Assembly (NCBI RefSeq): GCF_900129405.1
Contig: NZ_FQVQ01000009.1
Coordinates: 1 to 64,000 of the forward strand
DNA from: Flavobacterium fontis
GTDB taxonomy: Bacteria > Bacteroidota > Bacteroidia > Flavobacteriales > Flavobacteriaceae
Direction of reading: 5' to 3'
DNA: 64,000 nt
In this document: in pieces, positions 1-64,000 of the stretch
Layout of the letters: each line of letters begins with the position of its first letter
Position numbering within the stretch: position 1 is the stretch's first letter
Position numbers and translations under genes: made by a program
Notes under the pieces: generated by a model
Told to the model about the DNA's origin: nothing
Database searches by the model: none
The model's input: the letters and a program-made list of their open reading frames with translations, nothing else

Positions 1-3000
1 TCATTAAACAAACGGAAACGGTATTGTGCCGCCGATTGAACAGCATCAGCCGATATACGCTCACTGTAGCTGGTCACCGCATAATCGTTACACTGTGTCC
101 CACGAACTTGTGTCGTAGGGTGTTTCGGTGCTTGAATCGTACAGCTTGGACCGTAAGGCAAGAAGGAACCATCGGTGTTACGCACTGCACATGAGACGCT
201 ATAATTTGCATCGTAACGGAAATCAGTTACTGCAGCAAACGTAAAGTTACGGATACCCGAAGTAATTTCTTGGACAGGACCAGCAGGTTGTAATGAGCTG
301 TCCAAACGTTGTACACGATAACGATAACCGTTGCTTCGTTGTACAATCGTACTGAAGATTTGCGTATTGATTCCTGTCACTTGTGTCCCACAACCAATCA
401 TGGAACTAATCGGTGTTGGCGTCAACAAGAAACATGGTGCGCTGTAGTTAGGCTGCCATACGTTGTTGAAACGCACTGCAATCTCTACTTTAAACTTCGC
501 ATTGTACTTATAGTTAGATAAATTGTGTAAGTATAAATTACGCAATACCATATCCACAATCACTTGTGTCCCTGGAATTTCAGTATCATCCGCTGGATTC
601 ACTTCTGTAACTCGGAAACGATAGCCTTGAGCCCCGGTTACCCAGTTGGAATACACGATACCACCGAAGGCAACTTCAGTACCACAGGTTGCTGTTGGGA
701 TAGCACTTACAATGGGGGTACAACCTCCTGGTAAACCTAAGTTATCGATATTCCCATTACAGTCGTTGTCAATACCGTCGTAACATACATCAACCGCACC
801 CGGACGAACGTTTGCACGCGTATCATCACAATCGCCATTATTTACAGAAAAACCTGAGGGTGCAATCGACACATTTGCCACACAAACCGTAGAAGGCGCT
901 GCAGTGGAGGCACCAAACCCATCACCATCCGCATCGACATAGAATGTACCGTTTACAAATACTGCTGCATTAGCATCGTTACAATCGGTATTGTTGGCTA
1001 CATATCCCACAGGAGCTCCGGTACATGAAATTGCAGTTACAGCGCTAGTTCCAAATCCATCATTATCGGCATCTTGATAATAGGTAACATTGGAGGATAC
1101 GGTTAAATTTAGCGTTGTGGTATGTGAACAACCACTAGAGAGCGGCGTGATTACCGTATATACACCACTTGTAGTATAGGTTACATTATTCAAGGGCCAA
1201 GTATAGCTTCCGCAGGCCGTTTGATTTTCTGTCGAACTTGTATCCACACAATTTTCAGCCAATTGGAGTGTCCCTAAAGTAGTAATTCCTACTAATTCGG
1301 TTGAATTTGCATTTCGCACACCTGGAGAAGGGTAATTCCAAGTAACTCCTGAATAAACACCGCCTTGCAAAGCTGCCGTATTGGTTAACCCATCTAAATC
1401 AGTGGTTAAAAATGTAAGTACCGCGGCATAGTTTGAAAAAGTCAATCCACTTCCCGACACTGACCAATTGCGATTCACAGAGCGATTCACTTGAAGGCTG
1501 GATGAACTAATTTGAGCGAAATCGGCAGGTTCAGTGGAAACGGTTATTGTGCCCGAATTCGTAATCCCATTAAAGGTCAAACTTGCTGGAGTGTAATTTG
1601 CCATAACAGCATCACCGACCTCAAAAAGTTGGGTTGTGGCTGTAGCAGAAAAAGACTTACGTAAATTTCCATTAACATGCCCTAGTGTTCTATTTACGGA
1701 ACCGTTTGGTGTGATAACTAAAACATTTGAACCTGTAGAAATCACCCCGTTGGTTAATTGTAGGATTCCATTAACACTTGCATTTTGTGGTGTTTGAATA
1801 CTCAACCCTGTGGGATTATTGACTTGAACATTATTAAACGTGGTCATCGTTGTTCCCGAAATAGTTTGCGGCAATAACCCATTGAAAATCACAGAAGCAT
1901 TTCCTGAAATAAAACTCCCATGATTCAACCAATTTCCTTGTATTGAGACATTTAAATTATTGGATGCCAACGAACCACCCATGATGGAAACATTATTTTT
2001 TACAGTGATCGCATTAGTAACTAATTGCGCGGTTGGAGTATTAAATGCATTGATTTCTAAATCAAAAAAGGGAACAGTTGAATTGATGCGAATCGTTTGA
2101 TTTATTGGTGTAGATGCCCCTCCAATTTTTACAGTTCCTCCAGTAACAATGCTGCTGTTGGATAAATTGATATAATCGGCTGTTGAACTTGAACTTGCGC
2201 GGCCAAGTGTAATTGTACCACCGGTCACTTGATAGGAGCAGTTTCCTGAGATTTCAAAAAGTCCTCTGGTAGTACTCGTCGATCCTTGGAGCCCCACATT
2301 GACCTCCCCTGCATAGAGCTGAAAACTACCAAAAGAAGTTCCACTATTGGGAGCAATTCGTCCTGCCACATTAAGCACCCCTCCTTCTAGGATTAGGGTA
2401 CCACCATTCAAATAAGTGATTGAATTACTCACCGCTGTGCCTACATTAAATGTACCCGCTGAGATGCGCAACAAACCAGGATTGAGCGTCAACGAAAGAT
2501 TTCCTGAATTAACCGTACCTCCATTTAACCAAAACCCAGCATTTGAACCAATGGTTGACGAACTTGTAAAGGGAGTGATAACTGAATTACTAGACAATTT
2601 AAATGTCCCTGTCGTTAATAGAAGTGGGTTGGCAGGAGCATTCAAGGAGATTACTGAAGTTGCTTCTACGACATTAGCTGTAACTCCTTTATTGACTTGA
2701 AGAAAATGAAAGGCCGTTGTTGAAGTACCGGTAATTTCCTGATAGGCTACTGTATTAACAAAAGCAACCGTTCCGATTCCGCGGACAAAATTTCCATTGT
2801 TAATCCAATCGCCAAAGACATTTAAAGTATAGTTTGTGGTGCTGTTCATGGTTAAACTCGCTCCAGCATCAATCGTAATTGAGGCACAAACTGCGCCTGC
2901 CCCGTTAATCTGAGGTTGATTTGGAGCTGTGGCTGGAATTTGTATCGCATCGGAAGCTGTAGGAAGCATCCCCGAAGCCCAATTATTGGTATCAAACCAA

Positions 3001-5450
3001 TCGCTTGAAACGATACCGGTCCAACTTACTCCTGTACAATTCAAATCACCAGGAGTTTTGGTTATGGTTAGACAACGTTGCCCTTCAAAAGTACCCGTAA
3101 CAGCACTCACAGCATAGTATTCATTTGTAGTGGTGCTTTGTCCGGTGAGAATGGCGCTATTGCCTTGAAAAGTAATTGAAGAAGTGACTTCCTCCATATA
3201 TTGCGCGCCCAATCGATATACTTTGTACGAAGTAGCTCCTGTAACGGGAGACCATTTTAAGGTTACCACATCGTTACACGCTTTAAATACTCTTAAATTA
3301 TCAGGAGTACCGCTGATGTAATTCACCTGACTTGTTGATGTTAAACTTCCGCGTTGAACACGAAAACGAACCGAAGCCACACCACTAACTTGAGGAGCAA
3401 TCCAGGTGTAGGTTCGTTTAGCAGCATCATACCCCGATACAATGGAAATCCAATTCCCACTGTTATTTAATTCATATGACAAATTAAAAGTGTCTGTTGA
3501 CCCATAACTATCCCAACGTAAATTGTATTCTTGACCTGCTATGAGTTTTTCATTGTAAAGTGGGTACGTCATGGTTAACTCGTCGCTCAAAAACTCATAA
3601 ACAAGGTAGTACGTTTGAGGACCAAAGGGCACATTGGCGCCATTAATCTCAACCGTCCAATTTCCTGCTTGAGGATCGTCAACCGTCACTTGTTCAATAG
3701 TATTTATGGCATCAATCCCTCGTGTTGCCGGCAAACTTAAATTGGCTGGATTGGGAGTCGTGTCCAAAACCCAAGGATTATAAGCGACGTTGGATGGATT
3801 TCGAAGTGAAAGATTTAAATTATTTACGATCGCGGGATTGGCATTAACAGCTGCCGCCACATCGGGCCATACGATCATTACACGAACTTGCTTGGTATTG
3901 GCAGGAACTGAAATGGAATGGGTAACCACTTGATTGTTTGAAACCGCTCCGTTTAAAAAACGATTCTCATCAATTAATGTATAAGCCCGACGTAAATTGG
4001 TTCTCCCATAGCCATGAATGTGATCGGGACCGGGATTACCCATATCATCAGAAGTATTCATCAAAATAGCACGTAACAATGATGAAGGCGGTTCGTTACC
4101 GGCATTCTTTGTTTTATACACCTGAGCTATTTGCGCCAGTTGACCTACAAATTTTGGTGCTGCAAACGAGGTTCCTTCTGCTCCTTCGATAACCATTTGT
4201 GGAATAATTCGTCCATCGTACATAGGTCCTCGACTACTAAATCCAGTAATCTCATCGTTGGACGACAATGCGCCGATGGCAACATGGTTTTTATTTTGTT
4301 TAACTTGACCCGTTATATTGGACCATCCCGCAAAATTATAAGGAGCATACCCTACAGCCGTTCCCGAATTCCCCGAAGAATAGGTTACCAAATGATTGGG
4401 GAAACCAACGATTCGCAAATCATGATTTCGTGCCGCACTATCATACCCTCCCGAAATCGCAAATCCAAAAGAGTGATTGGTGTACCGCAATTGATGCGTA
4501 TTGTACAATCCTGCATAATTTAGGGAACCATCTGAACTAAGAATGGTAGCCCCCCATGCATTATTGCGATCCTGGGGATCTTCATTTCCGGCGCCTCCTG
4601 CATTTTGGGCACAACCTACTTTATGACTTTGCACATCAATTGATGTTCCTACTTCTTGCGTTCGCCCTTTGACATCGATCAAACTAGAAAGCAATCCGTC
4701 TTCACCTATGGCAATAACAACACCCGATCCATTAAACATTAAACCGTTAAATCCTGTATTTAAATAATTCGATCTTCCGGTTGTATTGCGATGGCTGTAA
4801 TTTTCCTCGCGAACAGGCGCTTCTTCCACTGCGCCCACAAACTGAATGTAGGGCAAATCAATCACAGCATCCCATTGTGCTGCGGGAATTACAACATCAA
4901 TTTGTGCCGAATAATCTCTATGTGTACCGACTTGAATCCCTTTTGCTTTAAGTGCGTTGATCACCGCTGTTCCATTCAACGTGCGGTAATAACTCAAGGT
5001 AAGTCGATAATTACTCCGTTCTTTAGCATGCGCTGGAATGCCTTTAACTTGTAAATCGGTTTCCAATTTGAATCCACGACTCACTGTAAGAAGTGCACGT
5101 ATTTTGGAAGCTATATTGGACAGCGAAAATGAAGTGTCGATCACAGCAAAATAGGTGTTTCCCGACACATAATCAACCAAATGCAACCCCTGTAGCTCCC
5201 ATGTCTTTCGCTCGGCATCAGTGGGTAGTTGATAGAATTGAACCAAACGAAAGTACTTCCCCATAAAAGGCGTGTCGCCCTCCAGTTTTAAGTTGGTCTT
5301 CGGTGTTTCTTGTACCTCAAATCGACCGATATCGGTTTTAATGACATACGGCTCCACAGACTGACCATAAGAAAAAATAACGGCAAATATGCTAAAAAAT
5401 AAGCTTACCATTCGCCGTGTCACATACTGTTTTGAAATAAAATTTTGCAT
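1..5450 (-). CDS. Large secreted S8 (subtilisin-like) multidomain peptidase, C-terminus beyond window edge
   Basis: One open frame of 1816 codons reads from ATG 5450 off the left edge without a stop, so the gene is partial. Residues 1-31 form a signal peptide; M14 (5411) is an alternative start. The S8 domain has likely catalytic D251 (AIGEDG), H276 (SHKVGC) and S428 (EGTSFAAP). The histidine context is divergent from the usual HGTxxAG, but distance and order fit. After it come a beta-sandwich region, a fibronectin III-like domain near 715-810, a long Asn/Ser/Thr/Gly-rich repetitive stretch (about 830-1400) resembling a beta-helix adhesin, and acidic DADGDGFG and NGDCDD repeats (about 1450-1560) of the MopE-like metal-binding type. 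This architecture is typical of T9SS cargo; a C-terminal sorting domain would be outside the window. It was probably acquired or kept as an extracellular protease. Substrate unknown. Confidence 0.88.
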   Translation of the reverse strand, partial: MQNFISKQYVTRRMVSLFFSIFAVIFSYGQSVEPYVIKTDIGRFEVQETPKTNLKLEGDTPFMGKYFRLVQFYQLPTDAERKTWELQGLHLVDYVSGNTYFAVIDTSFSLSNIASKIRALLTVSRGFKLETDLQVKGIPAHAKERSNYRLTLSYYRTLNGTAVINALKAKGIQVGTHRDYSAQIDVVIPAAQWDAVIDLPYIQFVGAVEEAPVREENYSHRNTTGRSNYLNTGFNGLMFNGSGVVIAIGEDGLLSSLIDVKGRTQEVGTSIDVQSHKVGCAQNAGGAGNEDPQDRNNAWGATILSSDGSLNYAGLYNTHQLRYTNHSFGFAISGGYDSAARNHDLRIVGFPNHLVTYSSGNSGTAVGYAPYNFAGWSNITGQVKQNKNHVAIGALSSNDEITGFSSRGPMYDGRIIPQMVIEGAEGTSFAAPKFVGQLAQIAQVYKTKNAGNEPPSSLLRAILMNTSDDMGNPGPDHIHGYGRTNLRRAYTLIDENRFLNGAVSNNQVVTHSISVPANTKQVRVMIVWPDVAAAVNANPAIVNNLNLSLRNPSNVAYNPWVLDTTPNPANLSLPATRGIDAINTIEQVTVDDPQAGNWTVEINGANVPFGPQTYYLVYEFLSDELTMTYPLYNEKLIAGQEYNLRWDSYGSTDTFNLSYELNNSGNWISIVSGYDAAKRTYTWIAPQVSGVASVRFRVQRGSLTSTSQVNYISGTPDNLRVFKACNDVVTLKWSPVTGATSYKVYRLGAQYMEEVTSSITFQGNSAILTGQSTTTNEYYAVSAVTGTFEGQRCLTITKTPGDLNCTGVSWTGIVSSDWFDTNNWASGMLPTASDAIQIPATAPNQPQINGAGAVCASITIDAGASLTMNSTTNYTLNVFGDWINNGNFVRGIGTVAFVNTVAYQEITGTSTTAFHFLQVNKGVTANVVEATSVISLNAPANPLLLTTGTFKLSSNSVITPFTSSSTIGSNAGFWLNGGTVNSGNLSLTLNPGLLRISAGTFNVGTAVSNSITYLNGGTLILEGGVLNVAGRIAPNSGTSFGSFQLYAGEVNVGLQGSTSTTRGLFEISGNCSYQVTGGTITLGRASSSSTADYINLSNSSIVTGGTVKIGGASTPINQTIRINSTVPFFDLEINAFNTPTAQLVTNAITVKNNVSIMGGSLASNNLNVSIQGNWLNHGSFISGNASVIFNGLLPQTISGTTMTTFNNVQVNNPTGLSIQTPQNASVNGILQLTNGVISTGSNVLVITPNGSVNRTLGHVNGNLRKSFSATATTQLFEVGDAVMANYTPASLTFNGITNSGTITVSTEPADFAQISSSSLQVNRSVNRNWSVSGSGLTFSNYAAVLTFLTTDLDGLTNTAALQGGVYSGVTWNYPSPGVRNANSTELVGITTLGTLQLAENCVDTSSTENQTACGSYTWPLNNVTYTTSGVYTVITPLSSGCSHTTTLNLTVSSNVTYYQDADNDGFGTSAVTAISCTGAPVGYVANNTDCNDANAAVFVNGTFYVDADGDGFGASTAAPSTVCVANVSIAPSGFSVNNGDCDDTRANVRPGAVDVCYDGIDNDCNGNIDNLGLPGGCTPIVSAIPTATCGTEVAFGGIVYSNWVTGAQGYRFRVTEVNPADDTEIPGTQVIVDMVLRNLYLHNLSNYKYNAKFKVEIAVRFNNVWQPNYSAPCFLLTPTPISSMIGCGTQVTGINTQIFSTIVQRSNGYRYRVQRLDSSLQPAGPVQEITSGIRNFTFAAVTDFRYDANYSVSCAVRNTDGSFLPYGPSCTIQAPKHPTTQVRGTQCNDYAVTSYSERISADAVQSAAQYRFRLFN

Positions 5451-5552
5451 TTTTTTGGATTAGGTTGATGCTTTAAGTTCTTCGAAATGAGTTCAAATTT
5501 ATAAATCCAAGACGTAAAAAATTAACATTTCTTTTAGAAAAGTAAGGTGGCA

Positions 5553-5579
5553 TAAAAAAAACCGCCTAAAAGACGGTTT
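5553..5579 (-). terminator. Rho-independent terminator after galE
   Basis: On the minus strand AACCGTCT and AGGCGGTT pair around a short loop and are followed by a run of T. It lies 26 bases downstream of the galE stop and separates galE from the large peptidase gene. Confidence 0.8.
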
Positions 5580-5604
5580 ATACAAAATAATAATAAGTTT
5601 TTTA

Positions 5605-6618
5605 CTACGAACGAATACGTTGCTCCCACTTCCAAGCGCTAGCTAATGCCTCTTCTAGTGTAGATTCTGCTTTCCATCCTAATACGGTATTGGCTTTATC
5701 GGTATTGGCATAGGCTTCTGTAATATCGCCTTCTCGACGTCCTACAATTTGATAGTTTAAAGGTTTTCCGCTAACTTTTTCAAAGGTTTTAATCACCTCC
5801 AAAACCGAGCTTCCTGTCCCCGTTCCCAAATTGAAGGTTTCCACTTTTTCGGTATTTTTTTGCTGAAGTAACCGTTGCAATGCAACCACATGGGCTTTCG
5901 CCAAATCGACTACATGGATATAATCCCGAATGGCAGTTCCGTCGGGAGTAGGATAATCATCACCAAAGACCGAAAGTTTTTCGCGAAGTCCTATAGCCGT
6001 TTGTGTAATGAACGGTACAAGATTTTGAGGCACCCCCAAGGGTAACTCTCCAATCTCAGCCGTGGGATGCGATCCAATGGGGTTGAAATAGCGCAACAAA
6101 ATAGCATTGATCCCCGTAACTTTTGCTGTATCGGTGATAATTTCTTCTCCGATTTGCTTGGTATTCCCATAAGGAGAAATGGCGGGTTGCACCGAAGCAT
6201 CCTCTGTAATCGGCATTTGTTTGGCCTGACCATAGACGGTGCATGATGAACTGAAAATAAAATGAGCTTGGGGAAGCGCAGCTAACGATTGCAATACATA
6301 AACCAACGCATTGATATTATTTTCATAATACAACAACGGATTTTCAACACTTTCGCCCACCGCTTTACTGGCCGCAAAATGAATCACTCCCGACACATCC
6401 TTATGCCTTTGGAAAAAATCTTGGACCGCTGCTTTCTCGCGCAAATCAATCTGTTCGAATACGGGTTTTTTCCCTGTAATTCGTTCAATTCCCTCCAAAA
6501 CGGTAACCGAAGAATTAGATAAATTATCTAAAGCAATAACTTCAAACCCTTGATTTTGTAATTCTACAACGGTGTGTGACCCAATAAATCCTAAGCCACC
6601 AGTGACAACAATTTTCAT
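5605..6618 (-). CDS. galE: UDP-glucose 4-epimerase
   Basis: Interconverts UDP-glucose and UDP-galactose (or the N-acetyl forms) in the cytoplasm, feeding surface polysaccharide and LPS synthesis. The 337 residues match the family length. Visible signs are the N-terminal Rossmann motif GGLGFIGSH (7-15), the serine cluster SSSCTVYG (123-130) and the catalytic YxxxK pair Y150/K154 (SPYGNTK). It starts 14 bases after the stop of the aminotransferase gene upstream on the same strand, with no terminator between, so the two are probably co-transcribed. A terminator follows directly. Confidence 0.95.
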   Translation of the reverse strand: MKIVVTGGLGFIGSHTVVELQNQGFEVIALDNLSNSSVTVLEGIERITGKKPVFEQIDLREKAAVQDFFQRHKDVSGVIHFAASKAVGESVENPLLYYENNINALVYVLQSLAALPQAHFIFSSSCTVYGQAKQMPITEDASVQPAISPYGNTKQIGEEIITDTAKVTGINAILLRYFNPIGSHPTAEIGELPLGVPQNLVPFITQTAIGLREKLSVFGDDYPTPDGTAIRDYIHVVDLAKAHVVALQRLLQQKNTEKVETFNLGTGTGSSVLEVIKTFEKVSGKPLNYQIVGRREGDITEAYANTDKANTVLGWKAESTLEEALASAWKWEQRIRS

Positions 6619-6632
6619 CTGCTTTCTTTGAT

Positions 6633-7760
6633 TTAAATAAATTCCAATATCGTTTCAGTAATAAAACGAATCTGTTCGTCATCGAGTTCGGTATGCATTG
6701 GTAACGCAATAACTTCATCGACTAATTGATTGGTTACTGGAAAATCTTCCTCGCGGTAACGCGCATCCAAATAGGCCTTTTGCCGGTGCAAAGGAATCGG
6801 ATAGTAAATCGCACAGGGAATACCTTTTTCTTGCAAATGCGCGAGTAAGGCATCGCGTTTCCCATTTAAAATGCGAATTACATATTGATGAAACACATGA
6901 CAATCGCAGTGGTCACAAATCGTAGGAACCCAAATATTTGGGTTTGCGGAAAGCGCCTCACTGTATTTTCGCGCAGCAGTTTGACGCGCTTTATTGTAGG
7001 TATCCAAATGGGGTAACTTTGCTTTCAACACGGCCGCTTGAATACTATCCAATCGCGAATTAACACCGACCACATCGTGATGATACCGCACATACATCCC
7101 GTGATTGACGATCCCTCTTAACGTATGCGCCAAGGCATCATCGTTGGTAAAAATCGCCCCACCATCGCCGTAACATCCTAAATTTTTGGAAGGGAAAAAT
7201 GAGGTAGCCCCTACATGTCCGATGGTTCCTACTTTGCGTTTTGAACCGTCTTTTGACGTATAATCGGCACCAATGGCTTGGGCATTGTCTTCAATCACAA
7301 ATAAATTATGTGCTTTGGCAATGTCCATAATCGCATCCATATTGGCTGCACGACCAAACAAGTGAACCGGTACTATCGCTTTGGTTTTGGGTGTTATCGC
7401 TTGACGAATTCGCTCCAAAGAAATATTCATATTATTCAAATCCACATCCACCAAAACAGGGGTCAATTGCAACAACGCAATGACTTCCACGGTAGCTGCA
7501 AAGGTGAAATCGGCCGTAATAACCTCATCGCCCGGTTGCAAACCCAATCCCATCATCGCAACTTGCAAGGCATCGGTTCCATTGGCACAAGGAATAACGT
7601 GCTTTACCCCCAAATAGGCCTCCAAATCGGCTTGAAATTGATGTACTAGGGGACCGTTGATGTAGGTAGTGGTATCTAAAACCTCTTGGATGGAAGCATT
7701 AACTTCCTCCTTTATTTTATCGTATTGACTTTTTAAGTCAACCATTTGTAATTTTTTCAT
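6633..7760 (-). CDS. DegT/DnrJ/EryC1/StrS family sugar aminotransferase
   Basis: PLP-dependent enzyme that transaminates keto-sugars bound to nucleotides for surface glycans. The PLP lysine is in FFPSKNLG (K192 from the chosen start), with the cofactor aspartate in VIEDNAQ and the GDGGA loop after it. Length 375 residues is normal. I chose ATG 7760 (MKKLQMVDLKSQY). An upstream in-frame ATG at 7790 has an AGGAG in front, but a perfect -7 element (TACTTTTG, 7780-7787) overlaps the codons just after it, so transcripts should begin downstream of that ATG. It probably forms an operon with galE, consistent with amino-sugar synthesis. The exact sugar substrate cannot be told from sequence. Confidence 0.9.
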   Translation of the reverse strand: MKKLQMVDLKSQYDKIKEEVNASIQEVLDTTTYINGPLVHQFQADLEAYLGVKHVIPCANGTDALQVAMMGLGLQPGDEVITADFTFAATVEVIALLQLTPVLVDVDLNNMNISLERIRQAITPKTKAIVPVHLFGRAANMDAIMDIAKAHNLFVIEDNAQAIGADYTSKDGSKRKVGTIGHVGATSFFPSKNLGCYGDGGAIFTNDDALAHTLRGIVNHGMYVRYHHDVVGVNSRLDSIQAAVLKAKLPHLDTYNKARQTAARKYSEALSANPNIWVPTICDHCDCHVFHQYVIRILNGKRDALLAHLQEKGIPCAIYYPIPLHRQKAYLDARYREEDFPVTNQLVDEVIALPMHTELDDEQIRFITETILEFI

Positions 7761-7779
7761 ACGTGGTCTAAAAACGAAA

Positions 7780-7787
7780 CAAAAGTA
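7780..7787 (-). promoter_or_regulatory. -7 element TACTTTTG for the aminotransferase-galE operon
   Basis: Perfect match to the Bacteroidota -7 consensus TAnnTTTG on the minus strand. The nearest upstream TTG is 26 bases away, slightly longer than usual. The element decides the start of the aminotransferase in favour of 7760. Confidence 0.55.
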
Positions 7788-7937
7788 CATAAAATCTCCT
7801 TGCCCTTTACGACCAACCTTCTCTTTTTCGCTTTAAATTTTCGTAAAAATCCGACTACTTTTCGTATCGCTTAAGGGGTAAAAATCGCTACGTATCATCA
7901 GCATTTTATTTGTATTTTAGCCCAGAAAATTTCAATA

Positions 7938-9203
7938 ATGCGGTTTGCTTACTCCTTACTCATTCGGTTCGTGGCGATAATTCTCCCGCTTTTGGCCCGT
8001 TTTAATGCCAAATTACAACGCTTTGTAGAGGGTAGAAAATCGGTATGGCAAACTTTGGAAAAGGGATTACAAGGCCACCAAAAAACACTTTGGTTTCACG
8101 CCGCATCTTTGGGGGAATATGAGCAAGGACTTCCTGTGATGGAAGCGTTGAAAGCAAAATATCCTGAGTATACCTTTGTGCTTACCTTTTTTTCGCCTTC
8201 GGGATATGAAGTACGGAAAAATAATCCTGTCGCCGACCTCACAGTATATCTGCCTCTGGACACTCCCGAAAATGCCCGTCGGTTTTTACAAACGGTGCAA
8301 CCTGAAATGGCCTTTTTTATCAAATATGAATTTTGGCCCAATTACTTAAACCAATTGCGGCAACAAGCGATTCCCACTTATTTAATTTCTGGCGTGTTTC
8401 GACCCAATCAAGTGTTCTTTAAAGTGTATGGCGGATTTTACCGCAAGGCTTTGCGAACGTTTAGCCATTTTTTTGTTCAAAATGACCTTTCCAAAACCCT
8501 TCTTCAATCCATTGGAATAAAGGCGATTTCAGTGTCTGGCGATACGCGTTTTGATCGCGTGAATACCGTTTTACAACGCGACAACACGCTTGATTTTATG
8601 GAAGAATTTACTCAAGACGCCACCGTTATTGTTATTGGGAGTTCATGGCCTAAAGACGAAGAACTGTTGGCAAACTATATAAACGAAGCCCCCAAAAACC
8701 TTAAGTTTGTCCTCGCACCGCACAATATTAAATCCGAGCAACTGGATGCGTTTGTGGCATTATTGAAGCATCCTTCGGTTCGGTATTCACAACGAGATAC
8801 TCTATCCCTGCAGGATTATTCCATTTTGATTGTGGATACAGTGGGACTCCTTACAAAAATTTACGCCTATGCCGATATCGCTTATGTGGGCGGAGGTTTT
8901 GGTTATCCGGGTGTTCATAATGTTTTGGAACCTGCTACATTTGGTATTCCGATTGTGGTAGGACCGCATTACGATCATTTTGCGGAAGCCACTGCACTGG
9001 TTCATTTGGGAGGTTGCGTGAGTATTTCGAATGAATTGGAATTAAAAACGATACTCGATACTTGGGTTGCAAATACCCTAGAACGCAAAGAAAAAGGCAA
9101 GCTTTGCGCTACCTTTGTCCAAAAAAATACAGGAGCAACCGAACAAATTGTTTCCTACATTACTACTAATAACAAACCTACGTTGACGCATGAAAAAATG
9201 TAA
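7938..9203 (+). CDS. kdtA: 3-deoxy-D-manno-octulosonic acid transferase
   Basis: Transfers Kdo from CMP-Kdo to lipid A precursor at the inner face of the cytoplasmic membrane, an essential step of LPS core synthesis. The 421 residues match WaaA/KdtA. An N-terminal hydrophobic anchor (about 5-22) is followed by the conserved HAASLGEYEQG segment with the likely catalytic base E60, and by the C-terminal GGGFG..GVHNVLEPA..G nucleotide-sugar binding signature near residue 315. The last 14 bases overlap the start of the following S46 peptidase gene, suggesting co-transcription. It diverges from the aminotransferase-galE pair, which also serves glycan synthesis. Confidence 0.95.
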   Translation: MRFAYSLLIRFVAIILPLLARFNAKLQRFVEGRKSVWQTLEKGLQGHQKTLWFHAASLGEYEQGLPVMEALKAKYPEYTFVLTFFSPSGYEVRKNNPVADLTVYLPLDTPENARRFLQTVQPEMAFFIKYEFWPNYLNQLRQQAIPTYLISGVFRPNQVFFKVYGGFYRKALRTFSHFFVQNDLSKTLLQSIGIKAISVSGDTRFDRVNTVLQRDNTLDFMEEFTQDATVIVIGSSWPKDEELLANYINEAPKNLKFVLAPHNIKSEQLDAFVALLKHPSVRYSQRDTLSLQDYSILIVDTVGLLTKIYAYADIAYVGGGFGYPGVHNVLEPATFGIPIVVGPHYDHFAEATALVHLGGCVSISNELELKTILDTWVANTLERKEKGKLCATFVQKNTGATEQIVSYITTNNKPTLTHEKM

Positions 9204-11361
9204 ATTTCTATTTTTTGTACTTTTTTTAAGTTTTCAAGTCCTTGCCCAGCAGGGCGGAATGTGGTTGCCGCATTTACTCAAAGGCGACCGGGAAACAGAA
9301 ATGAAAAATTTGGGACTCAAATTGACCGCTGAACAAATTTACTCCCTCAACCAATCGAGTCTAAAAGATGCCGTTCCGCAATTTGACGGCGGCTGTACGG
9401 CTGAAGTAATTTCTAATCAAGGACTCATTTTAACCAACCATCACTGTGGTTTTGATGCGATTCAAAATCACTCCTCGGTAGCACACGATTACCTGCGCGA
9501 TGGATTTTGGGCCTACAGCTTAAAAGAGGAATTACCCAACCCCGACATGGTCGTCACGTTTGTAGTGCGTATTGAGGATGTGACCTCAAGTGTACTTGCG
9601 GGTACGGAAAACATTACCAATGAAACGGAAAAACAGAAAAAAATTCAACAAAATCTCTCTGAATTAACCAAAAACTTACCCAAAGAGAGTTGGCAAGAAA
9701 ACTTGATTAAACCCTTCTATGATGGCAATCAGTACATTCGTTTTGTAACTGAAACGTTTAAAGATATTCGTTTGGTTGGAGCCCCGCCTAGCGCAATTGG
9801 AAAATTTGGTTCGGATACCGACAACTGGGTTTGGCCGCGACACACGGGGGATTTCTCTTTGTTCCGAATTTATGCCGACAAAAACAATCGTCCCGCTGCT
9901 TATGCCGCAGAGAACATTCCCTACACCCCCAAACATTTTTTCCCTATCTCCATAAAGGGGATTCGTGAAAATGATTTTACCATGGTAATGGGCTACCCCG
10001 GACGTACACAAGAATACTTACCTTCGTATGCCGTTGAACAAATCATGAATACTTTAAATCCGGCCAAAATCGATGTGCGAGACGCTGCTTTGAAAATTCA
10101 GAACAGCTTCATGCGCAAAGATCAAGCAATTAAAATTCAATACGCCTCCAAGAATTCGAGTATTGCCAATTACTGGAAAAAATGGATTGGAGAGACAAAA
10201 GGCTTGAAAAAATCGAATGCCCTTGCTGCTAAAGAAGCGTTTGAAAAAGAATTGACGGAAAAAATAAATAAAGCCGGAAAACAGGGAGAATATGGAAATT
10301 TATTGGGTGATTTTAAAACCTACTACACTGAAATTCGCGATTATGCATTGGCACGCGACTTATTTACCGAAGTGGTATTGCGCAACACCGAATTATTGCA
10401 AACAGGCTACAAATTAGTGCAACTGGAGCAATTGTATCAAAACAAAGGAGAGCAAGCGTTTACCGAACGTAAAAATGTGTTGTATAAAGGAATCGATGCT
10501 TTTTACAAAGATTATCATGCCCCACTTGACAAAGCTGTTTTCGAACAATTAATCGCGCTGTATGCCCAACGTTTGCCTAAGGCTTTTATCCCTAGTGTAT
10601 TGGAAAATGTCGATGCAGCAAGCTTAACCAATGAAATCTATTCCAGTTCAGCACTCACGAATCTTGAAGGATTTCGAAAATTATTGGAGGGCGACACAGC
10701 TACCATTTTGGCCAATATGCGTCAAGATAAGGGCTACCAATTGGTCAAATCAATTACGGAAACGTATTTAAAATTGGTGGCCCCCAAATGGGAAGAATGG
10801 AATGCAAAAATTGCCGCGACACAACGCAAATACATGAAAGCTATTGTCGAATTGAGTCCGAAATCAGCGCGCATATTCCCTGATGCCAACAGTACCTTAC
10901 GCGTTACCTTTGGAAAGGTTAAGGGCTACAAACCCAGTGATGGCGTTTATTATGAACCTTTTACCACGTTGGAGGGTGTGATGGAAAAATACATTCCTGG
11001 GGATTACGAATTTGACGTTCCGGAGAAATTGATACAATTATACAATGCGAAGGATTTTGGACCGTATGCCAATAAACAAGGGAAAATGCCTGTAGCTTTC
11101 ATTGCAACCAATCATACCACAGGGGGGAATTCAGGGAGTCCCGCGCTCGATGCTGAGGGGAATTTAATCGGTTGTAATTTTGATCGCGTGTGGGAAGGAA
11201 CGATGAGTGATATTTACTATTCGCCCGAGATTTGCCGTAACATTATGGTGGACGCACGGTACATTTTATTTGTGATTGATAAATTTGCAAACGCTCAAAA
11301 CATCATTAAAGAGCTGAAAATCATCACTCCGCAAACGAAAAATAAAAAGTCTAAAAAATAG
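9190..11361 (+). CDS. S46 family dipeptidyl-peptidase, predicted DPP11-like (Asp/Glu at P1)
   Basis: Periplasmic serine exopeptidase that removes dipeptides from oligopeptides, allowing growth on protein. A signal peptide ends near residue 20. The trypsin-like triad is visible: H85 (LTNHHCGF), an aspartate in the DTDNWVWPRHTGD segment, and S648 (GGNSGSP). Exactly 18 residues after the serine is R666 in CNFDRVWEG. In Porphyromonas gingivalis DPP11 the equivalent Arg673, 18 residues after Ser655, sets preference for acidic P1 residues, while DPP7 has glycine there. Length 723 residues is normal for S46. It overlaps kdtA by 14 bases. Family assignment is certain; the specificity is inferred from one residue. 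Confidence 0.92.
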   Translation: MKKCKFLFFVLFLSFQVLAQQGGMWLPHLLKGDRETEMKNLGLKLTAEQIYSLNQSSLKDAVPQFDGGCTAEVISNQGLILTNHHCGFDAIQNHSSVAHDYLRDGFWAYSLKEELPNPDMVVTFVVRIEDVTSSVLAGTENITNETEKQKKIQQNLSELTKNLPKESWQENLIKPFYDGNQYIRFVTETFKDIRLVGAPPSAIGKFGSDTDNWVWPRHTGDFSLFRIYADKNNRPAAYAAENIPYTPKHFFPISIKGIRENDFTMVMGYPGRTQEYLPSYAVEQIMNTLNPAKIDVRDAALKIQNSFMRKDQAIKIQYASKNSSIANYWKKWIGETKGLKKSNALAAKEAFEKELTEKINKAGKQGEYGNLLGDFKTYYTEIRDYALARDLFTEVVLRNTELLQTGYKLVQLEQLYQNKGEQAFTERKNVLYKGIDAFYKDYHAPLDKAVFEQLIALYAQRLPKAFIPSVLENVDAASLTNEIYSSSALTNLEGFRKLLEGDTATILANMRQDKGYQLVKSITETYLKLVAPKWEEWNAKIAATQRKYMKAIVELSPKSARIFPDANSTLRVTFGKVKGYKPSDGVYYEPFTTLEGVMEKYIPGDYEFDVPEKLIQLYNAKDFGPYANKQGKMPVAFIATNHTTGGNSGSPALDAEGNLIGCNFDRVWEGTMSDIYYSPEICRNIMVDARYILFVIDKFANAQNIIKELKIITPQTKNKKSKK

Positions 11362-11431
11362 ACTTTGGCACGATGTTTGATAAGTAAATGGCGGAATCCA
11401 AAGTGCGAATTTTTTAAAAAAAAGGAGACAA

Positions 11432-11464
11432 TTGTTTTTCTGATTAAAAAAATTTATATCTTTG
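11432..11464 (+). promoter_or_regulatory. Promoter of the repeat lipoprotein (TTG-22-TATCTTTG)
   Basis: A TTG at 11432-11434 and a perfect -7 box TATCTTTG at 11457-11464 are 22 bases apart, within the 17-23 range known for Bacteroidota sigma factor. The start codon is 38 bases further on. Confidence 0.8.
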
Positions 11465-11501
11465 CTCCGAATTAATAATTAACCTTTTATAATTAAGTAA
11501 G

Positions 11502-11717
11502 ATGAAAAAAGTATTTTTAAGCTTAGCTGTAATCGCTGCTTTGACTGTAGTATCTTGTAAACAATCAGAAAACACTGACGCTGCTGCTGCTGACACAACT
11601 GCTGTTGACACAACTGCTGCTGACACAACTGCTGCTGCTGATACAACTGCTGCTGACACAACTGCTGCTGACACAACTGCTAAAGCTGAAACAGCTGCTC
11701 CAGCTGAGAAAAAATAA
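11502..11717 (+). CDS. Small Ala/Thr/Asp-repeat lipoprotein
   Basis: A 71-residue protein with a lipoprotein signal: the lipobox VVSC places the lipidated cysteine at C19. The mature part is almost entirely low complexity, with six DTTA units separated by A, V or AA, and ends in an Ala/Glu/Lys tail. It has its own strong-looking promoter and terminator, so it is a monocistronic and probably well expressed gene. Such proteins are common in flavobacteria and have no known function; a surface spacer or peptidoglycan-proximal lipoprotein is possible but not shown. The repeats are near-identical in DNA and could change copy number by slippage. Confidence 0.85.
   Translation: MKKVFLSLAVIAALTVVSCKQSENTDAAAADTTAVDTTAADTTAAADTTAADTTAADTTAKAETAAPAEKK
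11578..11680 (+). repeat. In-gene tandem repeat encoding (A)DTTA units
   Basis: Imperfect 15-base units built from GCTGCTGACACAACT recur about six times within the lipoprotein gene. Unit spacing varies by one codon, as expected for slippage or unequal exchange. Confidence 0.8.
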
Positions 11718-11739
11718 TTAGAACCTCGTTCTAGTTAAG

Positions 11740-11768
11740 AAAAAAGTCCCGAATTCGGGACTTTTTTG
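11740..11768 (+). terminator. Rho-independent terminator after the repeat lipoprotein gene
   Basis: Perfect stem GTCCCGAA/TTCGGGAC with flanking A and T runs. Confidence 0.9.
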
Positions 11769-11806
11769 TTTTCTATCGTTTTTAAAAATAAAAGCTGTCG
11801 TATATA

Positions 11807-11836
11807 CAAAAAAAAACTCCTTACTGATGTAAGGAG
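11807..11836 (-). terminator. Rho-independent terminator after the tRNA pair
   Basis: Eight-base stem CTCCTTAC/GTAAGGAG with loop of four, followed on the minus strand by a long T run. It ends the tRNA-Gly/tRNA-Leu transcript. Confidence 0.8.
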
Positions 11837-11842
11837 CTTTTG

Positions 11843-11928
11843 TACTCAAGGCGGGACTTGAACCCGCACGGACATTACTGCCCACTGGATTTTAAGTCCA
11901 GCGTGTCTACCAATTCCACCACTCGAGC
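11843..11928 (-). tRNA. tRNA-Leu (anticodon TAA)
   Basis: An 86-base cloverleaf with long variable arm. The acceptor pairs GCTCGAG with CTTGAGT (two wobbles), the anticodon stem is CTGGA/TCCAG around CTTAAAA giving anticodon TAA, and the T arm carries GGTTCAAGTCC. No CCA is encoded. It follows tRNA-Gly by 12 bases on the same strand. Confidence 0.95.
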
Positions 11929-11940
11929 CTTGGTATTTTG

Positions 11941-12013
11941 AGCGAAAAACGGGGTTCGAACCCGCGACCTCAACCTTGGCAAGGTTGCGCTCTACCAACT
12001 GAGCTATTTTCGC
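11941..12013 (-). tRNA. tRNA-Gly (anticodon GCC)
   Basis: A 73-base cloverleaf: acceptor GCGAAAA/TTTTCGC, anticodon stem CAACC/GGTTG around TTGCCAA giving anticodon GCC, T arm with GGTTCGAACCC. First gene of a two-tRNA transcript. Confidence 0.95.
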
Positions 12014-12143
12014 CTGTAAACTTTAGAACCAACCGCATTAACTGCGATTGCGGATGCAAATGTAACACATTAAATGTATTTTGCAAGGGAAAATTTGAAA
12101 AAAATTAGACTCCTTCAGTAAACCCTTGATAACCAAACTGTCC

Positions 12144-14744
12144 TTACTGTCCTAGCATTCGTTTAATTTCGTTGAGCTTCATTAATGCCTCCACGGGCGT
12201 CAAGGTATTTATATCCAACTGTTGAATTTCCTCGCGTATCTCCTCCAATAAGGGATCATCCAAATTGAAAAAACTAAGCTGTAAATCGGTATCCGGGTTT
12301 TTATCCAACAACACTTCTGACGAATGATTCTTTTCTAATTTCTTCAACATCTTTTGGGCTTTTTGTACCACTGTTTGGGGCATTCCCGCCATTTTTGCCA
12401 CATGGATTCCAAAACTATGGGCACTCCCGCCCTCTACCAACTTACGCATAAACAAAACAGTATCTTTGAGTTCTTTTACCGAAACATTGTAATTCTTGAT
12501 CCGTGCAAAAGATTCGCCCATTTCATTCAATTCATGATAATGCGTTGCAAATAAAGTCTTGGGCCGTGAAGGATGTTCATGTAAATACTCGGCAATCGCC
12601 CAAGCAATCGAAATTCCATCGTAAGTACTTGTCCCGCGTCCAATTTCATCCAAAAGCACCAAACTCCGCTCAGAGATATTATTCAAAATAGAAGCCGTTT
12701 CATTCATTTCAACCATAAAGGTAGATTCGCCCATCGAGATGTTGTCACTAGCGCCCACACGGGTAAAAATCTTGTCAACTACCCCCATACGCAAACGTTC
12801 AGCAGGGACAAAACTTCCCATTTGAGCCAACAATACTAAAAGTGCTGTTTGCCGCAGTATGGCCGATTTTCCCGACATATTGGGCCCCGTTATCATCATT
12901 AATTGTTGATGGTTTCGATCGAGATACACATCATTGGCCACATAAGGCACCCCCGCTGGCAATTGCTTTTCAATGACAGGATGACGCCCGTTGACAATTT
13001 CCAACTCAAAGGATTCGTCCAATTCGGGACAAACATAATGATGCTCCACGGCCATTTGTGCAAACGACAACAAACAGTCCAATTGGGCGATCAATTGCGC
13101 ATTGGTCTGCACGGGCTTGATATAACTCCCCACCCAACTCACTAACTCTTCAAACAAGCGGGATTCAATATGTTGGATTTTCTCCTCGGCCCCCAATATC
13201 TTTGTCTCGTATTCTTTCAATTCCTCCGTAATATACCGCTCGGCATTGACCAAGGTTTGCTTGCGAATCCAATCGTGAGGAACTTTATCTTTATGGGTGT
13301 TTCGAACTTCAATATAATAGCCAAAAACGTTGTTGAAAGCAATTTTTAAAGAGCTAATCCCAGTTCGTTCCGATTCGCGTTTTTCAATCCCCTCCAAATA
13401 CTCCTTCCCCGAATAGGCGATCTTTCGTAAGGCATCCAACTCCTCATGAACCCCTGCACGTATAGCATTCCCCTTGGCGATAGAAACGGGTGGCTCGGCT
13501 TGTAAGGTGGTCGCAATTTTTTCGCGCAACACATCACAAGCCTGCAGACTATCGCCCAAAACACGAACGGCTTCTTGCGGACTTGCGAGTGCCCAATCTT
13601 TAATGGGAAGTATCGCATCTAACGATTCTTTCAAGGCCACCAACTCTTTGGGTCCGATTCGCCCTGTCGCTACTTTGGAAATTAACCGCTCTAAGTCGGA
13701 AATCAAGCGAATTTGTCGTTGCATTTGTTGCAACACATCGGGATGACTCTGCAAATAGGCAACCACTTGGTGTCGTTCTCTAATTTTAGCAATTTCTTTG
13801 AGTGGTAAAGCCAACCATCGTTTCAACAAGCGCGAACCCATAGGCGAAATCGTTTTGTCGATTACGTCCAAAAGGGTGACCGCATTGGGATTGTAACTGT
13901 GGTATAATTCTAAATTTCGAATGGTAAAACGATCCATCCACACATAGGCGCTCTCGGCTATCCGCTGGATTTGCGTAATATGTTGTAATTTATGATGCTG
14001 TGTTTCTGACAAATAATACAAAATAGCTCCCGAAGCTACTATACCTTCCGTTACCTCTTCAATCCCAAAACCTTTTAAAGAATTGGTTTGGAAATGGGTC
14101 GTTAATTTTTCAAACGCATAATCGGCTTTGTAAATCCAATCCTCAAGAAAAAAAGTGGTGTAGTGTTCTCCAAAGGTTTCTGAAAATTGCTTTTTCTGGT
14201 ATTTGGGCACTAAAATCTCTGCAGGAGCAAAGTTTTGCAACAGTTTATCCAAATATTCTTCGTTGCCTTGGGCAGTGAGAAACTCTCCGGTAGACACATC
14301 CAAAAAGGCTATCCCGTGTATTTTTTTTCCAAAATGAATCGCTGCAAGAAAGTTATTGGATTTTGCTTGCAATACTTCATCATTTAAAGCGACTCCCGGC
14401 GTCACCAACTCTGTGACCCCTCGCTTTACGATGGTTTTGGTCATTTTCGGATCTTCCAATTGATCGCAAATCGCCACCCGAAGTCCGGCCTTAACCAACT
14501 TGGGCAAATAGGTATTGAGCGAATGATGTGGAAATCCTGCCAACGCCGTTTCGGAAGCCGAACCATTGCCTCGCTTGGTTAGAATAATGCCTAATATTTT
14601 GGAAGCACGGATGGCATCCTCCCCAAAAGTTTCATAAAAATCACCTACACGAAACAACAAACAAGCGTCCGGATACTTGGACTTAATTTCGTTGTATTGT
14701 TTCATCAAAGGGGTTTCTTTGAAACTTTTCTCTTTTGTAGCCAC
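12144..14744 (-). CDS. mutS: DNA mismatch repair protein MutS
   Basis: Recognises mispaired bases and recruits MutL. The 866 residues carry all domains: the N-terminal mismatch-binding segment with the FYE motif ([12 protein letters not shown], about 35-46), connector, lever and clamp, and the ATPase with Walker A GPNMSGKS near 620, Walker [13 protein letters not shown], and FATHYHEL. The start is GTG at 14744: the next in-frame ATG (MKQYNE) would remove 13 residues that related proteins have, and the nearby ATG at 14755 is out of frame. It points away from the DUF1573 gene, sharing a 146-base intergenic region. Confidence 0.96.
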
Positions 14745-14890
14745 TTCGTTTTCATTTAAAAATTAGGAACTACGAAAATAGCTATTTTCTTCAGAAATCG
14801 TTCGCATGAATCACCGAACAATTTGAATAAAAAACAGGAGGTTAACGAAATTTTGTTAGCTTTGCTTGTCTAATTTAAATTCATTGTACG

Positions 14891-15358
14891 ATGAAAAAAA
14901 TACTTTTAGTAGCTGTATTGTCGATTATGGGAGTAGCTCATGCCCAAACGCCCAACGCGAATGCAAAACCGGCAACACCTCAACCTGCACAACCGGCTCA
15001 AAAAGTGGATGGTCCGCAAATCACCTTCGAAAATGAAACGATTGATTACGGAACAATTCCTCACAATGCCGACGGTAATCGTGAATTTGTTTTTGTCAAC
15101 ACGGGCAACAAGCCTTTGATTATTGAAAGTGCACAGGGCTCTTGCGGTTGTACAGTGCCTACAACCCCTAAAGATCCGATTCAGCCCGGGCAACGCGGTG
15201 TAATTGGGGTTCGTTATGCCACTGACCGCGTAGGTCAATTTACCAAAAATGTCACCGTGCGCTCCAATGCAGTGGGTAATGAAATTAAAGTACTTACCAT
15301 CAAAGGAAATGTACTTCAAGCCCCACAACCCGAAAGAACGACACCTGTGAAAAGTTAA
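14891..15358 (+). CDS. DUF1573 domain protein, exported
   Basis: A 155-residue protein with a signal peptide ending at VAHAQ (residue 19), a Pro/Ala/Gln linker, and a DUF1573 domain (about 45-145) with the family pattern of an Ig-like fold: F.NTG..PL.I....SCGCT....P...I.PG..G.I.V.Y. The GSCGCTV segment has two cysteines that may form a disulfide or bind metal. DUF1573 proteins are abundant in Bacteroidota envelopes but have no established role. A -7 box TAGCTTTG lies at 14857-14864, though no TTG is at good distance. A terminator follows. Confidence 0.88.
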   Translation: MKKILLVAVLSIMGVAHAQTPNANAKPATPQPAQPAQKVDGPQITFENETIDYGTIPHNADGNREFVFVNTGNKPLIIESAQGSCGCTVPTTPKDPIQPGQRGVIGVRYATDRVGQFTKNVTVRSNAVGNEIKVLTIKGNVLQAPQPERTTPVKS

Positions 15359-15378
15359 TAATACTTTATGAAACGATA

Positions 15379-15405
15379 AAAGCTCCTTTCTGGGGCTTTT
15401 TTTAT
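15379..15405 (+). terminator. Rho-independent terminator after the DUF1573 gene
   Basis: Stem AAAGCTCC/GGGGCTTT with loop of five and a T run. The T run merges with the -7 box of the next gene. Confidence 0.85.
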
Positions 15406-15410
15406 TTTTG
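15403..15410 (+). promoter_or_regulatory. -7 element TATTTTTG just before the TrmH-family gene
   Basis: Perfect TAnnTTTG match formed partly by the terminator T run, only four bases before the ATG at 15415. If used, the transcript would be leaderless or nearly so. No good -33 TTG is present. Confidence 0.4.
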
Positions 15411-15414
15411 TACT

Positions 15415-15945
15415 ATGCGAAAATTAGCCAATAACGAACTAGAGCGAAAAACGGTAGCCGACTTTAAATCGGCGGCAAAAACACCCGTAATTCTTATCCT
15501 TGACGACATTCGGAGTCTCCACAATATCGGTTCTGTTTTTCGAACCGCTGATGCGTTTTTGATTGAAAAAATTTACCTCTGTGGTATTACCGCTACCCCA
15601 CCCCATAAAGAAATTCAAAAAACGGCTTTGGGCGCCACCGAAACGGTAGCGTGGGAATACCAAAAAGATGTGGGAACCGCGATTGAAAAGCTCCAACACG
15701 AAGGCTGGAAAATTTACGCCATTGAGCAAGTCGAAGGGGCCACATTCCTAAATTCCTTTCACCCTCAACCCAACGAACGTTATGCGTTAATTTTTGGAAA
15801 CGAAGTTTACGGTGTATCACAAAAAGCGATTGAACACTGCGAGGGTTGTATCGAAATTCCCCAATTGGGCACCAAACATTCACTCAATATTGCCGTAAGT
15901 GCTGGGATTGTGGTTTGGGATATTTTTCAAAAAATGAAACAATAA
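15415..15945 (+). CDS. TrmH/SpoU family RNA 2'-O-ribose methyltransferase
   Basis: SAM-dependent methyltransferase of the knotted SPOUT fold acting on tRNA or rRNA ribose. All three SpoU motifs are present: NIGSVFRTAD (37-46), FGNEVYGVS (127-135) and KHSLNIAVSAG (154-164). The arginine in motif 1 and the NEVYG loop are the usual functional residues. At 176 residues it is a minimal catalytic domain without an RNA-binding extension. Which RNA and position it modifies cannot be decided. The lectin-domain gene starts four bases after its stop, so both may share a transcript. Confidence 0.9.
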   Translation: MRKLANNELERKTVADFKSAAKTPVILILDDIRSLHNIGSVFRTADAFLIEKIYLCGITATPPHKEIQKTALGATETVAWEYQKDVGTAIEKLQHEGWKIYAIEQVEGATFLNSFHPQPNERYALIFGNEVYGVSQKAIEHCEGCIEIPQLGTKHSLNIAVSAGIVVWDIFQKMKQ

Positions 15946-15949
15946 TCGT

Positions 15950-17974
15950 ATGTGTCGCCTACTCGTACTTTTTTTGTTTTTAAGTTGTACCCTTGGAGCG
16001 CAAACATCCAATATTGCTCCGATATTACAAGCTACAGGTAATCAAGCCTATTGCCCCGGTACGGCCCTACCCATTGCTACCGCTATGTCATTTATCGACC
16101 CCGATGATACGGGAACCCAACAAGTGACGGTGCAAATTTCGGGAGGCTATGTCGTGGGGCAAGATATTTTAATGCTTACGGGAGTTCACCCAAACATCAG
16201 TAGCTCTTGGGACGCTGCTGCGGGAAAACTAACCCTGACCGGAATTACGAGTCAACCTACATACGCCGAATTACAAGCCGCCATTTTAGGGGTAGTATAT
16301 CAAAGCAACCACCCTGCGCCCACGGGAACACGAACCTTCGCCATCGCTGTGGGTGATGCGAATTATCTCCCCGCTACGGGGCATTATTACCTTTTTGTAC
16401 CCAATGTGGGGATTACCTGGAGTGATGCACTAACGTTGGCTGCGGCCAGCAACTATTTTGGGTTACAAGGGTATTTGGCTACGCTCACCTCGGCCGACGA
16501 GGCAACATTTGCTGGAAATCAAGCTTCAGGCACTGGCTGGATTGGCGCAAGTGACCAACAAATCGAGGGACAATGGCGTTGGATGTCGGGCCCTGAAATG
16601 GGCACTTTACTCTCGTATGCGTTTTGGAATTCAGGAGAACCCAACAATATGGGAAATGAGGATTATGCACACATCACCGCTCCAGGGGTTGGAATTCCCG
16701 GCTCTTGGAATGATTTATCCAATACCGGAGAAGCGAGCGGACCCTATCAACCGCAAGGCTATATTGTTGAGTTTGGAGGGATGCCCAATGATCCCATACT
16801 GCAATTATCTACGAGCACCTCGGTATATATGGTACAAATCAATAGTATCACCGAAGGAGAATCTTGTGGTCCGGGAAGTGTAACCCTTTCGGTCAATGCT
16901 TCTGGTAATCCGATTGCCTGGTACACGAGTGCGGCTGGAGGAACCCCTATTGCTACAGGACCGACATTTACCACCCCCGTTCTAGCGTCAACAACGGTTT
17001 ATTTTGCCGCTTTGGTTGATTGTCCCAACATCCCCCGAACGCCTTTGGTAGCTTTGATACGAGATATTCCCATAGTCACGGTTGGACCCACAACTACGGC
17101 CTGTGCTGGAAATTCGCAACTTTTGAGCGCCACCACTACGGCGGGGATTCTTCGCTGGTATGACGACCCTACCACGACAATTGCTTTGGCTACGGGCGCA
17201 ACATTTTCAACGCCACCACTAACTAATGCAATCATATTTTATGTAGAGGCCGACAACAACGGCTGTCGCTCTGGACGCATCCCTATTTCCATACCCTTAT
17301 TTCCGAGTCCCGACTTGGGGAATGACGAAATCTTAGAATGGTGTGAAAATCAAACAGGTACCCTTAGTGTGTCATTTCCCAATGGAGCGTATGTGTGGTC
17401 TAATGGAAGTACTTCCAATGCGATAACAGTTTCCCAAGCGGGAACCTACACCGTTACGGTAACGACGCCTGAAGGGTGCTCGGACAGTAAAACCTTTACC
17501 GTCAACACCTACTTTGTTCCTCAAATTGCTTCCGTTTTGGTTAATGGCTTAGAAGTTAGCCTTTTCATGGTCAATCCCGGTGATTATGAATACAGCATTG
17601 ACAGTTTGAACTTTCAAGAGACTCCATTTTTTACGTTACCTACGGGAGGGAATTATATAGCAACGGTTCGTGAAATTCATGGCTGTGGATTGGTTGTCTA
17701 TCCTTTTAATGCCACTTTTTTTAGCTCCTTTTTCACCCCTAATGGTGATGGTATCAACGATCAATGGACTCCAAAAGGACTTGAATGGAATGCCCAAACC
17801 ACTATTGTTATTTTTGACCGTTTTGGAAGAATAGTAAAAGCCTTAGATGCCAATACGCCCGCTTGGGATGGGCTTTTCAATGGTCAGCTGGCCCCCGCAG
17901 ATGATTATTGGTTTCGCTTTCAAGCAAATGAATCTGCTGCGCCTCAATTGGGCCATTTTAGTTTAAAGCGATAA
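15950..17974 (+). CDS. Secreted C-type lectin-domain protein with T9SS type B sorting domain
   Basis: A 674-residue exported protein. The signal peptide ends near residue 17 (LGAQ). Domains in order: a cadherin-like beta-sandwich with FIDPDDTG (about 22-125); a C-type lectin fold (about 130-275) with WIGASDQ, the FWNSGEPNN calcium/sugar motif and a WNDLSN segment; two Ig-like modules of the kind found next to gliding-associated domains (about 285-450); a further beta module with NGS repeats; and a C-terminal CHU_C/T9SS type B domain (about 590-674) starting at FFTPNGDGINDQW. By family knowledge it is secreted through T9SS and kept at the surface, probably binding glycans. Its last 12 bases overlap the convergent kinase gene. 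Confidence 0.9.
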   Translation: MCRLLVLFLFLSCTLGAQTSNIAPILQATGNQAYCPGTALPIATAMSFIDPDDTGTQQVTVQISGGYVVGQDILMLTGVHPNISSSWDAAAGKLTLTGITSQPTYAELQAAILGVVYQSNHPAPTGTRTFAIAVGDANYLPATGHYYLFVPNVGITWSDALTLAAASNYFGLQGYLATLTSADEATFAGNQASGTGWIGASDQQIEGQWRWMSGPEMGTLLSYAFWNSGEPNNMGNEDYAHITAPGVGIPGSWNDLSNTGEASGPYQPQGYIVEFGGMPNDPILQLSTSTSVYMVQINSITEGESCGPGSVTLSVNASGNPIAWYTSAAGGTPIATGPTFTTPVLASTTVYFAALVDCPNIPRTPLVALIRDIPIVTVGPTTTACAGNSQLLSATTTAGILRWYDDPTTTIALATGATFSTPPLTNAIIFYVEADNNGCRSGRIPISIPLFPSPDLGNDEILEWCENQTGTLSVSFPNGAYVWSNGSTSNAITVSQAGTYTVTVTTPEGCSDSKTFTVNTYFVPQIASVLVNGLEVSLFMVNPGDYEYSIDSLNFQETPFFTLPTGGNYIATVREIHGCGLVVYPFNATFFSSFFTPNGDGINDQWTPKGLEWNAQTTIVIFDRFGRIVKALDANTPAWDGLFNGQLAPADDYWFRFQANESAAPQLGHFSLKR

Positions 17975-19099
17975 ACTTTCCTGAATTTTATCAAGAATAA
18001 AAACGTAGTCCGATTGATGTTTTACAAAATCCAGTTCAGAAACATCAATGACCAATACATTTAAGCCTTGTTGCGTTTTGATAAAATCCAAATACCCACT
18101 GTTGATTCGTTCCAAATAATCGGCGGGAATTTCTTGCTCATAACTGCGCCCTCGCTTACGGATATTCGCCAACAAACGCTCCGTATTTTGATACAAATAA
18201 ATGTACAAATCAGGTTTAGGCATTTCCTTGTAAATGATATCAAAAAGGGTTTTGTACAATCGATATTCGTCATCGGCTAGCGTGACCTTGGCGAAAATAA
18301 GTGACTTAAAAATGTGGTAATCGGCTACGATAAAATCTTTGAACAAATCAAATTGTGAAAGGTCGTCGGAAATTTGTTGATAGCGATCGGCCAAAAATGA
18401 CATTTCTAACGGAAAAGCGTACCGACTTTGGTCTTTGTAAAATTTAGGTAAAAACGGATTGTCGGCAAAGCGTTCATAAACCGTTTTTCCATTGAAATCC
18501 GCTGCAATTTTTGAAGCCAACGTGGTTTTCCCAGCACCGATGTTCCCTTCGATGGCAATGTAGTTAAACTTATCTAAGGTGATTTTTGCTAAGGGTTGAG
18601 GCATCGAACCCACCCGCTCGCATCGTCCCTTGTCGGAGCATGCATTAAGTAAAGCCGTTACCGAAATTCCCGTGCGTGGGTCTTTCCAATACGGGAGCAC
18701 TTCCTGCAAAGGGCGCAATACAAACAAACGATCGGCCAAATGCGGATGGGGCAAGGTCAAGGTTTCGGTTGTGAAACACTCCTCATCGTAACTGATGATA
18801 TCAATATCGATGATGCGGTCTTGATAGCCCGGAGTTGATTTTGCCTTTCGTCCCATCGTTTGCTCCAAGCGTTGAAATGCTTTCAATAACTTTTGAGGCG
18901 GTTTATATGAATGTGCCACTAGCACACAATTGTAAAAAGAGGCGCTTTCAAATCCCCAAGAATCACTTTCATACATCGAGGAAATAGCGACAACCGTGGC
19001 AATCTCCTGATGGATTTGCGCCACACATTGCACCAAATTCTCGGGTTTGTTCCCCATATTGGTACCTAAAGCGATGACAAGGGTATGTTGAGCATTCAT
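17963..19099 (-). CDS. folK: Fusion of HPPK (FolK) and deoxynucleoside kinase
   Basis: A 378-residue two-enzyme protein. The N-terminal part (about 3-160) is 6-hydroxymethyl-7,8-dihydropterin pyrophosphokinase of folate synthesis: ALGTNMGN, the SMYES..WG region and the RIIDIDI signature. The C-terminal part (about 175-378) is a deoxynucleoside (dAdo/dCyd/dGuo) kinase with P-loop EGNIGAGKTT, the ERF segment and a lid arginine cluster RKRGRSYEQ. The start is ATG 19099; a TTG three codons upstream is unnecessary. This fusion is recurrent in Bacteroidota; it joins pterin and deoxynucleotide supply, both used in thymidylate-related metabolism, but the functional link is inference. It overlaps the lectin gene tail to tail. 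Confidence 0.93.
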   Translation of the reverse strand: MNAQHTLVIALGTNMGNKPENLVQCVAQIHQEIATVVAISSMYESDSWGFESASFYNCVLVAHSYKPPQKLLKAFQRLEQTMGRKAKSTPGYQDRIIDIDIISYDEECFTTETLTLPHPHLADRLFVLRPLQEVLPYWKDPRTGISVTALLNACSDKGRCERVGSMPQPLAKITLDKFNYIAIEGNIGAGKTTLASKIAADFNGKTVYERFADNPFLPKFYKDQSRYAFPLEMSFLADRYQQISDDLSQFDLFKDFIVADYHIFKSLIFAKVTLADDEYRLYKTLFDIIYKEMPKPDLYIYLYQNTERLLANIRKRGRSYEQEIPADYLERINSGYLDFIKTQQGLNVLVIDVSELDFVKHQSDYVFILDKIQESLSL

Positions 19100-19135
19100 G
19101 GAGCGCAAAATAAGTAAAAGTTAGTCAGTTTACCT

Positions 19136-19143
19136 TATTTTTG
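19136..19143 (+). promoter_or_regulatory. -7 element TATTTTTG upstream of sppA
   Basis: Perfect TAnnTTTG match 89 bases before the sppA start; no clear TTG at the right distance. Confidence 0.4.
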
Positions 19144-19232
19144 CCGTCTGTGTTGATAACTATTTCTTTAAAATTAAAGAAAACAAAACGTAACATTTTC
19201 AATGCTTTGACAACTAATTAGAAAAAAAAGTT

Positions 19233-20990
19233 ATGCGATTTTTAAGTAATGTGTTGGCCACCTTAGTGGGACTGTTTCTGTTTTTTATGATTTCGTTTTT
19301 CGGTCTCATCATTATTGCTGCCCTGTTTGGGGGGGATGAAGAAACCGTAGCGGTGGAATCCAATTCAGTCATCGAACTGGATTTATCTCAAGTTTCTCTC
19401 GATTATGCGGGGAAAATCAACTTTACCGATATTGGGCAATATACCGAAAACCATGATGGGTTGATGGATATTATCCATGCGCTATCGTATGCAAAAGGCG
19501 ATACGGATATCAAAGGAATTTCGATTATTAATTCCAATTCAGCCCTGGGCATGGCACAAACCAAAGCCCTGCGGGATGCCCTTACCGATTTTAAAAAATC
19601 AGGGAAATTCGTATACGCCTATGCCGACGTGTATTCGCAAAAAGACTATTACTTGGCTTCTGTGGCCGATAAAGTATATATCAATCCGGTTGGGGAATTG
19701 GATTTTAAAGGACTTTCAGCTGAAGTGATGTTCTTTAAAAACATGCAAGAAAAATCGGGTGTAAAGATGGAAGTAATTCGCCACGGGAAATACAAAAGCG
19801 CTGTAGAGCCCTTTTTGGAGGAAAAAATGAGTGAGGCCAACCGTGAACAAACCAATCAATTGATTCAATCGCTTTGGACTTCTATGTTGAAAGACATTAG
19901 TGCCAGTCGTAAACTCTCGATTGAACAATTGAATGCTATCGCAGATAATTTAGGTGCGCGAACTCCGGAAATGGCCAAAGCCAGCCGTTTGATTGATGGC
20001 ATTACTTATGAAGACCATTACCACGATGTCATTCGTAAAGCGCTGGATGTAGAAAAAGATACGGGATACAATACGGTTTCGATTGTGGATTATGCTGAAG
20101 CCAATGCAACAGCGGCGATGGATTTGGAAAGTTCCGATAAAATTGCTGTGATTTATGCGCAAGGAGAAATTGCAGAAGGGGAAGGCGACGTCAATATCAT
20201 CGGTGATGGTGCCATGCGCAGAGCTATTCGCGCCGCGCGTCGCGATGAAGATGTAAAAGCGATCGTATTACGCGTTGATAGTCCGGGGGGGAATGCTTTG
20301 ACTTCGGACTTGATTTGGCGAGAAATTGAACTCACCAAGAAGGTAAAACCCGTTGTCGTTTCGATGGGGAACTATGCCGCTTCAGGAGGGTATTACATTG
20401 CTTGTAATGCAAATAAAATCTTTGCCGAAGAAACGACTATTACAGGATCGATTGGTGTTTTTGGGGTGATTCCCAATTTTGCCGAATTAAGCCAACGTAT
20501 CGGTCTTACGGTTGATCAGGTACAAACCAACGCACAAGCCAACGGGTATAGTCCGTTTCGCCCTATGGATGAAAGTTTCCGAGCCGTGACCCAGGAAGGA
20601 GTAGAACGCGTATATGCTACCTTTGTCAAACGAGTAGCCGACGGACGAAAACTAACGCCTGCGCAAGTAGACGCTATTGGCCAAGGACGCGTATGGAGCG
20701 GAGCAGATGCGACCAAAATTGGTTTGGTCGATGCTATTGGCGGGATGGAAGAAGCCCTTGCAGAAGCCGCCAAATTGGCTAAAATCAAAAAATACCGCAC
20801 CCAAGAATTTCCTGAATACGAACGCGAAGTCTTTGCCTTTTTTGAAGAAATGGGACTCATTCAAAGTCGGGAATCGTTGTTAAAAGAAACCATGGGAGCT
20901 GAAAATTATGCCGTATTCCAACGCATTCAAGTGCTGGCTCGTCAACGAGGCGTCATGGCACGCGTTCCTTATGAACTCGAAATTCAATAA
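19233..20990 (+). CDS. sppA: Signal peptide peptidase SppA, 67K type
   Basis: Membrane-bound serine protease that degrades cleaved signal peptides at the periplasmic side of the inner membrane. One N-terminal transmembrane helix (about 10-32) is followed by two tandem S49 domains, as in the long Escherichia coli form. The Ser-Lys dyad is split between domains: K188 in [10 protein letters not shown] and S384 in NYAASGGYY, with the oxyanion segment VDSPGG at 348-353. Length 585 residues is usual. It stands alone between a convergent-divergent region and a terminator. Confidence 0.95.
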
Positions 20991-20996
20991 CCTATA

Positions 20997-21024
20997 AACC
21001 GCCTAACATCAGGCGGTTTTTTTT
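20997..21024 (+). terminator. Rho-independent terminator after sppA
   Basis: Stem AACCGCCT/AGGCGGTT, loop of six, then T run. Confidence 0.9.
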
Positions 21025-21129
21025 ATTTTTTTTAGCATTTCCCTTACGATAGACTCCGCTAGAAAAGATTATTTTTGTTTTATCTCGTTTTAGGCAAGAT
21101 TTTTGCCAAGCCCTTTAAAACCACTCATT

Positions 21130-23703
21130 ATGTTGAAGAAAATCGCCAAAATTACCGGAATCACGTTGGGAGTACTCCTTATAGCGGCTTTTGCAATTCC
21201 GTATTTTTTCAAAGATCAAATTAAAGCCCGTATTGAAAAAGCACTCAACGAAAGTGTCAATGCTACCGTCTCTTTTGCCGATGCCGAGGTAAGTCTTTTT
21301 CGAAATTTCCCAAAAGCAACGGTAAGTATCGAGAAAATGGCGATTATTAATAAAGCACCTTTCGAAGGGGATACTTTGGTCGCTTTTGAATCCTTAGCCT
21401 TGAAATTGTCGGTCATGGAATTGTTCAATGATGAAACCGAACCCATGCAAGTCGATGCCATTGCGACAAAAAATGGACTCATCAATGTTATTCTCAACAA
21501 AGAAGGTATCGGCAACTATGATATTGCGTTAAAAAAACCAGATGAAAAAGGAGCTGCCGAAGAAAGCAAACCGCTGTCTTTTAAAATTAAATCCTATGAA
21601 ATTGAAAATTACCGCTTTCGTTTTACCGATCAAGCCTCAAACATGAAGGTGGTCCTCGACAGCATCCAACATACCGGTGTAGGCGATTTTAGCAATGATG
21701 TCTTGGATTTAGATACCCACACATCCACCAACGTTTCGTTTTCGATGGACAAAGCCAATTATATGCGAAACATTCCCGTGAGTTTGGATGCCATTTTGGG
21801 TTTGGATCTAAAACAAAGCAAATACAGCTTTAAAAAGAACGAAGCCAAAATCAACGATTTACCTCTAAAATTCAATGGATTTATTCAGCTTTTGGAAAAA
21901 GCCCAAGTGTATGACTTGACGTTTGAAACGCCCACTTCCGACTTTAAAAATTTCCTCGGGTTGATTCCCGCTGCCTACCGCAGTAATATCGATAATGTAA
22001 AAACAACGGGACAATGCAGCATCAAAGGATTTGCCAAAGGTCAGTTAACAGAGACCTCAATTCCCCGATTTTCGGTGGCCATTGCCTCAAACAACGCTTC
22101 ATTTCAATATCCCAACTTGCCCAAAGCCATAAAAAACATTCACATTGATACCAAAATTGTAAATGAAACTGGGCAAGTCAACGACACCTATGTCAACCTA
22201 AACCGCTTGTCGTTTGCCGTTGACCAAGATGTATTTGATGCCAAAGCCACCCTCAAAAACATCGCTGAAAATGCCCTAGTGAACGCCCAATTAAAAGGGG
22301 TCGTCAACCTAGCCAATTTTTCAAAAGCCTACCCTATTGCCGTTGACAAACCTTTGTCGGGTATTATCAAAGCTGATGTGAGCACTGAATTTGATATGGC
22401 TGCCGTAGAAAAAAGTGACTACGCGCGTATCAAAAACGAAGGGGAAATTGACCTCACCGGATTTCGTTATACCGATGAAAGCGGTAAAACAATGGACATC
22501 AGTAAAGTATTGGTTGCTTTCAATCCGAGTCGTGTTGTGTTGAAAGAATTTAAAGCAAAAACAGGAAAAAGTGATTTGGGCGTGAGTGGTGTACTGGAAA
22601 ATTTTTATGGCTACCTCTTCCGCAACCAAAACTTGGAAGGCAACTTTACCCTGACCTCCAATCAAATTGCAGTAAGTGATTTTATGACTACCGAAAAAGC
22701 GGCCCAAAGCGAGACTGCAAAAAACAAAGAACCGCTTAAAATTCCAGCCTTCTTAGATTGTACACTCACTGCCAAAGCCAATACGGTATTGTATGACAAT
22801 TTAACGTTGAAAAACTGTGCAGGAAAGTTAATTATTAAAGATCAAAAAGTAACCCTGGAGAATGTAAAAACAAACATTTTCGGCGGGCAAATTACCTTTA
22901 ATGGTGATGTTTCAACGCAAACGAAAGTACCCACTTTTGCGATGGACTTGGGGTTAAACCAAGTTGACATTGCACAAACCTTCACCCAACTTGAAATGTT
23001 TAAAAAAGTGGCTCCAATTGCAGGCGTTATCAATGGAAAATTCAATTCCAAAGTACAGTTGAAAGGATCCTTAAACGCAACCGAAATGACACCTGATCTG
23101 AAAAGTCTCAACGGCGATTTGATGGGGCAATTGTTGTCTACCACGGTCAATTCGAACAACTCCAAACTCTTACAAGCCTTGGATGGGCAACTCAAATTCA
23201 TTGATTTGAACAAACTGAATTTAAACAACCTCAAAACGGCCCTTCATTTTGAAAATGGCCGCGTTACCCTCAAACCGTTTGACCTAAACTACCAAGATAT
23301 TAAAGTAAGCGTCAATGGTTCACACGGTTTTGACCAAACCCTGCGCTATGGTTTGACCCTTGATGTTCCTGCAAAATATTTAGGGCGCGAGGCCAATGCG
23401 CTTTTGGCAAAACTTTCTCCAGCAGAAATCAATGCGTTGGGTACACTTCCTATCAACGCGACTATTGCAGGAAATTTTACTAACCCCAAAGTAACCACCG
23501 ATTTAAAGGCAGCCACGACCACGCTCGCCAACCGATTGGCACAACAACAAAAGAATAAATTGGTCGACAAAACGAAAAACGAGATAGGACGAATTATCGA
23601 TCGAAATACAAAACCCGGGGACACCGCCAAAGCCTCTTCAAAAGAAGCGGTAAAAAATAAGGCCGGAGATTTGTTAAAAGGGTTGTTGGGTAAAAAGAAA
23701 TAG
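21130..23703 (+). CDS. AsmA-like family protein
   Basis: An 857-residue protein with one N-terminal transmembrane helix (about 8-28) and a long periplasmic part rich in beta structure, ending in an Ala/Lys-rich tail. The N-terminal segment (FKDQIKARIEKALNESVNATVSF split over residues 30-52) and the C-terminal repeats FNG, LNATEMTPDLKSLNG and GNFTNPKV are typical of the AsmA superfamily. These relatives of TamB and YhdP are thought to form bridge-like grooves moving phospholipid to the outer membrane or to influence outer-membrane assembly. The start is ATG 21130; a TTG at 21103 is less likely. A small barrel protein follows 32 bases later. Confidence 0.88.
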   Translation: MLKKIAKITGITLGVLLIAAFAIPYFFKDQIKARIEKALNESVNATVSFADAEVSLFRNFPKATVSIEKMAIINKAPFEGDTLVAFESLALKLSVMELFNDETEPMQVDAIATKNGLINVILNKEGIGNYDIALKKPDEKGAAEESKPLSFKIKSYEIENYRFRFTDQASNMKVVLDSIQHTGVGDFSNDVLDLDTHTSTNVSFSMDKANYMRNIPVSLDAILGLDLKQSKYSFKKNEAKINDLPLKFNGFIQLLEKAQVYDLTFETPTSDFKNFLGLIPAAYRSNIDNVKTTGQCSIKGFAKGQLTETSIPRFSVAIASNNASFQYPNLPKAIKNIHIDTKIVNETGQVNDTYVNLNRLSFAVDQDVFDAKATLKNIAENALVNAQLKGVVNLANFSKAYPIAVDKPLSGIIKADVSTEFDMAAVEKSDYARIKNEGEIDLTGFRYTDESGKTMDISKVLVAFNPSRVVLKEFKAKTGKSDLGVSGVLENFYGYLFRNQNLEGNFTLTSNQIAVSDFMTTEKAAQSETAKNKEPLKIPAFLDCTLTAKANTVLYDNLTLKNCAGKLIIKDQKVTLENVKTNIFGGQITFNGDVSTQTKVPTFAMDLGLNQVDIAQTFTQLEMFKKVAPIAGVINGKFNSKVQLKGSLNATEMTPDLKSLNGDLMGQLLSTTVNSNNSKLLQALDGQLKFIDLNKLNLNNLKTALHFENGRVTLKPFDLNYQDIKVSVNGSHGFDQTLRYGLTLDVPAKYLGREANALLAKLSPAEINALGTLPINATIAGNFTNPKVTTDLKAATTTLANRLAQQQKNKLVDKTKNEIGRIIDRNTKPGDTAKASSKEAVKNKAGDLLKGLLGKKK

Positions 23704-23735
23704 TATCTTCGCACTGATATTACTAATTCTTTACC

Positions 23736-24308
23736 ATGAAAAAAATCATTCTTATTGCAGTACTTGCCACAGGATTGTGTGCCACTGCTCAAAAACGCAT
23801 TCGCGGCGATGTTGAACTTACCCCTTACATCGGGTATCATTCGTCAACGTATAGTTCAACGTCAGGTGCTGATGGCTTAAACACCCTTCAATTTGGTGTG
23901 CTCGGCGATTTTTATTTTAACAACCGCTGGAGTATACGTACGGGATTGCAATCGCAAACTATGGGCGTTGAAGTTTTTGGCTTTGATGAAAAATTAAATT
24001 ACATTCAAATCCCAGTGAATGCCAATTGGCACTTTGGTTCCAGTCGGGCTTGGAATTTGAACTTCGGTTTGACAGGCGGGGTATTGACCTCTGCGAAATC
24101 CGGTGGTGAAGATATTTCAGAATTCGTTGAGGGGACTCAAATCGGACTCTCATTTGGTATTGGGTACAAAATCTTCTTGAACAAACGTACCGGATTACTT
24201 ATTGACTATCAAGCGTTTTCTGGAATGACAGATGTTTCAAAAAATCCTATGATTGACGTACGCAATATTGCTGGAAGTCTTAACTTAGGCTGTGTCGTGC
24301 GACTTTAA
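23736..24308 (+). CDS. Small outer-membrane beta-barrel protein (PorT-like fold)
   Basis: A 190-residue protein with signal peptide (cleavage near ATAQ, residue 19) and alternating hydrophobic strands through to the C-terminus, such as FGVLGDFYFNNRWSIRTGL and NLNFGLTGGV, ending in a membrane-strand-like VVRL. This matches the outer membrane protein beta-barrel (PorT-type) superfamily of Bacteroidota. No catalytic motif is seen; the specific role is unknown. It follows the AsmA-like gene closely and is closed by a strong terminator, so both may be one transcript concerned with the outer membrane. Confidence 0.82.
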   Translation: MKKIILIAVLATGLCATAQKRIRGDVELTPYIGYHSSTYSSTSGADGLNTLQFGVLGDFYFNNRWSIRTGLQSQTMGVEVFGFDEKLNYIQIPVNANWHFGSSRAWNLNFGLTGGVLTSAKSGGEDISEFVEGTQIGLSFGIGYKIFLNKRTGLLIDYQAFSGMTDVSKNPMIDVRNIAGSLNLGCVVRL

Positions 24309-24331
24309 GTTGCCGCTCTTTCTTAAAATAC

Positions 24332-24362
24332 AACGACCAAGAAAATCTTGGTCGTTTTTTTA
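24332..24362 (+). terminator. Rho-independent terminator after the small barrel gene
   Basis: Stem AACGACCAAG/CTTGGTCGTT with a T run. It overlaps the stop of the convergent DUF2797 gene and may serve both directions. Confidence 0.88.
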
Positions 24363-25154
24363 TACTTCTATTTTTACCGCATAGCCTTCATAGGTGCGCA
24401 CATTAAACACCGTTTGATCTTCAAAAATTAAATATTGCCCTTTGACACCTACCAGTTTTCCTTCATAAAAAGGCGACTTGTCCAAATTAAGACTTGCCAC
24501 TTTGGAAGGGTATTGCAATACGGGATAGTGTAATTCCCATATCTTGTTGGCATTTAGATCAAAATAAGGACGCACTTCTTCGGGGAGTTTTTCGGCTAAT
24601 GTGGTTAGCATGAGGAGTAAATCGGCGGCAGGCACTTCGTTTTTCAACATCTTTTTCCAATTGGTTTTATCGGCAAAATACTGTTTCAACGCTACTTCGG
24701 TAATTCCTGCCAAATAGCGATTAGGTACCTCTACTATAGGAAGGGCTTGCACGGCTCCTTGATCAATCCAGCGTGTAGGCACTTGCGATTTGCGGGTAAC
24801 ACCCACTTTGACCTCACTCGAAAGGGCCAAATAAACAATGTGGGGTTGTAATTGGATTCGTTTTTCATATGCCAAATCCCGATCTTCAATATCCAAATGG
24901 GCGGTACTCAATTCGGGCTTCATGATCCAATCGCCTGCCGACGGACTTTGCATAAAACAATCGTAACAAAATCCTTGTCTAAAAATTTTCTTGGCTTTCC
25001 CACAATGCAAACATTGGTAACCCGTATGGTGTATGGCAAGAGGCTTCCCCAAAAGTTGGTTCATGTGTAAAAAACTGTTTTCAAAAACCAAATAATATTG
25101 AATGGGATCTTGAAACTCGGTTTGCATTTTGGTTAATACACCTTCGTAAGCCAT
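24360..25154 (-). CDS. DUF2797 domain protein
   Basis: A protein of 264 residues (268 if ATG 25166 is used). It has a four-cysteine zinc-binding element, CLHCGKAKKIFRQGFCYDC, near residues 44-62, followed by a segment HIVYLALSSEVKVGVTRKSQVPTRWIDQGA (split around residues 105-135) that recalls GIY-YIG-like folds: a tyrosine strand then KVG and an arginine. This pattern matches DUF2797. The zinc element and the fold suggest nucleic-acid contact, but no function is established. It is transcribed alone. Confidence 0.82.
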   Translation of the reverse strand: MAYEGVLTKMQTEFQDPIQYYLVFENSFLHMNQLLGKPLAIHHTGYQCLHCGKAKKIFRQGFCYDCFMQSPSAGDWIMKPELSTAHLDIEDRDLAYEKRIQLQPHIVYLALSSEVKVGVTRKSQVPTRWIDQGAVQALPIVEVPNRYLAGITEVALKQYFADKTNWKKMLKNEVPAADLLLMLTTLAEKLPEEVRPYFDLNANKIWELHYPVLQYPSKVASLNLDKSPFYEGKLVGVKGQYLIFEDQTVFNVRTYEGYAVKIEV

Positions 25155-25366
25155 TATGAATTGCATTTAGATTATTTGTACGTAAAGATAAAAGAAGTAC
25201 AATGTTTTGGGAATAAAATTTGTTCTTTTTCACCATTTCTTTGAGCACAAAAACATATTTTTTTGTACTTTTAACTAGCTATACTAATCACTTCATTGTG
25301 CCGGTTACCTAAAAATGAAATCGTTTTTGTCTCCGGCTAAAACACAGTGATTTAAAACCATTTTTT

Positions 25367-26896
25367 ATGCCATTTCCCATTATCAATTCCATCGCCTCAT
25401 GGGTGTTGAAACAGCGAATTCACCAAATTGAGTTGTTTTTAAAATACCCCAATGAAGTTCAAGAAGATTTGTTATTGAATCTCATCCGGAATTGTGAGGA
25501 AACGGTAGTGGGTAAAAAATATGATTTTGCATCGGTAAAAAGTTACCAAACCTTCATCGATCGGGTGCCCGTATCCAGCTATGAGGATTTAGAACCGATG
25601 ATTGAAGAAACCCGCAAAGGGTATCAAAACATTTTTTGGCATTCCCCGATTAAGTGGTTTGCCAAATCGAGCGGAACGACCAATGCCAAAAGCAAATTTA
25701 TCCCCGTAAGTAACGAAGCCTTAGAAGACTGTCATTATAAAGGCAGTAAAGATTTATTGGCCATGTACTTGCATAATAATCCCGATTCGGGGTTGTTTTT
25801 GGGAAAAAGTTTACGCCTTGGAGGCAGTTCGCAAATCTATGCCAACAACAATACGTATTTCGGAGACCTGTCGGCAATTCTCATTGAAAACATGCCGCTT
25901 TGGGCCGAATTTAGTAGCACTCCGAGTAATAAAACTTCGTTGATGAGCGAATGGGAAACCAAATTGGCCGCCATTATTCAAGAAACCAAAAATGAAAATG
26001 TTACCAGTTTTGCCGGAGTTCCCTCATGGATGCTTGTGTTGATTAACCGCATGTTGCACGAAGAAGGAAAAACGAATTTATTGGAACTTTGGCCCAATTT
26101 GGAAGTTTATTTTCACGGCGGGGTTAGTTTTGAACCGTATCGTGAACAATACCAAAAGATAATTCCAAAAGCGGAGTTCAAGTATTACGAAATTTACAAT
26201 GCCAGCGAAGGCTTTTTTGCCATTCAAGATCAAAATTTTTCCAGTGATTTACTGTTGATGTTGGACTATGGTATTTTTTATGAATTCATCCCGATGGACA
26301 CTTTTGGCACTTCAGCGCAAAAAATCGTTCGGTTGGCCGAAGTAGAACGCGATAAAAACTATGCCGTGGTCATCACTACCAACTCGGGCTTATGGCGCTA
26401 TATGATTGGCGATACCGTACGTTTTACGTCACTGAATCCTTATCGAATTCGCGTTTCGGGTCGCACCAAACATTTCATCAATGTGTTTGGCGAAGAATTG
26501 ATGGTAGAAAATACCGATCGCGCTTTGGCCGAAACCTGTAAACAGTTGCAATGTGAAATTAAAGATTATACCGTGGCTCCTATTTTTATGCAAGACAAAG
26601 AAAAGGGCGCCCATGAATGGATGATCGAATTTGCTCAAAAACCCGAGTCGATTGAGACTTTTGCAAAGCTTTTGGACGAAACCTTGCAATCGTTAAATTC
26701 TGATTACGAAGCCAAACGCTACAATAATATGACCTTAAACCCTTTGAAAGTGAATGTCGCCCGAGAGAATTTATTCTACGATTGGCTAAAAGAACGCAAT
26801 AAATTGGGGGGACAAAACAAAATTCCACGATTATCCAACCAACGGGATTATTTGGAGCAACTTTTGGGATTACAACAAACACCACATTTCTTATGA
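25367..26896 (+). CDS. GH3 family acyl-acid-amido synthetase-like protein
   Basis: A 509-residue protein of the GH3 family, adenylate-forming enzymes known in plants for joining amino acids to hormones. The ATP motif KSSGTTNAKSKFIPVS (about 101-116), YNASEGFF (about 282-289) and the C-terminal GRTKHFINVFGEELMVE hinge region are conserved. Bacterial members exist widely in Bacteroidota, where the acid and amine substrates are unknown. The last four bases (ATGA) overlap the start of a 45-residue lipoprotein, implying translational coupling. Confidence 0.9.
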   Translation: MPFPIINSIASWVLKQRIHQIELFLKYPNEVQEDLLLNLIRNCEETVVGKKYDFASVKSYQTFIDRVPVSSYEDLEPMIEETRKGYQNIFWHSPIKWFAKSSGTTNAKSKFIPVSNEALEDCHYKGSKDLLAMYLHNNPDSGLFLGKSLRLGGSSQIYANNNTYFGDLSAILIENMPLWAEFSSTPSNKTSLMSEWETKLAAIIQETKNENVTSFAGVPSWMLVLINRMLHEEGKTNLLELWPNLEVYFHGGVSFEPYREQYQKIIPKAEFKYYEIYNASEGFFAIQDQNFSSDLLLMLDYGIFYEFIPMDTFGTSAQKIVRLAEVERDKNYAVVITTNSGLWRYMIGDTVRFTSLNPYRIRVSGRTKHFINVFGEELMVENTDRALAETCKQLQCEIKDYTVAPIFMQDKEKGAHEWMIEFAQKPESIETFAKLLDETLQSLNSDYEAKRYNNMTLNPLKVNVARENLFYDWLKERNKLGGQNKIPRLSNQRDYLEQLLGLQQTPHFL

Positions 26897-27030
26897 GAAA
26901 AATAATCCTACTCGTTTTGGCAGTATGTTTTGCGGCCTGTGGTCCAAAACGGATGAAATGTTATGGCCGTCGTTGTGTGACCATTGACGTTCCATCGGCA
27001 CCCTCCTCAAAGGCACAACTTCCTTCATAA
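26893..27030 (+). CDS. 45-residue lipoprotein overlapping GH3
   Basis: A short gene whose ATG shares four bases with the GH3 stop (ATGA). The product begins MRKIILLVLAVCFAACGP, a clear lipoprotein signal with lipobox FAAC and lipidated C16, leaving a mature peptide of 30 residues with Cys23 and Cys28 in KCYGRRC, followed by a short Pro/Ser tail and TAA at 27030. Codon use resembles the neighbours. The signal sequence and exact coupling argue that it is a real gene despite its size. Function unknown; the two cysteines may form a disulfide loop. Confidence 0.75.
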   Translation: MRKIILLVLAVCFAACGPKRMKCYGRRCVTIDVPSAPSSKAQLPS

Positions 27031-27104
27031 CTTTTTTTTGTGATTGCGGTGTAACAAATTTTCGACACCTGAGTCTTATTTGTCATCATCAATCAATCAC
27101 AATC

Positions 27105-29318
27105 ATGAAATCAACTTATTTCACCCTACTGCTCATAGTAGGCTTTAGCGCCTTCGCGCAAGAACCAAACAATCCCGAAAAAAGTCAAGCCAACGATTCG
27201 ATCAAAACCAAGGTAACGACCCTTGATGAGGTAACTATTGCGCAAAAACGCAAATACATTAAAGTCGAATCCGATAAAACGACGGTCTCCATCAAAGATA
27301 ACCCGATGGTGAGTAGCGGCAGTAGTCTGGATGCTATCAAAAAATTACCCGGCGTGATTACCTCGCCAACGGGAGAAATTTCGCTAAACGGTCGAGGTGT
27401 TCGTATTTTTATCGATGGAGCACCTACTTCTTTGGCGGGAACCGATTTGCAAAATTACCTGAGTTCACTGCCCGCCAATGCGATTGAAAAAGTAGAATTG
27501 ATATACAATCCTGGCGCTTCGTATGATGCCAATGCGAGTGGTTCAATTATTAATATTGTGACCAATGCAAAACGCAAAGCGGGAATTAATGCGAGTTTTA
27601 ATATCAATTACAACTTCAACAAATACCAAAAACCGAGTCCACAAGTGCTAGTGAACGGAAAATCAGGTAAATTGAGTTGGCAAACCATGACGGGGTATAA
27701 CTACATTGAAGGAGAAAATCGCCGTCGTATCACTCAAACCTTTACTGCTTTTACGCCCGATAAATTTTTGGACCAGGAAAATTTTGGGGTCAATATTTAC
27801 CGCAATTTCTATTTTCGCGGAGGAACGAATTACCGCTTTAATGAACGTTCTAATCTATTGTTCAATTACAATGTTAATGCGGCCAATGAGCGCAGTCGTT
27901 TCGAAAACAGCACGTTAGGCGACAACATCGATTACCGCAACGAAGGGTTGTCTAAAAACAAAAGCTACAATCACGAATTGAGTTTGCAGTTTAAACAAAA
28001 ATTAGACACCATTGGGTCTTCGTTTGATGTTACAGCCTATTCCAATTTCTTGGATCAAAAGCCAATTTCGTCGGCATCAGCCTTTGATTTAGCCACGTCG
28101 AATACATTTACTAATTCGAGTAATTCGGTTTTCCATTTAAACAATCATTACTTGAAGTACGATTTTGTCTTTCCTATTCCCCAATGGAAGTTAACCCTTT
28201 CCACGGGAGGTAAATACAATTATTTGTCGGTGGTTCAAGATGGAAACTACTTTTTAAATAGTGTGACCCCCAACGTGATTACCTTCGACTATCGCGAAGA
28301 CAACTTGGCCTTTTATGTGGAAGCGCGCCAACAGTTTAAAAAATTGAGTCTGACCGCTGGTTTACGCTACGAAAACTTCCATATTGACCGTTTGACGAAC
28401 ACTTTAGCGCAGAAAGTAACATTCACCAATCGAAATCTTTTCCCCAATGTAAGCGCCCTTTATGCCTTCACGGATCAATTGAATGTTTCGGCCTCGTATT
28501 CAAAAAAAATCAACCAACCGAATTATTTCGCTCTGAATCCAAACAACAGTTCCAATTTTGACCAGTTCAATGCGTCGCAAGGAAATCCATTGTTGAATCC
28601 GACGTTCTTGGACAACTTTGAACTGAAATTTTCGGCCTTCCAATTTGTTCAATTAGGAGCCAATTATACCCTCAGCAAAGACAACAACTTGTTTGTTTTC
28701 AGTGCTGATCCCAATGCCACCACACCCATTAGCAATGCTACTTTCCGCCAGTTTGAGGAGTTTAGAACCTTCAGTGCTTTTGCGAGTTTCCCCATTCCGT
28801 TGGATTACTTTTTTAAGGGAAAAGAGGAGTTTCAAAAACGCATGAACAACATGGATCAAATGAATTACATATTTGTGAATGTGAATTACATCAAGTCGGA
28901 GTTGCGTGGCGTTTCGCTGCCTTACGGTACAGAAGGCTTGTTCAATTATGGGGCACAGGCGCAAATCATTTTGCCTTGGGGCATCAAAAATGTGATGAAT
29001 TATTTCATTTTACCGGGCAATGGAAACTGGGAAATCTACCGTATTACCAAACCCATTCAGCAATTTGATATTTCCTTCCACAAGGAGTTTATGGATAAAA
29101 AACTAAAAATTGGTCTCCATGCGATGGATTTGTTCAATCAAAACAACATCAATGCTTTGGTGGCTGGAGAAAATTTGGACACCCGTTTCCGTGAGAAGAT
29201 TGACTCGCGTGTATTCCGGATTTCGTTGACGTATAATTTTGGTAATCTAAAACTTCAGAAAGAAAACACCGATATTCAAACGGAGAAAGTAAATTCTGGA
29301 GGTGGCTTACTGAAATAA
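27105..29318 (+). CDS. TonB-receptor-like outer-membrane barrel (OMP_b-brl_3 family)
   Basis: A 737-residue outer-membrane protein. The signal peptide ends at FAQE (about residue 18). A plug-like region (about 40-155) contains LDEVTIAQKRKYIKVESDKTT, split from SSGSSLDAIKKLPGV and LNGRGVRIFIDGAP, ending with IEKVELIYNPGASYDANASGSIINIVT, the family hallmark. The rest is a large barrel with many aromatic strands ending in LTYNFG. It lacks the N-terminal carboxypeptidase-regulatory-like domain seen in many relatives. No SusD partner is nearby, so the substrate, possibly iron chelate or peptide, is not indicated. It has its own terminator. Confidence 0.9.
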   Translation: MKSTYFTLLLIVGFSAFAQEPNNPEKSQANDSIKTKVTTLDEVTIAQKRKYIKVESDKTTVSIKDNPMVSSGSSLDAIKKLPGVITSPTGEISLNGRGVRIFIDGAPTSLAGTDLQNYLSSLPANAIEKVELIYNPGASYDANASGSIINIVTNAKRKAGINASFNINYNFNKYQKPSPQVLVNGKSGKLSWQTMTGYNYIEGENRRRITQTFTAFTPDKFLDQENFGVNIYRNFYFRGGTNYRFNERSNLLFNYNVNAANERSRFENSTLGDNIDYRNEGLSKNKSYNHELSLQFKQKLDTIGSSFDVTAYSNFLDQKPISSASAFDLATSNTFTNSSNSVFHLNNHYLKYDFVFPIPQWKLTLSTGGKYNYLSVVQDGNYFLNSVTPNVITFDYREDNLAFYVEARQQFKKLSLTAGLRYENFHIDRLTNTLAQKVTFTNRNLFPNVSALYAFTDQLNVSASYSKKINQPNYFALNPNNSSNFDQFNASQGNPLLNPTFLDNFELKFSAFQFVQLGANYTLSKDNNLFVFSADPNATTPISNATFRQFEEFRTFSAFASFPIPLDYFFKGKEEFQKRMNNMDQMNYIFVNVNYIKSELRGVSLPYGTEGLFNYGAQAQIILPWGIKNVMNYFILPGNGNWEIYRITKPIQQFDISFHKEFMDKKLKIGLHAMDLFNQNNINALVAGENLDTRFREKIDSRVFRISLTYNFGNLKLQKENTDIQTEKVNSGGGLLK

Positions 29319-29335
29319 ATTTGAGGTTAGTGTAT

Positions 29336-29369
29336 AAAAAAAGCCGTCTCAAAACTGAGGCGGTTTTTT
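29336..29369 (+). terminator. Rho-independent terminator after the barrel receptor gene
   Basis: Stem GCCGTCTCA/TGAGGCGGT (two wobbles) followed by T run. Its first 19 bases recur exactly at 33538. Confidence 0.85.
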
Positions 29370-29653
29370 ATGATTTTTAATGTTTGACATACAATATTTT
29401 AACTATGATACTTTAAGATTTTAAACCAAAAAAATCGATTAACCTATTCGTTGGATGATTTACCACCAAATAAAAATTAAGCCCGTTTACCGTTGTAATT
29501 GAAACAAAATTGGCACCCCTTTTAGCCAAACTTTTATTTTCTGCTCATTCATTTGTTTAGTCATTAGCGCCACAAATAAGATGTTCTCGCTTGAAGGGGG
29601 TATTTTTATATAAAGTCGTTTTTTTCTTTTAGCTACCAAAAGTAATCTATTCC
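29370..29653. other. Intergenic DNA without recognisable gene
   Basis: AT-rich spacer between the barrel receptor terminator and the terminator of the opposing lipoprotein gene. I see no open frame with a credible start, no tRNA and no strong hairpin. Confidence 0.6.
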
Positions 29654-29677
29654 AAAAAAAACTGTCCTCTCGAACAG
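29654..29677 (-). terminator. Rho-independent terminator after the PrcB-like gene
   Basis: On the minus strand CTGTTC-GAGA-GGACAG is followed by a T run; one wobble in a six-pair stem. Confidence 0.65.
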
Positions 29678-29686
29678 CTTTTATCT

Positions 29687-30133
29687 TTATTGAAAAATAA
29701 CCGGTTTTGATGACTTTGGTATTTTGACGATGTGATAAGGTTGAACAACAGCATTAAAACAATTGTTAATATCACCCGAACTTGAATATTGTACTGTAAT
29801 ATTATTTTCATATTCAGTTATACTATCAATATTAATGGAAAAATTTGTACACGGCCTTTCATCATCAATAATTGCAATGATATCATAATTAACAAAATCT
29901 ATGGTAGTTTGTGCAAATGTATTTGAGACAGAATTCATAGAACTTAGTAAAGTATTCCAATCTGTTTGATTTGTTATTTTTAATGAAATTTGTGTTAAGC
30001 CAGAAATGTCATTCCCCTTGCCAATTAAAACAGGAGTTATTGTTACAGGCACAAAAGGTGAAGGTGTATTGTCACTTTCACTACAGCTGTTTAAAGTGAT
30101 TAAAGTTATGATTGCAAAAAATAATGTTCTCAT
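29687..30133 (-). CDS. PrcB-like lipoprotein
   Basis: A 148-residue lipoprotein starting at ATG 30133 (MRTLFFAIITLITLNSC, lipobox LNSC, lipidated C17). An upstream ATG at 30157 would bury the signal sequence. After a short linker the protein contains ITNQTDWNTLLSSM, then NYDIIAIIDDERP, NNITVQYSSSGDINNC and the closing PYHIVKIPKSSKPVIF. The closing block matches the PrcB C-terminal domain pattern (cysteine, then PYxIVKIPK). In Treponema denticola PrcB is a lipoprotein needed for the subtilisin-like dentilisin complex. Here it directly follows a subtilase gene with 10 bases between. Domain assignment is from motif memory, not search. Confidence 0.65.
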   Translation of the reverse strand: MRTLFFAIITLITLNSCSESDNTPSPFVPVTITPVLIGKGNDISGLTQISLKITNQTDWNTLLSSMNSVSNTFAQTTIDFVNYDIIAIIDDERPCTNFSINIDSITEYENNITVQYSSSGDINNCFNAVVQPYHIVKIPKSSKPVIFQ

Positions 30134-30143
30134 AATGTTTTTA

Positions 30144-33041
30144 TTAATGTTTAACAAATGTTTTAGCGTCTAGTATTTGTCCGTCACATACAAGGGCAAC
30201 GGTGTAAAAACCATTTTGAAAGTAGCGTACATCTATATTCTTGCATGTAGTATTCAAATCTAAAATATAATTATTTGAAGTGGATGCATTGCCATAATAA
30301 CCAATAATCATCAAATAGGCAGAACTAACTTCATTTAGTTGATAACTCACTTCAATAGTTTCTGACGCAGGATTTGGCGTTATCATGTTGAGATAGCTTG
30401 GTTTTATTTTTACTTCTATTTCACCATAATCTTTATATCCATCAGCCAGCGCAATTACTTCTAATCTATATTTTTTGGCAACATCGGCATCTACTGTTAA
30501 ATCTTTGCCTTGATATACCAGATTATTTTCGATATCATACCAATTATAAATAGCTGCTTCATTTATTTGTTCCGCATATATCGTAATGACATCATTTTTA
30601 TCTACTTCTTTATCAGCACCCGGATTTGCAATAAATAAAGGTCTAGATTTTTTCTTAACTACATAAGTTTCGCCACCAATAATTTTATTTGTCCCTGTTT
30701 CACGTTGTATTACATGATATACATACTTAGATTTATTAGTTATTTCTTCAGTAAGAAAATTAAACTTAAGATATAATGCTCCTATTTCTTTAGGATTAAA
30801 CTCTACATCTTGCAAAAATACATGGTTGCCTTTTATAACTTTTATTTTATCCTCTACTGTATTTTCCAAACGTTCAGCTTTTTTACCCCCACGAACCCAT
30901 GCTTGGTATAAAACCTCGTCCATTTTTAAGGTTACCTCTGCTTCTTCATATATAGGTTTACCGGTTTCTAAATCTTCTTTCACTAACTCCAAATAAAATG
31001 ATTTGGGTGTATCAAATGTGTTGCCAACAGCAATAACACCACCTATCGTTTGTTTTGTAGGATTATCGGTTTCTAAGTCAACAATAGTTATGTTTTTCCA
31101 AGCAATGTTATTATTATTAATTACGTTTTGAACTAAATCTGGTGTTTCAGGAAAAGTCATTTCATCAATAGCTGAAACAATTCTAGCTAACAAACAAAAA
31201 TGCCATGGTTCTGAAAAAATCCCGTTATATATTGCAGGGTTTGGCACTGTAAATGGCATATGCATTATCACCTCTTCACCCGGTTGTAGTACCGGAATAA
31301 TAACATTACCTATTGTGTTTCCTAATAAAATGGAAGTATTTCCATTAAATGTGGCTCCGTTCCACATTTCAGGCCAGTTTAAACCCGTAGATGCTTTTGC
31401 CCAATAGGTGTTTAATCTTTCTGTACCCGTAGTTGCTTCACAACCATTATTTTTAACTCTTACATAAATATAATTGGGAGTCGTTGCGCTATATTCAGGA
31501 TTTTGATGATCTAAACCACCATCCTGATAGTTTCTAATCCAAATATCTTCACTCGCCCAAAAATATTGTGTTGTTGTATTGGGTTCTTCCCCTGTTTCTG
31601 AAGGTGAATCTTTTATGACTAAGTCTAATCCTTTGTAACGTAATTGTGCTTCTAAAACTGCCTGATAGGTGTTTAATCTACCATATCCAAACTCTAACGA
31701 TTTTCCGGGAAAGTCAGCATTATATTGATAATCGTAACTTCCAACTTTTTCCGCTGTAGAGGCCAATATATCCTTTATTTCTAGTTGCGATAAACAAGGG
31801 TTAATAGACAACATTAAGGCAATTGTTGCAGAAACCATTGGTGAAGAAAAAGATGTTCCAGTACCTTGGTTTGGGAAGGAATATGAGTTGTTTACAGATG
31901 TACTAATTGTACCTACTCCAGGAGCAACAATAAACAAATTTTCTCCATAACAAGAACCTAACCATTTTTGATCATTTTGATTACTAGCTCCAACACCCAG
32001 AACCTTTGGATGATTAGCTGGATATGTCACTGTATCAACTCCATAATTACCAGAAGAACATACAATAATAGCTTCGTAATTATCATAAGCATACTCAATA
32101 GCATCATTAATTGCCGTACTTGAAGCACCCGATACAGTTAACTGAATTATTTTAGCTCCTTTTTCACAAGCGTATAAAATAGCATCATCTAATGATATAA
32201 AACTAGGATTTGTGTCTCCTATATTAATAGTAAGCAATTTACATCCGAGATTATTCCATCCTCCAGCTATTCCAGCAATACCTTTATTATTATTTGTTTT
32301 TGCACTTACTATTCCTGCTATTCTAGTACCATGCGGATTTGAAATCGGTCTTGAATCATTATTATTTAATGGAAAATTCCAACCTTTCCAATCGTCAATT
32401 AACCCGTTGTTATCATCATCAATGCCGTTTCCAGTTTGAGGATTATTCGGGTCTGACCATGCATCTTCTCCGGGATTGAAATATATATTTTGATAACCAT
32501 CTGTACCAAGTCCCAAATCTTCATGCGTCCAATCTGTACCTGAGTCTATCAAAGCTACAACTAGACTAGGTTTTCCAGTTTCAATGTCCCAAGCTTCTTT
32601 AGCTTGAATTCTATCTAAAGCCCATTGATTTGATTGTTGCGTATCGTTTGAGGTTTGATCATATTTCCCATAAGTAGGTATTTCAAGATGAGAAACAATA
32701 TTTTCACTAACAATGTTGGCAGATCGTTGAAAGATATCTAAGTTTTGATTAACTTGAAAATCATACCATCCCGTAGCAGCTTTTCTAATAAAAGTTAAAT
32801 TTTGTGCTACTATAAAATTTTGAATAGCGGCATCTGAGGTTTCATCAGTAAATTTTATGGTAATTTGATTGTCAATAACTTGATAATATTGAAGATCAGA
32901 TGTGTTTAATACTCTCCAATGATTATCAACCTTGATGTAGTTTTTATTTTGAAAAATTTTTTGTGCTTCTTCTTGTCCATAAAAATGGAAATTAGTCATT
33001 AAAAGCGATAATAAAATTAAATTCAACAATCTGATTTTCAT
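30144..33041 (-). CDS. T9SS-exported subtilisin-like serine peptidase
   Basis: A 965-residue secreted S8A protease. Signal peptide about 1-22; N-terminal pro-region about 25-130; catalytic domain about 135-465 with D166 (ALIDSG), H237 (NPHGTRIAG), oxyanion N332 (SSGN) and S397 (GTSFSSP). An insert with the calcium-like pattern NGIDDDNNGLIDDWKG sits between Asp and His. The middle (about 470-870) holds beta-rich modules of unknown type. The C-terminus (about 885-965), beginning NMITPNPASETIEVSY and ending KTFVKH, is a T9SS type A sorting domain. The gene is noticeably more AT-rich than its neighbours (33 G+C in 32101-32200), hinting at later acquisition. It likely heads an operon with the PrcB-like gene. 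Confidence 0.92.
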   Translation of the reverse strand: MKIRLLNLILLSLLMTNFHFYGQEEAQKIFQNKNYIKVDNHWRVLNTSDLQYYQVIDNQITIKFTDETSDAAIQNFIVAQNLTFIRKAATGWYDFQVNQNLDIFQRSANIVSENIVSHLEIPTYGKYDQTSNDTQQSNQWALDRIQAKEAWDIETGKPSLVVALIDSGTDWTHEDLGLGTDGYQNIYFNPGEDAWSDPNNPQTGNGIDDDNNGLIDDWKGWNFPLNNNDSRPISNPHGTRIAGIVSAKTNNNKGIAGIAGGWNNLGCKLLTINIGDTNPSFISLDDAILYACEKGAKIIQLTVSGASSTAINDAIEYAYDNYEAIIVCSSGNYGVDTVTYPANHPKVLGVGASNQNDQKWLGSCYGENLFIVAPGVGTISTSVNNSYSFPNQGTGTSFSSPMVSATIALMLSINPCLSQLEIKDILASTAEKVGSYDYQYNADFPGKSLEFGYGRLNTYQAVLEAQLRYKGLDLVIKDSPSETGEEPNTTTQYFWASEDIWIRNYQDGGLDHQNPEYSATTPNYIYVRVKNNGCEATTGTERLNTYWAKASTGLNWPEMWNGATFNGNTSILLGNTIGNVIIPVLQPGEEVIMHMPFTVPNPAIYNGIFSEPWHFCLLARIVSAIDEMTFPETPDLVQNVINNNNIAWKNITIVDLETDNPTKQTIGGVIAVGNTFDTPKSFYLELVKEDLETGKPIYEEAEVTLKMDEVLYQAWVRGGKKAERLENTVEDKIKVIKGNHVFLQDVEFNPKEIGALYLKFNFLTEEITNKSKYVYHVIQRETGTNKIIGGETYVVKKKSRPLFIANPGADKEVDKNDVITIYAEQINEAAIYNWYDIENNLVYQGKDLTVDADVAKKYRLEVIALADGYKDYGEIEVKIKPSYLNMITPNPASETIEVSYQLNEVSSAYLMIIGYYGNASTSNNYILDLNTTCKNIDVRYFQNGFYTVALVCDGQILDAKTFVKH

Positions 33042-33537
33042 AATCTCTAAAATTTAAGTTCTTGCCTACTCTTGTCCCTCTCTTCGGCTCTTGAAGTAAT
33101 AACTCTTAACAATCATGAAGTTTAGGGAAAGTGATTTTTCTCTGAACCTAACTTTTCTAATTCAACAGTTCGAAGTTCAAAATCCACAAAAAATACATCT
33201 AACGTAAAAATTTTCGCGTGGTTTACAATCAAAAAACTAGACTCAATAAACGCTCCGACCTTGGTGTTTTTCTCATTTTTTATCAAAGTTAAAAAAAAAA
33301 ATGTATAAATTACACGCATTAGCTTGGCTTTTGTTAACTATTTTTAGCGAAAAGAGCGTTTTTATGACAACTTGTTACTAGGAGCATCGCGTGAAAATCT
33401 GCTAAACACCTCACTTTTTAATACGCTAACTTTTATCTATTAAATTCTATTTTTTTTATCAAATAGATATTTCAGAATAATAGAGGTTTTGATGGGGTAT
33501 TAAGGGAGCTAACAACCTATGAGAGGGTAGTTTACCA
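33042..33537. other. AT-rich leader/intergenic region upstream of the subtilase gene
   Basis: Nearly 500 bases without a supported gene. On the minus strand a perfect -7 box TAACTTTG lies at 33284-33291, without a good TTG, which would give a leader of about 240 bases. An AT-rich inverted repeat TATCTATT/AATAGATA spans 33434-33469 with a 20-base loop. A 65-codon minus frame at 33122-33319 crosses the -7 box, has no family resemblance, and is not accepted. Confidence 0.5.
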
Positions 33538-33573
33538 AAAAAAAGCCGTCTCAAAATTGATATTGAGACGGCT
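33537..33573 (-). terminator. Rho-independent terminator after clpX
   Basis: Perfect 11-base stem AGCCGTCTCAA/TTGAGACGGCT, eight-base loop, then T run on the minus strand. Confidence 0.92.
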
Positions 33574-33583
33574 ACTTGTATGT

Positions 33584-34813
33584 TTAAGAAGCAATTTCTA
33601 ATCGCTTCAGTAAGTTTTTATTCAAAGCATGCTCGGCATAGGCTTGGTCTATTTCTAGATTTCGCTCGTCGGAGCCAGGCAATTCGTACATGGCGTCGGT
33701 GAGAATGGCTTCACAGAGCGAACGTAAGCCTCGGGCACCTAATTTGTATTCTAATGCTTTTTCAACAATATAATCGAGCGCTTCATGGGTCACCGTTAAA
33801 GCCACATGATCCATGGCAAACAATTTTTCATACTGTTTGATTAAGGCATTTTTGGGTTCGGTAAGAATGGCCCGTAAGGTTGCTTTGTCGAGGGGGTCCA
33901 TGTGGGTTAAAACCGGTAAACGACCAATGATTTCGGGAATTAAACCAAAGTCTTTTAAATCTTTAGGGATAATGTATTGCAACAAATTATCTTTATCTAC
34001 CGCTTCTTTCTTTTGGTTGCTGTACCCAACGGCTTGTCGATTTAAGCGTTTAGAAATCACGCGTTCGATACCGTCAAAAGCACCGCCTGCGATAAACAAG
34101 ATGTTTTGGGTATTGACCTCCACAAATTTTTGATCGGGGTGTTTTCGTCCGCCTTTGGGGGGAACGTTGACCACGGTACCTTCCAATAATTTGAGTAAGG
34201 CCTGTTGAACGCCTTCACCCGACACGTCGCGAGTGATGGAGGGATTGTCGCTTTTTCGAGCAATTTTATCAATTTCGTCAATGAAAACAATCCCGCGCTC
34301 GGCTTTGGCTACATCGTAATCGGCGGCTTGAATCAACCGCGTGAGTATGCTTTCAACGTCTTCCCCTACATATCCGGCTTCCGTCAATACGGTAGCATCG
34401 ACAATTGCTAAAGGCACATCCAACATACGGGCTATGGTTTTGGCCACTAAGGTTTTGCCTGTACCCGTTTGTCCGACCATGATGATGTTGGATTTTTCGA
34501 TTTCCACTTCATCGGCGGCGTGGGGTTGCATTAACCGTTTGTAGTGGTTGTAGACCGCTACGGAAAGTACTTTTTTGGTTTGTTCTTGACCAATGACATA
34601 TTGATCCAAAAAAGAACGAATTTCTTTGGGGTGTTTCAACACCAAATCGGCTGCCGATTTGGCACTTGCTCCGGTGCGAATTTCCTCCAAAACGATACCA
34701 TGGGCTTGCTCGATACAACGGTCACAAATATGTGCGCTAATCCCGGCAATCAACAAATTCGTTTCGGGTTTTTTACGTCCGCAAAAAGAACATTCTAAAA
34801 CTTCTTTAGCCAT
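33584..34813 (-). CDS. clpX: ATP-dependent Clp protease ATP-binding subunit ClpX
   Basis: AAA+ unfoldase that feeds tagged substrates to ClpP. The 409 residues include the N-terminal zinc-binding domain with C8, C11, C30 and C33, Walker A GQTGTGKT (about 115-122), Walker [10 protein letters not shown], the pore-loop segment GYVGED, the [27 protein letters not shown] box (split) and the sensor GARGLRS. It lies 83 bases downstream of clpP on the same strand; that spacer contains a tandem repeat tract but no terminator, so co-transcription is likely. Confidence 0.97.
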
Positions 34814-34817
34814 AAGT

Positions 34818-34886
34818 AAGCTGCTGAGCTGCTGAGAAACTGTGCCTATGAGCGGTTGAGGCTTTGGGGCTCAGTTGCTGAGTAGC
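34818..34886. repeat. GCTGCTGA-type tandem/inverted repeat tract between clpP and clpX
   Basis: The clpP-clpX spacer holds two GCTGCTGA units, then CTCAGTTGCTGAG, and is bounded by AAGCT and AGCTT. Repeats of the GCTGAGTTGCTGAG type are scattered between genes in flavobacteria. The arms could form a loose hairpin in the clpPX mRNA. Confidence 0.6.
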
Positions 34887-34896
34887 TTGTTAAAAA

Positions 34897-35553
34897 TTAT
34901 CTGCGTAATACTTCGTCGATCATACCGTATTCTTTGGCCTCATCGGCAATCATCCAGTAGTCACGTTCGGAGTCTTTGTATACTTTGTCAAACGATTGTC
35001 CCGAATGATTGGCAATAATATGGTACAATTCGTCTTTCAATTTCAACATTTCTTTCAAGTTGATTTCCATATCGGTGGCCACGCCTTGCGCTCCGCCGGA
35101 AGGTTGATGAATCATGACACGAGAATGCGGTAAGGCCGAGCGTTTTCCGGCGGCCCCAGCACATAAGAGTACGGCTCCCATAGAAGCGGCCATACCCGTA
35201 CAAATGGTGGCCACGTCGGGTTTAACGTACTGCATAGTGTCGTAAATTCCTAAGCCGGCATACACGCTACCGCCTGGGGAGTTGATATAGATTTGAATGT
35301 CTTTGGAAGCATCGACGCTTTCTAAGAAGAGCAATTGCGCTTGGATAATGTTGGCTACATAATCGTCAACGCCTGTGCCCAAAAAGATGATGCGGTCCAT
35401 CATCAAACGAGAGAACACATCGAGTTGCGAAACGTTTAATTGACGTTCTTCAATAATATAGGGTGTCATTCCAGCTACGATTTTGTCGTAGTAAAGGCTG
35501 TTGACCCCGTGCTTTTTCGTCGCAAATTTTTTAAATTCTTTTCCGAAATTCAT
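34897..35553 (-). CDS. clpP: ATP-dependent Clp protease proteolytic subunit ClpP
   Basis: Barrel-forming serine protease, partner of ClpX encoded just downstream. The 218 residues carry nucleophile S124 (GMAASMGA), H149 (RVMIHQPSGG) and a C-terminal aspartate in the SERDYWM region, with the NSPGGSVYAG oxyanion loop at 91-100. A promoter with one -7 mismatch is found upstream (35607-35639), between the gene and the trigger factor terminator, so clpP is expressed independently of tig. Confidence 0.97.
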   Translation of the reverse strand: MNFGKEFKKFATKKHGVNSLYYDKIVAGMTPYIIEERQLNVSQLDVFSRLMMDRIIFLGTGVDDYVANIIQAQLLFLESVDASKDIQIYINSPGGSVYAGLGIYDTMQYVKPDVATICTGMAASMGAVLLCAGAAGKRSALPHSRVMIHQPSGGAQGVATDMEINLKEMLKLKDELYHIIANHSGQSFDKVYKDSERDYWMIADEAKEYGMIDEVLRR

Positions 35554-35606
35554 AGGTTGTGATGAAATGAATTAATATTCTTTTTTACTAGATGCGAAAA
35601 GGAGTA

Positions 35607-35639
35607 CAAAGGTTGTACCGCTTTTCATAGAAATGCCAA
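35607..35639 (-). promoter_or_regulatory. Likely clpP promoter (TTG-22-AACCTTTG)
   Basis: On the minus strand a TTG (35637-35639) is 22 bases from AACCTTTG (35607-35614), one mismatch from TAnnTTTG. The resulting leader would be about 45 bases. Confidence 0.55.
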
Positions 35640-35820
35640 AGTGACGGTTTGTAGGGAATTGCAGCCCGGATTGCCGTGGAGGTCACCGGAAGTGGCGGTC
35701 GTGTGATTGTGGGAACCGCAGTGCGACCGAAGGAAGCGCCTGTGGGGCCAAACAAGAACCGAGCGGCACAACGGTACCGAAACAAAAGCCGGAAATGCTG
35801 CCCAAAAAACCGTAAGAACG
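35640..35820. other. GC-rich structured intergenic element upstream of clpP
   Basis: Bases 35661-35760 contain 64 G or C, far above the flanking DNA. A hairpin is visible on the plus strand: CGGTCG (35696-35701) pairs with CGACCG (35724-35729), enclosing GTGG-GAA-CCGC. Further palindromic bits include CGGTACCG near 35772. It lies between the tig terminator and the clpP promoter. Open frames through it on either strand look like no protein family. It may be a dispersed flavobacterial repeat, a remnant of one, or a structured RNA; I cannot tell which. Confidence 0.6.
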
Positions 35821-35825
35821 TATTT

Positions 35826-35861
35826 AAAAAAAAGCGTCAAAATCGAGGAGACTTTGACGCT
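35826..35861 (-). terminator. Rho-independent terminator after tig
   Basis: Perfect nine-base stem AGCGTCAAA/TTTGACGCT followed on the minus strand by eight T. Confidence 0.92.
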
Positions 35862-35884
35862 CAAATATAGCAATATTATTTGAA

Positions 35885-37219
35885 TTAGTGTTTCAACTCG
35901 CCGTACATCGCTTTCACGAAGTCTTCGTAGTTCACCTCTTTGGTTTTGGCTTTCACGCTGTTTTTGAACAAATCCAACATTTTTTGGTTCATCACTTGTT
36001 CAGACAAGCGACGTACCTCATCTTGGTTGGACATGACGCGGGCCACGATGCCTTGCACATCCTCGTCGGAAGGATCCATTTGGCCGAATTGTGCCATTTG
36101 TTGCTTGATCAAACCGGAGGTGTAGTCTTTCAATTCGTCGAAGGTAATTTGAAGGTTGTTGTCCTTCATGATTTTACTTTCGATCAATTGGTAACGCAAT
36201 CCTTTTTCAGAGCGCTCGTATTCGGTGGCTGCTTCTTCGGCAGAGATTGGGTTTTCACCGGTGGTTTGAATCCATTTTTTCAAGAATTCAGCGGGTAAAT
36301 CGAACTTCGTGGATTCCACCAAGAACTCCGTCACATCGTTTAAGAATTTTTGGTCGGCTTGTTGGGCAAATTGACGCTCGGCATCTTCTTTAATTTTCGC
36401 TTTTAATTCGTCTACAGAGGTCACCGCTTTGGGTCCGAACAATCGATCAAACAACTCTTGATCCAAGGTTGCGGGCTCATAACCGATTACTTCATCAATG
36501 GTAAAAGTCACTTCGATATCTAAACCGTGTACGTCATCATGACCGATGTTGAGTACATCCATTAATTTGTGATCGTCGTTGAAAAGGCCTTTGGTTTTTA
36601 AGGTAACTACATCACCTACTTTTTTACCTAAGATTGCTTTTACTGCTTTTTTGTCGGCTAAGTCTTCCAAATCAAGTGTTGTACGGTTGTTGATGCCGCG
36701 CTCTTCGTTGGCGAAGATTCCCGCTACATCATTTCCTTCTTCTACTTTGTCTTTGGCAATTACTTTTCCGTATTGTTTTTGGATGCGGGCGATTTGACCA
36801 TTTAACATGGTATCATCAGCGACCACATTGTATTTCACTACACTTGTTTTGGCCCCTAAATCCACGGAGAATTCGGGTGCAAGACCCAATTCGAATTCGA
36901 ATTTAAAATCTTCGGTATCCCAGTTGAAATCCTCAGTTACTTTAGGAAGTGGATTCCCTAAGATGTCTAATTTTTCTTCAACCAAGTAGTTGTTTAGACT
37001 TTCTTGTAACAATTTATTTACTTCATCCAACAATACTGCTTTTCCGTATTGTTTTTGGATTAAAGTCATAGGCACAGCCCCTTTGCGGAATCCGGGGATG
37101 CTTGCATTTTTACGGTAGTTGGTTAACACTTCCTGTACTTTGTCTGCATAATCGCTTTTGTTCACTTCTACAGTCACTACTGCATTCAAAGCGTCCACAT
37201 TATTTCTTGTAATATTCAT
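35885..37219 (-). CDS. tig: Trigger factor (ribosome-associated chaperone/prolyl isomerase)
   Basis: Binds nascent chains at the ribosome exit. The 444 residues contain the N-terminal ribosome-binding domain with the signature motif GFRKGAVP (about 43-50, the FRK loop), a central PPIase-like domain (about 150-245) that looks degenerate as in other Bacteroidota, and a long helical C-terminal domain. A perfect promoter precedes it, with a palindrome embedded between the -33 and -7 elements. Expression is thus probably separate from the holin-like gene upstream. Confidence 0.94.
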   Translation of the reverse strand: MNITRNNVDALNAVVTVEVNKSDYADKVQEVLTNYRKNASIPGFRKGAVPMTLIQKQYGKAVLLDEVNKLLQESLNNYLVEEKLDILGNPLPKVTEDFNWDTEDFKFEFELGLAPEFSVDLGAKTSVVKYNVVADDTMLNGQIARIQKQYGKVIAKDKVEEGNDVAGIFANEERGINNRTTLDLEDLADKKAVKAILGKKVGDVVTLKTKGLFNDDHKLMDVLNIGHDDVHGLDIEVTFTIDEVIGYEPATLDQELFDRLFGPKAVTSVDELKAKIKEDAERQFAQQADQKFLNDVTEFLVESTKFDLPAEFLKKWIQTTGENPISAEEAATEYERSEKGLRYQLIESKIMKDNNLQITFDELKDYTSGLIKQQMAQFGQMDPSDEDVQGIVARVMSNQDEVRRLSEQVMNQKMLDLFKNSVKAKTKEVNYEDFVKAMYGELKH

Positions 37220-37250
37220 GAGATGGAACTAATTTTTAGTATATAAAATC

Positions 37251-37287
37251 GGGTTGCAAAAGTATAATTTTTCTGCAACCCGTCCAA
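37251..37287 (-). promoter_or_regulatory. tig promoter with embedded inverted repeat
   Basis: TTG (minus, 37285-37287), 20-base spacer, TACTTTTG (minus, 37257-37264): a perfect Bacteroidota promoter. Arms GGGTTGCA (37251-37258) and TGCAACCC (37274-37281) form a perfect 8-base inverted repeat that covers the spacer and overlaps the edge of the -7 box, the geometry expected of an operator. Confidence 0.7.
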
Positions 37288-37313
37288 GTTTTATTCTATT
37301 GATTTTTAAAGTC

Positions 37314-37661
37314 TTATTTTTTGAGTTCGGTCAACCTGTAAACAAGTGACTGCGAGAGTGAAAGCACTATGCTAAAAAGCATTGCCCAACCGATATTTTT
37401 GACATCAAATCCGTCAACAAAATAATCGCAAAGCATGATCATCATTCCATTGATAACGAGCAAAAATAGCCCTAAACTAAACACGGTTATCGGCAAGGTA
37501 AAAAGCACGAAAATGGGTTTTACAAAAAGATTCAATACCCCTAAAACCAGTGCTACCGTTAAGGCTGTTGTAAAGGCATCGACCACAATTCCCTTCAAAA
37601 AATAAGGAATAATCATCACCAGTAGAGCGGTAACTAACACACGCACAAGAAGTTTCTTCAT
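37314..37661 (-). CDS. Phage holin family (four-helix) membrane protein
   Basis: A 115-residue membrane protein with four hydrophobic helices (roughly 5-25, 30-50, 55-78, 88-108), matching the 4TM holin superfamily IV found chromosomally in many bacteria. The motif FVKPIFVLFTLPITVFSLGLF (split over residues 47-67) is the typical core. No phage genes surround it, so despite the name it is a housekeeping membrane protein of unknown role. Confidence 0.82.
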   Translation of the reverse strand: MKKLLVRVLVTALLVMIIPYFLKGIVVDAFTTALTVALVLGVLNLFVKPIFVLFTLPITVFSLGLFLLVINGMMIMLCDYFVDGFDVKNIGWAMLFSIVLSLSQSLVYRLTELKK

Positions 37662-37700
37662 AAAAGCAATAAATTTTAACAGGTTTAAAGGTAAAAAAAA

Positions 37701-37731
37701 TTGTGAGAAATAATAATATTACTTAGATTTG
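37701..37731 (+). promoter_or_regulatory. Promoter of the choice-of-anchor J protein gene (TTG-20-TAGATTTG)
   Basis: TTG at 37701-37703 and perfect -7 box TAGATTTG at 37724-37731 with a 20-base spacer, 25 bases before the chosen start. Confidence 0.82.
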
Positions 37732-37756
37732 CTTTGTAATTAATAAATTTATGTAC

Positions 37757-38575
37757 ATGAAAAAACTATTACTTTCTTTAACATTGTTGGCTTCTTCTTT
37801 TGGATTTAGCCAAATCCTTACACAGGATTTTCAAGGAACTGATTGGCCTCCAACAGGTTGGACAACAGAAACGTTGGTTGCTACTCGTCCTTGGGGTTTT
37901 ACCACAACCATTTTCAATGCTAATGGACAAGCAACCTTTAACATTACTGGAGGTAAATCAGCAGCTAAAGGGTGGATTGCTCAAGATGACGATTCACACT
38001 TAACAAGTCCATCGTTCAGTTTAGTAGGATATTCTTCTGCTACTTGGACATTCAACATTAAATGTGGATACGAGTATCAAGTAGATCCATTTCCAAATGG
38101 AGATATCTTAGCTCGCGTTTCTACAGATGGTGGTGCTACTTGGACTACCGAGTGGGTTGAGGAAGATTACGGTCCTTACACTGACTATGAAACCTTAAAC
38201 ATCTCTATCGATATGGCACCTTACTTAGGTCAAGCTGATGTTCGCGTTCGTTTTCAATACATCGCTAACGATGCTGACTCAATGTCTGTGGATGATATCG
38301 TAGTTTCTGGTAACTTAGGCGTAAGTGAAGTTTTATCTTCTGCTTTCTCTACGTTCCCTAACCCAGTAAACAATGTATTAAACATTAAGAGTGCAGAAAA
38401 CACTCTAGTAAACGCTATCCGTATTGTAGATTTAAACGGTAGAACTGTTAAATCTTTGGATACAAATGGTGTTGCTGATATCGCTGTTAACGTAGGTGAT
38501 TTATCTGCTGGTGTTTACATGGTAAACCTTGAAACAGAAGCTGGTACAGCTGTAAAAAAATTCATCAAAAACTAA
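37757..38575 (+). CDS. Secreted choice-of-anchor J domain protein with T9SS type A sorting domain
   Basis: A 272-residue exported protein; the start is ATG 37757 (MKKLLLSLTLLASSFGFSQ), with another ATG two codons upstream. After the signal peptide (about 18 residues) a jelly-roll choice-of-anchor J/MAM-like domain (about 20-190) shows DFQGTDWPPTGW, DSHLTSPSFSL and DSMSVDDIVV. The C-terminal 80 residues, starting FSTFPNPVNNVLNI and ending AVKKFIKN, are a T9SS type A sorting domain. Strong codon bias (GCT, GTA, TTA), perfect promoter and strong terminator suggest a highly expressed surface or secreted protein. Ligand unknown. Confidence 0.9.
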   Translation: MKKLLLSLTLLASSFGFSQILTQDFQGTDWPPTGWTTETLVATRPWGFTTTIFNANGQATFNITGGKSAAKGWIAQDDDSHLTSPSFSLVGYSSATWTFNIKCGYEYQVDPFPNGDILARVSTDGGATWTTEWVEEDYGPYTDYETLNISIDMAPYLGQADVRVRFQYIANDADSMSVDDIVVSGNLGVSEVLSSAFSTFPNPVNNVLNIKSAENTLVNAIRIVDLNGRTVKSLDTNGVADIAVNVGDLSAGVYMVNLETEAGTAVKKFIKN

Positions 38576-38595
38576 TTTAGTTTTCGAATTAAATA

Positions 38596-38623
38596 AAAGG
38601 CTTCCCTACGGAAGCCTTTTTTT
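38596..38623 (+). terminator. Rho-independent terminator
   Basis: Stem AAAGGCTTCC/GGAAGCCTTT with a four-base loop and T run. Confidence 0.92.
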
Positions 38624-38641
38624 ATGCAGTAAATTACCTTT

Positions 38642-39406
38642 CTATGTTTGCAAAAAACGCGCGGTAATCTCAAAGAACGCTTTTGGATTTTCTGCATGAA
38701 GCCAATGCCCAACATTGGGGATTGTATCTAACACGGCTTGCGGGAAATGACGTTGAATACCTTCCCAGTCTGACGCTATAATGTAACGCGAATTACCCCC
38801 TCGTAAAAATAACGTTGGATGATCAAAAACCGTATGCTCGGGCAAAGCGGCGCCAACTTCTTCGATTTTCTCATTAAACACTTTTAAATTGAAACGAAAA
38901 TCCAATTGACCAGGGGTTTTCCAGTATAAATTTTTCATCAAAAATTGGCGCGTACCAAAATCAGGGATAAAGGGAAACAGCATTTCTTCTACTTGAGCAC
39001 GATCGGGTTGAAGAGAAAAATCCACCGCATTGAGTCCGGCCAAAATATCTTGATGATGCGGTGCGTAATATTTGGGTCCGATATCGGCCACAATTAATTT
39101 TCGTACCCGTTCGTGATGACGAACAGCCAACAACATGGCCACCTTTCCGCCCATCGAATGACCGCTGATATCAAATGATTTCAATTGATGGTCGTTGGCG
39201 TAGGCGATCACATCTTGCATCATCACTTCATAATTGAATTCGTCGGCATGGAAACTTCGGCCGTGGTTTCGTAAATCGAGCAAATGGACTTGATAACCCA
39301 GCGATGCGTATTGCGGTGCAAACGACTTCCAATTGTCTGACATTCCCATGAAACCATGAATAATAATTAAGGGCCTGCCTTCACCTTCAATCCTGGAGAA
39401 CAACAT
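38642..39406 (-). CDS. Alpha/beta-fold hydrolase (YbfF-like esterase)
   Basis: A 254-residue cytoplasmic hydrolase with the full alpha/beta pattern: HGFMGMSDNW oxyanion loop (about 17-26), nucleophile elbow GHSMGG, acid residue in the LFLRGGNS region and a C-terminal histidine in NVGHWLHAENP. The arrangement resembles YbfF-type esterases acting on short acyl esters or thioesters. The physiological substrate is unknown. It is transcribed with pdxJ upstream, separated by a 42-base repeat-containing spacer. Confidence 0.9.
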   Translation of the reverse strand: MLFSRIEGEGRPLIIIHGFMGMSDNWKSFAPQYASLGYQVHLLDLRNHGRSFHADEFNYEVMMQDVIAYANDHQLKSFDISGHSMGGKVAMLLAVRHHERVRKLIVADIGPKYYAPHHQDILAGLNAVDFSLQPDRAQVEEMLFPFIPDFGTRQFLMKNLYWKTPGQLDFRFNLKVFNEKIEEVGAALPEHTVFDHPTLFLRGGNSRYIIASDWEGIQRHFPQAVLDTIPNVGHWLHAENPKAFFEITARFLQT

Positions 39407-39410
39407 GTTT

Positions 39411-39445
39411 TTAGAATTATGAGTTATGAATTATGAATTGTTATG
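39411..39445. repeat. ATTATGA heptamer repeat tract
   Basis: Three heptamers ATTATGA, GTTATGA, ATTATGA stand in a row at 39416-39436 between pdxJ and the hydrolase gene. Similar runs are frequent in flavobacterial spacers. Confidence 0.65.
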
Positions 39446-39448
39446 CTA

Positions 39449-40162
39449 TTATTTCAATTTTTGAAGGTACATATTCACTACATTATCCAGACCAAAATAC
39501 AAGGCTTCTGATATTAAGGCGTGCCCAATGGAAACCTCTAAAAGTCCGGGGATATTTTGCTTAAAAAACCGAATGTTCTCCAAACTTAAATCGTGTCCTG
39601 CATTCACCCCCAATTCCAAATCTACAGCTCGTTGCGCTGCTGCTGCATAAGGAGCGATGGCGTGTTCATTCCCCAAAGCGTACTGGTGGGCAAAACTTTC
39701 GGTATACAATTCAATCCGATCTGTACCTGTGGCTTTGGCGCCCTCAATCATTTTCACATCGGGATCTACAAAAATTGAGGTTCGAATTCCCTGAGCCTTA
39801 AATACAGCGATTACCTCTTGCAAATACGATTGATGGCGCACCGTATCCCAACCGGCAGTGGACGTAATGGCACCAATAGCATCGGGCACAAGAGTGACTT
39901 GCTCGGGGCGGCATTCGAGCACTAAATCGATAAAATTATGTTGGGGATTCCCCTCGATATTAAATTCAGTAGTGACTACACTGCGTAAATCACGGGCATC
40001 TTGGTAGCGAATATGCCTCTCATCGGGTCTTGGATGAATAGTTATTCCTTGTGCACCAAAACGCTGAATGGCAACAGCTGCTTCAACAACATTGGGAACA
40101 TTTCCGCCTCGCGCATTTCGCAACGTAGCAATTTTATTGATATTGACACTTAGTTTTGTCAT
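39449..40162 (-). CDS. pdxJ: Pyridoxine 5'-phosphate synthase
   Basis: Condenses 1-deoxyxylulose 5-phosphate with 3-amino-2-oxopropyl phosphate to pyridoxine 5'-phosphate. The 237 residues show LSVNINKIATLRNARGG (split at the N-terminus), the TIHPRPDERHI motif (about 41-51), E-containing strands EFNIEGNP and RIELYTE, the VNAGHDLS motif near residue 190, and VSIGHALISEAL near the C-terminus. Length matches the family. A -7 box TATTTTTG (minus, 40184-40191) lies 21 bases upstream of the start. Confidence 0.95.
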   Translation of the reverse strand: MTKLSVNINKIATLRNARGGNVPNVVEAAVAIQRFGAQGITIHPRPDERHIRYQDARDLRSVVTTEFNIEGNPQHNFIDLVLECRPEQVTLVPDAIGAITSTAGWDTVRHQSYLQEVIAVFKAQGIRTSIFVDPDVKMIEGAKATGTDRIELYTESFAHQYALGNEHAIAPYAAAAQRAVDLELGVNAGHDLSLENIRFFKQNIPGLLEVSIGHALISEALYFGLDNVVNMYLQKLK

Positions 40163-40183
40163 GTGAATTGTGGATTAATTATG

Positions 40184-40191
40184 CAAAAATA
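40184..40191 (-). promoter_or_regulatory. -7 element TATTTTTG upstream of pdxJ
   Basis: Perfect TAnnTTTG match on the minus strand; no TTG at ideal distance. Confidence 0.4.
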
Positions 40192-40253
40192 CAAGTTAAA
40201 ATCGGCACACCCGAACGAAAAAATTGATTATTTTGCATGAAATATCCTTCCCT

Positions 40254-40916
40254 ATGACTGCCATCAATGATTACATCACCAACGACTATGCTGCTTTAGA
40301 CAGTTTACAAAACGTTGCTGACGCGCAAGACTTTTTTTTGAAAGTTCCTTTTTCCAATTTCCCTGTGCTTCAGGAAGGGATTTATATTGGTTGTATTGCT
40401 GCCGATGATGTTGAGACATTTGATATGGACAAGCCACTTTCGGACTACCGCTATGTTTTAGAAGGATTTTTTGCCCGTAAAAGCATGATGTGGTTGGATG
40501 TTTTGGAAGTTTTTGCAAAAAATCACACCAATATCGTTCCCGTATTAGACGATGAAAACAACCATTATTTAGGGTATTATGAGTTGGAAGATATCATCAA
40601 GTTTTTCCATGAAACGCCTTTTCTAAAAGAACAAGGAGGAATCATTGTGGTCCAAAAAGGCTTGAACGATTATGCGATGAGTCAGATCGCTCAAATTGTA
40701 GAAAGCAATAATGCGAAAATGCTGGGAGCATTCATCTCGGATGTTGTTGGCGATCAAGTGGAAATCACGGTCAAAATCGCCATCGGCCCTATGAATGACA
40801 TTATTCAAACGTTCAGACGGTACAATTACACTATTGTTTCTGAACATCATGATGATATGTTTTTAAATAATTTGAAAGAACGCTCTGAGTATTTGGATCG
40901 CTTTCTGAATATCTAA
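40254..40916 (+). CDS. CBS-domain protein
   Basis: A 220-residue cytoplasmic protein beginning MTAINDYITNDYAALD at ATG 40254; upstream alternative codons lie in promoter-like DNA. Two CBS motifs (about 1-60 and 65-125) make one Bateman module, which usually binds adenosine nucleotides, followed by an ACT-like C-terminal region (about 130-215). Its stop is four bases before nadK, a pairing conserved in flavobacteria, so it may sense nucleotide state alongside NAD kinase; this is inference. Confidence 0.85.
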   Translation: MTAINDYITNDYAALDSLQNVADAQDFFLKVPFSNFPVLQEGIYIGCIAADDVETFDMDKPLSDYRYVLEGFFARKSMMWLDVLEVFAKNHTNIVPVLDDENNHYLGYYELEDIIKFFHETPFLKEQGGIIVVQKGLNDYAMSQIAQIVESNNAKMLGAFISDVVGDQVEITVKIAIGPMNDIIQTFRRYNYTIVSEHHDDMFLNNLKERSEYLDRFLNI

Positions 40917-40920
40917 TTGT

Positions 40921-41805
40921 ATGAGAATCGCCATCTTTGGACAGTATTACCAAAACGACACCCGTCCTATCATTCGAGATATTTTCCTTTTTTTAAATGA
41001 AAATCAAGTCGATTTGGTCATTGAGGCCGATTTTCTAAAGATATTGTACGAACATGAATTGCTCAAAAAATCGTATAAAACGTTCTCATCGTATGAAGAT
41101 TTACAATCGGGGTTTGACTTAATGATTAGTATCGGAGGCGACGGAACAATTTTGCGTGCTGCTACTTTTGTTCGTGATTTGGGCATTCCGATTTTGGGCA
41201 TTAATGCGGGTCGGTTGGGATTTTTGGCTAAAGTTCAAAAAGAAAACATCAACGCTTTTTTACAATTGGTATTGGAACGACGCTATACCTTTTCAGAACG
41301 CACCTTATTGGAGCTACAAATCACACCCGACGATGGCAAAATCCCTTCATTAAATTTCGCCATGAACGAGGTAACGTTGAGCCGCAAAGACACGACTTCG
41401 ATGATTACTATTGAGACCCATTTGGACAATGAATACCTAACCTCCTATTGGGCCGACGGACTCATTGTAGCTACGCCTACGGGAACGACCGGCTATTCAT
41501 TAAGTTGCGGAGGACCCGTGCTAACGCCCGATGCCAAATGCTGGGTGATTACCCCTATTGCACCTCACAATTTGAATGCTCGTCCCTTAGTCATTCCTGA
41601 CCACACCACCATTCGCTTACGGGTTTCGGGAAGGGAAGATCAATTTTTAGTATCCTTAGATTCCCGTTTGATTACCCTGACGAAAGAACATGTGCTAACC
41701 ATTCGGAAAAATGATTTTACGATTAAAATGGTCGAAATTCAGGAGGAGAGTTTTTTAAAAACCCTTCGCAACAAACTCCTTTGGGGAGAAGATAAACGAA
41801 ATTAA
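40921..41805 (+). CDS. nadK: NAD kinase
   Basis: Phosphorylates NAD to NADP. The 294 residues carry the hallmark GGDGT (72-76, with catalytic D74), the NE.TLSR segment and the glycine-rich GTTGYSLSCGGP motif near 180, typical of the ATP-NAD kinase fold. It starts four bases after the CBS gene, clearly the same transcript. Confidence 0.95.
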   Translation: MRIAIFGQYYQNDTRPIIRDIFLFLNENQVDLVIEADFLKILYEHELLKKSYKTFSSYEDLQSGFDLMISIGGDGTILRAATFVRDLGIPILGINAGRLGFLAKVQKENINAFLQLVLERRYTFSERTLLELQITPDDGKIPSLNFAMNEVTLSRKDTTSMITIETHLDNEYLTSYWADGLIVATPTGTTGYSLSCGGPVLTPDAKCWVITPIAPHNLNARPLVIPDHTTIRLRVSGREDQFLVSLDSRLITLTKEHVLTIRKNDFTIKMVEIQEESFLKTLRNKLLWGEDKRN

Positions 41806-41940
41806 CACCTGAATTACACTACACTCTTTTTTTTGGCGTTAAATCCTTCGAACAGTGAATTGTTATAAAAAGAAGGTTTAACCGTGTAAAATATAATTTT
41901 TATTATTCAAAAGGGATGTTTATCTACTACTGATAATTAT

Positions 41941-41948
41941 TATATTTG
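41941..41948 (+). promoter_or_regulatory. -7 element TATATTTG of the porG-uppS-bamA operon
   Basis: Perfect TAnnTTTG match 18 bases before the porG ATG. Its TTG could be mistaken for an upstream start codon in frame with porG. Confidence 0.6.
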
Positions 41949-41966
41949 CACGCTATTTTCCATTGG

Positions 41967-42647
41967 ATGAAACGAATATATATCGCGTTATTGGTATTAA
42001 CTTTTTCTGGATTAAAAGCGCAAATTCATGAAATTGGCGTGTTTGCAGGGGGAGCAAATTACATTGGAGAGGTAGGTAAAACAAATTATATCAATCCAAA
42101 CGAACCCGTTTTTGGATTTTTGTATAAGTGGAACAGAAGTCCGCGTCATTCCTACCGCTTCGCATTCAATTGGGGAAAAATTAGCGCCAACGATTTGGAC
42201 TCCGATGTTCCTGGACGGCAACGTAGAGGGAATCGCTTCGAAAATTCAGTGCGCGAATTGGCTGTAGGGATGGAATTCAATTTTTTTGAGTTCGACCTGC
42301 ATGAAATGGATCGCCAATTCACGCCCTATGTATTCACGGGACTAACGTATACTTTTTATGATGAATTGTATACTGTGAATCGTGAAACAAGAACTGACAA
42401 GAGTAGTTCAACGCTTGCCATTCCGATGGTTGTGGGCATCAAAACAAATATTGCTGACCATTGGATTTTGGGCTTTGAAGTGGGTGCCCGTTACACGTTT
42501 TCTGACAACCTCGATGGAAGTCAGCCCAAAAACGACAGGTATGCGGCCCTTCGCTATGGCAATTTAGAAAGTAATGATTGGTATGTGTTTACGGGAGTAA
42601 CCCTAACCTATACCTTTGGAAATAAACCCTGCTTTTGCGCAGACTAA
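41967..42647 (+). CDS. porG: Type IX secretion system protein PorG (DUF6089)
   Basis: A 226-residue outer-membrane barrel component of T9SS. The signal peptide ends at LKAQ (about residue 18). The family pattern HEIGVFAGGANYIGEVG, with YRFAFNWGKISANDLDS and the aromatic ELAVGMEFNFFEFDLHE segment, is clear. In Porphyromonas gingivalis porG is followed by uppS, bamA and two ompH genes; the same order occurs here, which strongly supports the call. uppS starts two bases after its stop. Confidence 0.85.
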   Translation: MKRIYIALLVLTFSGLKAQIHEIGVFAGGANYIGEVGKTNYINPNEPVFGFLYKWNRSPRHSYRFAFNWGKISANDLDSDVPGRQRRGNRFENSVRELAVGMEFNFFEFDLHEMDRQFTPYVFTGLTYTFYDELYTVNRETRTDKSSSTLAIPMVVGIKTNIADHWILGFEVGARYTFSDNLDGSQPKNDRYAALRYGNLESNDWYVFTGVTLTYTFGNKPCFCAD

Positions 42648-42649
42648 CT

Positions 42650-43396
42650 ATGAGTTTACTACAACATGTAAATACCGATAATCTACCCAAGCACATTGCC
42701 ATCATTATGGACGGCAACGGAAGATGGGCGAAAAAACAAGGTATGTTGCGCACTTTTGGCCATGAGCGTGGCACCAAATCGGTAAAAACTACCGTAGAAA
42801 CTTGTGCGCGCTTGGGAATACAAAACCTCACGTTGTATGCTTTTTCAACCGAAAATTGGAACCGCCCCAAAATTGAAGTTGAAACGTTAATGAAACTTTT
42901 AGTTAAATCACTTAAAACCGAACTCAAAACCTTACAATCCAATAACATTCGACTCAATGCGGTTGGATGCCTTAATTTATTGCCCAAAGGGACGCGTAGC
43001 GAGTTACTAGAAGTGATGGATAAAACCAAAAACAACAACCACATGACCCTCACTTTAGCCCTAAGTTACGGCTCTCGAGAGGAGTTAATTCAAGTTGTTA
43101 AAAACATCAGCGACAAAGTTAAAAATAGTATAATTTCAATTGAGGCTATTGACGAATCCATTATTAATCAACATCTTTACACCCATGATTTACCCGATGT
43201 TGACTTATTAATTAGAACCAGTGGCGAGCACAGAATCAGTAATTTCTTGTTGTGGCAAATTGCTTACGCAGAGTTGTTTTTTACCGATGTATTGTGGCCT
43301 GACTTCACGGACGAGCATTTGTATGAAGCCATTATCAATTATCAAAAAAGAGAACGCAGATTTGGAAAAACCAGCGAACAGATTAACCCTTCCTAA
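42650..43396 (+). CDS. uppS: Isoprenyl transferase (undecaprenyl diphosphate synthase)
   Basis: Makes undecaprenyl diphosphate, the lipid carrier for peptidoglycan and surface glycans. 248 residues from ATG 42650. The catalytic aspartate lies in HIAIIMDGNGRWAKKQG (about 15-31), the NRP motif in STENWNRP, and the C-terminal LIRTSGEHRISNFLLWQIAYAE signature (split) is present. It sits tightly between porG (two bases) and bamA (one base). Confidence 0.95.
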   Translation: MSLLQHVNTDNLPKHIAIIMDGNGRWAKKQGMLRTFGHERGTKSVKTTVETCARLGIQNLTLYAFSTENWNRPKIEVETLMKLLVKSLKTELKTLQSNNIRLNAVGCLNLLPKGTRSELLEVMDKTKNNNHMTLTLALSYGSREELIQVVKNISDKVKNSIISIEAIDESIINQHLYTHDLPDVDLLIRTSGEHRISNFLLWQIAYAELFFTDVLWPDFTDEHLYEAIINYQKRERRFGKTSEQINPS

Positions 43397-43397
43397 T

Positions 43398-46052
43398 ATG
43401 AAAAATAGCTACTTATTATGGACCGCTATCCTACTATTAGGAGTGTTTCAATCCCTTAAGGCACAGAACACCGAACAAATTCCTTTCGACCAAGGGAAAA
43501 AATATATTTTAGGAAACGTAAATGTTACCGGGAAAATCAGTTACAACGAACTTACCGTAGTGACTTTTTCTGGTTTGGAAAAAGGGCAAGAAATTACGGT
43601 CCCTGGCGAACAAATTAGTAATGCCATTAAAAAATTAGGGAAACTTGGTTTGTTTAGTGATATCGACTTTTATGCTAGTGAAATTCGTGGCGATACTATC
43701 GATTTGGAGTTGAATATTGTAGAACTCCCGAAACTAAATGACGTTCGAATTAACGGCGTTAAAAAAAATAAAGTTGAAGATTTAATCAAAGAAAATGCGT
43801 TGACAAAAGGGAAAATTGTTAACGAAAACTTGATTACTACTACTCGAAACTACCTCGAAAACAAGTATAAAAAAGAAGGATACTTTAATGCTAAGGTGTC
43901 TGTAAAGACTTCTCCTGTTGATTCTACCGTCAATCAAGTGAATATGATTGTGGGAATTGATAAAGGGGATAAAATCAAAATTAATCGCATCACTTTTGAA
44001 GGAAACGAAAAGTTTTCAGACAAAAAGTTGCGCAAGGCCATGAAAGGCACAAAACAACAAAACCCAATCCGCATTTTCAAAGCCTCTAAATTTATTCGCA
44101 GTAAATTCAATGAAGATTTGGTATCTATTGTAGAAAAATACAAAGAAAAAGGATACCGTGATGCGCGCATTGTCTCGGATTCGGTATGGCTGGATACCAA
44201 AAAGCAAAAACTAGCCTTGAATATCAAAGTAGAAGAAGGGCGAAAGTATTATTTTGGAAACATTAAGTTTTTAGGTAATTCTGTCTATTCTGACCAAGCC
44301 TTGGCAGGTATGCTGGGCATCAAAAAAGGCGATACTTACAATGGTGTGCTATTGGAAAAACGCATTTCCGACAAAAGCAAACCCGACGGTGATGATATCA
44401 CTAACTTATACCAAAATAATGGTTACCTCTTCTCTACCATTAACGCTGTAGAAGTAAAAACGGAAAAAGACTCCATTGACTTTGAAATTCGCGTAGTCGA
44501 AGGACCCATTGCGTATTTCAACAAAATCACGGTTGTCGGTAATGACAAAACAAATGACAAAGTAATTTACCGAGAATTGCGCACGAAACCGGGGGAAAAA
44601 TACAGTAAAGAAGATTTGGTTCGAACGGTTCGTGAGATTGGACAATTGGGATTCTTTGACCCAGAAGCTATCGACCCAAAATTTAAAAACGTTGACCCTA
44701 CAGCAGGAACGGTCGACATTGAATATAACTTGGTCGAACGTGGTTCGAGTCAGATTGAACTCCAAGGAGGTTATGGTGGCGGTGGATTCATCGGAACCCT
44801 AGGACTGTCATTCAACAACTTTTCGATAGCCAATATTTTTAAGAAATCGGCTTACAAACCCTTACCCATGGGAGACGGGCAAAAACTAGCCTTACGTTTA
44901 CAAGCAAGTACTTTCTTTAGAACCTATAGTTTTTCATTCTCTGAACCTTGGTTTGGTGGAAAAAAACCGGTGAGTTTCTCGGCTTCCGTTTCGCAAAGTA
45001 AACAATACCTTTTCTCGGGGTCATTTAACAGTATTGACCGCTCACGAAGCTTTGACATTACCTCAGTTACTATTGGTTTGGCCAAACGACTTACCATTCC
45101 CGATGACTTTTTTATTCTTTCTGGTAATTTAAGTTTCCAATATTATAATTTAAATAATTACAACACGGGACTTTTCACCTTCGGAAACGGAACTTCTAGA
45201 AACTTTGGTTTCAGTGTTGGTCTCACCCGAAACAACAAAGCAATCAACCCAATTTACCCAATCCGTGGGGCAGAATTTAGTATTAATGCGAAATTTTCTC
45301 CTCCGTATTCTTTATGGAATGGAGTGGATTACGGAGAACTTCCAAATCAGGCAGAATACAAAAAACGATTTGACCCCAATACGATGACCGCGGATCCTAA
45401 CGTGAATGTGTTACCCGCAGTGGGTGATTTTGTAACTCAAAATCCAAATACTGGATTATATACCCGAGTGGACACTTTCCAAGAAGCCGATGTGGATCAA
45501 GCTAAAGTTGACCAAAAGCGTTTCAACTGGCTGGAATACTATAAAATCAAATTCAAAGCCGATGCCTACACCAAAATTCAAGGAAACTTAGTATTGCGCA
45601 GTCTAACCGAGTTTGGTTTCTTGGGTGCTTACAACCAAGAACGCGGAGTTGTTCCTTTTGAACGTTTCTTCGTTGGAGGTGACGGTTTGGCCAACTTTGC
45701 TTTGGATGGTCGTGAAATCATTCAGTTGCGGGGATATCCCAACCAATCCTTATCCTCTAATGTGGGAGGAAGTATCTACAACAAATTCACGTTGGAATTA
45801 CGTTATCCTATCACTTTAAAAGCTGCTGCATCCATTTATGCACTTACTTTTTTAGAAGGAGGAGCCTCATTCAACAATTTTAGAAGCTTTAATCCGTTTG
45901 CTATACAGCGGTCAGCCGGTTTCGGTATTCGTGTGTTTATGCCTGCTTTTGGATTGTTGGGAATTGACTTTGCCCAAGGATTCGATTTCATTCCAGGAAC
46001 CACACAAAAAGGAGGTTGGCAGACCCATTTTATTATTGGACAACAATTTTAG
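43398..46052 (+). CDS. bamA: Outer membrane protein assembly factor BamA
   Basis: Inserts beta-barrel proteins into the outer membrane. 884 residues from ATG 43398 (MKNSYLLWTAILLLGVF). An upstream start inside uppS would be possible in frame but is excluded because the signal peptide begins here. Five POTRA domains (about 30-440) are recognisable by repeats such as VNVTGKISYNELTV, ITFEGNEKFSDKKLRKAM and KITVVGNDKTNDKVIYREL, followed by a 16-strand barrel with the VRGYPNQSL-like loop (here LRGYPNQSL) that folds into the pore. It is part of the porG-uppS operon and precedes its chaperone genes. Confidence 0.95.
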   Translation: MKNSYLLWTAILLLGVFQSLKAQNTEQIPFDQGKKYILGNVNVTGKISYNELTVVTFSGLEKGQEITVPGEQISNAIKKLGKLGLFSDIDFYASEIRGDTIDLELNIVELPKLNDVRINGVKKNKVEDLIKENALTKGKIVNENLITTTRNYLENKYKKEGYFNAKVSVKTSPVDSTVNQVNMIVGIDKGDKIKINRITFEGNEKFSDKKLRKAMKGTKQQNPIRIFKASKFIRSKFNEDLVSIVEKYKEKGYRDARIVSDSVWLDTKKQKLALNIKVEEGRKYYFGNIKFLGNSVYSDQALAGMLGIKKGDTYNGVLLEKRISDKSKPDGDDITNLYQNNGYLFSTINAVEVKTEKDSIDFEIRVVEGPIAYFNKITVVGNDKTNDKVIYRELRTKPGEKYSKEDLVRTVREIGQLGFFDPEAIDPKFKNVDPTAGTVDIEYNLVERGSSQIELQGGYGGGGFIGTLGLSFNNFSIANIFKKSAYKPLPMGDGQKLALRLQASTFFRTYSFSFSEPWFGGKKPVSFSASVSQSKQYLFSGSFNSIDRSRSFDITSVTIGLAKRLTIPDDFFILSGNLSFQYYNLNNYNTGLFTFGNGTSRNFGFSVGLTRNNKAINPIYPIRGAEFSINAKFSPPYSLWNGVDYGELPNQAEYKKRFDPNTMTADPNVNVLPAVGDFVTQNPNTGLYTRVDTFQEADVDQAKVDQKRFNWLEYYKIKFKADAYTKIQGNLVLRSLTEFGFLGAYNQERGVVPFERFFVGGDGLANFALDGREIIQLRGYPNQSLSSNVGGSIYNKFTLELRYPITLKAAASIYALTFLEGGASFNNFRSFNPFAIQRSAGFGIRVFMPAFGLLGIDFAQGFDFIPGTTQKGGWQTHFIIGQQF

Positions 46053-46060
46053 TATATTTG
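46053..46060 (+). promoter_or_regulatory. -7 element TATATTTG before the first ompH
   Basis: Perfect TAnnTTTG match immediately after the bamA stop, suggesting an internal promoter for the ompH pair. The nearest TTG is only 14 bases upstream. Confidence 0.45.
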
Positions 46061-46086
46061 CTTAGGCTATGCTAACACAAACGGTT

Positions 46087-47097
46087 ATGAAAAAACAATT
46101 TTCGCTTCTTTTTTGGGTGCTTTTATCCGCCACACAACTTATTTCAGCACAATCCCGTGGGATCAAAGTGGGCTATATTGATATGGAATATATCTTAGAC
46201 AAAGTCCCTTCCTATGCGGAAGCTAAAAATCAGTTGGAACAAAAAGCAGAAAAGTGGAAGCAAGAAATTGAAACCAAAAAAAATGATATTGCTAAGCTGA
46301 AAGAAGCCTTAAAAACGGAACGCGTTTTATTGACCAAAGAACTAATCGAAGAGCGCGAAGAAGAAATTGCTTTTCAAGAAAAAGAGTTAATCGACTACCA
46401 ACAAAAGCGATTTGGCCCCAACGGAGATTTAATCGTTCAAAAAGCTACTCTGGTAAAACCCATCCAAGATCAAGTTTTTAATGCCGTACAGGATTTGGCG
46501 GAAGCCCGAAAATACGATTATGTATTTGACAAATCTTCGGATTTAACAATGCTTTTTGCAGCCAAAAAACACGACCTTAGTGACCGCGTGATTAGTGTTT
46601 TGACCCGGGCTGAGCGTCGCCAACAAATGTCCAAAAAGCAACTCAAAGAAGAGGAAGCTAAAGAAAAATTAGAAGATATGATGGCTGACAATCCCGAGAT
46701 GACGGAGCGTCAGAAACAAATGGAAGAACGGAAAGCAGCGCGTCTAAAATTGATTGAAGACAAAAAAGCAGCCGCAGAAGCCCGCAAAAAAGAAGCGGAT
46801 GAAAAACGCAAACAACAACTAGAAGAAAAAAACAATAAAAAAACTGGCACAGTTTCTGATACTGCCAAACCAACTGCTGCTCAAGATTCGAATGCCGCTC
46901 AGAAAAAAGAAGAAAAAACTGAAGCCGCTGCCGCTGAAAAAGAAAAACGCGATGAAGCACGCAACAAATCATTGGAAGAGCGCAAAAGAATTATTGATGA
47001 GCGTAAAAAAGCAGCCGAAGAAAAACGCAAACAACAGTTAGAAGCACGTGAGGCCGCCAAAAAAGCGAAAGACAGTGTTAAAACTGCAAAACCTTAA
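46087..47097 (+). CDS. OmpH/Skp family chaperone with long charged coiled-coil tail
   Basis: 336 residues from ATG 46087 (MKKQFSLLFWVLL); ATG 46069 is too close to the -7 box. Signal peptide about 1-22. Residues about 28-170 form the Skp-like OmpH domain: KVGYIDMEYILDKVPSY, then a coiled coil, then YDYVFDKSSDLTMLF. The remaining 165 residues are a low-complexity Lys/Glu/Ala/Arg helix with repeats such as ERKAARLKLIEDKKAAAE and EEKRKQQLEAREAAKKAK. OmpH chaperones hold unfolded barrels in the periplasm for BamA. The tail is unusual against its 166-residue paralogue next door. Confidence 0.9.
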   Translation: MKKQFSLLFWVLLSATQLISAQSRGIKVGYIDMEYILDKVPSYAEAKNQLEQKAEKWKQEIETKKNDIAKLKEALKTERVLLTKELIEEREEEIAFQEKELIDYQQKRFGPNGDLIVQKATLVKPIQDQVFNAVQDLAEARKYDYVFDKSSDLTMLFAAKKHDLSDRVISVLTRAERRQQMSKKQLKEEEAKEKLEDMMADNPEMTERQKQMEERKAARLKLIEDKKAAAEARKKEADEKRKQQLEEKNNKKTGTVSDTAKPTAAQDSNAAQKKEEKTEAAAAEKEKRDEARNKSLEERKRIIDERKKAAEEKRKQQLEAREAAKKAKDSVKTAKP

Positions 47098-47128
47098 AAT
47101 AAAATTGTTCACTAAATTAAATTAAAAA

Positions 47129-47629
47129 ATGATGAAACTATTCAAAAATGCCCTTTTAGCCGTAGTCGCTGTATTAGGAATGCAAACTGCTCAAGCACAG
47201 GCCAAAACCGCTCATGTGGATGTCAATGATATTACGTCGAAAATGCCTGCCATGATCGAAGCCCGTAAACAATTGGAAAAATTGGGCGAAAACTACAGTA
47301 AAGAATACAAAACTTTAGTAGAGGAGTACCAAGCGAAAGCAAAAAAATATGAAGCAGAAGTGGCTACCGTATCCGATGCGGTTAACCAAACACGTCAACA
47401 AGAAATGCAAGATATGGGAAAACGTATCAGCGATTTCCAAGAAAATGCTCAAAACGACTTACAAAAGAAAGAAGGCGAATTAATGAAACCCTTGGTGGAC
47501 AAAATTAAAGCTTCTATTTCTAAAGTTGGAAAAGCAAAAGGATACCAATATGTGATGGATGTATCCAGCTTACTTTTGGCTGACGGTCCAGACATTACCG
47601 CTGACGTAAAAAAAGATTTAGGATTTTAA
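47129..47629 (+). CDS. OmpH/Skp family periplasmic chaperone
   Basis: A 166-residue protein with signal peptide (cleavage near AQAQA, residue 24) and a complete Skp-like domain: AHVDVNDITSKMP, a coiled-coil hairpin rich in Lys/Glu/Gln, and the C-terminal GYQYVMDVSSLLLADG. It is the plain form of the family, 31 bases after the long-tailed paralogue, and ends the envelope-assembly operon at a terminator. The start codon could be either of two adjacent ATG. Confidence 0.92.
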   Translation: MMKLFKNALLAVVAVLGMQTAQAQAKTAHVDVNDITSKMPAMIEARKQLEKLGENYSKEYKTLVEEYQAKAKKYEAEVATVSDAVNQTRQQEMQDMGKRISDFQENAQNDLQKKEGELMKPLVDKIKASISKVGKAKGYQYVMDVSSLLLADGPDITADVKKDLGF

Positions 47630-47650
47630 TCAAAACCCTTTACCCTCCCA

Positions 47651-47677
47651 CCCGAAGATATCCCTTCGGGTTTTTTT
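47651..47677 (+). terminator. Rho-independent terminator ending the porG-ompH operon
   Basis: Stem CCCGAAG/CTTCGGG with a six-base loop and seven T. Confidence 0.9.
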
Positions 47678-47678
47678 A

Positions 47679-47686
47679 TACCTTTG
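47679..47686 (+). promoter_or_regulatory. -7 element TACCTTTG of murI
   Basis: Perfect TAnnTTTG match directly after the terminator T run and only three bases before the murI ATG; the mRNA would be leaderless. Confidence 0.5.
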
Positions 47687-47689
47687 TGT

Positions 47690-48469
47690 ATGGAGAATAA
47701 TCAACCTATCGGCCTTTTTGATTCGGGAATTGGAGGAACATCCATTTGGAAAGCCATTCACAAGCTTTTACCGCACGAAGACACGCTATACCTCGCCGAT
47801 AGCAAAAACGCTCCCTACGGGATTAAATCCAAAGCTGAAATCATCGCTTTGAGTCGCAAGAACACCGAATTTTTACTAGACCACCAATGTAAAATCATTG
47901 TCGTCGCTTGCAATACTGCGACCACCAACGCGATTCAAGAATTACGCGCGCGCTATAGCGTTCCTTTTATCGGAATAGAACCTGCCATCAAACCCGCAGC
48001 ATTGCATTCACAAACCCATAAAATTGGAATTTTAGCCACACAAGGCACCCTGAACAGTGCTTTATTTCACCAAAGCATGCAACAGTATCAAAATGTGGTT
48101 TTTGTGGAACAAATTGGACACGGTTTGGTAGAACTTATTGAAAATGGTCAAATCGATAGTCCAACGATGGAATCCCTTTTACATCAATATTTACGTCCGA
48201 TGATCGCCGCTAATATTGATTACTTAGTTTTAGGATGCAGCCACTACCCTTATCTAATTCCACAAATACAAAAGATTTTACCCCCGCACATCACTATTAT
48301 CGACTCAGGAGAAGCTGTAGCACGTCAAACACAACGGGTTTTGGAACAAACCGTGGGTCTACGAAATCCAATTACCCCATCGTCACAGCGCTTCTTTACC
48401 AATACCGATCCACAAGTGCTGGAGGCAATTTTAGACCATAAATACCTTGTAATCCCTACTGATTTTTAA
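47690..48469 (+). CDS. murI: Glutamate racemase
   Basis: Makes D-glutamate for peptidoglycan. 259 residues from ATG 47690 (MENNQPIGLFDSGIGG). The two catalytic cysteines are in VVACNTATTNA and LVLGCSHYP, and the substrate loop DSKNAPYG is present. A TTG two codons upstream belongs to the -7 box and is not a likely start. Following the envelope block, it adds the cell-wall precursor step. Confidence 0.95.
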   Translation: MENNQPIGLFDSGIGGTSIWKAIHKLLPHEDTLYLADSKNAPYGIKSKAEIIALSRKNTEFLLDHQCKIIVVACNTATTNAIQELRARYSVPFIGIEPAIKPAALHSQTHKIGILATQGTLNSALFHQSMQQYQNVVFVEQIGHGLVELIENGQIDSPTMESLLHQYLRPMIAANIDYLVLGCSHYPYLIPQIQKILPPHITIIDSGEAVARQTQRVLEQTVGLRNPITPSSQRFFTNTDPQVLEAILDHKYLVIPTDF

Positions 48470-48498
48470 TCGGTACCCTGATAACGCGGGAAAAGAAG

Positions 48499-48506
48499 TA
48501 TCTTTG
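48499..48506 (+). promoter_or_regulatory. -7 element TATCTTTG of the pseudouridine synthase gene
   Basis: Perfect TAnnTTTG match 15 bases before ATG 48522. Confidence 0.55.
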
Positions 48507-48521
48507 CCAAAAAGTAAGTGC

Positions 48522-49358
48522 ATGCAACGTTCGAATTCCAACCGATCTGGTAAAAAACCGACTTCAAATTCAAAATTCAAGCGGGAATCCAAACCCCCAC
48601 GAAAAACAGCTGCACCCAAAAAAGCAGCACCCGCTCCCAAAAGCAATCCCGATGAGATTCGCTTAAACCGATACATTGCCAACTCAGGGATTTGCTCCCG
48701 TAGAGATGCCGATATTTACATTCGCTCTGGAAACGTAAAAGTGAATGGGGAAGTGATTACCGAAATGGGGTACAAAGTTAAACCGGGAGATATCGTTAAT
48801 TTTGATGGCACTGAAGTTAGCCCAGAAAAAAAAGAATATTACCTAATCAACAAGCCCAAAAACTTCACAACCTCGGGCGATGATAGCGCAAACTCACGCA
48901 ATGTTATGGAACTTTTAAAAGGAGTGACGCGTGCTAAATTACAACCTGTGGGTCGCATGGACAAAAACACGACGGGGTTATTGCTATTGACCAATGATAG
49001 TGATATGATCTTAAAATTTTCTAAACCCCAACCCAAAGCGACAAAAATCTACCAAGTGAGCTTGGACCGTAACTTAAAATATGAAGATTTGGAATCGATT
49101 GCTAAAGGAATTACCTTGGAAGGCCACCGCATAAACGTGGATGAAATTAGTTACATCGAAAACCAACCCAAAACTGAAATTGGTATTCAACTTCGTACCG
49201 CCAATGTTAAAGTGGTACGGGCACTTTTTGAAGCCTTAAAATACGATGTACTCAAAGTAGATCGCGTTTCGTTTGCAGGATTGACAAAAAAGAACTTACC
49301 CCGCGGATTTTTCCGACCGCTTACCGAGCAGGAGATTATCAACCTAAAAAATATTTAA
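48522..49358 (+). CDS. RsuA/RluB family rRNA pseudouridine synthase
   Basis: 278 residues from ATG 48522. A basic, low-complexity N-terminal tail (about 1-45, Lys/Pro/Ala/Ser) precedes an S4 RNA-binding domain (RLNRYIANSGICSRRDADIYIRSGNVKVNG, split, about 48-95) and the synthase domain with the motif LQPVGRMDKNTTGLLLLTND (split), whose aspartate in GRMDKNT is the catalytic residue. The family modifies 16S or 23S rRNA uridines; the site is unknown. The basic tail is common in Bacteroidota members. Confidence 0.93.
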   Translation: MQRSNSNRSGKKPTSNSKFKRESKPPRKTAAPKKAAPAPKSNPDEIRLNRYIANSGICSRRDADIYIRSGNVKVNGEVITEMGYKVKPGDIVNFDGTEVSPEKKEYYLINKPKNFTTSGDDSANSRNVMELLKGVTRAKLQPVGRMDKNTTGLLLLTNDSDMILKFSKPQPKATKIYQVSLDRNLKYEDLESIAKGITLEGHRINVDEISYIENQPKTEIGIQLRTANVKVVRALFEALKYDVLKVDRVSFAGLTKKNLPRGFFRPLTEQEIINLKNI

Positions 49359-49362
49359 CACC

Positions 49363-50192
49363 ATGCGTACAGTGGGAGCACTTTATGTTTCATCTGTAAA
49401 AGACTACTCTATTGAATTTTACAACGTACTGATAGACTATGCCCCTCGCCTAGTTTCGTCTTTAGTTGTATTGGTTTTAGGACTCTATGCGATCCGTTTT
49501 ATCACCCGTTTGGCCAAGAAAATCATGGCCCGAAAAGAGATGGAAGTCACTTTGGCTGAGTTTCTATCGAGTTGCCTGCTGTGGGGACTGCGGGCTTTGC
49601 TTTTTGTAACCTTTATTTCTCGCCTTGGTATCGAAACTACTTCTTTTGTAGCTATTCTCGGGGCAGCAGGCTTAGCCATCGGGATGTCACTTCAAGGGTC
49701 GTTGGCCAATTTAGCCGGGGGCGTGTTGATTATTCTTTTTAAACCCTTTCGCGTTGGCGATGTGATTGAAGCGCAAGGCGTGAGTGGTATGGTTACCGAA
49801 ATACAAATATTTGTCACCAAACTTATTTCGGGGAACAACCAAACCATTATGATTCCCAATGGGATTTTATCCAACGGGATTATCACCAATTTTTCGATTG
49901 CTGGAAAAAGAAGAGCCGACTTAGTGTTTTCGCTTTCGTATGAAACCAACTCAAAGCAGCCAAAGAAACCGTTTTACAGGTTATGCAAAACCATCCAAAA
50001 GTGCTTAAAGATCCAGCGCCAGAAGTAATTGTTAAAGATTTATCGGACAGTGCAATTCACTTAGGAATTCGTCCTTGGACCCTTAATGATGATTTTGGGG
50101 AAGTCTGTTCCGATATTCTTGAGCAATGTAAAGCGGCTTTTGATGCGCAAAACATTACGATTCAGCCTTTTGTTCGTGAAAATCCAGCTTAG
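49363..50192 (+). pseudogene. mscS: Small-conductance mechanosensitive channel (MscS) gene with a frameshift
   Basis: MscS channel gene split into two frames. Frame one (49363-50028) gives the N-terminal helices and the pore/vestibule: AILGAAGLAIGMSLQGSLANLAGG is the TM3 hallmark (split), then FKPFRVGDVIEAQGVSGMVTEIQIF. It is correct through SYETN, then runs out of homology. The expected continuation LKAAKETVLQVMQNHPKVLKDPAP reads in the other frame up to 50192. A single missing base at about 49950/49951 (one C short in AACTCAAAG) explains it. This is either a real inactivating deletion or a sequencing error. The intact product would be about 276 residues. The tail overlaps tsaB by four bases. 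Confidence 0.88.
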
Positions 50193-50848
50193 GGATTTAT
50201 CATGAAATTTTTGAGGTAAAAAGGTTCAAAATACGCCACATCTTCAAACTGCTTTTCGTGATAAAGGGCTTCCGCAAGATCAGCCATGGTTTGTGCAGAA
50301 GGAAATACAACAGATTCCAAAAATTGAAAACGCGGGTGGGTAAGTACGGTTTTGGCTTTGGGTAAACAATCGCCGACAAACGTACAAGGGCCTTGCCATG
50401 CTTCAAAGGAGGTTTCATTTAATATCATTGCTTCCACAGCACTTAACGGTTTCCCATGAGTATCAAAAACCGCTGTATACACTTCCATACGACGAGCATC
50501 GATAAGGGGAATGATATAACCTTCATTAACAGAAGTGGCACGAGCGAGAATTTGCAAAGTAGAGACGCTTATCAATGGAATTTGCAGGGCGTAACACAAT
50601 CCTTTGGCTGCTGAGACACCGATACGAAGTCCGGTATACGATCCAGGGCCTTTACTCACGGCAACGGCATCCAAATCAGAGGCCAAAACACCTGCTTCCT
50701 GAAGGACTTCCTCAATAAATACATGGAGCTTTTCAGCATGGGTATAACCTTCTTCTGCCTTTTCGCGTAAAGCAATCACTTGGCCTTCCCGCACTAAAGC
50801 TACCGAACAATTTCGTGTAACGGTCTCCAAACACAACAATAAGGCCAT
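50189..50848 (-). CDS. tsaB: tRNA threonylcarbamoyladenosine biosynthesis protein TsaB
   Basis: Partner of TsaD in making t6A37 of ANN-reading tRNAs. 219 residues with the ASKHA-fold start LLCLETVTRNCSVALV, the signature SKGPGSYTGLRIGVSAAKGL (20 residues near 66-85), and the IDARRMEVYTAVF strand. It lies six bases downstream of the efflux adaptor gene on the same strand, an arrangement that may reflect chance operon fusion. Confidence 0.94.
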   Translation of the reverse strand: MALLLCLETVTRNCSVALVREGQVIALREKAEEGYTHAEKLHVFIEEVLQEAGVLASDLDAVAVSKGPGSYTGLRIGVSAAKGLCYALQIPLISVSTLQILARATSVNEGYIIPLIDARRMEVYTAVFDTHGKPLSAVEAMILNETSFEAWQGPCTFVGDCLPKAKTVLTHPRFQFLESVVFPSAQTMADLAEALYHEKQFEDVAYFEPFYLKNFMINP

Positions 50849-50854
50849 GAGGAA

Positions 50855-52144
50855 TTAGACTTTTGATTTTAGTTTAACTTTATCCCCCGAGTTCAAATCC
50901 TTGGTAACGGTATTGTAAGGTCCGATAATCACTTCATCCCCTTTTTTGAGTCCGGTAAGAATTTCGATATTGGTATCGTCTTGAATGCCCGTTTTCACCA
51001 CTCGGATTCGCGCTTTATCTTTGACCTTCACGAAAACGCATTCCAGTTTTTTATCGGACTTAGATTTTACCTTTTCTGTTTTTGCTGCTTCATCCTCATC
51101 GGGAACATCCAAAATAGATTTGGGCAATGTATCTGATTTTACCACAACGGCACTAATCGGTACGCCGATGATTTTTTCTTTACGCTTGGTAATGATATCA
51201 ACGGTAGCCGTCATTCCGGGGCGGAAAGGCGAATACGTAGCGGGTTTACCCTCTAACAAGTCTTGATACGATTCTTTAAGGATGCGAACCTTTACCTTGA
51301 AATTGGTCACCTGATCGGCAGTTGTTCCGGTGCTGGCTGAGTTTGATATACTCGTTACTACACCTTTGAATTCTTTTTTCAAATACGCATCGACTTGGAT
51401 ATTGGTTTCATCCCCGATGTTGACTTTTACAATGTCATTTTCATTGACATCGACTTCAACCTCCATATTGTTAAGATTGGCTACACGAAGCAACTCGGTT
51501 CCTGCCATTTGTTGGGTTCCCAAAATCTTTTCCCCCAACTCAACATTGAGTACTGAAATAGTTCCATCGGCTGGGGCATAGATGGTGGTACGGCCCAAAT
51601 TATCTTTGGCTTCCACAACCGAAGCATTGGCACTCTGCACATTATAATAGGCCGACTGTTTGTTGGCTTTGGCTACTTCAAAGGCTGCAATGGCTTTATC
51701 CCAATCGGCACGAGAAATTATTCCTTTTTCAAACAAGGATTTGCTGCGTTCATAACTGGCTTGCGCTTCTTTGAAAGAGGCATCAGCCTGCGACAATCCT
51801 GCTTTGGTTCCTGCATAATTAGAAACGGTACGGTTTAACCCAGAGGTATAAATATCGGGGTTAATTTTGACCAATAAATCTCCTTTTTTTACAATTTGTC
51901 CTTCTTTTACGGGTAAAGCAATAATTTCTCCAGACACCTGAGAAGACACTTTTACTTCAATTTCGGGTTGTATTTTTCCCGTAGCCGAAACGGTTTCGAT
52001 AATAGTTATTTCATCAACTTTGGCTACTTCCACTTCCTTTAATTCTTCGCGGCTTCCAAAAACACCTTTAGAGGACAACACCATTAACACAATGATTACT
52101 CCAAAGACAATACCACCCCACAAAAAGATTTTTTTTCTACTCAT
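50855..52144 (-). CDS. Efflux periplasmic adaptor (HlyD/MacA family)
   Basis: Links an inner-membrane pump to TolC. 429 residues with one N-terminal transmembrane helix (about 5-27), lipoyl/biotinyl-like half motifs VKVSSQVSGEIIALPVKEGQIVKKGDLL (split, about 65-95) and YAPADGTISVLNVELGEKI, a helical hairpin, and a C-terminal beta-barrel with FRPGMTATVDI. The MacA-like sequence suggests an ABC partner (MacB), but none follows; tsaB does. It follows the TolC gene by five bases. Confidence 0.92.
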   Translation of the reverse strand: MSRKKIFLWGGIVFGVIIVLMVLSSKGVFGSREELKEVEVAKVDEITIIETVSATGKIQPEIEVKVSSQVSGEIIALPVKEGQIVKKGDLLVKINPDIYTSGLNRTVSNYAGTKAGLSQADASFKEAQASYERSKSLFEKGIISRADWDKAIAAFEVAKANKQSAYYNVQSANASVVEAKDNLGRTTIYAPADGTISVLNVELGEKILGTQQMAGTELLRVANLNNMEVEVDVNENDIVKVNIGDETNIQVDAYLKKEFKGVVTSISNSASTGTTADQVTNFKVKVRILKESYQDLLEGKPATYSPFRPGMTATVDIITKRKEKIIGVPISAVVVKSDTLPKSILDVPDEDEAAKTEKVKSKSDKKLECVFVKVKDKARIRVVKTGIQDDTNIEILTGLKKGDEVIIGPYNTVTKDLNSGDKVKLKSKV

Positions 52145-52149
52145 GATTG

Positions 52150-53592
52150 TTATAATTTCTCCACGATGGGAATTCCAAAATAAAATTCGACAACTTTAAC
52201 TTTAAAAATATAGTCATACTTGGTGCGTACCAATTCTGACTGTGCATTGGTGTACAGGGTTTGCGCTTGACTCAACTCAAAACTATTCGAAAGTCCGACA
52301 TTGAAGCGCTCTTTCGCATACTCGAAGGCCAGTTTTCGTGCATTCAGGGCCGTTTGCGCCGATTCGTAGGCCTGTAAAGCACCTTTCGCATCGGTGATCG
52401 CCGTATAAACGGTTCGTTCCAAATCCAGGGCCGTTTGTTTTTCATTGGTTCGTGCCCGTTCCAACGCAATTCGTGCTCGGGTCACCGCATTGGAAGAGCG
52501 GAATCCATTTAAAATAGGAATCGACATTTGAACCCCAAAACTATTCCCTTTAAACTGACTAAATTGATCAAAATAGGGTAATGGATTTCCTTGAATTGGA
52601 ATAAAATTGGGAGCCAATACAGCCTCACCCGTGCTGGGCACAAATCCGATAGTATTTGTAGGATTGTTGGGATCGACTGTGAAACTAGAAATACGTCGTT
52701 GATTGGAAGCCCGGGTACTAAAACTATAAAATCCATTGATACTGGGTTGCAAGGCTCCTTTGGATATTTTCAAATCACGATCGGCTGCCTCTAAATTGGT
52801 ACGTGCAATTTTTAACTCCACGCGCTCCCCCAAGGCTTTCTTGACAATGGTTTCGGGACTTTCTGCGAGCGTAGGACTCAATGACGGTTCATAGTTGGCT
52901 TCTGCAATATCAAAATTGCGAAAATCGTCCAATTGAAGTAATTGTGCCAAACTTAACTTGGATAAAAACAAGGTGTTTTGTGCTGCAATCACCCGTTGAC
53001 GGTCGGCGGCCACCGTGGCTTCTGCATCGAGTAAGTCGCCCCTTGGAATCATGCCTGATTTTACCATTTCACTTGCGCGCAACAACTGTTTTTCGTCATT
53101 GACCAATTGTTCTTGTTGCACTTTTAAATTTTCTTTATTAAAAAGAATTTGCAAATACGAATTGGCGACGTTCAATGCTACATCGTCTTGCATTTTATTC
53201 AACTGATATTGTGCGGCTAAAATGGTTAATCGGGCGCGCTTCAATTGGTTCATATTTTGCAAACCATTGTAAATCGCCACACTTGAATTAAGTCCAGCCG
53301 ATGTAAACTGAATGGTTTGATTTTCCAACAAACCCGTTGTAATGTTCTGGTTCAAACCAATATTCCACGAATGGGAGGCACTGGCATTTAAAGTAGGTAA
53401 AAAATTACCTATGGCGTCTTTTTTTGCGACACGTCCATTTTGTAAATCAAGTTCTGACTGTTTGATAGAGATGTTATTTTTCAGTGCATAATCAACACAC
53501 TCGCGAAGCGTCCAGGTTTTGGTTTGTGCCCACCCTTGAATGGCGCTACACAAAAACACCCATAGCCCGGTTTTTAAAATCCATTTATTCAT
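52150..53592 (-). CDS. TolC family outer membrane efflux protein
   Basis: Outer-membrane channel of tripartite efflux. 480 residues: signal peptide (about 1-22, ending GWAQ), then two outer membrane efflux repeats with the coiled-coil alternation LRECVDYALKNNISIKQSELD (split) and ALGERVELKIARTNLEAADRDLKISKGALQPSING (split), and C-terminal LSNSFELSQAQTLY. It heads the operon tolC-adaptor-tsaB. The inner-membrane pump is missing from the window. Confidence 0.93.
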   Translation of the reverse strand: MNKWILKTGLWVFLCSAIQGWAQTKTWTLRECVDYALKNNISIKQSELDLQNGRVAKKDAIGNFLPTLNASASHSWNIGLNQNITTGLLENQTIQFTSAGLNSSVAIYNGLQNMNQLKRARLTILAAQYQLNKMQDDVALNVANSYLQILFNKENLKVQQEQLVNDEKQLLRASEMVKSGMIPRGDLLDAEATVAADRQRVIAAQNTLFLSKLSLAQLLQLDDFRNFDIAEANYEPSLSPTLAESPETIVKKALGERVELKIARTNLEAADRDLKISKGALQPSINGFYSFSTRASNQRRISSFTVDPNNPTNTIGFVPSTGEAVLAPNFIPIQGNPLPYFDQFSQFKGNSFGVQMSIPILNGFRSSNAVTRARIALERARTNEKQTALDLERTVYTAITDAKGALQAYESAQTALNARKLAFEYAKERFNVGLSNSFELSQAQTLYTNAQSELVRTKYDYIFKVKVVEFYFGIPIVEKL

Positions 53593-53686
53593 AAACCTCT
53601 GTAGATTTCTTGGAACAGCAAAAGTAGAAGTACTGCTTTAATTCCTATCCAATTTTGTTCGCTTATCAGACGTCATTCCGCTTTTT

Positions 53687-53715
53687 TTGTTACATTCACA
53701 TCCAAATTAATTTCG
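53687..53715 (+). promoter_or_regulatory. Likely promoter of the DUF4403 gene (TTG-18-TAATTTCG)
   Basis: TTG at 53687-53689 and TAATTTCG at 53708-53715, one mismatch from TAnnTTTG, with an 18-base spacer. The start codon follows after six bases. Confidence 0.5.
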
Positions 53716-53721
53716 TTTTTC

Positions 53722-55110
53722 ATGAAACTGCATTGCCTCTTATTGACACTTTTTATAAGTCTTATCACCGCCTCATGCTCAGGTCCTCAAAAAATTATAG
53801 CCGAAAAACCCGTTCGAAGCAACAATCCCGACTTTGCTTATAAAACAACGAGTTCTATGGTGAGCATGCCTCTGGAGATCACGCTTACAGAAATAGAAAA
53901 ACAACTGAATAAAACCCTTGCCGAGTTGGTGTATGAAGACCCTAATTTGCAAGACGACAACATTCAAATGAAGATTTGGAAAACGGCACCTATTCGCTTG
54001 CAAGAAAATCAGGGGAGAATAAAGTCGGTACTTCCCCTAAAAATTTGGGTCAAATACAAGTATGGCACTGATTTTTTGGGGTTAAATGACACCAAAGAAT
54101 TTGATTTAAACGGCGTGATTACCCTGAGCAGTCAAGTGCAACTTTCCAATTGGAAACTAACCACGCAATCAATCATTGAGGATATCACTTGGCAAGAGAG
54201 TCCAACAATGACTGTGGCAGGGAAAAAAGTTCCGATTACCTACCTGATTAGTCCTGCATTATCGTTGTTTAAGAAAAAAATAGCGCTAAAAATCGATGAA
54301 GCCATCACCAAATCCTGTGATTTTAAACCCTATGTGCTGAATGTATTGGAAACCCTTAGCAATCCTATCCTCACGAGTGAAACCTATCAAGCCTGGTTTA
54401 AATTACAGCCCAACGAAGTTTTGGTCACAGATGCCGTTTTGGATAAAACAAAAATTACCATGAACTTGGGATTAAAATGCGCCATGACGACGTGGGTGGG
54501 ACAGCAGCCGAAGAAAGGGATTGACCGTGAAAGCATCGGATTTAAATCGGCGCGAACTGTAGGTGATAAAACCGTAGTCAGCATTGCCGCAATTACAACC
54601 TACGACAATGCCTCAAAAGTGATGACTTCCAACTTCAAAGGACAAGAATTCAAGTCGGGCACACGCGCCATTAAAGTTCAAAATGTCGAATTATGGGGCA
54701 AAGACGGACGCATGATTATTGCCTTGGACCTGACGGGTAGTCTCAACGGGACGATATATCTGAGTGGAATCCCTAAATATGATGCTGTTTCCAAAGAAAT
54801 TTACTTTGAAGACATGGACTATGTGTTAAACACCAAAGGGATATTAACCAAAACCGCAAATTGGTTGTTGCAAGGGTACATATTGCGGAAGATTCAGGCA
54901 CAATGCCGCTACTCCATACAACCCAACATGGAAGAGGGGAAAAAGAATCTTTTGCCTTACCTCAACAACTTTTCACCCATGAAAGGTGTTTTTGTAAATG
55001 GATCGATTTTGGAGTTGGATTTTGATAAAATAGAACTCACTGACGATTTTATCATCGCCTTCATCAATGGAAGTGGAAAAATGAATGTGCGCGTTGACGG
55101 GATGGATTAA
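53722..55110 (+). CDS. DUF4403 family lipoprotein
   Basis: 462 residues. A lipoprotein signal with lipobox TASC places lipidation at C19. The rest is a DUF4403 protein: MVSMPLEITLTEIEKQLNKTL, PIRLQENQGRI.S.LPLKIWVKYKYG, and the repeat-like WLLQGYILRKIQAQCRYSIQP. The two-lobed beta-rich build recalls tubular lipid-binding (BPI/SMP-like) proteins, which is an inference. Function is unknown. The last four bases overlap the convergent small cox-cluster gene. Confidence 0.85.
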   Translation: MKLHCLLLTLFISLITASCSGPQKIIAEKPVRSNNPDFAYKTTSSMVSMPLEITLTEIEKQLNKTLAELVYEDPNLQDDNIQMKIWKTAPIRLQENQGRIKSVLPLKIWVKYKYGTDFLGLNDTKEFDLNGVITLSSQVQLSNWKLTTQSIIEDITWQESPTMTVAGKKVPITYLISPALSLFKKKIALKIDEAITKSCDFKPYVLNVLETLSNPILTSETYQAWFKLQPNEVLVTDAVLDKTKITMNLGLKCAMTTWVGQQPKKGIDRESIGFKSARTVGDKTVVSIAAITTYDNASKVMTSNFKGQEFKSGTRAIKVQNVELWGKDGRMIIALDLTGSLNGTIYLSGIPKYDAVSKEIYFEDMDYVLNTKGILTKTANWLLQGYILRKIQAQCRYSIQPNMEEGKKNLLPYLNNFSPMKGVFVNGSILELDFDKIELTDDFIIAFINGSGKMNVRVDGMD

Positions 55111-55340
55111 GTTGTTTTGACCTTTTTACGTCGAAACATACTGTACACTACATAGCCCACCACAGCTACAAGAATATACGGAAATACCATGAGGTAAACG
55201 ATACCGTCATTGACCGCCTCGGCTTTGACCACATTGCCCGAACTTTCTAGCGACGCTCGACACATGGCACATTGACCCAAGGCAGAGGGTGAAGCTACAA
55301 GGAGCAATACGAGTACGAATAATAAACGATTAATGCGCAT
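55107..55340 (-). CDS. Small membrane protein with CxxC, end of the cytochrome oxidase cluster
   Basis: 77 residues from ATG 55340 (MRINRLLFVLVLLLVASPSALGQ). A signal peptide is followed by QCAMCRASLESSG, with a CxxC motif at the new N-terminus, then a single transmembrane helix (about 44-68) and a basic tail RRKKVK. The CxxC facing the periplasm, in a cluster with Sco and DUF420, suggests a role in copper or disulfide handling for oxidase assembly; this is inference from location. It overlaps the DUF420 gene by 11 bases. Confidence 0.8.
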   Translation of the reverse strand: MRINRLLFVLVLLLVASPSALGQCAMCRASLESSGNVVKAEAVNDGIVYLMVFPYILVAVVGYVVYSMFRRKKVKTT

Positions 55341-55878
55341 AATAGGGAGCAATCATTACATAAACAATTACGCCAGTTACGGCAACATACAACCACAACG
55401 GAAAAGTGATTTTGGCCAGTTTTCTATGGCGGTCAAACTGTTGCGATAAGGCGCGAACATAGGTAAACAAAACCAAAGGAATAATTGCTACCGACAAAAC
55501 GATGTGGCTTATTAGAATAAAGAAATAAACGTATCGAATGGCGCCTTCGCCCCCAAACTTAGTTGATTCGGAGGTAAGATGATACGCAACATACATCACC
55601 AAAAATACGACAGAGCATGCAATAGCAGCTGTCATTAAACGCTCGTGTGTTTTGCGATTTCCATTTTTTATCGCAAGTACTGCCCAGACCAACAAAACCG
55701 CAGTGACCGCATTGATTCCTGCATAGATTGGAGGTAAAAAAGAGAGCGGTTCAACATTGATTCCAAAATCCTTCAACTTGAAAGAAAACAATACCGCGAC
55801 GACGACAATCGGGATAAGAATGGAAACAACGATAATAGGTGTTTTAAATTTTGTTTCTAATGTTGGTTTAACGTCCAT
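55330..55878 (-). CDS. DUF420 family membrane protein (CtaM/YozB-like)
   Basis: 182 residues with five predicted transmembrane helices, and histidines in NRKTHERLMTAA, YVAYHLTS and LISHIVLSV that match the DUF420 pattern. The Bacillus subtilis relative (YozB, CtaM) is needed for cytochrome oxidase function. Here it sits between sco and a small CxxC gene, supporting a role in oxidase maturation. It starts two bases after the sco stop. Confidence 0.9.
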   Translation of the reverse strand: MDVKPTLETKFKTPIIVVSILIPIVVVAVLFSFKLKDFGINVEPLSFLPPIYAGINAVTAVLLVWAVLAIKNGNRKTHERLMTAAIACSVVFLVMYVAYHLTSESTKFGGEGAIRYVYFFILISHIVLSVAIIPLVLFTYVRALSQQFDRHRKLAKITFPLWLYVAVTGVIVYVMIAPYYAH

Positions 55879-55880
55879 AA

Positions 55881-56573
55881 TTACTCGTTTAATAAGCGTT
55901 GTATATCTTCACTAATAGCCTTTATGCCTGAGGCTTCCAAACCGTCATAATACAAAATAGGATTTCCTTGGGCATCCCGACGGCATCGTATATTTCCTTT
56001 TTTATCAATTAAAGCAAACAAACCTGAATGCTCAAAACCACCGTTGACTTTATCTTTGGATTCACCTGCATAAATGTTGAATCCTTTATTAGACAAATCA
56101 AAAATAGTTGCTTTATCTCCCGTTAAAAAATGCCAATTTTTCATGGTAACCCCTAAGGATTTCGCATGTTCCTTTAGTGCTTCTGCTGTATCTTTTTCAG
56201 GATCTATGGTGATTGAGGCAATGGCAAAATCGGGATTTTTACCAAACTGCTGTTGTAATTTCAACATATTTTTGTTCATGACCGGGCAAATACTAGGACA
56301 GCTAGCGAAAAAGAATTCTAAGACATAGACTTTTCCTTTGTAGGTATCTTGAGTAATCGTGGTTTTGTCCTGATTGGTGAGTGAAAATTGGGGAACCTGC
56401 CCCATCACAACCAAAGTCTTTTTGGCCGCTTCATCTTTAATTTCATTGGACAAACTCATGCGGTCATTTTGAACCGTCTCTCCTTTTTGAATGCGATCCA
56501 CAATTTTGGGAATAAATATTATTCCGAAAATCAAAACTATAAACGATATACCGATATACGATTTATTCTTCAT
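55881..56573 (-). CDS. SCO1/SenC copper chaperone for cytochrome oxidase
   Basis: Delivers copper to the CuA site of oxidase subunit II. 230 residues: N-terminal transmembrane anchor (about 6-24), thioredoxin fold with the copper-binding CxxxC as C92 and C96 (ASCPSICPVMN), and the third ligand H182 in GGFEHSGLF. All ligands are present, so it should be functional. It is one base from the cysteine-less paralogue upstream. Confidence 0.94.
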   Translation of the reverse strand: MKNKSYIGISFIVLIFGIIFIPKIVDRIQKGETVQNDRMSLSNEIKDEAAKKTLVVMGQVPQFSLTNQDKTTITQDTYKGKVYVLEFFFASCPSICPVMNKNMLKLQQQFGKNPDFAIASITIDPEKDTAEALKEHAKSLGVTMKNWHFLTGDKATIFDLSNKGFNIYAGESKDKVNGGFEHSGLFALIDKKGNIRCRRDAQGNPILYYDGLEASGIKAISEDIQRLLNE

Positions 56574-56574
56574 A

Positions 56575-57231
56575 CTAGATTTTTCGATTGGCTTTGTTAT
56601 TCTTTTTAAGGGCTAAACGGTATTCCGCGAGAATGACTTTTACATCATCAATCATGTTATTATAAAGGTCAGATACTTTAAAGGTATTGTACCCTTCTTG
56701 GTATTCCTCCTCGCCTTTTTTATTTTTCCCTTTTCGGCCCCGTAAATTGCGCTTCTTATCTACAATATATACATTGGGAGTACCTAATTTTTCATTGAGA
56801 CTCCCCAGCAATTGTAATTTACTGTAGTAACTTTTTATCGATTCGGGAGATCCAAAAACAAACCACCAATTTTGCTGTGGCCCCAACTTCTTTAAACTGG
56901 TTTGCAACTTAGTCACTTCAGCCTCGGTTCCTTCTGGAAAGACCATCACCATTTGAAAGTCCTTAAACTCTTTATTACGAGCGTAAATTTTTTCATACAA
57001 ATTAAAGAAACCGCCTTTGTGGTGTTCGACATCATAACCAATAAAACCTAAGATGGTAATTTTATTGTTTAAGGTCACTGATTTCCCGTCAGAGGTTTTC
57101 CATTCTTGAAGGTCGGGAATTGTAGGGGTAATTGTAGGCAACTTCGCAAAACTATTGACGCCTGAGGCAAAGAACAAGTAAGCCACGATGGGCAAAACAA
57201 AAAGGACGAAGAGCACTAAATTCTTTTTCAT
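56575..57231 (-). CDS. Membrane-anchored Sco-like/thioredoxin-fold protein lacking the CxxxC motif
   Basis: 218 residues. One N-terminal transmembrane helix (about 5-22), then a thioredoxin-like outline: LQEWKTSDGKSVTLNNKITILGFIGYDVEHHKGGFFNLYEKIY (split), FQMVMVFPEGTEAEV, and LGTPNVYIVDKKRNLRGRKG. In place of the copper-binding CxxxC the sequence reads GYDVEHHKGG, with no cysteine anywhere in the chain. It could be a structural partner of Sco, or a peroxiredoxin-like relic; two adjacent histidines are in the former active site. It has a very basic C-terminus. Confidence 0.75.
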   Translation of the reverse strand: MKKNLVLFVLFVLPIVAYLFFASGVNSFAKLPTITPTIPDLQEWKTSDGKSVTLNNKITILGFIGYDVEHHKGGFFNLYEKIYARNKEFKDFQMVMVFPEGTEAEVTKLQTSLKKLGPQQNWWFVFGSPESIKSYYSKLQLLGSLNEKLGTPNVYIVDKKRNLRGRKGKNKKGEEEYQEGYNTFKVSDLYNNMIDDVKVILAEYRLALKKNNKANRKI

Positions 57232-57257
57232 GAGCTAAACAAGTTGCTTACAAAATT

Positions 57258-57285
57258 AAAAAAAAGGTACGTTATTGCGTACCTT
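57258..57285 (-). terminator. Terminator between the oxidase subunit IV gene and the Sco-like genes
   Basis: On the minus strand AAGGTACG/CGTACCTT, six-base loop, then eight T. It separates the structural oxidase genes from the assembly genes, possibly as an attenuator. Confidence 0.8.
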
Positions 57286-57305
57286 CAACTGTAATTAATA
57301 TGCTG

Positions 57306-57656
57306 TTAAAAATTCCATTTAATCGTTGCATCTCTAAACACGGTGAAAACATAGAATCCTTCCGTTAAGAGAATGAATGTTAAATAAAGAATCAAGAAAA
57401 TACCTGTCCAAACAACCGCTCTTCGCAATGCTTTTGTTTCACCTTCCATGTGCATGAATGCCCATACAATGTAGTAAGCCTTTACAAGCGTTAGGATGAT
57501 GAAAATCCAATTCAATAAATTCATGGATAATAAATTCGAATGGAATAATGCTTTTGGCTTTTCAATCCCTAACCATACTTCAACAATAGTGATAATGGAA
57601 AGAATACCGAAAACAACCCAGATGCGTTTTGTATTTGATGTATGTTCGTGTGCCAT
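57306..57656 (-). CDS. Cytochrome c oxidase subunit IV family protein
   Basis: 116 residues with three transmembrane helices (about 10-25, 38-63, 78-105), matching the prokaryotic subunit IV (CyoD/CtaF-like) family: RIWVVFGILSIITIVEVWLG and KAYYIVWAFMHMEGE. It is a small accessory subunit of heme-copper oxidase. It follows the subunit III gene by 17 bases. Confidence 0.88.
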   Translation of the reverse strand: MAHEHTSNTKRIWVVFGILSIITIVEVWLGIEKPKALFHSNLLSMNLLNWIFIILTLVKAYYIVWAFMHMEGETKALRRAVVWTGIFLILYLTFILLTEGFYVFTVFRDATIKWNF

Positions 57657-57673
57657 GATTCGCTTTTAATTAA

Positions 57674-58702
57674 TTATACTAAATAGAAGAAGGTAAATAC
57701 GAATACCCAAACTAAGTCTACAAAGTGCCAGTATAAACCAACTTTTTCAACCATTTCATAAGATCTTCTACGCTCGTAGGTGCCCAATAATACATTGATA
57801 AAAATGATGATATTGATAACAACCCCAGAGAATACGTGGAAACCGTGGAAACCAGTGATAAAGAAGAAGAAATCAGCAAACAATTTACTTCCGTATTCAT
57901 TGCGGTGTAAATTAGCTCCCTCAATAACTATTTTCGCCTCATTAACACGTTTTAACGATTCTTCACGGGTCAAAATAGTTTTGTGTTTAATCTTATTAAG
58001 AGTTGGGTGAGCACCAATTGAATGCTTAGCCGTTTCCTCCGAATAAATTACTTCCGTACGGATCAAAATATCTGGATTCTTTTTGAAGCCTTCAATGACT
58101 TCATTAACTGAATAGGTAGGCAACGTTGGTTCTGACATAAACCAAGTAGCACGGCTACGCGATAACTGCTCACGCTCTTCAGGTAACGTAGCCGCAAAAT
58201 CAGCTAGTTTAATTTGTTTCCCTTCGGCATTGACAAACTGTAAAATACTACCTCCTTTGGTTTCGATAGCACCGTATTCTCCTTTGATGAAGTTTTTCCA
58301 TTCCCATGCTTGAGACCCCACGAAGATTAAACCTCCAATGATGGTTAAAAACATGTAAATAGCCACTTTACCTTGCTTCATTTGGTGCCCAGCGTCTACG
58401 GCTAAAACCATTGTCACAGAAGAGAAGATAAGTACGAAAGTCATGAAGGCCACGTAATACATCGGCATAGATACCCCATGCATGAACGGGAAGTGGGTAA
58501 ACACCTCATCCGCAATTGGCCAAGTTTCGATAAATTTAAATCTTGAAAAACCGTAAGCCGCAACGAATCCTGAGAAGGTTAATGCATCGGAAAGGATGAA
58601 AAACCACATCATCATCTTTCCATAACTCGCTCCTAACGGCTCGGCGCCTCCGCCATTCCAAACATTAGCTACACCATTGTTTGTAGTAACTGTCGATCCC
58701 AT
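57674..58702 (-). CDS. Cytochrome c oxidase subunit III with large hydrophilic insertion
   Basis: 342 residues. The helices of a heme-copper oxidase subunit III are recognisable at both ends (FFILSDALTFSGFVAAYGF, the HVFSGV strand and YWHFVDLVWVFVFTFFYLV). Between them lies a hydrophilic stretch of about 100 residues (about 145-250), including TRATWFMSEPTLP-like and LTREESLKRVNEAK segments, that is absent from the usual subunit III of about 200 residues. The insertion probably faces the periplasm. It is typical of flavobacterial oxidases, and its role is unknown. Confidence 0.88.
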   Translation of the reverse strand: MGSTVTTNNGVANVWNGGGAEPLGASYGKMMMWFFILSDALTFSGFVAAYGFSRFKFIETWPIADEVFTHFPFMHGVSMPMYYVAFMTFVLIFSSVTMVLAVDAGHQMKQGKVAIYMFLTIIGGLIFVGSQAWEWKNFIKGEYGAIETKGGSILQFVNAEGKQIKLADFAATLPEEREQLSRSRATWFMSEPTLPTYSVNEVIEGFKKNPDILIRTEVIYSEETAKHSIGAHPTLNKIKHKTILTREESLKRVNEAKIVIEGANLHRNEYGSKLFADFFFFITGFHGFHVFSGVVINIIIFINVLLGTYERRRSYEMVEKVGLYWHFVDLVWVFVFTFFYLV

Positions 58703-58745
58703 AAGTACGTAATAGTTAAAAAGTTTCCAAATTTACATTTTTTTC

Positions 58746-59321
58746 TTATTTAAAGAAATACAAAAACAAAAATAAATAGAGCCATAAAGCATCCAAAAAG
58801 TGCCAGTATATCGCACCCAGCTCAATTCCAAGATATTGAGCAGCAGTGTACTTTTGTTTAAAATGATTATAAATAATTAGCAACAAGGATAAGATCCCTC
58901 CCAACATGTGGGCTAAGTGCACATAAACCAAGATGTAAAGGAAGGCAATTGTCACCGATCCTGACTTTCCAGTGGGGAAAAGACGGTGGGCAAACAGCTC
59001 ATCAAACCCTTTAAACTGGAAGTAAACAAACCCCAATCCTAAAACCAATGTTAAGGCTAAAAACAGCGAAGTTTTACTACGTTGGTCTTGCTTGATGGTG
59101 CGTTGCGCCAAATGAAAGGTTGCACTACACAATAAAATAAGTACGGTGCTAATGGTAAACGCTTGAGGTATTTGATAATCTGTCAACCAATCTGGGCGTG
59201 ATTTACTAACCACCATGGCACTCGTTAATCCGGCAAAAAGCATAACGATGCTGATCATTCCGAAGATCAACAACAATTTGTAGGAGCGCGCTGAGCGTGC
59301 TTGTTCTTCTTGTACTGTCAT
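58746..59321 (-). CDS. Cytochrome c oxidase subunit III family protein (second copy)
   Basis: 191 residues with five transmembrane helices. It carries the subunit III signatures VYVHLAHMLGGILSLL and IYWHFLDALWLYLFLFLYFF. It is shorter and lacks the insertion of its neighbour. The two subunit III-type genes are adjacent (43 bases apart), as in other Bacteroidota caa3/ACIII-linked clusters. It starts one base after cyoE. Confidence 0.88.
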   Translation of the reverse strand: MTVQEEQARSARSYKLLLIFGMISIVMLFAGLTSAMVVSKSRPDWLTDYQIPQAFTISTVLILLCSATFHLAQRTIKQDQRSKTSLFLALTLVLGLGFVYFQFKGFDELFAHRLFPTGKSGSVTIAFLYILVYVHLAHMLGGILSLLLIIYNHFKQKYTAAQYLGIELGAIYWHFLDALWLYLFLFLYFFK

Positions 59322-59322
59322 A

Positions 59323-60249
59323 TTAACGTAAAAATTTATCCGTAATGTAAATGATTTGCAACAAAGTTATATACGCCACACTCACCAACATGAGTACACG
59401 AGCTGCTTTTGGGGTGCGTAATCGGTACAATTGAAAGGTGTAATACAACATCCATAACCCCAACAACAACACCAAAACCGTGGCAATTGGACCAATAAAA
59501 AGTTGGCCGGTATACCCAAAAGCGGGCAATACCGAAGCTACAATCAACCAAAATGTATACAGCACAATTTGCAAAGCGGTTCGATTATCACGCTGTCCTG
59601 TAGGCAACATAAAGAAACCCGCTTTCTTATAATCTTCAAATAAAAACCATCCAATAGCCCAAAAGTGAGGAAATTGCCAAAAAAATTGGATTAAAAACAA
59701 GGTCCCCGCTTCAATACCAAAGTGGTTGGTTGCAGCAACCCAGCCCAACATAAAAGGAATGGCGCCTGGAAATGCCCCTACAAATACGGCTAAGGGAGTA
59801 ACGGATTTTAGAGGAGTGTAGACGCTGGTGTATAAAAAGATAGACACGGCACCAAACATAGCCGATTTGGGATTAATCGTATACAACAAAACCAAACCCG
59901 TGATAGTGAGCGAACTCGCTACAAATAAAGCGGTATTGGGTGCCATACGACCCGATGCGACAGGGCGGTTTTTGGTGCGATCCATCAAAGCATCCAAATC
60001 TTTTTCAATCACTTGATTGAATGCATTGGAAGCACCAACCATGCAATACCCTCCAACTGCTAAAATCAGCAAAGTCATCCAATGAAAAGGATTGGACGCA
60101 CTGATTCCGAGTAAATACCCTGCAATAGAGGAAAACACGACACTCACGGCCAAGCCCGCTTTGGTGATTTCTTTAAAATCTCGAAACAATTTTAAAGGAT
60201 GCAACGATGTGGAATGCGTGTCCAACGATACTTTGTTTTCAAATGTCAA
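59323..60249 (-). CDS. cyoE: Protoheme IX farnesyltransferase (heme O synthase)
   Basis: Attaches farnesyl to heme B to make heme O for the oxidase. 308 residues, nine transmembrane helices, with the prenyl-binding motif NAFNQVIEKDLDALMDRTKNRP, split as N76 region, D84 and D90. The start is TTG 60249: a stop codon (TAA) precedes it directly, and no ATG occurs before residue 58, which is inside the first helix. The promoter at 60260-60290 gives a leader of only a few bases. It heads the oxidase cluster. Confidence 0.94.
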   Translation of the reverse strand: MTFENKVSLDTHSTSLHPLKLFRDFKEITKAGLAVSVVFSSIAGYLLGISASNPFHWMTLLILAVGGYCMVGASNAFNQVIEKDLDALMDRTKNRPVASGRMAPNTALFVASSLTITGLVLLYTINPKSAMFGAVSIFLYTSVYTPLKSVTPLAVFVGAFPGAIPFMLGWVAATNHFGIEAGTLFLIQFFWQFPHFWAIGWFLFEDYKKAGFFMLPTGQRDNRTALQIVLYTFWLIVASVLPAFGYTGQLFIGPIATVLVLLLGLWMLYYTFQLYRLRTPKAARVLMLVSVAYITLLQIIYITDKFLR

Positions 60250-60259
60250 TTAAGTCGTG

Positions 60260-60290
60260 CAAAAGTAGTCTATCCCAAAAGAAATGACAA
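60260..60290 (-). promoter_or_regulatory. Promoter of the cyoE-oxidase operon (TTG-20-TACTTTTG)
   Basis: On the minus strand TTG (60288-60290), 20-base spacer, perfect -7 box TACTTTTG (60260-60267), ten bases before the TTG start of cyoE. Confidence 0.82.
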
Positions 60291-60319
60291 AAAACAAAGC
60301 ATAAATATTCTTGAAGATT

Positions 60320-62401
60320 TTAGTAATCAAAATACCAATTAAAGATATCTGTTCGAACACCGATCGAAAACCATGTCGTATTAGATGACTTGACCGTATC
60401 GGTTACCGTAGTGGGATCAAAATTTCTAAAAATTACATTGGCAAACAACTTTAAATTGGTCGTTGGGTTGATCACATAACCCGCTTGCAAATCGGCAATA
60501 AACACCATCGTTTCGTTACCTTGCCCTACGACTACTCCCGTATCTGTGGGTCGGAAATCATTGTAACTTAGATAAATATTACCTCCGTAATTCAAGCCAT
60601 TTATGTCCAAACCACGAACTCCATAATGCAACTTAGCCGAAGCATAATAGCGCCCGTGCGTATACCGACCTATGGCAATTAACTCTTTTATATTTCCACC
60701 CCATTGATGCCCTAAACTTTGGTTGCTATTTCCGTAATTAGTTAGCACATTACTATGGGAGTAGACATAGGGACGAACAAAGTTGTATTCCAACTGCAAC
60801 ATGAGGTTGTCTACGTTAAACGCATTGTAATATTTTAAACCCAATTGGTAGGCGTATTTATTTTTCCAACTTTGATTTTGAGCGCGAATTTCACCCAAGG
60901 AAAATTCATCCAACAAAAATTGCCCGTACGCATTAACACTGTTGCTTAATTTATATTTCCCAGTGAGCCCCAAAAGCGCATTTCCACTGCGGGAAGAAGA
61001 GGAAAACTCAACGGCGCGGTAAAAAATTATAGGATTCACAAAATTCATGTCAAAACCACGGTCATTTTGATTGGCCCATACCACCGACTCAAAAAAACCA
61101 ATATTCAACCGTCGATTCACATTCCAGCTCAGGTAATGACTCGCCACAAACTTTGTGGCGTAAGTTCCATCAACCGTTACTTCCGGACGGGTATCTTTCA
61201 TCCACATATAGAGGTTGGTGTATTTAATTTTCCAAAAGGTTGTATTGATTTTGAAATAGGGATAGGGACTCACCCCGTCGGTTAACAATAACGAACGGTA
61301 CCCGTCACCAATAAAATTACGACCATGCCCCAATTGCATTTCTACAAACTTCCCGGGCGCATAATTGATATAGGCCTCTGCCATTGGAAAATCAAAAGCA
61401 TCGGTTTTAAATTCTTTAGCAATCCCAATGCCCGGAATGGTGGCAGGATTTCCTCCTGAAGGGCGCAAGGAAATAGCATATTGATTAAAATAATCGGCAA
61501 AACGGCCCTGACTTTCATAAATAGTAGCCGAAAAATTCACTTCTTTGCCCAAACCACCACGGATTTGTACCCCGCGGGTATTGACAAAGGTATAATCGGT
61601 AGCGCCTGAAGTTTCTCTTCCGAGTTGGAAATCAAAAACAGGATTTAACGTAAACCAATAATCATTCCCTTGGATGGCAACCAAGTCATCGTTCCATATT
61701 TTTTTACCCCACCACGAAGATTTAGGCTTCATGAGTTGTTGATGAGCTTCCCGCAAATTATAGTACTTCGAAACTTCATTGAACGTAAAAGGCTTTGAAG
61801 TAGTATGCGCATTGGCCCCCACTTGATTCATCGCCCAATCAAAAGAAGCATAAAGTCGATTGGAAAAAGGAATGGCAAGTTTACTGTCGTATTGGGGCTT
61901 TGTAAACGTTTGATACTGCATTGTATCTAATTCCATTACACGCGTTTCCTTTTGAAATGTTGTAGGAACAACGGGCGCTTGCTGCAGTTTGGCAATACTT
62001 TTGGGAGCGTCATCTGGATTTTGCAACGGTACGTTAAATCGGATGGTGTATTTCGAATACGTCGCTTTACCTCCATAGACAGCAGGTTGAATTACGGGAA
62101 ACTTTTCAAATACACGGCGGCATTCGGCTGTGACTTCGGCATCGGCAGCATCAATGTACAAGGGTTTGAATTTTCCAGATTGATCCACTTCAAACACGAT
62201 AATTACGGTGCCTTGATAGTTGGTTTTCGCTTTAAACTCTTGGTAAACAAACCGCTGTACCTCTTGATCAAAACAGGTTTGAGCTTCCGCCTCATTAACC
62301 GACTTACAATTTGGAAAAACAGGAGGTGATTGTTGCAACCCCTGCGCACCAACGGTTAGCATCCCACTCCAAAAAAACACAAAAACAAGTAATCGTTTCA
62401 T
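60320..62401 (-). CDS. remB: Gliding motility protein RemB
   Basis: 693 residues, exported (signal peptide about 1-19, ending VGAQ). The N-terminal part (about 25-125) resembles a TonB C-terminal domain: CFDQEVQRFVYQEFK, GTVIIVFEVDQSGK and RVFEKFPVIQPAVYGGKATYSKYTIRFNVPL (split). The rest is a long outer-membrane barrel-like region with many aromatic strands (GGLGKEVNFSATIYESQGRF, MQLGHGRNFIGDGYRS) resembling capsule-assembly (Wzi-like) barrels. In F. johnsoniae, remB is a mobile surface adhesin gene close to sprA with gcvH, vanZ and deoC between them; the same order is seen here. It supports gliding in this organism. Confidence 0.78.
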   Translation of the reverse strand: MKRLLVFVFFWSGMLTVGAQGLQQSPPVFPNCKSVNEAEAQTCFDQEVQRFVYQEFKAKTNYQGTVIIVFEVDQSGKFKPLYIDAADAEVTAECRRVFEKFPVIQPAVYGGKATYSKYTIRFNVPLQNPDDAPKSIAKLQQAPVVPTTFQKETRVMELDTMQYQTFTKPQYDSKLAIPFSNRLYASFDWAMNQVGANAHTTSKPFTFNEVSKYYNLREAHQQLMKPKSSWWGKKIWNDDLVAIQGNDYWFTLNPVFDFQLGRETSGATDYTFVNTRGVQIRGGLGKEVNFSATIYESQGRFADYFNQYAISLRPSGGNPATIPGIGIAKEFKTDAFDFPMAEAYINYAPGKFVEMQLGHGRNFIGDGYRSLLLTDGVSPYPYFKINTTFWKIKYTNLYMWMKDTRPEVTVDGTYATKFVASHYLSWNVNRRLNIGFFESVVWANQNDRGFDMNFVNPIIFYRAVEFSSSSRSGNALLGLTGKYKLSNSVNAYGQFLLDEFSLGEIRAQNQSWKNKYAYQLGLKYYNAFNVDNLMLQLEYNFVRPYVYSHSNVLTNYGNSNQSLGHQWGGNIKELIAIGRYTHGRYYASAKLHYGVRGLDINGLNYGGNIYLSYNDFRPTDTGVVVGQGNETMVFIADLQAGYVINPTTNLKLFANVIFRNFDPTTVTDTVKSSNTTWFSIGVRTDIFNWYFDY

Positions 62402-62403
62402 AC

Positions 62404-63147
62404 TTAATATCCAGCTTCAGACGTCCCGCCGTGTGCAATAGTTTTTGCCGCCGACGTTCCGATTCGTTTTACACCTAGTTTTATCATTTCAACCGCTTCT
62501 TCATACGTTCGCACTCCTCCTGCTGCTTTAACCGGGAGTGGTGCGCAATTTTCAAGCATCATCAGTATAGAGGCCCGTGTAGTACCATTGGGCTTTCCGT
62601 CTTTTGTTTCATAAAAACCGGTCGAAGATTTTACAAAAACATGCGCAAAGACTTCTTCTTTAAAATGGGCTATAATTGTATTTTTAATACAGGCCGACAA
62701 CTGGATGATTTCGGTATCCGACAAGGCGGCCACTTCAATAATCCATTTGACCGTTTTGTGATGCGACCAAGCCAATTGTGTTCCAGCTGCAATCTCTTTG
62801 CGGACTAAAGCTACATCTCCCGATTGGAAGGCCCTGTAATTACAAACAAAATCCAACTCATCGGCACCATCATCAATGGCCTGTTGTGCTTCTTGCAATT
62901 TGGCTTCCAAATCGGCCGTACCCTCGGGAAATCCAATAACGGTTCCTACCAATACCGAAGATTTTGCGTCATCAATCATCGTTCGCGCCATCGCTACCTT
63001 ATCGGGACGAATCATCACCAACTTAAACCCTTCCTCAATCGCTTCTTGAATACAAGCTTTTACCACTTTTTCATGGTCAGCTAAAGAAAGTCCAGCTTGC
63101 TCAGGCAATTTGAGGTAAGTAGCATCTAAATAGTGTCGAATGTGCAT
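62404..63147 (-). CDS. deoC: Deoxyribose-phosphate aldolase
   Basis: Splits 2-deoxyribose 5-phosphate into acetaldehyde and glyceraldehyde 3-phosphate, in deoxynucleoside salvage. 247 residues from ATG 63147 (MHIRHYLDATYL). Schiff-base lysine K173 in VFVKSSTGF, second lysine K207 in VKAAGG, and the acid D99 in ELDFV are all present. An upstream TTG is unnecessary. It ends two bases before remB begins on the same strand. Confidence 0.94.
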   Translation of the reverse strand: MHIRHYLDATYLKLPEQAGLSLADHEKVVKACIQEAIEEGFKLVMIRPDKVAMARTMIDDAKSSVLVGTVIGFPEGTADLEAKLQEAQQAIDDGADELDFVCNYRAFQSGDVALVRKEIAAGTQLAWSHHKTVKWIIEVAALSDTEIIQLSACIKNTIIAHFKEEVFAHVFVKSSTGFYETKDGKPNGTTRASILMMLENCAPLPVKAAGGVRTYEEAVEMIKLGVKRIGTSAAKTIAHGGTSEAGY

Positions 63148-63166
63148 AGCGATAACCAATAAGGGT

Positions 63167-63174
63167 CAAAAATA
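63167..63174 (-). promoter_or_regulatory. -7 element TATTTTTG upstream of deoC-remB
   Basis: Perfect TAnnTTTG match on the minus strand, 19 bases before the deoC start; no TTG at ideal distance. Confidence 0.45.
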
Positions 63175-63206
63175 CAAATTATGAAGGCAGCTTCATTGAT
63201 TTCCAT

Positions 63207-63230
63207 AAAAAAACCACTCACGAAGAGTGG
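63207..63230 (-). terminator. Rho-independent terminator after vanZ
   Basis: On the minus strand CCACTC-TTCGT-GAGTGG with a T run. It separates gcvH-vanZ from deoC-remB. Confidence 0.82.
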
Positions 63231-63234
63231 CTTA

Positions 63235-63588
63235 CTATTTTTTTAAAGAAAAGACCCATAACCCTACGCTTGCCCCAACGGTGTTGGCGAGCACATCCCA
63301 AAGATCGGCTGAGCGATTTTGTGTGAAGGCGAATTGACAAACTTCCATCATAATTCCATATCCTACTGCGGCAAGCCATAACCCAATTAAGATTCGTTTT
63401 GTCTTTTTCCGCAGATAGCTACCCCACCAAAAAACAAATCCAAAATAGAAACAAAAATGGACCACTTTGTCTTTGTGAGGCACTGGAATACTTTGCCCAA
63501 AACTTCCAGTTGAACCCAAACTTAACCAGGTTATGAGGGCGGTCCAGGAAAGTGCAAGCAATAAATTATATGTTTTCTTAGGCTCCAA
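63235..63588 (-). CDS. VanZ family membrane protein
   Basis: 117 residues with four transmembrane helices (about 9-26, 42-60, 66-84, 97-113). The VanZ pattern is visible: [35 protein letters not shown] (split) and [28 protein letters not shown]. Residues HKDK.VHF and R..D..D match the family core. Members are linked to glycopeptide tolerance in Gram-positives, but the role here is unknown. It overlaps gcvH by 11 bases. Confidence 0.9.
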
Positions 63589-63958
63589 TCAAAGCTTTGT
63601 AGGCATCGGCATCCATCAATTGATCCCACTCAGAGGCATCAGAAATTTTAACCTTTACCATCCAACCCTCGCCATAAGGATCAGAATTAACTGTTTCAGG
63701 CGTACTCTCTAAAGCATCGTTAAATTCAATGATTTCACCCGACAATGGAAGAAATAAATCTGAAACGGTTTTCACGGCTTCAACGGTACCAAAAACTTCA
63801 TCCTTAGCAAGTGTTTGATCTAATGTTTCAACTTCTACATAAACAATATCACCCAATTCACGTTGTGCAAAATCGGTAATACCCACAGTGGCTACATCGC
63901 CGTCCAAAGAAACCCACTCGTGGTCTTTGGTATACTTCAAATTAGAAGGAATATTCAT
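63578..63958 (-). CDS. gcvH: Glycine cleavage system H protein
   Basis: Lipoyl shuttle of the glycine cleavage system. 126 residues with the lipoylation lysine K63 in [11 protein letters not shown], and the GEIIEFN and PYGEGWM segments. Complete and normal in length. No other gcv gene is nearby. It probably begins the gcvH-vanZ transcript from the promoter at 63986. Confidence 0.95.
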
Positions 63959-63985
63959 TCGTTTGTTGGTTTAAAAATACACGTT

Positions 63986-63993
63986 CAAAGGTA
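63986..63993 (-). promoter_or_regulatory. -7 element TACCTTTG of gcvH
   Basis: Perfect TAnnTTTG match on the minus strand, 27 bases before the gcvH start. A -33 TTG would lie beyond the window edge. Confidence 0.55.
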
Positions 63994-64000
63994 CACTTAA

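What the first reader, a model, noticed from the sequence alone, without database searches (positions are those of the whole stretch)
29687..33041. Subtilase paired with a PrcB-like lipoprotein: possible dentilisin-like surface protease complex exported by T9SS
Seen: a 965-residue subtilase with full D166/H237/S397 triad and a T9SS type A tail is followed after 10 bases by a lipoprotein whose C-terminal block (cysteine, then PYHIVKIPK) fits the PrcB C-terminal domain. Known: in Treponema denticola the lipoprotein PrcB is required for the stability of the subtilisin-like PrtP complex. Inference: the lipoprotein may anchor, mature or protect the secreted protease at the cell surface. A T9SS-exported version of such a partnership would be new to me.
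Basis: partly seen in the sequence, partly recalled or inferred. Interest (0 to 1): 0.62.

Follow-up and report, generated by a model that had tools for sequence, protein, structure and literature searches.

The report
Surface protease and lipoprotein gene pair
A secreted protein-cutting enzyme gene and the small surface-lipoprotein gene right behind it look like a two-gene unit inserted as a block, and related bacteria carry similar enzyme-plus-small-partner pairs with the partner swapped, which suggests, but does not show, that the partner restrains or holds the enzyme.

Summary
A 965-aa subtilase (30144-33041, -) with intact triad is followed after 10 bases by a 148-aa lipoprotein whose C-terminus passes the Pfam PrcB_C cut-off (28.1 vs 24 bits). 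The T9SS tail is marginal in this protein (17.9 vs 27 bits) but supported by relatives.

The dentilisin reading is only partly supported: PrtP far below its cut-off, no PrcA, reversed order. PrcB_C as such does not mark a protease partner: of the 30 best PrcB_C loci in the genus sample, 0 hold a subtilase within 1.5 kb and 29 hold bshA. An accessory subset does pair: 12 of 85 lipoprotein genes of this type (10 of 398 genomes) lie within 1.5 kb of such a protease, all on its strand.

The slot beside the subtilase varies: this lipoprotein, another small lipoprotein, a 220-aa T9SS protein or, in 10 of 11 fetched cases outside the genus, an unrelated 'NTWYL' T9SS protein. The window unit is an AT-rich apparent insertion between clpX and a TonB-like gene, flanked by a 23-nt repeat whose core is found nowhere else in the genome. 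Closest anatomy: Tannerella KLIKK protease/potempin pairs. Inhibition versus anchoring is unresolved.

The parts
30144..33041 (-). subtilase (S8), 965 aa: signal peptide, N-terminal stretch taken as prodomain (about residues 23-142, inferred), catalytic domain, C-module, T9SS-like tail
31680..32564 (-). Peptidase_S8 domain, residues 160-454, triad D166/H237/S397
   Evidence: PF00082 120.3 bits; motifs
30402..31643 (-). C-module (residues 467-880), shared with other subtilases and with HExxH metallopeptidases
30183..30377 (-). T9SS sorting-tail-like region, residues 889-953
   Evidence: PF18962 17.9 bits, below the cut-off of 27; 22.9 bits six-frame
29687..30133 (-). lipoprotein, 148 aa, Cys17, acidic residues at +3 and +5 (cysteine = +1)
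   Evidence: export-signal comparison with passages of PMC5080379
29717..29878 (-). PrcB_C domain, residues 86-139 of the lipoprotein
   Evidence: PF14343 28.1 bits, cut-off 24
29336..29358 (+). left copy of a 23-nt direct repeat, in the terminator-like stem after the TonB-like gene
   Evidence: core AGCCGTCTCA found nowhere else in the genome
33538..33560 (+). right copy of the 23-nt direct repeat (22 of 23 identical), in the terminator-like stem after clpX

Best explanation
The two genes are one accessory unit, probably acquired horizontally: a T9SS-exported, surface or secreted subtilase and its cognate small partner. The subtilase would cross the inner membrane by its signal peptide and the outer membrane by its C-terminal tail. 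The lipoprotein would be anchored in the outer membrane, probably facing outward (polar and acidic residues after the cysteine), where it meets the protease. I think it most likely binds the protease's catalytic region and restrains it, or shields the producer's own surface from it, as the small lipoproteins beside Tannerella KLIKK proteases are reported to do. Shown here by computation: the genes, the domains, the recurrence and strand agreement of the pairing, the signs of insertion, the exchangeable partner slot. Inferred: export route and topology, physical binding, inhibition.
For: Pairing recurs: 12 of 85 lipoprotein genes of this type (10 of 398 genomes) lie within 1.5 kb of an S8 or C-module protease, all 12 on the same strand; controls: 0 of the 30 top PrcB_C loci and 0 of 40 lipoprotein loci from other genera of the family hold an S8 match. 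In 7 genomes the lipoprotein is directly downstream, gaps 5-84 bases (window 10; others). Partner slot: of 17 C-module subtilases of the genus survey, 7 have this lipoprotein (6 downstream, 1 upstream), 2 another small lipoprotein, 2 a 220-aa T9SS protein, 1 the NTWYL protein, 5 none of these; of 11 fetched outside the genus, 10 have an NTWYL-type protein. Partner labels need 6 changes on the catalytic-domain tree and 8 on the C-module tree (24 proteins); where the trees conflict, the NTWYL partner of L188 and the small-lipoprotein pair L183/L184 go with the catalytic domain. Two such lipoproteins stand in tandem behind a bare tail remnant in L225, and one stands before a tail-like piece in L003. 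Export-signal-like residues. KLIKK precedent: passages.
Against: 73 of 85 lipoproteins of this type have no such protease within 1.5 kb, many for a dedicated inhibitor; a few of them lie at contig ends, so a neighbour may be hidden. The PrcB label does not favour the catalytic-domain tree (5 changes on either tree), and the window's catalytic domain is only 34-39% identical to those of the other PrcB-paired subtilases in the comparison and groups with partnerless L275. 5 of 17 C-module subtilases of the genus have none of the four partner types. The studied PrcB is needed for, and does not inhibit, its protease. No significant sequence or fold match to a known inhibitor: profile search of the PDB, fold search with a low-confidence model. 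Potempins themselves were not compared. The tree argument rests on two informative cases, and the support for L188's place in the module tree is moderate (93/83).
Confidence: 0.4

Rival explanations
1. PrcB-like helper: the lipoprotein is needed for folding, maturation or retention of the subtilase at the cell surface and is a stable part of the active complex.
For: PrcB_C domain over cut-off; in T. denticola PrcB interacts with PrtP and a non-polar prcB deletion leaves PrtP undetected (passages of PMC8167434); tight downstream position.
Against: Only the 56-position C-terminal domain is shared; not a PrtP equivalog, no PrcA, opposite order; unrelated partners in the same slot; most lipoproteins of the type stand without the protease.
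Confidence: 0.3
2. Hitchhiker: the lipoprotein belongs to an abundant accessory family and lies beside the protease only because both sit in mobile or variable regions.
For: Most copies are orphans (73 of 85); copies lie in tandem or among other small lipoproteins (L137, L156, L172, L233); flanking repeats suggest insertion.
Against: Same strand in 12 of 12 and directly downstream within 84 bases in 7 genomes; far more adjacency than my rough chance rates; the gene neighbourhoods of the paired units mostly differ.
Confidence: 0.19
3. Adaptor: the lipoprotein presents substrates to the protease or targets it, rather than inhibiting it; the alternative partners would be other accessories of a degradation unit.
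For: Alternative neighbours include a leucine-rich-repeat T9SS protein beside the metalloprotease of L186 (similar-looking ones beside L189 and L193, by my reading) and a PNGase-F-like protein beside L191.
Against: No substrate-binding domain recognised in the lipoprotein.
Confidence: 0.1

Closest known systems
KLIKK proteases and potempins of Tannerella forsythia
   Same: T9SS-exported proteases of different catalytic classes (three serine, three metallo) with a shared C-terminal region, each beside a different small lipoprotein gene (passages of PMC4404884 and PMC7296668)
   Different: there the lipoprotein gene precedes the protease; here it follows in 7 of 10 paired genomes. The window protein ends in KTFVKH, not KLIKK. 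Inhibition is reported there, untested here. No potempin sequence was compared.
Dentilisin complex (PrcB-PrcA-PrtP) of Treponema denticola
   Same: subtilase-family protease plus a lipoprotein; the PrcB_C domain is named after PrcB
   Different: PrtP model 93.9 bits vs cut-off 300; no PrcA; lipoprotein last; protease carries a T9SS-like tail
PrcB_C lipoprotein beside bshA, common in the genus
   Same: same domain, small lipoprotein; one copy also in the window's own genome (G000:C19:145062-145226)
   Different: of the 30 best-scoring loci none holds a subtilase within 1.5 kb, 29 hold bshA

Membership tests
PrcB_C domain family (PF14343) | score over Pfam's cut-off | tested here: met
   28.1 vs 24 bits. 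Of 9 further lipoproteins of the accessory type scanned, 3 pass (L122, L166, L225), 3 score below the cut-off (L128, L160, L123), 3 have no PrcB_C hit at E<=0.1 (L141, L158, L175); the bshA-side copy L198 passes (45.7)
Dentilisin complex | protease is a PrtP equivalog (NF033595) | tested here: not met
   93.9 vs 300 bits
Dentilisin complex | three-gene order prcB-prcA-prtP | tested here: not met
   two-gene unit, lipoprotein last, neighbours clpX and a convergent TonB-like gene; the order is
Dentilisin complex | lipoprotein required for protease stability | not testable with these tools
   needs a deletion mutant
KLIKK-potempin pairs | protease C-terminus ends in KLIKK | tested here: not met
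   ends in KTFVKH
KLIKK-potempin pairs | lipoprotein gene directly precedes the protease gene | tested here: not met
   it follows here; it precedes in L175, L169 and L174
KLIKK-potempin pairs | lipoprotein inhibits the neighbouring protease | not testable with these tools
   needs an assay
KLIKK-potempin pairs | sequence or fold kinship of the lipoprotein with potempins | tested here: inconclusive
   no match better than E 0.13 to a solved chain with profile A3; model pLDDT 66.8, best Z 3.2; no potempin sequence at hand
Subtilase family S8 | domain over cut-off and D/H/S triad | tested here: met
   120.3 vs 21.8 bits; motifs
T9SS cargo with sorting tail (PF18962) | tail over the Pfam cut-off | tested here: inconclusive
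   17.9 vs 27 bits; 9 of 10 related pieces at 18.4-27.0; SprA in the genome

The most novel reading that the evidence does not exclude
Flavobacteriaceae carry a polymorphic, mobile protease system: one exported C-terminal module is recombined with different catalytic domains (several subtilase clades, HExxH metallopeptidases), and each catalytic type brings its own small exported 'guard' protein in a fixed operon slot. This would be a T9SS protease counterpart of polymorphic toxin-immunity cassettes, with the PrcB-like lipoprotein as one of at least four unrelated guard families.
Probability: 0.2. Interest if true: 0.75.

Novelty: new variant of a known kind. Interest (0 to 1): 0.5.

Why it matters
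T9SS-exported proteases act at or near the surface of the cell that makes them; in the papers seen here, how the producer restrains them is described for Tannerella only. A recurrent protease-plus-partner unit in Flavobacteriaceae, with several unrelated partner families in one slot and signs of insertion as a block, gives a set of natural experiments on protease restraint or anchoring. It would also give a testable function to an accessory subset of PrcB-like lipoproteins, most of which lie nowhere near a subtilase.

Tried and rejected
Dentilisin membership was rejected (PrtP cut-off, no PrcA, order). 'PrcB_C always marks a protease partner' was rejected. 'The pairing is absent from relatives', suggested by comparing the coordinates, was not accepted: searches found it in others.

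Structure: the lipoprotein model from A1 had pLDDT 47.9; a trimmed relative (L003 first, alignment A5) had 66.8 for the best of five models, the other four 33-45. Foldseek gave nothing at E<=0.001; the best VIA row, a NigD-like protein, had Z 3.2, in the range that the tool calls common. Nothing is concluded from it. PDB searches of the lipoprotein, of profile A3 and of the small lipoprotein of L184 gave no significant match; profile A4 of the NTWYL proteins matched chains only over the tail region. A viral-contig scan found no relative. In the lipoprotein tree the 15 paired rows are scattered: 13 changes, shuffled mean 14.3, 67 of 500 shuffles as low. Tree versions with muddled domain borders (and in part) were replaced, which leaves out L141 and L191 because no border was found. 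Paper searches on 'PrcB family protein'/Flavobacterium, T9SS/subtilisin/inhibitor/lipoprotein, T9SS/polymorphic toxin/immunity, protease/immunity protein/T9SS/Flavobacterium and PrcB/Bacteroidetes: I saw no paper on this pairing among the rows listed; the lists were capped and the library lacks most subscription papers. The Tannerella potempin paper that I recalled is not held. What I saw: passages of PMC8167434, PMC7296668, PMC4404884 and PMC5080379; of other papers only listings and starts of abstracts.

Limits: the chance rate of 0.0024 and the expectation of 1.3 loci are my assumptions, not measured nulls. In one search at most 9 candidates per genome were scored and the weaker matches were not all listed; the 85 listed rows of at least 50 bits were all examined. 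In one search four weak or fragmentary rows were not fetched. Gene neighbours rest on my own ORF caller and S8 detection on a profile grown from the window's subtilase. In one search, 3 of 300 random draws within the window also gave a 19-base repeat and one gave 15; I take the three to straddle this same repeat but did not check. On recheck for this report I lowered the best explanation from 0.42 to 0.40, because in L181/L004 the contig starts at the lipoprotein, so it does not show a lipoprotein that outlived its protease; hitchhiker went to 0.19 and the novel case from 0.22 to 0.20.
Full report
1. What is there. On the minus strand, 30144-33041 encodes a 965-aa subtilase with signal peptide, S8 domain (120.3 bits) and intact D166/H237/S397; 10 bases later a 148-aa lipoprotein starts (30133-29687) whose residues 86-139 match PrcB_C at 28.1 bits, over the cut-off of 24. 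The subtilase's tail is below the Pfam cut-off for a T9SS sorting domain (17.9 vs 27), but 9 of 10 related protein pieces scanned match the same model at 18.4-27.0 bits, and the genome has SprA and 64 tail matches at E<=1e-3. The neighbour upstream on the same strand is clpX, 542 bases away and followed by a terminator-like stem; the downstream neighbour is a convergent TonB-like gene, also with a terminator-like stem (gene names by my reading). So it is an isolated two-gene unit.

2. Not dentilisin. The PrtP equivalog model gives 93.9 bits against 300. Dentilisin is prcB-prcA-prtP, and after a non-polar prcB deletion PrtP is not detected (passages of PMC8167434). Here there is no PrcA and the lipoprotein is last. 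PrcB_C matches occur in 81 of 101 genomes of a genus sample; of the 30 best-scoring loci, read with up to 1.5 kb on either side, 29 hold bshA and none a subtilase. The domain name therefore does not prove a protease partner. Nor do all paired lipoproteins carry a clear PrcB_C domain: of 7 others scanned, L122 and L166 pass, L128 and L160 score below the cut-off, L141, L158 and L175 show no PrcB_C hit at E<=0.1.

3. The pairing is nevertheless real in an accessory subset. The four-row alignment A1 lists 85 lipoprotein genes of at least 50 bits in 398 genomes of the genus. All 85 were examined (regions and the window); 12, in 10 genomes, lie within 1.5 kb of an S8 or C-module protease, all on the same strand: downstream in G000 (the window), G367, G334, G171 (two copies), G320, G228 and G258; upstream in G072, G264 (two copies, beside a metalloprotease) and G263. 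Seen from the protease, 8 of 22 C-module proteins above 270 bits have such a neighbour, against about 0.05 expected at my assumed rate of 0.0024. In other genera of the family, 54 of 299 genomes have lipoproteins of the type; none of 40 fetched loci holds an S8 match, one has a bare T9SS-tail remnant in front of two copies (L225).

4. The slot is exchangeable. The 17 subtilases among those 22 have as close neighbour: this lipoprotein 7, a 110-123-aa lipoprotein without Pfam hit 2 (L183, L184), a 220-aa T9SS-tailed protein 2 (L182, L187), a T9SS-tailed NTWYL protein 1 (L188), none of these 5 (L161, L190, L191, L192, L194). Of those five, L191 is followed by a PNGase-F-like protein and L161 has a partial lipoprotein-like frame (39.3 bits, 62 aa) some 0.4 kb upstream. 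Outside the genus, 17 of 299 genomes were tallied for the module, the window's own among them; of 11 subtilases with the module in the loci fetched, 10 are followed within 3-19 bases by an NTWYL-type protein (L261, L262, L264-L271), L275 is not (for L269 the gap is read). The module also sits on HExxH metallopeptidases.

5. Catalytic domain and C-module recombine. L166 and L161 are 72% identical in the catalytic domain and 38% in the module; L166 and L183 are 43% and 66%; the window and L182 39% and 58%. On trees of 24 proteins the partner label needs 6 changes on the catalytic tree and 8 on the module tree; shuffled mean 11.9 on either. The informative cases are L188 (its module groups with the genus at 93/83) and the pair L183/L184 (sisters at 100/100 in the catalytic tree, apart in the module tree): there the partner goes with the catalytic domain although its gene lies next to the module's end. 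The PrcB label shows no preference (5 and 5), and the window is an exception, its catalytic domain grouping with that of L275, which has no partner. Suggestive, not decisive.

6. The unit looks like an insertion. G+C is 29-36% in the 500-base steps over the unit against 39-48% in 14 of 16 flanking steps. In G013 (L283) clpX is followed directly by a relative of the TonB-like gene (56% identity over 475 residues) with one hairpin between; among the 25 clpX loci fetched, one of them the window's own, it was the only one with that gene in reach. The unit is bracketed by a 23-nt direct repeat (22 of 23 identical) lying in the two terminator-like stems; its core AGCCGTCTCA has three matches in the 3.08-Mb genome, all here. 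In G320 the subtilase-lipoprotein unit is bracketed by a 458-base direct repeat, the duplicated 3' end of a HAD-like gene (L158; name by my reading). Of 16 units tested, the longest exact flanking repeat was 19 in the window, 115 in L158, 24 in L188 (right after its two NTWYL genes) and 9-15 in the other 13. Of 15 other units, 10 have the G+C of their flanks to within 1.1 points, L158, L188 and L268 are 4.4-6.1 lower, L128 and L160 3.2-4.8 higher; so an AT-rich unit is not a general feature.

7. How it may work. The lipoprotein's residues after the cysteine (S-E-S-D) resemble the polar-acidic surface-export signals reported for Bacteroidota (consensus SDDFE for F. johnsoniae; passages of PMC5080379); of 109 lipoproteins of the fetched loci in which a cysteine was found, 64 have at least two acidic residues at +3 to +7 (the script takes the first cysteine after residue 12, sometimes the wrong one). 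Protease and lipoprotein would then meet on the surface. Tannerella KLIKK proteases, with a common C-terminal region and different catalytic domains, are each beside an unrelated small lipoprotein gene (passages of PMC4404884), described as specific inhibitors (passages of PMC7296668, which cites unpublished work). The anatomy here is parallel; I therefore rank 'guard or inhibitor' (0.40) above 'PrcB-like helper' (0.30), 'hitchhiker' (0.19) and 'adaptor' (0.10). Lipoproteins beside tail pieces without a protease (L225 with two copies; L003, where the piece lies behind the lipoprotein and runs to the locus end) fit a guard that outlives its enzyme, but also a hitchhiker; L181/L004 has such a piece too, but its contig begins at the lipoprotein.

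8. Verdict. A real gene pair and a right domain call, but not the closest analogue. A new variant of a known kind (T9SS protease with an adjacent small lipoprotein), with an exchangeable partner slot, domain recombination and signs of insertion as a unit.

Noticed in passing
window 29336-29358 and 33538-33560: 23-nt direct repeat in two terminator-like stems bracketing the unit; its core occurs nowhere else in the genome, which looks like a duplication made on insertion.
   Followed up: partly
L158 2157-2614 and 5946-6403: 458-base direct repeat (3' end of a HAD-like gene) bracketing a subtilase-lipoprotein unit; the insertion mechanism is unknown.
   Followed up: partly
L158, L003, L004: A unit (L158) and lipoproteins with tail-like pieces (L003, L004) lie near genes that read like phoH, purC or an M42 peptidase; possibly an insertion hotspot. 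Gene names are by my reading.
   Followed up: no
L005-L034; also L198-L200 and many of L239-L260: The best-scoring PrcB_C lipoproteins sit beside bshA (bacillithiol synthesis), 29 of 30 in the genus loci; I found no explanation of this link.
   Followed up: partly
L191 2078-3166: A PNGase-F-like protein follows a C-module subtilase on the same strand.
   Followed up: no
L137, L156, L172, L233: Tandem or clustered small lipoproteins, some of this family, without a protease in the fetched stretch.
   Followed up: no
G000:C11:64046-71122, just beyond the window's end: sprA of the T9SS lies 46 bases beyond the end of the window.
   Followed up: no
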